Positions 1 through 29,154 of a stretch of DNA of 29,154 nt are shown here, in pieces. The stretch comes from a virus. Every line of letters begins with the position of its first letter. The first letter of the stretch is position 1. Under the pieces are notes generated by a model. It had not been told where the DNA came from, did not search any database, and worked only from the letters and a program-made list of their open reading frames with translations. The position numbers and the translations under genes are program-made. The stretch covers positions 1 to 29,154 of the IMG/VR virus record IMGVR_UViG_3300034072_000768; one strand, given 5' to 3'.

Positions 1-179
1 TTAAACCATCGAAGCAAACTGTCCCTCCTACTAAACCAAAGAGGCAAACACAAAAATATATTGCTGAGGTCTATGAGTATGCTAAAAATCAATCAAAGTG
101 GGAAGCAGCAAGAGAATGGTGTGCTGATAGAGGTTATGAGTTTAAAGTAATCACCGAGCACGAGTTAGGGATTAAGTAA
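1..179 (+). CDS. 4: Head completion protein gp4, C-terminal part
   Basis: The open frame enters from the left edge and ends in TAA at 177-179, giving 58 visible residues. They contain a basic, proline-rich stretch and then the segment KWEAAREWCADRGYEFKVIT followed by EHELGIK. This matches what I remember of the end of T4-type gp4, a TnsA-like nuclease-fold protein that completes filled heads. The catalytic half lies outside the window, so activity cannot be judged. The stop overlaps the next start (TAATG), and genes 48 and 53 follow, which fits a virion-assembly operon. The family call rests on recalled similarity and context. Confidence 0.75.
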   Translation, partial: KPSKQTVPPTKPKRQTQKYIAEVYEYAKNQSKWEAAREWCADRGYEFKVITEHELGIK

Positions 180-553
180 TGCCAAGAAAAACTCTTCAAC
201 AAAGACAAAGAAGTCGCCTTGCTGGTCTTGTAAAAAAGTTTATTGGTACTGAAGATGCTGATGATACAATGATTGAAATTATGAATGTATTGACTGAATC
301 TCCATTACCTCCAGTAGCAGGAAAGTATTATGTTTTTGTTTACAATGCAAAAACTCCAAACATAAATTATGACCAAAATCCTTTTGTCTATGTGAAAAAA
401 GTTTATAACTGGGGATTTACTGGATTAAATTATCATTGGGGGAAAGATAGACAGTATACTTGGGATGAAATCGCGGGTAAGTTATATGAAATTTATCCAT
501 CCGAAATTGAAGACTTAAAAAGATTATCTTTCGGCAATGTCAGGACTAAATAG
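179..553 (+). CDS. Conserved cyanophage protein of unknown function
   Basis: I do not recognise a named family in these 124 residues. The ATG overlaps the gp4 stop by one base, so the two are probably translated together. The first 30 residues are basic with an RQRSRLAGLVKKFIG segment; the rest alternates hydrophobic and aromatic strands (KYYVFVYNAKT, FVYVKKVYNWGFTGLNYHW), suggesting a small beta-rich domain. There is no signal peptide or membrane segment. Its place between gp4 and the baseplate gene 48 suggests a structural or assembly role, but that comes from position only. Confidence 0.75.
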   Translation: MPRKTLQQRQRSRLAGLVKKFIGTEDADDTMIEIMNVLTESPLPPVAGKYYVFVYNAKTPNINYDQNPFVYVKKVYNWGFTGLNYHWGKDRQYTWDEIAGKLYEIYPSEIEDLKRLSFGNVRTK

Positions 554-568
554 TTCAAAAAAAAATAA

Positions 569-1480
569 ATGGCACCCACATTCAGGTATCCACAAAAAAG
601 ATTAGAAAATAATACCGACTATGTGAAAATTGATGCTTATGAATATCGCCCTCCAGGTGTTGGGCAATTAAGTTCTACCAATTTTGTAGTACCAACTTCA
701 GATACATATTATCAATCTATAGGTCAAAAAGATATACGAGGTAGTGTTATTCTTCCAATTCCACAATCTTTACCAGTCAATTCACAATCTGCAGGATGGG
801 GTTCTGGTGGTATGAGTGGTATAATAGCTGCTGGGGTAGGCGTTGCACAGGAAACAATAAAAGCGGGAAATTCATTTCAAGGTTTTGGTCAAGGAGTATC
901 TGCTTTTATTAAAAAAGTAACATCTTCGGCACAGACTGGATTGGGACAAAAAGCAATTCAAGATTTTTTTGCAACGAAAGCAGTTGAGCAGTTACTTGGA
1001 ACCGATCCAAACTTATTTGGAGAACTTCTATCAAGAGATACTGGAGCAGTGATTAATGAAAATATTGAGTTACTTTTTAGAGGAGTAAGCTTGAGAGAGC
1101 CTTTTTCTTTAGCATTTGATTTATCACCAAGAGATGCTGATGAGGGAAGAGTAATTAAAGATTTGGCATATTTCTTAAAAAAGGAAATGTCACCAAGAAA
1201 AGGAACTACATCAGGTGCTGCAGGAGGATTATTCTTAACTGCCCCAAGTGTTTTTAAAATTCAATATATGAGTGGTGGAAAACCCCACCCATATCTAAAT
1301 AAGTACAAAATATGTGCCCTTCAAAATTTGGGATTAAACTTTACAGGTTCTAATACCTATGCAACTTATTCTGACGGCACACCCGTTCATATGCAGTTGA
1401 CCTTACAATTCCAAGAATTGACTCCAATTTACGCGGAAGATTACAACAGCACAGAAGGAGCAACAGGAGTCGGATACTAA
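569..1480 (+). CDS. 48: Baseplate tail tube cap gp48
   Basis: 303 residues. The N-terminus (FRYPQKRLENNTDYVKID) and the C-terminal block (KYKICALQNLGLNFTGSNTY, then MQLTLQFQELTPIYAEDY) are hallmarks of T4-type gp48, which caps the baseplate hub and starts tail-tube polymerisation. The middle (about 75-130) is Gly/Ala/Ser-rich, a cyanophage-type insertion. The start lies in an A-rich stretch (553-568) without a clear Shine-Dalgarno sequence. The last base of the stop is shared with the start of gene 53 (TAATG), so the two are coupled. Acts in the virion baseplate. Confidence 0.88.
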   Translation: MAPTFRYPQKRLENNTDYVKIDAYEYRPPGVGQLSSTNFVVPTSDTYYQSIGQKDIRGSVILPIPQSLPVNSQSAGWGSGGMSGIIAAGVGVAQETIKAGNSFQGFGQGVSAFIKKVTSSAQTGLGQKAIQDFFATKAVEQLLGTDPNLFGELLSRDTGAVINENIELLFRGVSLREPFSLAFDLSPRDADEGRVIKDLAYFLKKEMSPRKGTTSGAAGGLFLTAPSVFKIQYMSGGKPHPYLNKYKICALQNLGLNFTGSNTYATYSDGTPVHMQLTLQFQELTPIYAEDYNSTEGATGVGY

Positions 1481-2172
1481 TGACTTACTTCAGAGAACTA
1501 CCCAACTTAGAATATCAGTCATTCCTATCAGATTCTAATTCATCTGATCAGTATTTGATTGTCAAGAATCTTTTCCGTAGAGTCAAACTGCGTGATGACT
1601 TACAAAATGTTTTTACTGTCTTTGACAAATATCAAATTCCAGATGGGTCTAGACCAGAATTAGTTGCTCAAGAACTTTATGGTAGCACTCAATATGATTG
1701 GGTAGTCATCGTATCTGCAGGAATCACAAGACTCAGAGACCAATGGCCACTTTCCGATAAGCAAGTTTATGATTATGCAGAGTCAATTTATGGAAATAAT
1801 TTGAATGCGATTCATCATTACGAAACTACAGAAGTCAGAGACTCAGAAGATAGATTAATTCTTCCTGCTGGTCAAGTTGTAGATGCAGACTTTAAGGTTT
1901 CTTACTATGATGATGGCACTCTTTATACAAATGATGCAACAAGATTAGGAGATGATGTGATTCGTATTCCAGATCCTATAGTAGGAGTGAGTAATTATGA
2001 GTATGAAGTGAGAAAGAATAATGATAAGAGAGGTATCTATGTATTAAAACCAAGATACCTACAGCAAGTTATTAATGACACAAGAAAAGCGATGATTTAT
2101 GATAGGTCATCGCAGTATGTAAATGATACTCTAATTAAAACTGAGAATACTAAATCAACTATTCCATTTTAA
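1480..2172 (+). CDS. 53: Baseplate wedge protein gp53
   Basis: 230 residues, a little longer than T4 gp53 (about 196). The segments MTYFRELPNLEYQSFL, ELYGSTQYDWVVIVSAGI and RDQWPLSDKQVYDYAESIYG are typical of gp53, which joins baseplate wedges around the hub. The C-terminal third (about 120-200) carries the beta-rich extension seen in cyanophages and ends in basic residues with LKPRYLQQVINDTRKAMIY. It is the last plus-strand gene of the window, and its final 18 bases overlap the end of the opposite-strand Mom-like gene. No terminator hairpin is visible between the two. Confidence 0.9.
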   Translation: MTYFRELPNLEYQSFLSDSNSSDQYLIVKNLFRRVKLRDDLQNVFTVFDKYQIPDGSRPELVAQELYGSTQYDWVVIVSAGITRLRDQWPLSDKQVYDYAESIYGNNLNAIHHYETTEVRDSEDRLILPAGQVVDADFKVSYYDDGTLYTNDATRLGDDVIRIPDPIVGVSNYEYEVRKNNDKRGIYVLKPRYLQQVINDTRKAMIYDRSSQYVNDTLIKTENTKSTIPF

Positions 2173-2748
2173 TTCTAGATTCTTATCAAAAACTATCACA
2201 TAACGGTGCTTGCGGGAGCGTTCTTTCCATTCTCCCTCAGCACCTTTTACTTTTCCACGAGAGTGCTTAGTTCCGTCTGAATAGTAGAAATCTTTTTTTG
2301 GATCTGTGAGACCCATATACTTAAAGTTACAAGCGCGATAGATTGTGCCAGAATGAAAATCACTATCAGCGTAAGAGATAATTGCCTTAACTTCAGTATC
2401 TTTTCGTAACTGTCTAATCGCTTTTGAAACAAACCAAGAAGTGATATTATACTCGCTCTGTTGAGTTTGTGGATGAATGCAGAGTCGTGAAAGTTCGAAT
2501 AATCCTTGTTGTTCATTTCTCTCTAATCCAAAGGCACCTTTTGCGATTTCAGGAACAGGAAGTCCAGTGAAAATACAGACCCCAACAGGACCTCCAATAT
2601 TTAACACATCTGTAAAAGATTTTTTATATAAAGAATAATTATATCCACTTTTGAAATCTTTTGATATGTCTTTTAGATAATGGTAATTATACAATAATTC
2701 TTTTATTTCTGATTTGGGAACCCTTTGAATATAATAATCACTTTTCAT
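2155..2748 (-). CDS. Mom-like DNA modification acyltransferase
   Basis: 197 residues from the ATG at 2748; a GTG nine bases upstream is less likely. Recognisable blocks are LLYNYHYLKD near the N-terminus, the GVCIFTGLP strand, GLFELSRLCIHP in the middle, AIISYADSDFHSGTIYRACN, and FKYMGLT. This order fits Mom-type GNAT-fold proteins. Phage Mu Mom converts adenines in phage DNA to N6-carbamoylmethyl-adenine and so blocks restriction. No Com-like regulator is seen next to it. The start lies inside the upstream homing endonuclease gene, and the end overlaps gene 53 tail to tail. Family recognition is by eye; substrate and product are inferred. Confidence 0.65.
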   Translation of the reverse strand: MKSDYYIQRVPKSEIKELLYNYHYLKDISKDFKSGYNYSLYKKSFTDVLNIGGPVGVCIFTGLPVPEIAKGAFGLERNEQQGLFELSRLCIHPQTQQSEYNITSWFVSKAIRQLRKDTEVKAIISYADSDFHSGTIYRACNFKYMGLTDPKKDFYYSDGTKHSRGKVKGAEGEWKERSRKHRYVIVFDKNLELKWNS

Positions 2749-3409
2749 AAAAAACACTATACTTGTAAATATAATATTTTGATCTACCAGTCATTTTTAC
2801 AGCATCTTTTATGCAATCATATACTACGCCATTATAGCATAGTTTTCTCGCTCTTGGATTTTTACCTCCCATTATATCTGAATTTTGAATACCCTTATTC
2901 CAAGGTTTTCTTCCCTTACAAGAATCACTTATTTTTTTCCTAACTTCTGGTCTTTTAGTTGGATTTTTATCTCCAACTAATTTTCCTCTTGCTCTTAAAC
3001 CTTTTTCTATATCTGACTGTCTTCTTTTTTCAGTAATAGTCTTTGGAGTTCCTCTATTTGCTTCTGCAATTTTTCTTTTATGAGATTCTGATAAAGGTTT
3101 TCCAAGTCTTGCTTTTCTTCTATTTTCAATATCCTTTTCAGTCATTATTTTTCCAGAACATCCATCCCCACCATTAGTTTTATTATGAAGAATTCCAGTT
3201 CCTAGATCTTTTCTGCCAAACACAGCAATCATATAGATTTCGTGATTAAATGCTTGTTCCTCTGTAAGATTTCTTTTTAAAAATAAAATTCTTTCCTTTG
3301 ATGGTGGATAAAAACTTCCGTGTTTTAAAAATGCTCTTCTACCCTTTCCCTTACCAATATAATAGGGTGTCCCATCTTCACGCAAATATGCGTAAGTATA
3401 ATAGTCCAT
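2738..3409 (-). CDS. GIY-YIG homing endonuclease with NUMOD3 repeats
   Basis: 223 residues. The N-terminal GIY-YIG nuclease reads YYTYAYLREDGTPYYIGKGK, with the conserved Arg in GRRAF, a Glu in FNHEIYMIA (about 58) and the closing NKTNGGDG. The rest is a chain of DNA-contacting NUMOD3-like motifs (RKARLGKPLSESHKRKIAEA; KKISDSCKGRKPWNKG; GGKNPRARK) and a C-terminal helix-turn-helix-like segment (CIKDAVKMTGRSKYYIYKYS). It would nick or cut a specific phage site and spread its own gene. It is a free-standing insertion between gene 32 and the mom-like gene; its last codons overlap the mom-like start. A perfect T4-type late promoter lies 26 bases upstream. Confidence 0.9.
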   Translation of the reverse strand: MDYYTYAYLREDGTPYYIGKGKGRRAFLKHGSFYPPSKERILFLKRNLTEEQAFNHEIYMIAVFGRKDLGTGILHNKTNGGDGCSGKIMTEKDIENRRKARLGKPLSESHKRKIAEANRGTPKTITEKRRQSDIEKGLRARGKLVGDKNPTKRPEVRKKISDSCKGRKPWNKGIQNSDIMGGKNPRARKLCYNGVVYDCIKDAVKMTGRSKYYIYKYSVFYEK

Positions 3410-3435
3410 CTGCTTCTAAATTAAGGTCGCAATAG

Positions 3436-3443
3436 TATTTATA
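3436..3443 (-). promoter_or_regulatory. T4-type late promoter of homing endonuclease
   Basis: Minus-strand TATAAATA, identical to the T4 late -10 element, with 26 bases to the endonuclease ATG. In T4 such sites need gp55, gp33 and the sliding clamp and have no -35 box; none is apparent here. It lies just past the U-rich tract of the gene 32 terminator, so the endonuclease is uncoupled from gene 32 and expressed late. Confidence 0.75.
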
Positions 3444-3450
3444 ATAAAAT

Positions 3451-3470
3451 AGGGTGGATTTCTCCACCCT
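3451..3470 (-). terminator. Intrinsic terminator after gene 32
   Basis: On the minus strand an 8-bp stem (AGGGTGGA/TCCACCCT) with a GAAA tetraloop is followed by ATTTTATT, about 40 bases past the gene 32 stop. It has the form of a rho-independent terminator and would keep gene 32 transcripts out of the homing endonuclease gene. Confidence 0.75.
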
Positions 3471-3512
3471 TCTCTAAAAGTGCGACCTTGTTAGAGCATT
3501 AGTATTTAGACA

Positions 3513-4445
3513 TCAATCATCAGATGCTAATTTTGCGAAATACGAAAGCGCATCATCGTCCTCATCTTCTTCTGCCGCAGGAGCAGCAGCGCGGCGAGTT
3601 GGTTTCAGATTGCTGATTTCCTCACGAAGGTCATCAGTCAACTCACGGGAAGACCCACGAGTATATTCTTCCTCTTCACCTTCTTCGACATCAAGACGCA
3701 CATTTGCTTTCGATCCAAGCACAGAATGAAGACGTGCTTTCAGTTCTTCATAAGTCTTGAATTGATCGGGAGAAACAAATTCAGCAAGAGAATACTGCTT
3801 CTTCCAGATTGCTTCCAGAGCATCATCATCATCCAGCAAAGCACTCTGAGGAGCAAACTCACTGGAATCATAGTTACGATAACCAGCAACATTCTTTGCC
3901 TTCAGTTTGAAGTTGGCGCCTTGCCAGAAGTCAAACGGATCGATTGCTTCTTCATCTTCAAACTCAGGTTGCATTGCAGCAGTCAGTTTGTCAAAGATCT
4001 TCTTACCATACTTGAAGAGGAAGACTTTACCTTCATTTTCAGGATTGGCAGGATCTTTTACCACATAGATGTTGGAAACATAAGTCAGTTTGCGCTTCTG
4101 CTTACGTGCAACCTCTTTACCAGCATCAGTGCCGTTATTCCAGAGACCAGAGTTGTGCTCACATACAGGGCACTTTTGATTCATAGTCGTCAGGCAGGTG
4201 TCAATCAACCAACCACCAGGACCTTGGAATGCGTGACTATAAACCTTCACAAAAGGAATGTCTTCACCATCAGGGGCAGGCAGAAAACGGATTACGGCAT
4301 ATCCATTACCGCTTTTATCTACGTCCATTTTCCACAGACGATCATCGGAAGGACTTCCAATAGTATTCATTTTTTCTACTTCTTTCACCAGTTTTGCGGT
4401 GAGAGAACCAAGTTTAGATTGTTTTTTAAGGTCGGAAAAACCCAT
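3513..4445 (-). CDS. 32: Single-stranded DNA-binding protein gp32
   Basis: 310 residues. Residues 1-25 are the basic, cooperative-binding N-domain. The OB-fold core follows, with zinc ligands in T4-like order: H71, C84, C92 and C95. In T4 they are H64, C77, C87 and C90, so the C-C spacing is two residues shorter here. The tail from about 255 is acidic (EEGEEEEY, EEDEDDDALSYFAKLASDD), as in T4, where it recruits replication partners. It coats single-stranded DNA at forks and in recombination. It has its own early-type promoter inside the end of the upstream DUF1825 gene, a leader with repeated ATCC motifs, and a terminator behind it. T4 gp32 represses its own translation through its leader; the repeats here may serve that. 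Confidence 0.95.
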   Translation of the reverse strand: MGFSDLKKQSKLGSLTAKLVKEVEKMNTIGSPSDDRLWKMDVDKSGNGYAVIRFLPAPDGEDIPFVKVYSHAFQGPGGWLIDTCLTTMNQKCPVCEHNSGLWNNGTDAGKEVARKQKRKLTYVSNIYVVKDPANPENEGKVFLFKYGKKIFDKLTAAMQPEFEDEEAIDPFDFWQGANFKLKAKNVAGYRNYDSSEFAPQSALLDDDDALEAIWKKQYSLAEFVSPDQFKTYEELKARLHSVLGSKANVRLDVEEGEEEEYTRGSSRELTDDLREEISNLKPTRRAAAPAAEEDEDDDALSYFAKLASDD

Positions 4446-4447
4446 TT

Positions 4448-4488
4448 GGATACCTCGGATAAATTGGATTCGGGGGATTACTCGGATA
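4448..4488 (-). promoter_or_regulatory. Repeat-bearing leader of gene 32
   Basis: Two 14-base direct repeats, TATCCGAGGTATCC (4448-4461) and TATCCGAGTAATCC (4475-4488), match at 12 of 14 positions; a further GAATCC lies between them. The copy nearest the ATG contains the only Shine-Dalgarno-like GAGG. In T4, gp32 blocks its own translation by binding its leader, so these repeats are a candidate operator. This is inference; no pseudoknot was demonstrated. Confidence 0.4.
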
Positions 4489-4516
4489 GTATAACAGGGA
4501 TTCCCTCAACCGTCAA
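4488..4516 (-). promoter_or_regulatory. Early sigma70-type promoter of gene 32
   Basis: Minus-strand TTGACG (4511-4516) and TATACT (4488-4493) are separated by exactly 17 bases, a near-consensus host-type promoter. The -35 lies inside the last codons of the DUF1825 gene. It would let the host RNA polymerase make gene 32 mRNA early and separately from the upstream gene chain. Confidence 0.7.
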
Positions 4517-4838
4517 TGTATTGTTTGAGGGATTGGATAGTCTTGGTCATACTATTGAATAAGATTTGCATATCAGTCTCTGGTGGGAAACCCATCAGTG
4601 CGACTGATTTGCGTAGGTTATCTTTCATCTCAACCGCTTTAGGGTCGTCTGAAAGGGACAACCTAGTATACATCACTCTTTGCTTTTCTAGCAAGGATTC
4701 AAGTTTTTCAATATGCTCCAGTTTGGTTTCACGGTCCATCATACCAAAAGTCAAAAGACTTCCGTAGATACTTTCTTGTAACTGATTGATTTCTTTCAGT
4801 TCATCTTGAATAATATCGGAGTCAAAAAAGTTACTCAT
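4506..4838 (-). CDS. DUF1825 family protein
   Basis: 110 residues, probably all helical: an N-terminal FFDSDIIQDELKEINQLQ, a central DRETKLEHIEKLESLLEKQR and a C-terminal PPETDMQILFNSMTKTIQSL. The pattern matches DUF1825, a small family I know mainly from cyanobacteria and their phages. Function unknown. Its start overlaps the end of gene 59 by 8 bases, and gene 32 follows, so it lies in the 33-59-32 replication/late-transcription block where T4 has nothing between 59 and 32. A role with gp32, gp59 or RNA polymerase is possible but only positional. Confidence 0.75.
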   Translation of the reverse strand: MSNFFDSDIIQDELKEINQLQESIYGSLLTFGMMDRETKLEHIEKLESLLEKQRVMYTRLSLSDDPKAVEMKDNLRKSVALMGFPPETDMQILFNSMTKTIQSLKQYIDG

Positions 4839-5427
4839 TTATAATGTCCCGTAAAATTTTCTTAAACTGGAATATGTCAGTATTTATGAATGGAGTGTAT
4901 TTTTTTATTTTCAAACTTACGGTTTCCCACACAGGGTCGTCAAGTTTTTTATCAAAAGTTTTTGAGAAACCAAATATTTTTTCGTATATTGTTAAGGTTT
5001 CTAGCGACAATTGCCCGCTTAGAAACTTTTTGAGGATGATTGGGTGTCCTTTGGAACAATTGAAAACATCCTCTAATTTGTTCTCCGAGAGCAATTCGTT
5101 GCTTTGCTCTTTGAATAAGTAAGTCAAACTCTGTTGTCTCCGCATCCATTCTGCGTATGTTCTTTCGCCAGAATTTATAATTTCTCCAATCCATAAGTTT
5201 TGTGGGTTGTCTGCAGATACAAAGTTTGATACAAGAAAATTTACGACTTCTTTGTCATCATACTTACGCGAAGTTTTTTCAAACCAGTATTTGTCCTTTC
5301 TTTTATTGAAAGAAGTTACACTGGCACGGGTCTTCGCACCGTATTTAAAGAAGTCGTATTTTGGATTTGTGAAATGATTTTTAAGTGACAAATAATGTTG
5401 ATAAGTTTCAAAAGGAGTCACAATCAT
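4831..5427 (-). CDS. 59: Loader of replicative helicase, gp59
   Basis: 198 residues, close to T4 gp59 (217). Segments MIVTPFETYQHYLSLKNHFT, YDFFKYGAKTRASVTSFNKR and KDKYWFEKTSRKYDDKEVVN are characteristic. gp59 binds fork DNA and gp32 and loads the gp41 helicase. The start overlaps the gene 33 stop (ATGA) and the end overlaps the DUF1825 gene, so the genes are translationally coupled. The order 33-59-(DUF1825)-32 keeps the T4 arrangement. Confidence 0.88.
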   Translation of the reverse strand: MIVTPFETYQHYLSLKNHFTNPKYDFFKYGAKTRASVTSFNKRKDKYWFEKTSRKYDDKEVVNFLVSNFVSADNPQNLWIGEIINSGERTYAEWMRRQQSLTYLFKEQSNELLSENKLEDVFNCSKGHPIILKKFLSGQLSLETLTIYEKIFGFSKTFDKKLDDPVWETVSLKIKKYTPFINTDIFQFKKILRDIINE

Positions 5428-5684
5428 AGAGGCAGTTTTGCTCGGGAAGTTTTCTTCATAAAGTTAAGACGAATGGCATCCCATTTCAGTCTTTCTTTAA
5501 GTGGTTTTGAAATAAGTTTCGTTACTGAGTCTACTTCAAGATTATTGATTTCGCAATAATGACAAATAGCATCAATGTAATTCATATTCTCCACTGCCAC
5601 AATGTTCTCTATTTCTAGAGCAAACTTAGAGGGCGTAAGAAACTTATTTTCTATGACTTGTTCTAATTCTTTATTGGGTTCCAT
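5424..5684 (-). CDS. 33: Late transcription coactivator gp33
   Basis: I choose the ATG at 5684 (86 residues), 14 bases inside the upstream nuclease gene; the frame is open further upstream but overlaps that gene more. It aligns by eye with T4 gp33: FALEIENIVAVENMNYIDAI resembles the T4 FIIEKMVEEFGMSYLEATTA block, then YCEINNLEVDSVTKLI, LKERLKWDAIRLNFM and a short hydrophobic C-terminus (KLPL; T4 ends LDFLL). In T4 this end binds the gp45 clamp while the body binds the RNA polymerase beta flap, activating late promoters. The stop overlaps the gene 59 start (ATGA). Its presence agrees with the late promoters in the window. Confidence 0.8.
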   Translation of the reverse strand: MEPNKELEQVIENKFLTPSKFALEIENIVAVENMNYIDAICHYCEINNLEVDSVTKLISKPLKERLKWDAIRLNFMKKTSRAKLPL

Positions 5685-6354
5685 ATGATTCCAATTTATC
5701 TCTAACAAACTCTCTAATGTATTCGGTGAGTAGTTTGATGTATTTTGTTTTGTCTCTTTCTTCATAGACGACGCATTCTCCATTTTCGCAAGCCATAATA
5801 ATTACAAGTTTTTTAACTGGAATACCAGTCAGTTCGTAAAGCATACAACCATATGCCATACATTGAACAAAATAGTGTTCGATCCACTCTCGTGGTTTTG
5901 GTTTTTTAGAAGTCTTAAAGTCTATGATTGACAATTCTCCATCAAACTCTGCTATACAGTCAACAGTGCCAGCAATGCCTAGTTGTTTACTGTAGAGTGA
6001 CCCTTCAAGAGCATGAATATTATTTATACGATTGAGAGTTGACTTAGAAATCTTGAATAAGAAATCAGACAGAGGTTGAACTTCTGGAAGAGTCTCATTT
6101 TTTAAATGATACTCAACAAGTGTGTGCATATCAGTGCCACGACTTGTTGCTTGTCGAGTAATCTTATCTGCTTCTTCTTCACCAACTTTTTTTCGCCAGT
6201 TAATAAATATCTGGCGATTTTTATGACTGGTGACAGAAGTGATAGAAACAAGTTTGATTAATTCATGATTATCAGGAACTTTATAGTATCTTACCCCATC
6301 AATTGTTTCTCTTTCGAGTTGGGGTAAATTCAAATCAATGTGATTAAATATCAA
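5671..6354 (-). CDS. PD-(D/E)XK exonuclease, RecB/MGME1-like
   Basis: 227 residues. Nuclease motifs appear in order: GTDMHTLVE (about 73-81), GTVDCIAEFDG with the catalytic Asp at about 132, IIDFKTSKK with D145 and K147, and YFVQCMAYG with the motif-IV Gln at about 164. This is the Cas4/RecB-type PD-(D/E)XK arrangement, without Cas4 cysteine clusters. Cyanophages carry such a gene beside phoH and 33/59; it probably trims DNA ends in replication or recombination. The start is TTG overlapping the phoH stop (TTGA); no ATG is available before motif I. Inside the gene, 6193-6199 and 6211-6217 form a 7-bp inverted repeat, probably incidental. Confidence 0.82.
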   Translation of the reverse strand: MIFNHIDLNLPQLERETIDGVRYYKVPDNHELIKLVSITSVTSHKNRQIFINWRKKVGEEEADKITRQATSRGTDMHTLVEYHLKNETLPEVQPLSDFLFKISKSTLNRINNIHALEGSLYSKQLGIAGTVDCIAEFDGELSIIDFKTSKKPKPREWIEHYFVQCMAYGCMLYELTGIPVKKLVIIMACENGECVVYEERDKTKYIKLLTEYIREFVRDKLESYGTQ

Positions 6355-7103
6355 AAACCTGCCTCCATTTTTGCGGTGATGTATTCCTTGACAAGTCCAG
6401 AGCGAACAATATCTTCTATACCAAATTCAATTATATCAAAGGAAGGCATTTTACGCAAGACTGACATAAAATCTACAATACCATTTCTTTCATTTGTCTT
6501 TTGTAAATCAGACTGAGTGGCATCACCACAAAACATAATCTTAGTATTTTCACCAACGCGGGTGATAATAGAATCTAATTCATGGAAGTTTAGATTCTGA
6601 AACTCATCGACAATAATAATAGCGTTATCAAGAGTTGTACCACGAAGGAATGAAGTAGACCAAAACTTGATTGTTTCTTGTGACTTTAGATTTCCATAAA
6701 GCATTTCAAAATCAGCATCAGAAGGCATCTGGAACATATACTTTACCATATTCTTATAAGGAATTTGGTAAATGTCTGCCTTATCATCGTGACTTCCAGG
6801 CAAGAATCCAATTTCACGAGTAGCAACTAGTGAGCGGACAATATAAACTCTTTCGTATGGACTTCTTTCATTCAATACATCTTGAATAGCATTATAAAGT
6901 GTGATAAACGTTTTACCAGTTCCAGCGCATCCATAGGCAACCAAGTGCTTTTGCTCTTTATAAGATTCAAATAACTTTCTTTGGTTGTCTGTAAGAGGTT
7001 CAATATCTACAAGATATTCAGAACTCAGTGGTTTTTTGCGCTTCATTTGACGAGTAGTAAGACCAACCCCGATTGGTTGCTCTGCTCTTTTTCTTCTTGC
7101 CAT
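6351..7103 (-). CDS. phoH: PhoH-like ATPase
   Basis: 250 residues. Walker A GCAGTGKT at about 58-65, Walker B IIIVDEFQN at about 162-170, and a later sensor-like KIMFCGDATQSDLQ define a PhoH-type P-loop ATPase related to superfamily 1 helicases. The first 35 residues are basic (RRKRAEQ, RQMKRKK). phoH is a very common cyanophage gene; in bacteria it belongs to the phosphate regulon, but its role in phage infection is unresolved and an RNA/DNA helicase or nuclease-partner role is possible. It starts 6 bases after the upstream 82-residue gene and overlaps the nuclease gene. Confidence 0.93.
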   Translation of the reverse strand: MARRKRAEQPIGVGLTTRQMKRKKPLSSEYLVDIEPLTDNQRKLFESYKEQKHLVAYGCAGTGKTFITLYNAIQDVLNERSPYERVYIVRSLVATREIGFLPGSHDDKADIYQIPYKNMVKYMFQMPSDADFEMLYGNLKSQETIKFWSTSFLRGTTLDNAIIIVDEFQNLNFHELDSIITRVGENTKIMFCGDATQSDLQKTNERNGIVDFMSVLRKMPSFDIIEFGIEDIVRSGLVKEYITAKMEAGF

Positions 7104-7109
7104 AGTTGG

Positions 7110-7358
7110 TTATAGTTTTTTTACAGTTGATCCAGGTGCTTTACTTGCTTTTTCTAAGACATCATTCCATCCAGGATTTTTACTTACAAGTTTATTCCTC
7201 CACTCACCAACTTCTCCTGGTTGAGGGCAAGTTGATGGGTCGGACCAATCACGAATCCAATCAGGATTATCAGTTTTCCACTGGTCCCAGTCGTGGATAC
7301 TCATTTCCACTTCTTTCTGTTCACCAGTTTTGGTATTGACTATCGGATATACAGGCAT
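7110..7358 (-). CDS. Small conserved cyanophage protein
   Basis: 82 residues, starting MPVYPIVNTKTGEQKEVEMS. The opening resembles FmdB-type small regulatory proteins (beta-hairpin, 'tomorrow the tag' style PIY...C), but the zinc cysteines are absent; only one Cys (STCPQPGEVGEW) is present. Rich in Trp (WDQWKTDNPDWIRDW, WRNKL, PGWNDVL). Function unknown. A CTAAATA late-type element lies upstream and phoH follows after 6 bases, so the two are probably cotranscribed. Confidence 0.78.
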   Translation of the reverse strand: MPVYPIVNTKTGEQKEVEMSIHDWDQWKTDNPDWIRDWSDPSTCPQPGEVGEWRNKLVSKNPGWNDVLEKASKAPGSTVKKL

Positions 7359-7381
7359 AAAGTTACGAATTCAAGATAATT

Positions 7382-7388
7382 TATTTAG
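7382..7388 (-). promoter_or_regulatory. Late-type promoter (CTAAATA) before phoH pair
   Basis: Minus-strand CTAAATA followed by AATTATC, 23 bases upstream of the 82-residue gene. It departs from T4 TATAAATA at the first two positions but recurs in front of several other genes in this window, which supports it as a phage-specific late element. Confidence 0.45.
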
Positions 7389-7393
7389 AGTCA

Positions 7394-8104
7394 TTATACC
7401 ACATACTTCCAAACATATCCTTTATGTTTTTTCCTTTTATTTTGACAAACTAAAGTTATTTTGGAAGTTGAGGCGTTATTTTTTTCTGCGGCAATGGTCA
7501 TACTATCATAAACTTCAATTAAATTTCCATTAGTATCATATTTTCCTATTTTTTTAATTTTATGAGAGGTTCTTTTATATGAAGATATTTTTGATAGTGG
7601 TTGATTTTCAAAAGTTTTCCATTGAAACCCACCACAAGTTTGATATTCTCCTCTTATCACGGCACCAATGCCTTTACAATCTTTACCAAAAACATCATAA
7701 GAAGCATCTCTACAACTTTCATAAACATTGACTAGATTTCCATCCAAATCATAACAAGCAACTTTTTTAGAATTGCTTTGTTTAATTGCTTGTTTCCATC
7801 TATCCCCGTGCTTTTTATTGAGAAATCCACCACCGTCGCCTCCATTAGTCATATTATAATATGGTTTCAAAAGAGAGACATAATACATTTCTCTTTCATT
7901 TACTTTATTTTCAAAACACTCTTCTATAATTTCAAATACAAAATTTTCAACACCATACTTTCTCATAGCATAATATAATTTTGTATTTCTTACTTTTGAA
8001 TGAGATTTATGCTGTCTCCATCTTACTTTTGGTCTTTTGGATTTACCAATATAAATCTGCTCATTAAGAATATTTGTTATTTTGTAAATGTAGTGTGAAA
8101 CCAT
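7394..8104 (-). CDS. GIY-YIG homing endonuclease with NUMOD1 repeats
   Basis: 236 residues. The nuclease domain opens HYIYKITNILNEQIYIGKSK, with RWRQHKSHS holding the conserved Arg, NEREMYYVSLL holding the catalytic Glu (about 70) and YYNMTNGGDGG closing it. Two NUMOD1 DNA-binding repeats follow: KVACYDLDGNLVNVYESCRD with GGFQWK, and KIGKYDTNGNLIEVYDSMT with KGYVWKYV. It is free-standing between thyX and the phoH group and has a perfect late promoter. It is not similar in its DNA-binding half to the endonuclease near gene 32, so the two are separate arrivals. Confidence 0.92.
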   Translation of the reverse strand: MVSHYIYKITNILNEQIYIGKSKRPKVRWRQHKSHSKVRNTKLYYAMRKYGVENFVFEIIEECFENKVNEREMYYVSLLKPYYNMTNGGDGGGFLNKKHGDRWKQAIKQSNSKKVACYDLDGNLVNVYESCRDASYDVFGKDCKGIGAVIRGEYQTCGGFQWKTFENQPLSKISSYKRTSHKIKKIGKYDTNGNLIEVYDSMTIAAEKNNASTSKITLVCQNKRKKHKGYVWKYVV

Positions 8105-8128
8105 AATACGATAGTTTTACTCTACCAA

Positions 8129-8136
8129 TATTTATA
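8129..8136 (-). promoter_or_regulatory. T4-type late promoter of second endonuclease
   Basis: Minus-strand TATAAATA, identical to the T4 late consensus, 24 bases before the endonuclease ATG and only a few bases after the thyX stop. No -35 element is apparent, as expected for late promoters. Confidence 0.75.
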
Positions 8137-8140
8137 TAAA

Positions 8141-8893
8141 TTAGGGACTCAAACGAGCACGATGTAGTCTCTTTTCTTCATAATACTTCCAAACATTTGG
8201 AGACCACTTTTGAAGTTCTGGAGCAATTGCGTCACAAAGTGCTTGAATCTCAATTTGAGCATCAAGTTTAGAACGAAGGTCCATAAAGTGAAGAACAGAA
8301 CGAAGGTTAAATGAAACTACAAAGTTTTGCCGAATTGCCTGAGGAAGATAATCACGAATATGCTCTTCACACATACCTTGCTCATAATACTCAGCATACT
8401 CCTCACACTCACTCAGAATGCGCTCTAACTTGCGTTGTCGGTTCTCTTCGGTCCATTCATACTTCTTACCCTTACGATTGGTGTAGAATCCCTCAGGACG
8501 CACATAGAAGACATCTTCGACATCAAGTTCACGCTTAGCAACCTTTACAACTCTCTTTCCAGTATATCGTTGCGACTGAACATCCCAAGAAGTGCCAATT
8601 CGATGAGTTCTTGCCTGAACGATTACATTATGAACAAAACCAGATACCGAAAAAGTAATTCCGGGATGCTCTAATGGACCCCAGTGACCTCTTTCATTTG
8701 CGAGTAGTTGCTCTACAATCCACTCACCACATTCCTGAGGACTGGGGACCTTAACTTCGTGAATTGGTACTTCGGAATAATCACCTTTTCCTGCCTGCCA
8801 AATAACTTGTTCCGGAATCGGATAACATTGAAGTCTAACAACTTCAAGTCTTTTATCAAGTTCAAGAAGGTCTTTTGCTTTAATAGGTTTCAT
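8141..8893 (-). CDS. thyX: Flavin-dependent thymidylate synthase ThyX
   Basis: 250 residues. The ThyX signature is in RTHRIGTSWDVQSQRY (about 95-110), which holds the FAD and dUMP-binding Arg/His/Arg and the Ser/Arg/Tyr group; the first Arg-X-His-Arg differs slightly from the usual RHR. Upstream GHWGPLEHPGITF and downstream VSFNLRSVLHFMDLR with IEIQALCDAI complete the family pattern. It makes dTMP from dUMP with methylenetetrahydrofolate and reduced flavin, feeding phage DNA synthesis. The start overlaps the stop of the 57-residue gene upstream (ATGA), placing it in the operon driven by the promoter at 9251-9279. Confidence 0.95.
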   Translation of the reverse strand: MKPIKAKDLLELDKRLEVVRLQCYPIPEQVIWQAGKGDYSEVPIHEVKVPSPQECGEWIVEQLLANERGHWGPLEHPGITFSVSGFVHNVIVQARTHRIGTSWDVQSQRYTGKRVVKVAKRELDVEDVFYVRPEGFYTNRKGKKYEWTEENRQRKLERILSECEEYAEYYEQGMCEEHIRDYLPQAIRQNFVVSFNLRSVLHFMDLRSKLDAQIEIQALCDAIAPELQKWSPNVWKYYEEKRLHRARLSP

Positions 8894-9063
8894 TTCTTTC
8901 CAAATCCTTTTGATGTTTGTGCTTCTAACTCTTTAATTTGCTCTTTTACTGTACGAAGTTGTGCTTTCATTTCTTGAATTTTGTCATCAGTATAAAGATG
9001 ATCTTGTTTGATTAATCTTTCAAGAAGTTTTACAAGTTGCTTTGCTCTTGATGTTTCAGTCAT
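8890..9063 (-). CDS. 57-residue coiled-coil protein upstream of thyX
   Basis: The frame runs ATG 9063 to TGA 8890. It is almost entirely helical and charged: TSRAKQLVKLLERLIKQ, then DDKIQEMKAQLRTVKEQIKE and a GFGKK end. Heptad-like spacing of Leu/Ile suggests a short coiled coil. The stop overlaps the thyX start by the ATGA pattern and its start overlaps the next gene upstream, so it is a translated link in the thyX operon. No known function. Confidence 0.7.
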   Translation of the reverse strand: MTETSRAKQLVKLLERLIKQDHLYTDDKIQEMKAQLRTVKEQIKELEAQTSKGFGKK

Positions 9064-9229
9064 CTAAGTCAGAATCCTCAAATATTTCGTCGTAATCTAA
9101 GATTGGTCTTTTTCTCACATCTGGTTCTGTATATGAGTAAGCAGAAACATCAGAATACACTTCTGCTTTTAGAGAATCAACCAACAGTTCAAGATTACGG
9201 ACGATGAGTTTTAGTTTGTCTTTGTCCAT
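9056..9229 (-). CDS. 57-residue acidic protein, first gene of thyX operon
   Basis: Frame from ATG 9229 to TGA 9056. Begins MDKDKLKLIVRNLELLVDSL, a likely helix, and ends in a very acidic tail (YDEIFEDSDLDD). The end overlaps the next start by 8 bases. It follows directly behind the promoter at 9251-9279 and has a GAGAG ribosome-binding candidate 11 bases before the start. Function unknown; the acidic tail could mimic DNA or bind a basic partner, which is speculation. Confidence 0.7.
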   Translation of the reverse strand: MDKDKLKLIVRNLELLVDSLKAEVYSDVSAYSYTEPDVRKRPILDYDEIFEDSDLDD

Positions 9230-9250
9230 AAGATACCATTCTCTCTCAGA

Positions 9251-9279
9251 ATTTTAGCATAAAAAAAGGAGGGAATCAA
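9251..9279 (-). promoter_or_regulatory. Early-type promoter built on a terminator
   Basis: Minus-strand TTGATT (9274-9279) and TAAAAT (9251-9256) with 17 bases between. The -35 is the loop of the terminator hairpin and the spacer is its 3' arm plus T-run. It would start the operon of two small genes and thyX. Confidence 0.6.
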
Positions 9280-9289
9280 TCCCTCCTTT
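9265..9289 (-). terminator. Terminator of the small-peptide cassette
   Basis: Perfect 10-bp stem AAAGGAGGGA (9265-9274)/TCCCTCCTTT (9280-9289) with a 5-base loop. On the minus strand the stem runs into a run of seven T, and on the plus strand it is followed by GAA and a long T-run, so it may work both ways. It stands 11 bases past the stop of the 27-residue peptide. Confidence 0.85.
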
Positions 9290-9299
9290 GAATTTTTTT

Positions 9300-9383
9300 T
9301 TACTTAGACAACCACTGAATATACAATGAAAGTAAAGTAATAAATGCGACAGACGCAACTGAAATTTGTGCGATGATTAGCAT
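9300..9383 (-). CDS. 27-residue single-membrane-helix peptide
   Basis: Reads MLIIAQISVASVAFITLLSL then YIQWLSK, a single hydrophobic helix with a basic end. Its ATG shares one base with the previous stop (TGATG), so it is translated together with the basic peptide. It is the last gene before the terminator. The size resembles small photosystem or cytochrome subunits and phage membrane micropeptides, but no family is recognised. Confidence 0.6.
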   Translation of the reverse strand: MLIIAQISVASVAFITLLSLYIQWLSK

Positions 9384-9478
9384 CACTTTGCTCCTGCGTT
9401 TGCTAGCAGTGCTTGGTGACGACGTTGCTCTTTTTGCTTTTGCTCTTTAATGAGTTGAAGCACATTGAGTTTTTTCAT
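9383..9478 (-). CDS. 31-residue basic, glutamine-rich peptide
   Basis: Reads MKKLNVLQLIKEQKQKEQRR then HQALLANAGAK: five Gln and nine Lys/Arg, predicted helical. Its start overlaps the upstream stop by one base (TGATG arrangement), and it follows the 45-residue peptide behind the riboswitch-like leader. Small basic peptides (IF7/IF17) inhibit glutamine synthetase in cyanobacteria; no sequence match to them is claimed. Confidence 0.6.
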   Translation of the reverse strand: MKKLNVLQLIKEQKQKEQRRHQALLANAGAK

Positions 9479-9615
9479 CACTTATGACCCTCCTTTACAA
9501 ACTTAACACCACGATAGGTTTCGTTGTATTGTTGGGGTTGTTGCATCATTTGCTGTTGATACTCAAGACGCTTTTGAGTATCATACTCTACGCCTCTGTA
9601 TACGACTTTAGACAT
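9478..9615 (-). CDS. DUF4278-like 45-residue peptide
   Basis: The frame starts at the ATG at 9613-9615, with a strong AAGGAG ribosome binding site 7 bases upstream. Two YRG boxes, VVYRGVEYDT and ETYRGVKF, bracket a Gln-rich middle (QQQMMQQPQQ); eight of 45 residues are Gln. YRG-x-x-Y boxes are typical of DUF4278, a short family of cyanobacteria and cyanophages of unknown function. It is the first gene behind the glutamine-riboswitch-like leader, as expected for the 'downstream peptide' class. Confidence 0.72.
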   Translation of the reverse strand: MSKVVYRGVEYDTQKRLEYQQQMMQQPQQYNETYRGVKFVKEGHK

Positions 9616-9647
9616 TAGGTTTTCTCCTTAGTTTTTAAGTTAAAGAG

Positions 9648-9748
9648 CGTTCCTTCAGTCGGCGTTTGCGTCCGCTATTTGAGAATAGCGAATGAACGTT
9701 CCGTTCCGCGTCGGCTTACTTCCGTCTGGTTTTCCAGATGAACGTAAG
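9648..9748 (-). ncRNA. Glutamine-riboswitch-like leader (glnA / downstream-peptide type)
   Basis: On the minus strand the leader begins CTTACGTTCATC, then a 5-bp hairpin (9725-9738, AAAA loop), then GACGGAAGTAAGCC. These are core pieces of the glnA/downstream-peptide (glutamine) riboswitches: CGUUCA, P2, GACGGAAGUA. A second CGTTCA (9693-9698), 7-bp hairpin (9673-9690) and CTGAAGGAACGC (end 9648) follow; GAAGGAACGC is the usual 3' end of the motif. It is either two tandem aptamers (9702-9744 and 9648-9698) or one aptamer with a long side arm. The second copy lacks GGAAGUA. The start site predicted from the promoter is at the first base of the motif. Recalled consensus, not a covariance search. 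Confidence 0.65.
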
Positions 9749-9751
9749 GTC

Positions 9752-9780
9752 ATTATAGACCCTTTCATCGTATATATCAA
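9752..9780 (-). promoter_or_regulatory. Consensus early promoter of the riboswitch cassette
   Basis: Minus-strand TTGATA (9775-9780), 17-base spacer, TATAAT (9752-9757): the best sigma70-type promoter in the window. Transcription would begin near 9745, at the very start of the riboswitch-like RNA. Confidence 0.85.
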
Positions 9781-9787
9781 TCTTATT

Positions 9788-9805
9788 TTGTAACTTTTGT
9801 TACAA
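9788..9805. repeat. Perfect dyad upstream of the early promoter
   Basis: TTGTAAC/GTTACAA arms of 7 bp with a 4-base loop, 7 bases upstream of the -35 box at 9775-9780. It may be an operator or a small hairpin between the preceding terminator and the promoter. Function not shown. Confidence 0.45.
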
Positions 9806-9835
9806 TTTTTAAAAATCTTAATAGTCAAAAAAATT

Positions 9836-9854
9836 GCCGGGATTTTTTCCCAGC
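9836..9854 (-). terminator. Intrinsic terminator after the 117-residue gene
   Basis: On the minus strand a 7-bp stem GCTGGGA/TCCCGGC (one G-T pair) with an A-rich loop is followed by AATTTTTTT, 10 bases past the stop at 9865. It ends the upstream gene group and insulates the early promoter behind it. Confidence 0.8.
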
Positions 9855-9864
9855 ATTTTTGAAA

Positions 9865-10218
9865 TCACTTTCGCTTTTTCTTTTGAGGTTTTTGATACCC
9901 CCATAACTTAGGATTAACTCTACCATACCCAAAGTCAATACTCTTTAGATTTTCACGAAACTTATCCCAATACATATCAAATAATTTAATTCTTCCACCA
10001 CGAGTCAAGTCAAAACAAATCTTATCGTCAATCATATACTTGATAATATAAGCATCATTTGGAGCATCCTTAGTGCATACTTCAGCATAAGATCCATCCT
10101 GAATTAAAATTTCACAACCATAACGTGCTTTACAGGTTTCTTTTTCTGCTGGTGTCCAAGAGTCCATATGCTTTTCTGTACTTTGTGCTCTTTCAATTAC
10201 ATCACGAAGTCTGCTCAC
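9865..10218 (-). CDS. Conserved phage protein, GTG start
   Basis: 117 residues if begun at the GTG at 10218: GGGGAGGA lies just upstream, and the GTGA overlap with the preceding stop is typical of coupling; a TTG further up gives a poor site. N-terminus SRLRDVIERAQSTEKH is helical; the body (about 30-90) is mixed, with TCKARYGCEILIQDGSYAEV, and the end is very basic (KPQKKKRK). Not recognised. It is cotranscribed with the DUF6433 gene and ends at a terminator. Confidence 0.75.
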   Translation of the reverse strand: MSRLRDVIERAQSTEKHMDSWTPAEKETCKARYGCEILIQDGSYAEVCTKDAPNDAYIIKYMIDDKICFDLTRGGRIKLFDMYWDKFRENLKSIDFGYGRVNPKLWGYQKPQKKKRK

Positions 10219-10820
10219 GAACGTCCTCCCCAATGAATATCAGGATATGCTTCTGAAACAATTTGTTTTGTAATCTTATACTTAGTTTGAAGTTTTTTAT
10301 CCTTTATGAGACAAACAATTTCTGCTTCAAGTGGATGAAGACCCTGAAGAAGATTGATAAACATAGTTTCTCTACGAATAGAACTTAGTCCATCATTTCC
10401 ACCCTTAATAAAGTTATAAAATTTTTGATACTCTTTGCGAATAGAAGAACGTCCCTGATCTTGAGATCCTAAAGAATTAGATCCAATTTCACCCATTTTC
10501 TCAACAGCGTCGGATATTTTTTCACTCAATGTTCCTTTAAATGAATCCATTTCATTTACCGCAGCGTACGGAACATCGCCAGGAGGAAGAATTGAAATTA
10601 CACTTTCATCAAAATTCCAAATAAAAATTGCTTTTAAAGAAGGATGCTCATACTTTCTGAGCACTTCAATTTTTTTAGAATTGGTTCTTTGCTTTGCAAT
10701 CAAATTTAAAATTTCAAAGACAAAAGGATTTGCAGGAAGATCTTGGATTGGAGCAGCTGCTACTTTTGGTTTTGAAACTGATTTTTTAGTGGTCGTTTTT
10801 GATTTTGTTGTCGTTGTCAT
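10215..10820 (-). CDS. DUF6433 family phage protein
   Basis: 201 residues. The first 25 are a Thr/Lys/Ser-rich tail (TTTTKSKTTTKKSVSK), probably disordered; the folded part contains PFVFEILNLIAKQRTNSKKI, ISILPPGDVPYAAVNE, FYNFIKGGNDGLSSIRRETM and FINLLQGLHPLEAEIVCLIK. This pattern matches what I recall of DUF6433, common in T4-like phages of marine bacteria. Function unknown; a replication or transcription role has no direct support here. A T4-like late element lies 31 bases upstream of the ATG. Confidence 0.72.
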   Translation of the reverse strand: MTTTTKSKTTTKKSVSKPKVAAAPIQDLPANPFVFEILNLIAKQRTNSKKIEVLRKYEHPSLKAIFIWNFDESVISILPPGDVPYAAVNEMDSFKGTLSEKISDAVEKMGEIGSNSLGSQDQGRSSIRKEYQKFYNFIKGGNDGLSSIRRETMFINLLQGLHPLEAEIVCLIKDKKLQTKYKITKQIVSEAYPDIHWGGRS

Positions 10821-10851
10821 AATTCTACAAAATGTTGAATACTGTTAGTGA

Positions 10852-10859
10852 TATTTATT
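10852..10859 (-). promoter_or_regulatory. Late promoter before the DUF6433 gene
   Basis: Minus-strand AATAAATA followed by TCACTAAC, 31 bases before the ATG at 10820. One base from the T4 consensus at the least conserved first position. Confidence 0.6.
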
Positions 10860-10867
10860 GTCTATTA

Positions 10868-11113
10868 CTATTCTTCTTCTATATCTTCCATTTCAAAGTC
10901 ATCATCAAAATATCCTTGCTCAAATCTTACAGATACAATTTCTTCATCAATTAGGTCACCATCTTTATTATAAAATTCTGGATGATATGCGATTTGCTTT
11001 GGTCCTTCTTGATGAGTCATCATGTATTCTCTTGCAACCCAACCTATAGCAAGTCCCACTATAAGAAACAATATGGTTAGAAAGGAACCTAAAACTAAAC
11101 TAACTGCTAACAT
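10868..11113 (-). CDS. Small single-pass membrane protein
   Basis: 81 residues. Residues 2-27 form one membrane helix (LAVSLVLGSFLTILFLIVGL, then AIGWVAREY), with an acidic C-terminal domain (FEQGYFDDDFEMEDIEEE). No cleavage site is obvious, so it is probably anchored. The ATG overlaps the previous gene by 14 bases, with GGAGAAAAAG as ribosome binding site. The family is not recognised; it is a typical cyanophage small membrane protein. Confidence 0.72.
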   Translation of the reverse strand: MLAVSLVLGSFLTILFLIVGLAIGWVAREYMMTHQEGPKQIAYHPEFYNKDGDLIDEEIVSVRFEQGYFDDDFEMEDIEEE

Positions 11114-11315
11114 TTCTTTTTCTCCGGGAAACTACTTTTTTCTTCCTTGACTTTAAGGAAAATTCAAAATAGATAGTTACTTCCCGATTCAGAAAGCAAA
11201 CTATCTTCTCAAAAATGAGATGGAATGGTTGAGTCTGCTTTCGTTTACCTCCATTAAGAATAAAATCAACGCCACGATTTCTGTGGTCTGAGTTATTTAT
11301 GTTAGTATCAGACAA
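11100..11315 (-). CDS. Small basic phage protein
   Basis: 71 residues from a TTG that overlaps the glutaredoxin stop; no ATG or GTG is available. The likely folded core is NRGVDFILNGGKRKQTQPFH with LIFEKIVCFLNREVTIYFEF, and the end is strongly basic (KSRKKKVVSRRKRN). I recall similar sequences in other cyanophages but no function. A CATAAATA late-like element (11294-11301) lies inside its first codons; it may serve this short frame's downstream neighbours or be chance. Confidence 0.6.
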   Translation of the reverse strand: MSDTNINNSDHRNRGVDFILNGGKRKQTQPFHLIFEKIVCFLNREVTIYFEFSLKSRKKKVVSRRKRNVSS

Positions 11316-11544
11316 TTTGTTTTTCTTTCAAATATTTGACAGTATCACTACAACCACCAAGTTTTTTATCATCACAGATGACTTGAGGGAATGTGGACCC
11401 TTCACCAAACTCAGAATAAAATTCATCTTTGGTGAAGTGTTCATCCAGATTATACACGACAAAGTTGCTTCCTGTCAACTCTAATACTTGTTTAACCTTA
11501 TAACAATAAGGACAATTTTCTTTTGAATATACAGTAAAGTTCAT
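11308..11544 (-). CDS. Glutaredoxin
   Basis: 78 residues with the CPYC active site at 11-14, the cis-proline segment TFPQVICDD and the glutathione-binding GGCSD. Length and motifs match small dithiol glutaredoxins such as T4 NrdC-type proteins, which reduce ribonucleotide reductase or other phage/host disulfides. It comes directly after the GT25 gene with a 14-base gap and overlaps the next small gene. No ribonucleotide reductase is in the window. Confidence 0.92.
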   Translation of the reverse strand: MNFTVYSKENCPYCYKVKQVLELTGSNFVVYNLDEHFTKDEFYSEFGEGSTFPQVICDDKKLGGCSDTVKYLKEKQIV

Positions 11545-11558
11545 AAGTTAAAAATTAA

Positions 11559-12338
11559 TTAAAATTTGTTTTCTTTATATATCTTCCATAAATTTAGCAC
11601 ATCATTATAAGATTCGATATGAAATCCTTTTTGTCCACCAGAGACAAAGGTAGATTCTATGGAAATATTTTCAACAAACAGTGGAAAAGTGTAAGTTTTT
11701 CCAATCCCAGTAAAAACTATATTTTCTACTAAATTTGGTTGTTTGTGATACAATGGATCTGCAGAATAATTTTCATCATGATACCATACATTTGGAGTTT
11801 CATTGACAAGGTTTAAAATAAATTTATCTTCTTTAACATAAGAGTCTACCAATTTTTTAGCATATTCTCTTTTCATAATGTATGCGGTTGCTCCCCAAAA
11901 ATCCCACATCCTTTCTTTTAATTTCAATTCAGTTATATAAAAATGATCGGCAATAAGAAGCAATTGAACACATTCCCAATCTTCAGGCAATTTTTCTATA
12001 AATTCATCCCAATTAAAATTCCAATACTGAACTGTTTCTAGACTTAAATCATCTTCACAAAAAAATCCATAAGAGTCATCACATTCTTCAATCCATTTTT
12101 TTATAAGTTTAAGATGTGAAACGCCACATTCAATACCTCTCATAGAATAAACATCATCACTATAGAGATGTAAATATTCACCTTCTATATTTTCAGAATA
12201 CTCTGGATATTTTTTCGATATTAAAAAATTTACATCATCAATTCCATAGTTTTCAAATTGTCCTACAAGAATATTTCTTCTAGTAATATCATTCTCCAAA
12301 CTAACACAATATACTTTTGGAAAATTTTTTAGTTTCAT
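11559..12338 (-). CDS. Glycosyltransferase family 25-like protein
   Basis: 259 residues. The opening KVYCVSLENDITRRNILVGQ and ECGVSHLKLIKKW, then GFFCEDDLSLE with the metal-binding acidic pair and AYIMKREYAKKLV, are the pattern of GT25 (LPS/LOS galactosyltransferase-like; also the collagen-galactosyltransferase family). It would transfer a sugar to a glycan or protein acceptor in the cytoplasm. It is the last of the glycan-gene chain, 5 bases behind the methyltransferase fusion. Donor and acceptor cannot be read from the sequence. Confidence 0.8.
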   Translation of the reverse strand: MKLKNFPKVYCVSLENDITRRNILVGQFENYGIDDVNFLISKKYPEYSENIEGEYLHLYSDDVYSMRGIECGVSHLKLIKKWIEECDDSYGFFCEDDLSLETVQYWNFNWDEFIEKLPEDWECVQLLLIADHFYITELKLKERMWDFWGATAYIMKREYAKKLVDSYVKEDKFILNLVNETPNVWYHDENYSADPLYHKQPNLVENIVFTGIGKTYTFPLFVENISIESTFVSGGQKGFHIESYNDVLNLWKIYKENKF

Positions 12339-12343
12339 AGTGT

Positions 12344-13594
12344 TTAAGTATCAAAAAAGAACATCTGCCAAAGTCTGCCACTATTTTTATTACAACCAAA
12401 ATATTCTGAAGCAGAATGAATGCAACTTCCATCAAATATTATGAGACGATTAAAAACATTTCCCATAACATCTACAGGTTCGAATGGAGTTTTGTCTAAA
12501 TGTGTTGTGGTTTCATTTATAACTCCAGAAAAAGCATCGTCATAAGAGACTTCATAATAATCTCTACCTCTTGTTTTTTTATGTGCAAACAATGTTGTTC
12601 CACATTCAAAAGGAGCATCAGGTGTTAAGTATAGCACAGCACCCCATTTTTGACTATCCCAATGATAAACTAAGGGTTCTCCTGCCCAAGCAATTTGAAA
12701 TTTACCATTTTCACTATGTTCTTCCCATGCCGTAATTTTTCTTCCCATAATTTCTTCAAATTTTTCTTTTAATCCTGGAAACAAAAATTGTTGATATGTT
12801 CTCCTACCAATAAACCCCCTCCCTATTCCACCCTCAAAATAATCCTGTTGAAGAGCAAAATCACGAACAAAATAAGGATCATTATAAAAATTATCTACAG
12901 TCCATACTCTTAACTTTTGATTTAGACTTATAGAAAAATTTTCAACTCTAACTCTTTTAAAAAGAATAGAGGCATCAACATTTTTTACCATTTCGAATCC
13001 ATAAGATTCGATTAATTTTATTGATTTTTTAGTATCTTCTGACCAATCTACATCATCAATAAAACAATAACCATTTAAAACTACCTTACTAGCATATTTG
13101 TTTATGTCTTTAAGAACTTGCACTGTGTGTTGACCATCAATATGGATAACACTTAAATTTTCTATTGCTGGAGCATCATCACTAGTAGATCTTATCAACT
13201 TTGTATACTCATAAACACTTAGATCTTCTATCGCATTGCAACAGACATTTAACATATTTTCCAAATCAACCGTTCCCCAAAATTGTTGGTGACTTGGATG
13301 ATCATATCCAGTTAAAGCATCTTGAGTATTCCATGGATCAATTCCATAGACAGTTCCCCTAGATAAAAATTTCAGTGTGAGAGAGAATGGAATTAAACTC
13401 TTTCCGCCAAAAACTCCAACTTCAAGACAATTTAACTCTTCCTGTTCTTCAGATAATTCAAGAATACATTTAATAATTTCTTGTGCCTTTTCTAAAGAAC
13501 ACCATCCCCAGAGATTATATTTTTGGTCATATTCCTGATAAATTTTTTCGACTTGTTTTAAAATTTCTTCAGAATAATTTTTATCTTCTCCCAT
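12344..13594 (-). CDS. Methyltransferase fused to DUF6445 (2OG-oxygenase-like)
   Basis: 416 residues in two domains. Residues about 1-215 are a class I SAM methyltransferase (Methyltransf_24 type): EVGVFGGKSLIPFSL, GTVYGIDPW, LSVIHIDGQHTVQVL and GYCFIDDVDW. Residues about 220-416 look like DUF6445: RVWTVDNFYNDPYFVRDFAL, VYHWDSQKWGAVLYLT with a possible Fe-binding H-x-D, and a distal His in IFDGSCIHSASEYFG. The fusion suggests both act on one substrate. A clear junction ribosome binding site, as in the 16271-17833 gene, is not present. It lies between GT2 and GT25 genes with gaps of 3-5 bases. Confidence 0.72.
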   Translation of the reverse strand: MGEDKNYSEEILKQVEKIYQEYDQKYNLWGWCSLEKAQEIIKCILELSEEQEELNCLEVGVFGGKSLIPFSLTLKFLSRGTVYGIDPWNTQDALTGYDHPSHQQFWGTVDLENMLNVCCNAIEDLSVYEYTKLIRSTSDDAPAIENLSVIHIDGQHTVQVLKDINKYASKVVLNGYCFIDDVDWSEDTKKSIKLIESYGFEMVKNVDASILFKRVRVENFSISLNQKLRVWTVDNFYNDPYFVRDFALQQDYFEGGIGRGFIGRRTYQQFLFPGLKEKFEEIMGRKITAWEEHSENGKFQIAWAGEPLVYHWDSQKWGAVLYLTPDAPFECGTTLFAHKKTRGRDYYEVSYDDAFSGVINETTTHLDKTPFEPVDVMGNVFNRLIIFDGSCIHSASEYFGCNKNSGRLWQMFFFDT

Positions 13595-13597
13595 AAA

Positions 13598-14920
13598 TTA
13601 AAATCCTAAATTTTTTTCTCTAATAAAATTCAAATCATAAGTAGTATACTTATTATCATAATTTTCCATATTAAATGGTTTTGAATATTTAAATTCTTTT
13701 CCCCATTTATTAGTTAAATATACAGATTCATTAAGTATTCTAGAATTGTCTAATTTTTCTTTCAACTTCATATCCAATCTCCAAGTTTGAGATCCTGTAG
13801 TTGCATAATCTTCTTCACCATGCAAATAATTTTCATCTAAAGATTTATACTTTATATTTTCATTCATAATTCGAATATGATAATCAACATCTTCTGCATA
13901 TGCTGGATATAAATTTTCGTCAAATAATCCACATTTTTGAACTACCCAATCCTTAATTAAAAATAAATCATACATACCTCCACCCCAATCGGATTTTTTA
14001 GCATGTATCATTCCATATTCAGGATTTAAAGATTCTTGATAGAATTTTTTTAATAATCCAGGACTAAATTCAACATCGTTACTTACAAGCATCCAGTATG
14101 GTTCCATCATATAAGATTTAATAATTAAATTCCATCCACCTCCACATCCAAAATTAGAAGGCATATGACTAACATGAAAATTTTTTATGAATGGGTGTCC
14201 AGAGTTGCATATCTCATTTAATTCTTCAGTAATCTCACCTTTTCCATTATTGTTTACAATAAAAAAGTTTTTAACAGGGTAATCGACACTATCAATTAAT
14301 CTTTTTAACCAGTGCACGCCATTTACGATCGGAACGCCAATTACAGGAATTATTCCCCTTTCAATTTTTAAATTATCCATATTAGCATCAACTGCGTCTT
14401 TATGACTTTGATCCATTACATCCCAGTAATTATGATATAAGTCTAAAAACAATTGCCTAGATTGCTCTCCTTTACCCCACCAATAAGAAGATACTGCCTT
14501 TTCAAATATCAACCCATATTTTCCAGGATACTCCAAATGATCATTTAATGGAGAAAGATCGAAATCACATATTTCTAAAGACAAAGATGATAACATATAA
14601 GCAGTGTCAAATTGTCTTCTTCTCTCTTCAAATCTTGAAAAAAGAAAGTATGCTTCAGGTCTTTTTGGAAGAACTGAAATCGCATGTTTATATAATCCTC
14701 TAACAGCATCTTCTCTTTTTCCTTGCCTATCAAAACATTCTGCCGCATGTAATAGGCATTCGTATGATAAATTTAAGTCTTCGCTTCTATCAGCGGCACG
14801 AATAAAAAATGAAACTGCAGATGCTGTTTGATTTATTTTTTTATATTCTAATGCAAGATTAAAATTATTTTTAGGATCTTCAACATTTTGAATATATTCT
14901 TGTAATCTTTCAAGAAGCAT
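13598..14920 (-). CDS. TPR-containing family 2 glycosyltransferase
   Basis: 440 residues. The first about 180 are TPR-like helices (LALEYKKINQTASAVSFFIR, YECLLHAAECFDRQG, AYFLFSRFEERRRQFDTAYM). The GT-A domain begins near 190 with IPVIGVPIVNGVHWLKRLID, followed by NFFIVNNNGKGE, CGGGWNLIIKSYM, the metal-site region MLVSNDVEFSPGLL and YAEDVDYHIRIM. TPR arrays next to transferases often recruit protein acceptors. Its start overlaps the GH130-like gene by 11 bases. Sugar and acceptor are unknown. Confidence 0.8.
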   Translation of the reverse strand: MLLERLQEYIQNVEDPKNNFNLALEYKKINQTASAVSFFIRAADRSEDLNLSYECLLHAAECFDRQGKREDAVRGLYKHAISVLPKRPEAYFLFSRFEERRRQFDTAYMLSSLSLEICDFDLSPLNDHLEYPGKYGLIFEKAVSSYWWGKGEQSRQLFLDLYHNYWDVMDQSHKDAVDANMDNLKIERGIIPVIGVPIVNGVHWLKRLIDSVDYPVKNFFIVNNNGKGEITEELNEICNSGHPFIKNFHVSHMPSNFGCGGGWNLIIKSYMMEPYWMLVSNDVEFSPGLLKKFYQESLNPEYGMIHAKKSDWGGGMYDLFLIKDWVVQKCGLFDENLYPAYAEDVDYHIRIMNENIKYKSLDENYLHGEEDYATTGSQTWRLDMKLKEKLDNSRILNESVYLTNKWGKEFKYSKPFNMENYDNKYTTYDLNFIREKNLGF

Positions 14921-15887
14921 GGATATAATCCTCTAAAAATTTTTCAGTAACTTTTAACAAATAAGCACAGTTATCCTGAAATCCAAAAGTAATTAAATAA
15001 CTGTCACGATATTTAGACATTCCACAAACAAATTCTATTTTTGCTCCCATAAAATCAAATTCTTCAGTTATCTTTTTTATATTCCATTCCTTATCCCAAA
15101 TTACAAATCTATGTCGATAAGTCCCATTCTTTCTTCCTGCCTCACTATCATAAAAATAGACTTCGTGAGTAATCGTAATGTATCCATCCTTATATGGAAT
15201 AACCTGAGAACCACCTCTTAAATCTCTAGGTAATTCAATACGCTGATTACTACTAAAAACTACATCACATTCATTTGTGTAAGGATTGTATTTAACAATT
15301 TCTGTAGGATTTACCCACTTTACAAAATGATAAGGAATATTAGAGATAGGCATCCAATTTTTTTCACAATATGAATCTAGGTTATTGGGCATTGGAATTC
15401 TAAATCTTTGTGTTTCCACAACTTTATTATCAATGGTTTGCAATTCACTCAATTCCATTCTACCAACGCCGTTGGTAGTTGTATCTCTACGAACTCCGCA
15501 CAAATAAAATTTATTGTCCCATTTTACTATACGACCGTCTTCTAATCCTACAAATTCCCATAAAGGTTTTTGATCTAATTTTCCAGTGTCTACTTGAGAA
15601 AATCCAATTGCATTGAAATTAGAATCTAACTCACAAAAATAATTGGTTGTGGTTAATGTTAAATCATCTTCTGGATTCAAATACAGTAAAGGACCCCATT
15701 GATGCTCATAGTTGCTCAATTCAGAATGATATAATGTATACTGACAGTGCCTTATATTCACATATATTTTATTCCCATCCACAAAAACTGAGGGATTAAA
15801 AAGACCTGTACCATTCGTTAATTCTGAAGGAATTATAAGAGGATGGATTGAACCTCTATTTTCTGAGGCAAGTTTTACAAAGTTCAT
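14910..15887 (-). CDS. GH43/GH130-like five-bladed propeller protein
   Basis: 325 residues. FNPSVFVDGNKIYVNIRH, FVGLEDGRIVKWDNKFYLCG, EKNWMPISNIPYHFVKWVNP, RGGSQVIPYKDGYITITHEV and FVCGMSKYRDSYLITFGFQD repeat the strand pattern of GH43/GH130/GT91-type propellers. EDGR and EKNW stand where GH130 phosphorylases and related mannosyltransferases carry conserved residues. It may cleave, phosphorolyse or transfer a sugar; no signal peptide is seen, so it acts in the cytoplasm or virion. An AATAAATA late promoter lies 24 bases upstream. Confidence 0.6.
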   Translation of the reverse strand: MNFVKLASENRGSIHPLIIPSELTNGTGLFNPSVFVDGNKIYVNIRHCQYTLYHSELSNYEHQWGPLLYLNPEDDLTLTTTNYFCELDSNFNAIGFSQVDTGKLDQKPLWEFVGLEDGRIVKWDNKFYLCGVRRDTTTNGVGRMELSELQTIDNKVVETQRFRIPMPNNLDSYCEKNWMPISNIPYHFVKWVNPTEIVKYNPYTNECDVVFSSNQRIELPRDLRGGSQVIPYKDGYITITHEVYFYDSEAGRKNGTYRHRFVIWDKEWNIKKITEEFDFMGAKIEFVCGMSKYRDSYLITFGFQDNCAYLLKVTEKFLEDYIHAS

Positions 15888-15911
15888 AAAAACATAATAA
15901 GTTATTGAATA

Positions 15912-15919
15912 TATTTATT
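15912..15919 (-). promoter_or_regulatory. Late promoter before the GH130-like gene
   Basis: Minus-strand AATAAATA in the 37-base gap between the DUF6165 stop and the next ATG. It matches T4 TATAAATA at seven of eight positions and splits the glycan gene chain into two late units. Confidence 0.6.
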
Positions 15920-15924
15920 TACCA

Positions 15925-16281
15925 CTAGTATAACTTAATTTCTTTAAATACGGAATTGCACATCTCATTAATTTCTCTTTTAATTCTTGCTCTCTCATCA
16001 TTAGTAATGTAAACACTACGAGCAAGTTTAATAAACTCTTCGTCAAATTTTTGTTCCTTCTCTAACTTTCTCAACCTATCTTCAATCTTCCAAAGTTTTT
16101 CATTCACTTTTTTAAGTTTAATTTCATACTCTAAAGTATATTGAGTTAGAGTACTCTTAATTGAATTTAATTGTTCCAACTCTTTTATAACATATTCATT
16201 ATCGGTGAACATAGATTTAATTTCTAAAATTGAAATCTTATCTAATAATTCACCGACTGATACTGGAATTTCAATCTTCAT
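15925..16281 (-). CDS. DUF6165 family coiled-coil protein
   Basis: 118 residues. MKIEIPVSVGELLDKISILE at the start and FIKLARSVYITNDERARIKR at the end are the DUF6165 signature; between them is a long charged helix (VNEKLWKIEDRLRKLEKEQK). DUF6165 genes commonly sit beside polysaccharide and tetratricopeptide glycosyltransferase genes in bacteria; no activity is known. The start overlaps the end of the methyltransferase-GT2 gene by 11 bases, so it is part of the same unit, perhaps a scaffold. Confidence 0.82.
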   Translation of the reverse strand: MKIEIPVSVGELLDKISILEIKSMFTDNEYVIKELEQLNSIKSTLTQYTLEYEIKLKKVNEKLWKIEDRLRKLEKEQKFDEEFIKLARSVYITNDERARIKREINEMCNSVFKEIKLY

Positions 16282-17833
16282 TTTTAATGCTTAAATATAA
16301 GTTTTGAATTGCTTCTATCCTTTCAGGAAGTGTTAATGTTTCAGAATTAAATCCAGAAGCAAATACAATAATGTTTGGATTTTGAGTCAATCTACCAATA
16401 TTAAGTAGATGAGTGAATGCTTTACCCATAGCATCCCCACCAATATTCATTGCTTCACTTAATGCGTGAAAAGCATAATTAGATGCTCTTTGAATATCTT
16501 TGGTATTAATAAGAGCGATACTAGTCATAATGAACACATCAATTCTTGATGGGTCAAAATATGCTTTTGAAAGATTTAGATATTCTTGACCAAGTTCAAT
16601 AGTCTTCTCAATATTCTTAACTTCAAAATAATGCTTGAAGATAAACCAAAGATAATAAACACTTGTAGGATTCTTTTCAAATTCTCTTTCGCAAATTGAA
16701 AGATAGAAAAGTTGCTTATCCACACTTGGTTGGATATTCTTAGTAATCTTAACTGTTATATTAACGGCAACTTCATTCAAATATTCTTCTGTTGGAACAA
16801 ATGTTGGAGTTTCATGAACAGCATTCACCCAAATGTAGTTTTTGGTTCTATGAAAACGAATGTGAGATGCTTGACCTAATGTTGGTTCTTCGTCTCCAAC
16901 CTTATCATATCGTTCATGATTAAATACTGTGAATTCTTCGGCAATTACACCAAGACCTTCTGGAAAGAACTCATCCAGATCTTCATTGAAATCAAGAGAA
17001 AATGCCCAATCAGTCTTTACATAAGATAGTGCTTGATTTCTCGCTTTGGCAAAATCAAACTCTTCTCTGGTCTGTGGATGCTCATAGACTTCAATACCAG
17101 CATCTTTGAGTAGTTGAACTGTATTATCTGTGCTTCCCGTATCAACTACAACAGTATTTGTAAACTTCTTTGAAATTTCAATGAATTTCTCAACATTCTT
17201 TTCTTCGTTTTTAGCAATAGCATAAAGTGTGATGTCCATTTTTTCTCCTTGTTTTTGATGTAACCAAACTTTGTTTAATGTAAAATCTCCACGATCTAAA
17301 AGAACTACAGATTTTCCTGTAAAATATTCTTTAACTGCTTGAATAACTCCACCCCAACTTATTACATAGTCATCACCAGTAATAAAACCTCCTGGTTTTA
17401 CTTTTGGATACCAAGCAATAATATCTGCTAAAACATTTTCATAATCGTGTGAGGCATCAATATGAACAAAATCAAGACTATTATCTTCAAATTGTTTTGC
17501 TGCTTCTACACTAGTAGTTTTGAGTGGTATTACTTGTTTTTGAATACCACACATTTGAATATGATAATTAAAGATATCAAATAGAGTTAGGTTTTCATTC
17601 TTCAATTTTTCTATTGTTTCTTTATGCTGAGGTTCTTCGCTTCCTTCCCAAGTATCTACGGCATAAAACTTGATATTTTTGGAAGATTTTTTAATTTGTT
17701 CTCCCATATAACAAGTAGACCTTCCCATCCAAGAACCAACTTCCACAAAAGTTGAGTTATCTGGACAGTATTTAATTACTAAATCATAAAGGTTAGTATA
17801 AGAAAAATAACCTTCAACATCTTTCCATTTCAT
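16271..17833 (-). CDS. Methyltransferase-GT2 fusion with internal start
   Basis: 520 residues from the ATG at 17833, 4 bases after the upstream stop; a TTG 30 bases earlier would overlap that gene. Residues about 1-195 form a class I methyltransferase: TFVEVGSWMGRSTCYMGEQI, KFYAVDTWEGS, LDFVHIDASHDYENVLADII, KPGGFITGDDYV. Residues about 199-520 form a GT2 transferase: MDITLYAIAKNEEKNVEKFI, VVVDTGSTDNTVQLLKDAG, DFAKARNQAL and SLDFNEDLDEF, then a helical TPR-like tail. At the junction AAGGAG stands 6 bases before the ATG at 17239, so the GT2 half could also be made alone (322 residues). Confidence 0.82.
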   Translation of the reverse strand: MKWKDVEGYFSYTNLYDLVIKYCPDNSTFVEVGSWMGRSTCYMGEQIKKSSKNIKFYAVDTWEGSEEPQHKETIEKLKNENLTLFDIFNYHIQMCGIQKQVIPLKTTSVEAAKQFEDNSLDFVHIDASHDYENVLADIIAWYPKVKPGGFITGDDYVISWGGVIQAVKEYFTGKSVVLLDRGDFTLNKVWLHQKQGEKMDITLYAIAKNEEKNVEKFIEISKKFTNTVVVDTGSTDNTVQLLKDAGIEVYEHPQTREEFDFAKARNQALSYVKTDWAFSLDFNEDLDEFFPEGLGVIAEEFTVFNHERYDKVGDEEPTLGQASHIRFHRTKNYIWVNAVHETPTFVPTEEYLNEVAVNITVKITKNIQPSVDKQLFYLSICEREFEKNPTSVYYLWFIFKHYFEVKNIEKTIELGQEYLNLSKAYFDPSRIDVFIMTSIALINTKDIQRASNYAFHALSEAMNIGGDAMGKAFTHLLNIGRLTQNPNIIVFASGFNSETLTLPERIEAIQNLYLSIKNED

Positions 17834-17837
17834 ATTA

Positions 17838-18536
17838 TTAATATAGATAATTTTTCCAATCAATACAAGGTGATAATAAATCTTCTTGACAGTGTGTAGA
17901 ATAACCAGGAATAGAAGAGATAAGAACTCTTCCTCTTTGAGATAATTCTAAAAATTTTTGGTGGTCCGCTGATGGTTCCACTCCTGTAGAATATTTAGTG
18001 TGAGTATAAAAGTCTTCTACGAGAGTTGAATACTTAACGGCAAAAGTATTTGTCGTTGATGGTGTTGCCATCCAGTGACAAGAATCTGTGAACAAAACTT
18101 TGGTACGAAACTCTTCATAATATTCACCATACTTATCTCTATGGTCGTACAAGGTCACATAAGAAACTGGTAGAGTAAATCCCTCCATTAGAACTTTATC
18201 CCATCCTGGTTGATGAACATAATCATCTTCTAGAAAGTAAATGATATCATCTGGAGAATGGTTTTGAGATTGGACATACTTTAATGTCTCAATAAAACTC
18301 TTTGCTTCTCCACCGCAATTAATAGTATGAACATTATTCTCCTGTGATAAGAAAGTATCTTCTATCTTTCCATAATATTCATCATAGACGAGTGTATAAT
18401 TTGTGGTTTCTGGATTAAGAGTATTTTTAAAATTTTGGAATACCTTTTCTTTATCCCACCAAGAAGGTCTCTGTTTTCCTGGAGACTCTTGAATTTTTGA
18501 GTAATAGCAGTGTCTTAAATATACATTAATTTTCAT
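17838..18536 (-). CDS. GT-A type glycosyltransferase
   Basis: 232 residues. Starts MKINVYLRHCYYSKIQESPG; the metal-binding region IIYFLEDDYVHQPGWDKVLM follows in the middle, then a basic/aromatic acceptor region and SADHQKFLELSQRGRVLISS near the end. This fits a small GT-A glycosyltransferase. The EDD-x-x-H motif is shared in form with the 19125-19931 gene (QDDFLH), suggesting related enzymes. It overlaps the preceding oxygenase gene by 4 bases. Exact family and sugar are unknown. Confidence 0.72.
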   Translation of the reverse strand: MKINVYLRHCYYSKIQESPGKQRPSWWDKEKVFQNFKNTLNPETTNYTLVYDEYYGKIEDTFLSQENNVHTINCGGEAKSFIETLKYVQSQNHSPDDIIYFLEDDYVHQPGWDKVLMEGFTLPVSYVTLYDHRDKYGEYYEEFRTKVLFTDSCHWMATPSTTNTFAVKYSTLVEDFYTHTKYSTGVEPSADHQKFLELSQRGRVLISSIPGYSTHCQEDLLSPCIDWKNYLY

Positions 18537-19132
18537 TCTAAATTACCTGATATGGAAATTCTGTAGTCATCACTTGTCGTGAATGGATAAACACAATGAG
18601 ATAAATGGGCAGGAAATAATACTATTCTACCACACCAATCTTGATTTACATATAAAGTTTCTGTAGTTAATTGTCCAAGAATGTTTGGATAAATGAACTG
18701 GAATGTTGATGCTGCTTTTGCTTTTGTGTCTTTAACGTGAGAAGCGTTCAATTCTTCTTCTACTTTATAAGGAATTTTTAACCAGCAGACAAAACTAAAA
18801 GTACTACTGTGATGATGGATAGGATTAAATTCATTCTTCTTTTGAAAATTAACCCATAAATGAGTGAGATTAAATTCTTCTTCTTTTTGATAAAATTTCC
18901 AATAATTTGTATAAGACTTACACATACCATTCAAGTATGGTTGAAGAATTGGAATGGATTTTTTCAGTTCATATTGTCTTTCAATATTTCCAGCAAGTCC
19001 ATTATTATACTTTGAGTGTGATTGAAAGTCTGTTGAAATTCCATTCACCTCTTCCATCACTTGGTTATGTACGTCTTCTGGAAGTTGTCCAGTTATTACT
19101 CCAGGATTTGGTAGTGATATATGATTAAACAT
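18533..19132 (-). CDS. 2OG-Fe(II) oxygenase (TIGR02466-like)
   Basis: 199 residues. Core HLWVNFQKKNEFNPIHHHSS with His 106-108, strand FVCWLKIPY, and C-terminal GRIVLFPAHLSHCVYPF with His 176/179, then DDYRISISGN with Arg 191 for 2-oxoglutarate. This is the cyanophage-type jelly-roll oxygenase (PF13759/TIGR02466). It would hydroxylate a protein or small-molecule substrate using Fe(II) and 2-oxoglutarate. Overlaps both neighbours by 4-8 bases, so it is translated with two glycosyltransferases. Confidence 0.85.
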   Translation of the reverse strand: MFNHISLPNPGVITGQLPEDVHNQVMEEVNGISTDFQSHSKYNNGLAGNIERQYELKKSIPILQPYLNGMCKSYTNYWKFYQKEEEFNLTHLWVNFQKKNEFNPIHHHSSTFSFVCWLKIPYKVEEELNASHVKDTKAKAASTFQFIYPNILGQLTTETLYVNQDWCGRIVLFPAHLSHCVYPFTTSDDYRISISGNLE

Positions 19133-19931
19133 TTTTCAATTTCTCCAAATCATATTCATTCCACCAAGACTTCCAATCAATGAAGAAGTCCTTATCCCAT
19201 TCTGTCTGCATATGAAGTGCTAATGATGGAATAGGTGTAAAGCAATAGTATCCTCTTTGATAATAAATCTTACAAATACTATCCATTTCCATCGTTTCAC
19301 TCACTTCACTTGTTGCCATTTTGTAAAACAAGTCCCAGTGTAGTTTAATAATACTACTATGAGTCATTAGAGTCACTGCTGGATGAATATTGGTTCTCCA
19401 GTATCGATCTTTTCCAACAACAAGATTACAAAGAACAGCAGTATTTTCTGGTAAATGATATTCTGCCGGTTTATTAAATGGAAAGATGCTAGCAGGTTTT
19501 CCTAAGTTGCAACTAAACTGATTGATTGCATGTAGCATTAATTCGATTGTGTTTTGTTGATGTAAAAAATCATCTTGAACAAAGTAAACCCAATCCTTTC
19601 CATAGTCTCTTCCATGCTCATAACAACGAAGTATAGAAGGCATTATACCGTAGGTTTCAAGATGAGTCAAATTAACTCGAAACTTTGCAGTATCAATCAG
19701 TCTTTGAAGAATATCTAAAAACTCTTGGTCTGAATGGTCATCAAAGATTTGTAGTTCTATTTCATAATCTGGATATTGTTCTTGAGCGTAGTTAAGACTA
19801 TCGATCACAGAGAAAATACACCTTGATGATACTTCAATCTTTGGAGCATTACAATATCTTTTATGATTTTCATCGGTTTCTCTATTCCCCTTTGAATGAG
19901 ACTGAATAACCACTAACAAATGAGTTTTCAT
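19125..19931 (-). CDS. GT-A type glycosyltransferase
   Basis: 268 residues. MKTHLLVVIQSHSKGNRETD, ELQIFDDHSDQEFLDILQRL, a donor/metal region DWVYFVQDDFLHQQNTIELM, and ALHMQTEWDKDFFIDWKSWW at the end are in GT2/GT-A order. The acidic QDDFLH stands where DXD is expected. It overlaps the sulfotransferase and oxygenase genes by 4-8 bases. No membrane segment, so a soluble cytoplasmic enzyme. Acceptor unknown. Confidence 0.75.
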   Translation of the reverse strand: MKTHLLVVIQSHSKGNRETDENHKRYCNAPKIEVSSRCIFSVIDSLNYAQEQYPDYEIELQIFDDHSDQEFLDILQRLIDTAKFRVNLTHLETYGIMPSILRCYEHGRDYGKDWVYFVQDDFLHQQNTIELMLHAINQFSCNLGKPASIFPFNKPAEYHLPENTAVLCNLVVGKDRYWRTNIHPAVTLMTHSSIIKLHWDLFYKMATSEVSETMEMDSICKIYYQRGYYCFTPIPSLALHMQTEWDKDFFIDWKSWWNEYDLEKLKNV

Positions 19932-20710
19932 AAATCAAATTTGGAATAAAGTTTTACATTTTCTTCTCCTATTATATCAATAGGATTTTGTGAGATTTTG
20001 GATAAATTTGGACGAATATCGTGAAGACCTTTCAACCCCCAAGCATCATCCTTTTGTTCTCCACAAGTATTATCAATGTTATCAAAGGTATTTGTGTAAG
20101 AAGGAATCTCCAGAAACTCATAGATTTTATTCAACTCTGCTTCTGGATTTTCTACAAGACTATTATATTCTACCAAATGAACCCAATCTGGGTACGTTGT
20201 AAGTCCATAAACCATAGACTCATAAGATGGAGAAACATAATATCTCCAAATATATTCGGCACGATTATTATTTGTGATTGCAAGTTTATCTTTTCTTAAG
20301 TGATTATCGATAAAATTATCTTCGTGCTTTGATTTTTCTATGAGCGAAATATAAGATGTAAGAACTTCTGGAATAGAACGATAAGTTGCTACAATCTTTG
20401 GTTTATTGGAAAGAAACCTTTGAACTATATCAAGATTCTTTCCCCAAAATCTATGCTTATCTAATATTGTAGACTTTGGTATATGATTATAAAAGTTAGC
20501 AAGCACTGCCTTATAAACATTATAAGATATTTCTTTACGGTCAAAAGTAAATTGCTCATTTACTTTATTGAATATTTTTTCTATATCAGTAACAAAATCA
20601 CTTAATGGAGATGTTGGAGAAACATAAATGTCTGGATGTTGATTAAGAAGTGACCCTAATAGTGTGGAACCACTTCTTGGAAGTCCTCCAAGAAAATACA
20701 AAGTCTTCAT
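19928..20710 (-). CDS. Sulfotransferase
   Basis: 260 residues. The PAPS 5'-phosphosulfate loop is FLGGLPRSGSTLLGSLLNQH (about 6-25), and the 3'-phosphate site is like VATYRSIPEVLTSYISL (about 110-125), as in bacterial and Golgi-type sulfotransferases. It would transfer sulfate from PAPS, which the host supplies, to a sugar or tyrosine hydroxyl. It is the first gene after an RCC1 propeller gene, with a CTAAATA late-type element overlapping that gene's stop. Confidence 0.88.
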   Translation of the reverse strand: MKTLYFLGGLPRSGSTLLGSLLNQHPDIYVSPTSPLSDFVTDIEKIFNKVNEQFTFDRKEISYNVYKAVLANFYNHIPKSTILDKHRFWGKNLDIVQRFLSNKPKIVATYRSIPEVLTSYISLIEKSKHEDNFIDNHLRKDKLAITNNNRAEYIWRYYVSPSYESMVYGLTTYPDWVHLVEYNSLVENPEAELNKIYEFLEIPSYTNTFDNIDNTCGEQKDDAWGLKGLHDIRPNLSKISQNPIDIIGEENVKLYSKFDL

Positions 20711-20733
20711 AGTATTTTTCAGTTGTTATGTGT

Positions 20734-20740
20734 ATTTAGA
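20734..20740 (-). promoter_or_regulatory. Late-type promoter on RCC1 stop codon
   Basis: Minus-strand CTAAATA whose TAA is the stop codon of the 20736-21932 propeller gene, 23 bases before the sulfotransferase ATG. The same layout recurs at 26198 and 28240. Confidence 0.5.
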
Positions 20741-21932
20741 TTACTGAATCGATGTAGGTTAGTGCTGCAATATGAAGATCTCCACCACTCACTTGTTTCC
20801 AATTGGATCCTCCAGCGAATGTAGTGATTGGAGTACTTATATATGCAAAAGTTGCTACTCCATTTCCAAGTTTTCCCTGCGTTCCACTACCCCAAGTCCA
20901 TAAGGTTCCATCGGTTTTGATTGCTGCTGTATTATCACTTGCACCACTCACTTGTTTCCAATTGGTTCCTCCAGAGAATGTAGTGACTGGAGTACTTATG
21001 TCTCCTGTTGTTGTTGCATTTCCAAGTTTTCCACCACTTCCAGCACCCCAAGTCCATAAGGTTCCATCAGTCTTGATTGCTGTTGTATGAAAACGTCCAC
21101 ATGCCGATTGTTTCCAGTTGGTTCCTCCAGAGAATGTAGTGACTGGAGTACTTATGGATCCTACTGTTGCTCCATTTCCAAGTCTTCCATTACTTCCAGC
21201 ACCCCAAGTCCATAAGGTTCCATCAGTTTTGACTGCTGCTACATGATAACCTCCACAACTCACTTGTTTCCAGTTGGTTCCTCCAGCGAATGTAGTGACA
21301 GGAGTAGAAGGAAAAGCAGATATCTGTCCGTTTCCAAGTTGTCCAAGGTTTCCAATACCCCAAGTCCATAAGGTTCCATCGGTCTTGATTGCTGCTGTGA
21401 AATACTGCCCATTACTCACTTGTTTCCAATTCGATCCTCCAGCGAATGTGGTGACTGGAGTACTTATGTTTCCTACTGTTATTCCATTTCCAAGTATTCC
21501 AAGTAGACCATAACCCCAAGTCCATAAGGTTCCATCAGTTTTGATTGCTGCTGTATGATACCACCCACTGTGTACTTGTTTCCAATTGGTTCCTCCAGAG
21601 AATGTAGTGACTGGAGTACTTATGTCTCCTGTTGTTACTGCGTTTCCAAGTTTTCCATTACCTCCAGCACCCCAAATCCATAAGGTTCCATCGGTCTTGA
21701 TTGCTGCTGTATTAACTCGACCAGCATGTACTTGTTTCCAATTGGTTCCTCCAGAGAATGTAGTGACTGGAGTACTTATGGATGCTGATGATGTTATTGC
21801 ATTTCCAAGTCTTCCAGCATCTTCAAAACCCCAATCCCATAAATTACCTTCACGAAATAAATCAGCAGGCACAAAGATATCATCAAAACTATAATCAAGT
21901 CCATTTTCTCTAAAGTTATAAAAGGTAGGCAT
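20736..21932 (-). CDS. RCC1-type seven-bladed beta-propeller (fibre/adhesin-like)
   Basis: 398 residues. After a unique N-terminal strap (about 1-30, with YNFRENGLDYSFDDIF), about 52-residue units repeat: LWTWG-x-G-x-x-G-x-LGN, a variable loop, STPVTTF(S/A)GG, NWKQVS-x-G, variable loop, TAAIKTDGT. There are seven LW-x-WG boxes and seven STP-x-TTF boxes, the number needed for one RCC1 propeller. No catalytic motif or signal peptide. RCC1-like repeats in phages are best read as virion surface or receptor-binding parts. It precedes the sulfotransferase and follows the YkgJ-like gene. Confidence 0.85.
   Translation of the reverse strand: MPTFYNFRENGLDYSFDDIFVPADLFREGNLWDWGFEDAGRLGNAITSSASISTPVTTFSGGTNWKQVHAGRVNTAAIKTDGTLWIWGAGGNGKLGNAVTTGDISTPVTTFSGGTNWKQVHSGWYHTAAIKTDGTLWTWGYGLLGILGNGITVGNISTPVTTFAGGSNWKQVSNGQYFTAAIKTDGTLWTWGIGNLGQLGNGQISAFPSTPVTTFAGGTNWKQVSCGGYHVAAVKTDGTLWTWGAGSNGRLGNGATVGSISTPVTTFSGGTNWKQSACGRFHTTAIKTDGTLWTWGAGSGGKLGNATTTGDISTPVTTFSGGTNWKQVSGASDNTAAIKTDGTLWTWGSGTQGKLGNGVATFAYISTPITTFAGGSNWKQVSGGDLHIAALTYIDSVI
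20765..21830. repeat. RCC1 coding repeats, first array
   Basis: Seven near-identical units of about 156 bases, recognisable on the plus strand by CACTTGTTTCCA-type and ATAAGGTTCCATC-type blocks. Differences cluster in two short loops per unit. Confidence 0.85.
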
Positions 21933-21956
21933 TGGAAATCTCTAAGACTTAGTAAA

Positions 21957-22310
21957 TTACTCTGATATCAAAACTAGAGTATTCATTTTCTCCCCCCATT
22001 CTATAAACCACTTTCTCATATCATCAGTTATTCTTTTATTATTTATCCCAAACACTTTAAGGTATTGACCATTTTCATTTCGTTCCACAGATACTAATAC
22101 ATTACACTTATCAGGTCTCATTTCTTCTGGTAGCAAATGTTGACTCCAGGCACACTGATAATTCCTACAAGATTCTGGTCGTCCTTTATGAACTCCACAT
22201 CCATTACATTCCAAGAACTTACAAGACTGTCCCTGACCAAACTTCCAAGCAAAAGCATCACCAATCAACCAAGTACAACAAGCAGTACATTCTCCACATT
22301 CACGAAACAT
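21957..22310 (-). CDS. YkgJ-like cysteine-cluster protein
   Basis: 117 residues. Cysteines at 5, 8, 11, 12, 30, 35, 38, 48 and 53 follow the YkgJ/PF03692 spacing (ECGECTACC; CKFLECNGCGVHKGRPESC; CAW), proposed to bind zinc or iron-sulfur. Small YkgJ-like proteins sit near glycan and oxygenase genes in cyanophages. The activity is not known; a metal-supply or redox role for the neighbouring Fe(II) oxygenases is only a guess. It overlaps the start side of the following paralogue pair by 11 bases. Confidence 0.75.
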   Translation of the reverse strand: MFRECGECTACCTWLIGDAFAWKFGQGQSCKFLECNGCGVHKGRPESCRNYQCAWSQHLLPEEMRPDKCNVLVSVERNENGQYLKVFGINNKRITDDMRKWFIEWGEKMNTLVLISE

Positions 22311-22953
22311 AATCTTTCTCCTGATAAAAATATGTATAAGGTTCGTGGTCTTCTGGTTGATACAAAGATTTCATCTTACCATTTCCAGTACCAATCCAGA
22401 ATTCTCTGTCCAATCTAAAGTTACTCTTCAAGAACTCATCATCCAAAGTATTTACATAAGAAGCATTTGCCCACCAAAAGTTTCCTACAAAATGTTGAGT
22501 TCCTACCTTTTCCCAAGTTTGTGTACCATCACTCCAAGTTGTTGGTCCTAAAATCTTAAGATTACTTCCAACAACATCATAATCATTCAAATATTCTACA
22601 CATTCTTTCCATCTATCAATCACAAAGTATTCCATCATTAGTCTCCAACTCTCTCCATTTAGGCAGTGTTGAGATATACCTTTTGTGTGAAAGTAAATAA
22701 CTTTGTAGTCTGGATTTTCTTTACAGAAATCTCTTAAAGAGATTAGAGTTTCTGTTTCTTCTTTATGGTTTTGATTATAAACGATCTTTGTATTCTCTGG
22801 AACATTAAAAAGTTCTTGGTCTCCATTTACACCAAAGTGAATATAATCTGCTTCTTTGATTAATTCAGAAGCATATAATCTATGAACTTGTTGTAGATAT
22901 ACAAAAGCACCCAACCCCATTTGAGTTATGTGATAAAAAATTGCTAGTTTCAT
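22300..22953 (-). CDS. Glycosyltransferase-like protein, paralogue A
   Basis: 217 residues. MKLAIFYHITQMGLGAFVYL, FGVNGDQELFNVPEN, ISLRDFCKENPDYKVIYFHT, WKECVEYLNDYDVVGSN and FVGNFWWANASYVNTLDDEF are blocks seen in small cyanophage and bacterial transferase-like proteins of the GT-A type; YFHTKG and GNFWWA resemble their donor/acceptor elements. No DXD is certain. The next gene is a close paralogue in tandem with a 4-base overlap. Call is by general resemblance. Confidence 0.65.
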   Translation of the reverse strand: MKLAIFYHITQMGLGAFVYLQQVHRLYASELIKEADYIHFGVNGDQELFNVPENTKIVYNQNHKEETETLISLRDFCKENPDYKVIYFHTKGISQHCLNGESWRLMMEYFVIDRWKECVEYLNDYDVVGSNLKILGPTTWSDGTQTWEKVGTQHFVGNFWWANASYVNTLDDEFLKSNFRLDREFWIGTGNGKMKSLYQPEDHEPYTYFYQEKDYVS

Positions 22954-23618
22954 TTTATATAAAGTTTTTCGTCGTATATGTCTATATAAAAATCTCCAAT
23001 TTCTCCATTCATCTTAGAATAATTTAAACATTTTGGATTAGCATTTGTTGTTTGTCCTATCCACAATTCTTTTGTTAATCTTGGAAGATTTGGATTTAAA
23101 TATTCATCATTTAAAGTATTCACATAAGAAGCATTTGCCCACCAAAAGTTTCCAGCAAAATAATGAGAGTCAAATCTTTGCTTGAGAATATACTCATCTA
23201 AAAATACTTTTTTAGCACCATAACAATCAGTACCACAAGAATCATATTCACTTAGATATTCTACACACTCTTTCCACTTATCAATCGTATAGTATTCCAT
23301 ATACAATCTCCAAGCACTTGTTTGTAAATCATTTTTACTAGCACCTTTTGTGTGAAAATAAAAAACTTTGTAGTCTGGATTTTCTTTACAAAAATCTCTT
23401 AAAGATATTAAGGTGTCCGATTCATCTCCTAAATTTTTATTTCTTTTTACGATTGCCTTGTCTGGAACATTAAAAAGTTCTTGGTCTCCATTCACTCCAA
23501 AGTGAATATGAGATGCTTCTTTGATTAATCCTGAAGCATAAAGTCTATGAATTTGCTGTTGGTATATGAAAGCACCTAGACCCATTTGTGCTATATGATA
23601 AAAAATTGCTAGTTTCAT
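22950..23618 (-). CDS. Glycosyltransferase-like protein, paralogue B
   Basis: 222 residues, clearly homologous to the 22300-22953 protein along its whole length (MKLAIFYHIAQMGLGAFIYQ; FGVNGDQELFNVPDK; YFHTKGASK; FAGNFWWANASYVNTLNDEY). The two differ mainly in the middle and at the C-terminus, so they probably use different substrates. Overlaps both neighbours by 4 bases. Same uncertainty over exact family as paralogue A. Confidence 0.65.
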   Translation of the reverse strand: MKLAIFYHIAQMGLGAFIYQQQIHRLYASGLIKEASHIHFGVNGDQELFNVPDKAIVKRNKNLGDESDTLISLRDFCKENPDYKVFYFHTKGASKNDLQTSAWRLYMEYYTIDKWKECVEYLSEYDSCGTDCYGAKKVFLDEYILKQRFDSHYFAGNFWWANASYVNTLNDEYLNPNLPRLTKELWIGQTTNANPKCLNYSKMNGEIGDFYIDIYDEKLYIK

Positions 23619-24394
23619 ATATTATAACTATCTCCTTCCATTCCTTTGATTGTTGTAAGTCCTAGATTTGGAATACTAATCACATTCCTTTTATTTAAGA
23701 ACCGATAAAGAGAATGTTCAACATCAGTACCTGCCGTATATTGAATCATTTTTTCCATATAAACAAATGCTTTCTCAAGTGTCTCAACAATCTCATTAAA
23801 AAGCATACGGTCAAAAGACCATAATCCAGTTACCATCATACCCTTTGCACCATAAAGATAAGCATAGACATTCTCAAGTTCTTTACCATCAAAATTCTCT
23901 GCTTCTTGTGGAAGATAGTCATACTTTTTGATTATATATCGTTCCTCAAGAAACTTTGATTCATAATCTTTAATATCAAAATACTCATTCAACAAATATC
24001 TTCCAGTCAATTTGAATACTCTTTGACTATCACTGAATAGATTATGTTTTTTAATTACATAAAGAGCATTCAATAATCCTCTGGTTTCTAATAATGACTT
24101 AACATAAGTAATCAGTTCTGGTCTTGATTCTAGATTTTCGTAGATTTGTTTGATTACTGGTTCATTATAAAATTCCAAAAACAAATCTGCTTTTTCTTTG
24201 ATTACATCTTTTTGCCTTTCGTCAATTGGTTTAGAAGAACACTCAAATAAAACGACATAAGAGTTTGGTACTTTTTCTCTTATACATTCAATCGTTTTTA
24301 ATGTTTGCTCAAATCTTTGCTCCTCATCATAAGCACTAAACTTTTCTTCTTGAAAGTGTTTAAGTGCTGAACCAACCAAAAATAAAAATTTCAT
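23615..24394 (-). CDS. Possible transferase of unknown family
   Basis: 259 residues. MKFLFLVGSALKHFQEEKFS, then SYVVLFECSSKPIDERQKDV (a strand followed by substrate-side loop), RVFKLTGRYLLNEYFDIKDY and YGAKGMMVTGLWSFDRMLFN. The KLTGRY element resembles K-x-S/T-GRY motifs of some GT-A transferases. No DXD motif is sure. It is coupled by overlap to a transferase paralogue and a 2OG oxygenase, so a role in the same glycan pathway is likely. Confidence 0.5.
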   Translation of the reverse strand: MKFLFLVGSALKHFQEEKFSAYDEEQRFEQTLKTIECIREKVPNSYVVLFECSSKPIDERQKDVIKEKADLFLEFYNEPVIKQIYENLESRPELITYVKSLLETRGLLNALYVIKKHNLFSDSQRVFKLTGRYLLNEYFDIKDYESKFLEERYIIKKYDYLPQEAENFDGKELENVYAYLYGAKGMMVTGLWSFDRMLFNEIVETLEKAFVYMEKMIQYTAGTDVEHSLYRFLNKRNVISIPNLGLTTIKGMEGDSYNI

Positions 24395-24849
24395 AAGTAA
24401 TCTGTATTAAAACTAATAATAATTCTTTCTTCTGTTTCTTCTTCAGTATAGTGAACCAAATCACTTGAGAAAATGATTAATAATCCTGGATAAGGACTGA
24501 TTGAAGTATCTGGAAATATTAAAGGAGTCTTTCCAGAAATATAAAATGCTCCACTTACAATACTTTCTTCGTGCTTATGTGCCTTAAGTTTATTTCCTGG
24601 TTTTGAAATATTAAACCAACTATTGATAAATTTGAGTGGTGAAATCTCATACTTATTACAATATATTCTAACATATTGTTTAAGAATATTTCTCAATCCA
24701 GTCAGTTCTGGATACAATAGAGTAGGCATTCCGTAATTATAAGTGGAAACACCATTGGTTACAAGACCGTGAGAACTAGTTTCTATTTGAAAAAGTTTGC
24801 TCTTAATAGTATTTAGATTGAGAAAAGAAAGGTTATACTCCTCTATCAT
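24391..24849 (-). CDS. 2OG-Fe(II) oxygenase, short form
   Basis: 152 residues. KAHKHEESIVSGAFYI holds His 91 and 93 with acidic residues beside, PGLLIIFSSDLVHYTEEETE holds the distal His 133, and ERIIISFNTD has Arg 142 for 2-oxoglutarate. Same jelly-roll family as the 18533-19132 gene but shorter. Its start overlaps the TPR-GT9 gene by 17 bases. Probably cytoplasmic; substrate unknown. Confidence 0.8.
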   Translation of the reverse strand: MIEEYNLSFLNLNTIKSKLFQIETSSHGLVTNGVSTYNYGMPTLLYPELTGLRNILKQYVRIYCNKYEISPLKFINSWFNISKPGNKLKAHKHEESIVSGAFYISGKTPLIFPDTSISPYPGLLIIFSSDLVHYTEEETEERIIISFNTDYL

Positions 24850-26173
24850 TTAAAAATTCCTTCAGTTGCTTCAAAGGTTCGTCCCAGTTTCTTGGTTTCT
24901 TTTGCTTGAACAAATGGACATTATCCCCATACCACCAAGACTTTCCTGTTGAACTTGTCCAAACATAATACTCCATAATCGGTACAAAGACACATACTTC
25001 TTTACCTTGTGATGCTGCTATATGAGCAATAGAGGTACAAGAAGTAATCACCAAGTCCATTTGAGATACAAGTGAGAATGTATCTGTAAAATCCCTATTT
25101 GGAATATCAAAAGTATTTACCTCATAATACTCTGGTGGCAATTGATCAGGTAGTTGAAGTGAATATAATGACGAATTAGTTTTTGATATAACTTTGAATA
25201 AATCATCAGCATCAATAGAACGAAAATGTGCTTGTTCAAATCCAGAACCAGAGTTCCAGAATGTACCAATCTTATATTTTTGGTCTTCTTGTAGATATGA
25301 ATATTGCTCTTCTTTTTGTGGTAGTGGTTTTAGATAAGGAGTTTGACCTAAATCTTCTACCTTGAGATTAAGATAATAAGGAAGAGCAAGGGCATAAACC
25401 CAACAAGCATCTTTTGGAAACTTTGGTTTGTCCCAAACACAGACAGAGTTAAATTCATTGTAGTTAAAAAGTTTTACTAATTCTTTTCTAGTTGATGTCC
25501 ATATAGGATTCATTCCAAGTTTCTTCAGATGCTTCATAAAACGAATATGGATAATTTCATCACCAGCACCACACTGACTATCAATAATAATCGTTCTACC
25601 TGGAGTTACTGTTCCATCCCACTTCTCATAGTTTGGATACTTTTTATTCTTATATGCCTCTACTTCTCCTGCTTTGAGAAAGTGCTGAAGTCCTGTATGA
25701 ATATCGTCTTTACGAAAGTAATGTCCAGATAGGTTATGATATGCCTTTCTTTCAATCTCTTCGGGTAGTCTTTTTTTAATTAGGTCAAATAGAAGTTTTT
25801 CTGATTTCTCTTTTTGATTTAAGGCAGAATATGAAAAAGTTTCCTCAAGAAGAAGTTCAGAATCTTGAGGATTTTGTGATTTGATTTTTGAGATTTGAGT
25901 TATTGCTTTTTCTGGATAGTTATTTTGGTTGTATGCGTTTATAAGGTTTTTTGCAGTAATGTAAATTTCTTCTTTTGACTTTGCTAACTTAAGTGCTTTC
26001 TCACCATAAGTAATAGCATTTGAGAAATCTTTAATTTCAAAAAAAATCTTAGCAACATCATCGTGCTGCTCAAAAGTTTCTGCTCTTTTTCCAAATGCTT
26101 GAAGAACTTCCGTTGTAAGTTCCTTTTCGTTGAAGGAGTACAGAGTTTTTGTAACCAATTCAAGAGGGTTCAT
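24833..26173 (-). CDS. TPR protein with GT9-like glycosyltransferase domain
   Basis: 446 residues. About 1-180 are TPR helices (FFEIKDFSNAITYGEKALKL, YHNLSGHYFRKDDIHTGLQH). The C-terminal half is GT-B: GRTIIIDSQCGAGDEIIHIR, KIGTFWNSGSGFEQAHFRSI, SLVSQMDLVITSCTSIAHIA, SQGKEVCVFVPIMEYYVW, matching heptosyltransferase (GT9) folds and their TPR-linked relatives. It would transfer a sugar to a TPR-bound acceptor. A CTAAATA element on the previous gene's stop lies 24 bases upstream. Confidence 0.82.
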   Translation of the reverse strand: MNPLELVTKTLYSFNEKELTTEVLQAFGKRAETFEQHDDVAKIFFEIKDFSNAITYGEKALKLAKSKEEIYITAKNLINAYNQNNYPEKAITQISKIKSQNPQDSELLLEETFSYSALNQKEKSEKLLFDLIKKRLPEEIERKAYHNLSGHYFRKDDIHTGLQHFLKAGEVEAYKNKKYPNYEKWDGTVTPGRTIIIDSQCGAGDEIIHIRFMKHLKKLGMNPIWTSTRKELVKLFNYNEFNSVCVWDKPKFPKDACWVYALALPYYLNLKVEDLGQTPYLKPLPQKEEQYSYLQEDQKYKIGTFWNSGSGFEQAHFRSIDADDLFKVISKTNSSLYSLQLPDQLPPEYYEVNTFDIPNRDFTDTFSLVSQMDLVITSCTSIAHIAASQGKEVCVFVPIMEYYVWTSSTGKSWWYGDNVHLFKQKKPRNWDEPLKQLKEFLNDRGV

Positions 26174-26197
26174 TGTGCAATGATAATGTGTTTAGAG

Positions 26198-26204
26198 TAT
26201 TTAG
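26198..26204 (-). promoter_or_regulatory. Late-type promoter on RCC1 stop codon
   Basis: Minus-strand CTAAATA whose TAA is the stop of the 26201-27436 propeller gene; 24 bases to the TPR-GT9 ATG. Same layout as 20734 and 28240. Confidence 0.5.
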
Positions 26205-27436
26205 AATGGTGTAAAGTCTACTGATTTAATTGCTGCTGCAAAATCTGATCCACCACTCACTTGTTTCCAGTCAGTTCCTCCAGCGAATGTGGTGATTGGA
26301 GTACTTCTGTCTCCTGTTGTTATTCCATTTCCAAGTCTTCCAGCCAATGCATGACCCCAAATCCATAAGGTTCCATCAGTTTTGATTGCTGTTGTAAGAC
26401 TTCCACCACTCACTTGTTTCCAGTTGGTTCCTCCAGCGAATGTAGTGATTGGAGTACTTATGTCTGTGACTCCTAACACTACTCCATTTCCAAGTATTCC
26501 TCTACCACCATAACCCCAAGTCCATAAGGTTCCATCGGTCTTGATTGCTGCTGTATGCTGACTTCCAGCACTCACTTGTTTCCAGTTGGATCCTCCAGCG
26601 AATGTAGTGATTGGAGTACTTATGTTTGCTGTTATTACTGCGTTTCCAAGTTTTCCATCAGTTGTACCACCCCAAATCCATAAGGTTCCATCGGTCTTGA
26701 TTGCTGCTGTATTACCTGATCCAGCACTCACTTGTTTCCAGTTGGTTCCTCCAGCAAATGTAGTGACTGGAGTACTTATGTAACCAAAAATCGTTGTTGT
26801 TACTCCATTTCCAAGTTGTCCATTATATCCAGTACCCCAAAGCCATAAGGTTCCATCAGTTTTGATTGCTGCTGTATGAAATTCTCCACCACTCACTTGT
26901 TTCCAGTTGATTCCTCCAGCGAATGTAGTGACTGGAGTAATTGCGAATCCTGATACTACTCCATTTCCAACCCGACTTGCAGTACCCCAACTCCACAAGG
27001 TTCCATCGGTCTTGATTGCTGCTGTATGCTGACTTCCAGCACTCACTTGTTTCCAGTTGGATCCTCCAGCGAATGTGGTGACTGGAGTACTTATGTCTCC
27101 TATTGTTATTCCATTTCCAAGCAGTGCACTTCCCTCACCCCAAGTCCATAAGGTTCCATCAGTTTTGATTGCTGCCATGTGGTCATTACCAGCACTCACT
27201 TGTTTCCAGTTGGTTCCTCCAGAGAATGTGGTGACTGGAGTACTTATGTATCCTGTTATTACTCCATTTCCAAGTTTTCCAGAAACTCCAAAACCCCAAG
27301 TCCATAACTCTGGAGGAATACCTATCTTATCTGCAATTCCTGGGTAAACAGTAAATAAATAGTCTTTAGTGACTAACTTAGTCCCCAAATCAACACCATT
27401 ACTATCTTTAAAGTTAGTTACTGGTTCTAAACTCAT
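26201..27436 (-). CDS. RCC1-type seven-bladed beta-propeller (fibre/adhesin-like)
   Basis: 411 residues. N-terminal strap MSLEPVTNFKDSNGVDLGTK and YLFTVYPGIADKIG is unlike that of the 20736-21932 gene. Seven units follow, each with LW-x-WG, LGN (GN once), (S)TP(V/I)TTF and NWKQVS-x-G blocks (DWKQVS in the last), ending in AAAIKSVDFTPF. One unit lacks the 'S' of STP and two have shortened turns (GEGSALLGN, GTASRVGN). Two 80-base stretches (26526-26605 and 26997-27076) are identical, pointing to recent exchange between blades. Between a TPR-GT gene and the DUF4376-like gene. Confidence 0.85.
   Translation of the reverse strand: MSLEPVTNFKDSNGVDLGTKLVTKDYLFTVYPGIADKIGIPPELWTWGFGVSGKLGNGVITGYISTPVTTFSGGTNWKQVSAGNDHMAAIKTDGTLWTWGEGSALLGNGITIGDISTPVTTFAGGSNWKQVSAGSQHTAAIKTDGTLWSWGTASRVGNGVVSGFAITPVTTFAGGINWKQVSGGEFHTAAIKTDGTLWLWGTGYNGQLGNGVTTTIFGYISTPVTTFAGGTNWKQVSAGSGNTAAIKTDGTLWIWGGTTDGKLGNAVITANISTPITTFAGGSNWKQVSAGSQHTAAIKTDGTLWTWGYGGRGILGNGVVLGVTDISTPITTFAGGTNWKQVSGGSLTTAIKTDGTLWIWGHALAGRLGNGITTGDRSTPITTFAGGTDWKQVSGGSDFAAAIKSVDFTPF
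26240..27300. repeat. RCC1 coding repeats, second array
   Basis: Seven units of about 155-165 bases of the same family and orientation as those at 20765-21830 and 28860-29154. They include an 80-base identical pair three units apart. Confidence 0.85.
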
Positions 27437-27437
27437 T

Positions 27438-28226
27438 TCATTCCTCTATTGGTATTTGAAATTCTCCGAGTCCTTCAAGTTCTTCAGATACTTCACGAAC
27501 AATAACATCGTGAACCTCATCAATTGTTAAACAAGCATCAATCTCTTGAAGTTTTGCTAACTCCCAATCAAATGCTTCCTGAACTACTTTATCAACTTCA
27601 CTTACAATGTACTGAAGTTGTTCTGTAGTGATCTCCAACCAAGTATTCTCAAACTTAAAGTTATGAGGACCAGGAGATGCAGAAAGTTTACTTGCAAGCA
27701 TCAATCTTTCTTCTCTTGATGTTGATACTTTTACTTCAGTATCATTTACTATAAGAGTAATGGTAGTATTTTCTTTTTCTCTTCTATAAGGAGCAACTTC
27801 TTGTTTACGAAGTGCTTTGACTTCTTCTAAAGTTTTATTAGTGATTGTATAAGTAAATACAACTTTTGCAGGAACATCAATGTCTGCAAAAGTACCGTAA
27901 CTATACACCACTTCACCATCTTCACCGACTTTCATATTGACGCTATCATCATCGGTCACACTCACATCATTACTCAACTTTTCTGTAACAATTTCCCAAA
28001 TAAAGTTTCCTATATTATGATACTTTGAATCATTTTCTGGAATCACTCTTTCGATTGGAAGAAGATGTGTAATCCCATCCGAAAAATGAATTGGAACATG
28101 TAAATAACTTTTTGGTGAAATTCTATCTCTTAATTCCAAATCTTCTAATTCAGAATTAATCATACGTACATTGAATCTAATAGGTCCAAGAATGAGTTGA
28201 TTGTTGTGTACTAATGCAAATTCCAT
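27438..28226 (-). CDS. Fibre-associated protein with DUF4376-like domain
   Basis: 262 residues. The N-terminal half (about 1-130) is beta-rich with HNNQLILGPIRFNVRMI, typical of fibre-module proteins. The second half (about 135-240) is helical and resembles DUF4376: VKALRKQEVAPYRREKENTT, EERLMLASKLSASPGPHNFK, WLEITTEQLQYIVSEVDKVV, which is common near phage tail fibre tips and their chaperones. It lies between two RCC1 genes, so it may be a fibre part or a fibre chaperone. Function inferred from context. Confidence 0.6.
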   Translation of the reverse strand: MEFALVHNNQLILGPIRFNVRMINSELEDLELRDRISPKSYLHVPIHFSDGITHLLPIERVIPENDSKYHNIGNFIWEIVTEKLSNDVSVTDDDSVNMKVGEDGEVVYSYGTFADIDVPAKVVFTYTITNKTLEEVKALRKQEVAPYRREKENTTITLIVNDTEVKVSTSREERLMLASKLSASPGPHNFKFENTWLEITTEQLQYIVSEVDKVVQEAFDWELAKLQEIDACLTIDEVHDVIVREVSEELEGLGEFQIPIEE

Positions 28227-28239
28227 ATCTTTTTTTTAA

Positions 28240-28246
28240 TATTTAG
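28240..28246 (-). promoter_or_regulatory. Late-type promoter on RCC1 stop codon
   Basis: Minus-strand CTAAATA whose TAA is the stop codon of the RCC1 gene running in from the right edge; 13 bases to the ATG at 28226, closer than at the other two sites. Confidence 0.4.
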
Positions 28247-29154
28247 ACATACTCAAGTTGAACAACGGGTCTATAGGTTCTAGTTGAAGTTGGATTATCA
28301 ACATTAATTGTATAAGTACCTGCACTATCCGACAGAGAAAACCATAAAGTTCCTGAACCTATTGGACTTGTGCCAGAAGAATTCCAGTTAGTTGGACATT
28401 GACCCCAGGCAAAAATTATTGCTAGATCATCTCCAGTCCAATTAAATGAGGTAGTAAGACTAAATGTTTTAGTTGTACCTGTAGTAAAACTTTCGGATGA
28501 TGCTGATTTGACTATAGTGTATCCAGTATGCCCCGGAGTTCCTCCACCAAAACTACCATTTTTCATGCCAATAGCATAATTCGGTAATGGTTGATATAAT
28601 GGTTGTTGGGTTACATCAAATCTCAATCCACTTATAGTCGCAGATGTAGTACCAAGAGCAGATTGTAGTTCTGCAGAGGTATAAACCCACATTATAATAT
28701 GTCTCCTAAAATAAATATTACATATATTTGGACTAGTTGTTGTATTGTTTCCTGATGCAGTTATTATATCTCCAGACCATGCAGGATCAGGCGGCGGTGG
28801 TGGCGGTGCATCATTTCCACCTATGCCTGATTGAACTGCTCCTGTATTATCAGATCTAGTACTCACTTGTTTCCAGTCAGTTCCTCCAGCGAATGTGGTG
28901 ACTGGAGTACTTATGTTTCCTGATCCTACTGCGTTTCCAAGTAATGAGGAGCCTGCATAACCCCAAGACCATAAGGTTCCATCAGTCTTGATTGCTGCTA
29001 TATTATTAGATCCAGCACTCACTTGTTTCCAGTCAGTTCCTCCAGCAAATGTAGTGACTGGAGTACTCATGTCTCCTGTTGCTGTTGCATTTCCAAGTTT
29101 TCCATTAGATGCAGAACCCCAAGTCCACAAGGTTCCATCGGTCTTGATTGCTGC
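28243..29154 (-). CDS. RCC1-propeller / fibre fusion protein, C-terminal part
   Basis: The frame enters from the right edge; the start lies outside. The visible 303 residues hold two RCC1 units (about 52 residues each), a proline linker APPPPPPDPAWSGD and an unrelated C-terminal domain of about 190 residues (ASGNNTTTSPNICNIYFRRH, SGLRFDVTQQPLYQPLPNYA, FNWTGDDLAIIFAWGQCP, YRPVVQLEYV). That domain is beta-rich with no signal peptide and could be a fibre tip or carbohydrate-binding module; I do not recognise its family. An ATG-like start seen at 29130 is only a TTG inside the repeat. Confidence 0.8.
   Translation of the reverse strand, partial: AAIKTDGTLWTWGSASNGKLGNATATGDMSTPVTTFAGGTDWKQVSAGSNNIAAIKTDGTLWSWGYAGSSLLGNAVGSGNISTPVTTFAGGTDWKQVSTRSDNTGAVQSGIGGNDAPPPPPPDPAWSGDIITASGNNTTTSPNICNIYFRRHIIMWVYTSAELQSALGTTSATISGLRFDVTQQPLYQPLPNYAIGMKNGSFGGGTPGHTGYTIVKSASSESFTTGTTKTFSLTTSFNWTGDDLAIIFAWGQCPTNWNSSGTSPIGSGTLWFSLSDSAGTYTINVDNPTSTRTYRPVVQLEYV
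28860..29154. repeat. RCC1 coding repeats, third array (truncated by window)
   Basis: Two full units and the beginning of a third, same orientation and block sequences as the other two arrays. Confidence 0.8.

Follow-up and report, generated by a model that had tools for sequence, protein, structure and literature searches.

A probable nested pair of glutamine aptamers with exchanged partners in the leader RNA of a cyanophage gene unit

The leader RNA of a small minus-strand gene unit in a viral genome is, by its sequence, of the glutamine-riboswitch kind, with glutamine as its putative ligand. We conclude, with a probability of roughly 80%, that it is built as a nested pair of glutamine aptamers whose halves have exchanged partners. 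In this arrangement the 5' half of copy 1 and the 3' half of copy 2 would form an outer, class-I-like aptamer composed of P1 (9744-9740 with 9652-9648), P2a, CGGAAGUA and the GAAG ahead of the P1 3' strand. The 3' half of copy 1 and the 5' half of copy 2 would form an inner hairpin, and the helix P3 (9716-9709 with 9664-9657) would be common to the outer aptamer and a second, circularly permuted core. On comparison of relatives, P2a, P2b and the long-range P3 are shown to form; the outer and inner P1 partners we infer. E-loop, as well as J2/3 and J3/1 as subdivisions of class I, are part of the general vocabulary of these aptamers and are used throughout.

The window, that is the whole stretch of DNA analysed, is a virus record of 29,154 bases. 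The phage origin stated in the first-pass annotation is correct. Of 92 matching phage records, 88 are from Synechococcus or Prochlorococcus phages or cyanophages and four are labelled 'Marine virus'. The nearest named relative is Synechococcus phage S-SRM01, with 78.4% identity over 26% of the window's first 25 kb. The minus-strand unit is self-contained and comprises a terminator-like hairpin, a promoter-like site, the leader, three tiny ORFs (9615-9300) and another terminator-like hairpin; the ThyX gene (8893-8141) comes after it. Its features, with the basis for each in brackets, are the following.

9835-9855, minus strand: intrinsic-terminator-like hairpin upstream of the unit (8 pairs and a T tail; consensus match only).
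9752-9780, minus strand: sigma70-type promoter-like site TTGATA-17-TATAAT, with TTGATA at 9780-9775 and TATAAT at 9757-9752 (11 of 12 consensus bases).
9648-9744, minus strand: the whole probable nested double-aptamer element (94.3 bits with model R1, which was trained on a set including this sequence; covariation in relatives).
9740-9744, minus strand: outer P1 5' strand CGUUC, which would pair with 9648-9652 (invariant in set A1, defined below; partner chosen from P3 and the RNAalifold consensus).
9725-9738, minus strand: P2a hairpin UCUGG-AAAA-CCAGA, which encloses ORF1 in many sister phages (two of three counted pairs change on both sides).
9717-9724, minus strand: outer J2/3 CGGAAGUA (sequence, Rfam scan).
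9709-9716, minus strand: P3 5' strand AGCCGACG, pairing with 9657-9664 with two C.A mismatches (covariation).
9694-9707, minus strand: putative inner permuted P1 hairpin GGAACG-GAA-CGUUC (loop length and sequence vary in relatives; motif exact in 235 of 240 protein-selected loci).
9671-9692, minus strand: P2b hairpin, which encloses ORF2 in many sister phages (sequence, covariation).
9665-9671, minus strand: inner J2/3 ACGCAAA (sequence).
9657-9664, minus strand: P3 3' strand CGCCGACU (covariation).
9648-9656, minus strand: outer J3/1 and P1 3' strand GAAGGAACG (sequence, Rfam scan).
9624-9647, minus strand: Shine-Dalgarno (SD) hairpin CUCUUUA / UAAGGAG, the putative expression platform (predicted by folding).
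9478-9615, minus strand: 45-aa DUF4278-like gene, MSKVVYRGVEYDT...TYRGVKF... (Pfam PF14105 19.1 bits; phrog_5049 E 1e-10).
9383-9478, minus strand: 31-aa ORF MKKLNVLQLIKEQKQKEQRRHQ..., whose start overlaps the stop of the 45-aa gene (no family match).
9300-9383, minus strand: 27-aa hydrophobic ORF MLIIAQISVASVAFITLLSLYIQWLSK (no family match).
9265-9289, minus strand: terminator-like hairpin closing the unit (10 pairs, T run).

The early-type promoter that had been proposed is indeed present at 9780-9752. It scores best of the five promoter-like sites found in 751 bases, where shuffles give a mean of 1.9 (sd 1.5), and the leader would be expected to start near 9744-9746. No terminator-like hairpin was found between the nested element and the DUF4278-like gene. 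The 45-aa product matches DUF4278 with 19.1 bits and E 0.0017, under the Pfam gathering score of 25.3, and is therefore called DUF4278-like only; searches of Pfam and PHROGs returned no family for the 31-aa and 27-aa ORFs. These mini-ORFs (9478-9300), the first charged and the second hydrophobic, are coupled end-to-start behind the DUF4278-like gene, and the 31-aa ORF is recognisable in relatives of the window.

Read on the minus strand from 9744, the leader carries CGTTCA (9744-9739), the hairpin TCTGG-AAAA-CCAGA, ACGGAAGTA (9725-9717) and GGAACG (9707-9702), followed by a further CGTTCA (9698-9693), a hairpin, ACGCAA (9671-9666) and GAAGGAACGC (9656-9647). The glutamine-riboswitch pieces listed in the first-pass annotation were thus all located, and its remark that the second copy lacks GGAAGTA agrees with the sequence. 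The overlap it described between two GGAACG frames amounts to one base, 9702, which belongs both to 9707-9702 and to 9702-9697 because a GAA triloop sits there. The second of these frames was considered as the true P1 strand of copy 1 and rejected, most relatives having other loops at this place. Of its two proposals, a tandem pair or a single aptamer with a long side arm, each was half right. The pieces follow one another as they would in a tandem, but the halves appear to have swapped partners.

A search with Rfam, which had been suggested as a check, gave a divided answer. At the gathering threshold the full window returned 0 matches, but the first half alone (9693-9746), in an 81-base scan, matched the glnA motif RF01739 with 38.8 bits against a gathering score of 35 (E 9e-8). 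A search of RF01739 over the whole record likewise placed the first half above the cut-off (E 7.6e-9); in the control for that search, seven of 14 genomes had a match at E <= 1 and one was over the cut-off. The second half alone reached 29.1 bits, under 35, and in a 301-base scan the two matches, 29.1 bits (9700-9644) and 26.3 bits (9744-9702), were both under it. The whole-window and 301-base scans apparently miss the motif because the overlapping halves compete, and with standard cmscan annotation such overlapping copies seem to mask one another, the 81-base stretch alone giving its 38.8 bits. The absence of an Rfam match at the gathering score, named in the first-pass annotation as refuting its view, holds for the plain full-window scan but not for the first half by itself. 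The type 2 model, RF01704, gave 13.0 and 15.6 bits in the window and 24.6 in S-PM2, short of its gathering score of 33. Compared with the RF01739 consensus, the outer aptamer has P1, P2, GGAAGUA and GAAGGAACGC in order; the short closed P3 hairpin is missing, P3 being long-range and enclosing the second core. The leader folds with an energy z of -3.19, and one of 200 shuffles was equally low.

Relatives were sought by motif and by protein. A viral scan for GACGGAAGTA-N-GAACGTTCA returned at least 115 stretches. Apart from the window, 113 viral loci show this frame (116 entries, less the window itself and two copies of it), and 112 of 118 matches have a span of the same length, 34 bases, counting the window and its two copies as well as the chance matches L078 and L095. 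The order C1-P2a-G-K-C2-P2b-g-E-SD is strict in the relatives, and the loop between GGAACG and CGTTCA reads GAA, GAT, GATC, TTGT, AAGT, TGGC, GGTT, GAAT or CATTAT among the matches listed. Four incomplete loci were dropped, and the parse left out elements with GAA before the middle GGAACG. Set A1 comprises 97 of the 98 distinct natural ORF-free elements, L189 being omitted for its unusually long P2b and the element common to L112 and the window being entered as the window. Since the motif-found relatives were picked by exact motif, invariance in A1 is partly imposed. The protein-selected control set consists of 240 viral loci picked by similarity of an embedded protein, the best 80 each of 366, 111 and 247 relatives; many are near-identical or lie on the same contig. 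All nine isolate records opened (S-CREM1, S-SRM01, DSL-LC02, P-HM1, P-SSM4, S-PM2, P-SSM7, S-TIM4 and P-RSM6) have the nested element, these nine being a non-random pick from 66 BLAST-matched records and 13 matched by the ORF2-type protein.

Outside phages, the scan of at least 120 bacterial contig entries with R1 gave, at 25 bits or more, only L360 (37.8 bits) and L435 (34.3 and 25.0 bits), both plain tandems; matches under 25 bits (L366 with 24.9, L397, L377 and L452) were left out. Of 386 genomes of the cyanobacterial phylum searched with strict filters, 15 match, with a best score of 39.2 bits, and 12 of the 17 matches span 49-59 nt. The 12 matches that were read contain no nested core and are all single class-I aptamers. 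In each of these 12 loci a P3 hairpin (for example AGAAG...CTTCT) stands between GUA and GAAGG, the same place as the nested P3.

The case for the nested fold starts from P3. Throughout the nested class, the stretch that follows the outer J2/3 (AGCCGACG in the window) is paired to the one lying ahead of GAAGG (CGCCGACT). The 98 distinct elements display 30 P3 strand combinations, and the helix is kept in most of them, with mismatches; examples are AGCCGAC[G/T/A] with [C/A/T]GCCGACT, AGTCG/CGACT, AGTCA/TGACT, GGACGG/CCGCCC and AAACGAC/GTTGTTT. S-TIM4 has AUUCG/CGAAU. On A1 the nested structure collects 153 double-changed cells against 38.6 in shuffles (0 of 500 as high), 56 of them in P3 and the rest in the P2s. 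Sliding the partner by one column lowers pairing from 93.5% to 56.3% or 26.1%. P3 cells are 79.3% paired, and in its commonest form the helix retains two C.A mismatches. The innermost P3 pair is GC in 33, UA in 26 and AU in 15 of the 97 elements of A1, with one other and 22 gaps; in 297 elements it is UA (164), GC (97), AU (28), UG (6) or other (2), hence standard in 295. On a tree of the downstream DNA the type of this pair changes 57 times (5' base 52, 3' base 56; with labels shuffled, a mean of 112.8 and a minimum of 100), a count inflated by recombination of whole elements, and the background AGTTGAC occurs with all three innermost pair types. An earlier candidate, in which a G/T change of the first half paired with just two bases of the other half, gave way to the complete P3 helix when more relatives were compared. 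Among the relatives, the P3 strands that occur most often are near-identical (AGCCGACT/AGCCGACT) and pair almost as a palindrome, the two C.A mismatches lying symmetrically, so that pairing between two RNA molecules would also be possible.

The P1 strands are invariant in A1 under nested and tandem structures alike, and covariation can therefore not choose their partners. The nested choice was made because of P3, the RNAalifold consensus, in which the nested P1 pairing came up without prompting (P3 is absent from it), and the positions of the E-loop halves. The tandem structure is 100% paired on A1 and has 97 double-changed cells against 23.8 in shuffles (0 of 500 as high), the P2s being part of both structures. 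Folding of the window gives -38.5 kcal/mol when free, -29.5 under tandem constraints and -27.6 under nested constraints; in the unconstrained fold neither the outer P1 nor P3 forms. The nested fold being energetically dearer, a contribution from the ligand or from tertiary energy must be assumed.

The inner core runs in the order P1 3' strand, capping loop, P1 5' strand, P2 and ACGCAA, with P3 as its open end. The P1 strands are thus reversed and loop-joined, as in a circular permutation, by a loop of 3-44 nt, and the E-loop letters of class I are missing. The inner loop has 3-5 nt in most loci, 20-21 nt with a stem of its own in 15 of 80 ORF2 loci, and 44 nt in L659 and four alike. GGAACG and CGTTCA are exact in 235 of the 240 protein-selected loci (158 distinct sequences with flanks, 50 distinct cores); of the remaining five, four run off the end of their contig and L701 no longer has the region. 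In L267, at about 6564-6767, ORF1 is flanked on both sides by an inner core in the parse, which hints at a three-module chain.

Whether the inner core is a second site bears on the strongest competing view, that only the outer aptamer functions and that GGAACG-CGUUCA-P2b-ACGCAA is a non-binding cap or relic. The inner part does lack both E-loop halves of class I and for this reason may be non-binding, and P3 of the nested outer fold requires only a cap. A cap should covary, however, and the inner GGAACG/CGUUCA stays exact at 235 of 240 loci beside P2b, P3 and a loop that vary; moreover, ACGCAA resembles the class-II consensus letters GgCGCAgUU. We consider the cap or relic unlikely, and the invariance of the inner core beside freely covarying P2 and P3 suggests a putative binding core and not a mere cap. 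A dynamic switch between tandem and nested pairings, one of them selected by glutamine, would agree with the identical P1 strands and with the closeness of the constrained folding energies; the tandem form would nevertheless lack a P3, and we regard this switch as improbable.

A true tandem of two independently folding class-I aptamers, as in many glutamine leaders, has precedents in 157 published doublets (PMC9481103, accessible text) and in viral contigs such as L130, L185 and L208, where GAAGGAACG is followed after 6-11 nt by CGTTCA and a complete second GACGGAAGTAGG...GAAGGAACGC; it also fits the linear order, the tandem-type register (9693-9746) that exceeds the RF01739 cut-off with 38.8 bits, and a constrained fold 1.9 kcal/mol better than the nested one, but we judge it very improbable for the window. 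Neither half has a P3 hairpin or both core halves of its own, there being no GAA directly before 9707 and no GUA after 9666, and the sole covarying long helix joins the two halves. The GGAACG behind the 38.8 bits also crosses a variable loop, which is GAA in only 23 of 230 counted protein-selected loci, so that this GGAACG is missing in S-CREM1 (GAT) and in most of them. The tandem P1s C1:9706-9702 and C2:E were rejected because the helix that covaries spans a long range and no P3 hairpin is present in either half, P1 covariation being unable to decide. The true tandem class-I aptamers of L130, L172, L185, L194, L205 and similar viral contigs have a different SD region and are often linked by CATTATCAT or a near variant.

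In sister phages the hairpins of the nested pair hold protein genes. Among 239 parsed elements, which include the window and near-identical contigs and count L267 (at least) twice, both P2s are short in 130, only P2b is long in 44, only P2a in 38 and both in 19; eight are incomplete. Every distinct long P2 contains an ORF whose ATG lies 3-7 bases after CGTTCA, at or just past the P2 5' strand. The embedded genes encode about 50-73 aa, and the window has neither ORF1 nor ORF2. As to their stops, of 43 distinct P2a proteins, 19 end in the aptamer at ACGCAAGTAA and 24 upstream of the core, and 36 of 39 P2b ORFs end at a stop overlapping GAAGG, as in GAC GCA AAA GCC GAC TGA. The P2 ends remain complementary, with a mean of 5.33 contiguous pairs for P2a (52 distinct strand pairs) and 5.76 for P2b (33) against 4.17 and 3.80 for shuffled partners (0 of 2000 each, in a test that ignores kinship); 10 of the 52 and four of the 33 have only three pairs.

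In the protein-selected loci ORF2 lies in P2b with its ATG three bases after CGTTCA in 80 of 80 (best 80 kept). The 80 marine ORF1 loci have the full frame in 75 cases, are truncated in four and in one (L606) carry the ORF in P2b; the 80 freshwater ORF1 loci fit directly in 72, have a long inner loop in five, are truncated in two and have lost the 3' part in one (L701). With its marine ORF1-type gene placed in P2b and not in P2a, L606 looks as though P2 loops swapped gene cassettes. In L701 the outer CGTTCA is followed by both embedded-type ORFs in tandem, J2/3, the inner core and the aptamer 3' half are gone, and the proteins seem to be retained without the riboswitch.

The embedded genes bear the mark of coding sequence. 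Median dN/dS is 0.146 for ORF2, 0.176 for marine ORF1 and 0.226 for freshwater ORF1, calculated from the main length class only (36 of 46, 57 of 63 and 28 of 40 distinct CDS), with pooled pN/pS of 0.234, 0.241 and 0.466; the other two frames contain stops in all but one CDS. S-CREM1 and S-PM2 have no ORF in P2, and the embedded ORFs of the other seven isolates are annotated as hypothetical or unknown. The ORF1 and ORF2 families have two cysteines in common and are probably distant relatives (hhalign probability 82.8%). PHROGs places some embedded ORFs in function-less families (phrog_6471, phrog_504), and no Pfam match was obtained for 43 ORF1 members at E 0.01. An AlphaFold model of the ORF1 family has three helices (pLDDT 68.4, pTM 0.40), and its search against viral folds gave a best E of 0.2, nothing usable.

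The following regulation can be proposed. A host-type promoter would make the leader RNA, both cores would bind L-glutamine with the two sites coupled through P3, and the leader would act through the SD hairpin (9647-9624) to control how the DUF4278-like gene and the two tiny genes that follow are translated. Judging from the type 1 and type 2 switches of cyanobacteria (PMC6316151, accessible text), ON with glutamine would be the most likely polarity, by a modest preference. When host glutamine is high, the unit would then yield a small protein similar to the N-terminal portion of IF17, the glutamine synthetase inactivating factor. Folding predicts the SD hairpin closed in the free, nested and tandem states (SD unpaired 0.00, 0.03 and 0.13); constraint folding of the window gave no SD-hairpin switching in any state, hence no switching mechanism was derived.

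In the sister phages a closed P2 would mask the AUG of the embedded genes, and the polarity might therefore, as a speculation, be the opposite one. Only tentatively do we combine these elements into a fuller account, a partner-swapped dimer within one chain, with two glutamine sites of which one is permuted and which are coupled by the shared helix, and with the AUG of the P2 genes masked by glutamine. The embedded products would then be controlled with a sign opposite to that of the downstream gene, and, the stop codons of many embedded genes falling in the aptamer core, core and protein C-terminus would be written in the same letters.

If correct, exchanged halves and a permuted aptamer in a natural riboswitch would bring an architecture not seen before into a well-studied class, and the element would lend itself readily to testing whether coupling two sites through one helix steepens the response. 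Several hypothetical genes gain a context inside aptamer hairpins, namely PHM1_179/180 of P-HM1, 169.2/169.3 of P-SSM4, 205 of P-SSM7 and ORF_197/198 of S-TIM4. The element also suggests that cyanophages may read host glutamine and make DUF4278-like proteins, a kind that cyanobacteria use around glutamine synthetase control. Annotation rules that discard overlapping matches, or matches with an ORF between them, can overlook or misinterpret elements of this kind.

Glutamine riboswitches in cyanophages and marine phages are already published, according to the accessible parts of PMC9964418 (the S-CREM1 element), PMC9602691 and PMC9004378; the nested permuted form and the P2-embedded genes appear to be new, the openly licensed literature, matched mostly at title level, having yielded neither a nested or permuted glutamine riboswitch nor protein genes in the P2 of one. 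The S-CREM1 glnA element of PMC9964418 (Table 4: 164330-164232, 44.0 bits; whole 99 nt) is the same nested element, scoring 92.5 bits with R1, in whose training set S-CREM1 stands; the accessible text of that paper makes no mention of it as double or permuted. The nested element is like the type 1 switch (glnA motif, RF01739) in CGUUCA-P2-GACGGAAGUA, in GAAGGAACGC, in a P3 between GUA and GAAGG, in an SD hairpin behind P1 and in a DUF4278-type gene downstream, the usual partner of glutamine riboswitches (PMC6316151, accessible text). It departs from that type in having as P3 a long-range helix into a second permuted core instead of a small hairpin, and marine relatives differ further by ACGCAAGUA in the outer core. 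The letters CGUUCA, P2, CGCA and GGAACGG of the type 2 switch (Downstream-peptide, RF01704) resemble the inner and the marine outer core, but the scores with its model, 15.6 and 13.0 bits in the window and 24.6 in S-PM2, are all under 33.

Tandem glutamine riboswitches, of which the accessible text of PMC9481103 counts 157 doublets and 4 triplets, likewise have two aptamer-like cores per leader; each of those cores was counted as complete, whereas the nested element has swapped partners. That survey, as far as its accessible text goes, allowed no intervening ORF and set aside some overlapping hits as one switch, and some of its doublets may be misread nested elements. The M. tuberculosis metE B12 riboswitch contains a translated uORF within its aptamer (PMC11260477, accessible part); that uORF is short and affects metE, whereas the P2 loops of the sister phages carry conserved genes of about 50-73 aa. 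Natural circular permutations are listed for hammerhead, twister, 5S rRNA, group II introns, tmRNA and SRP, and the list, in the accessible portion of PMC10085705, names no riboswitch. The nested element would resemble these RNAs in that its strand order is permuted and the core kept, and it resembles protein domain swapping in that the halves of a tandem order would have exchanged partners.
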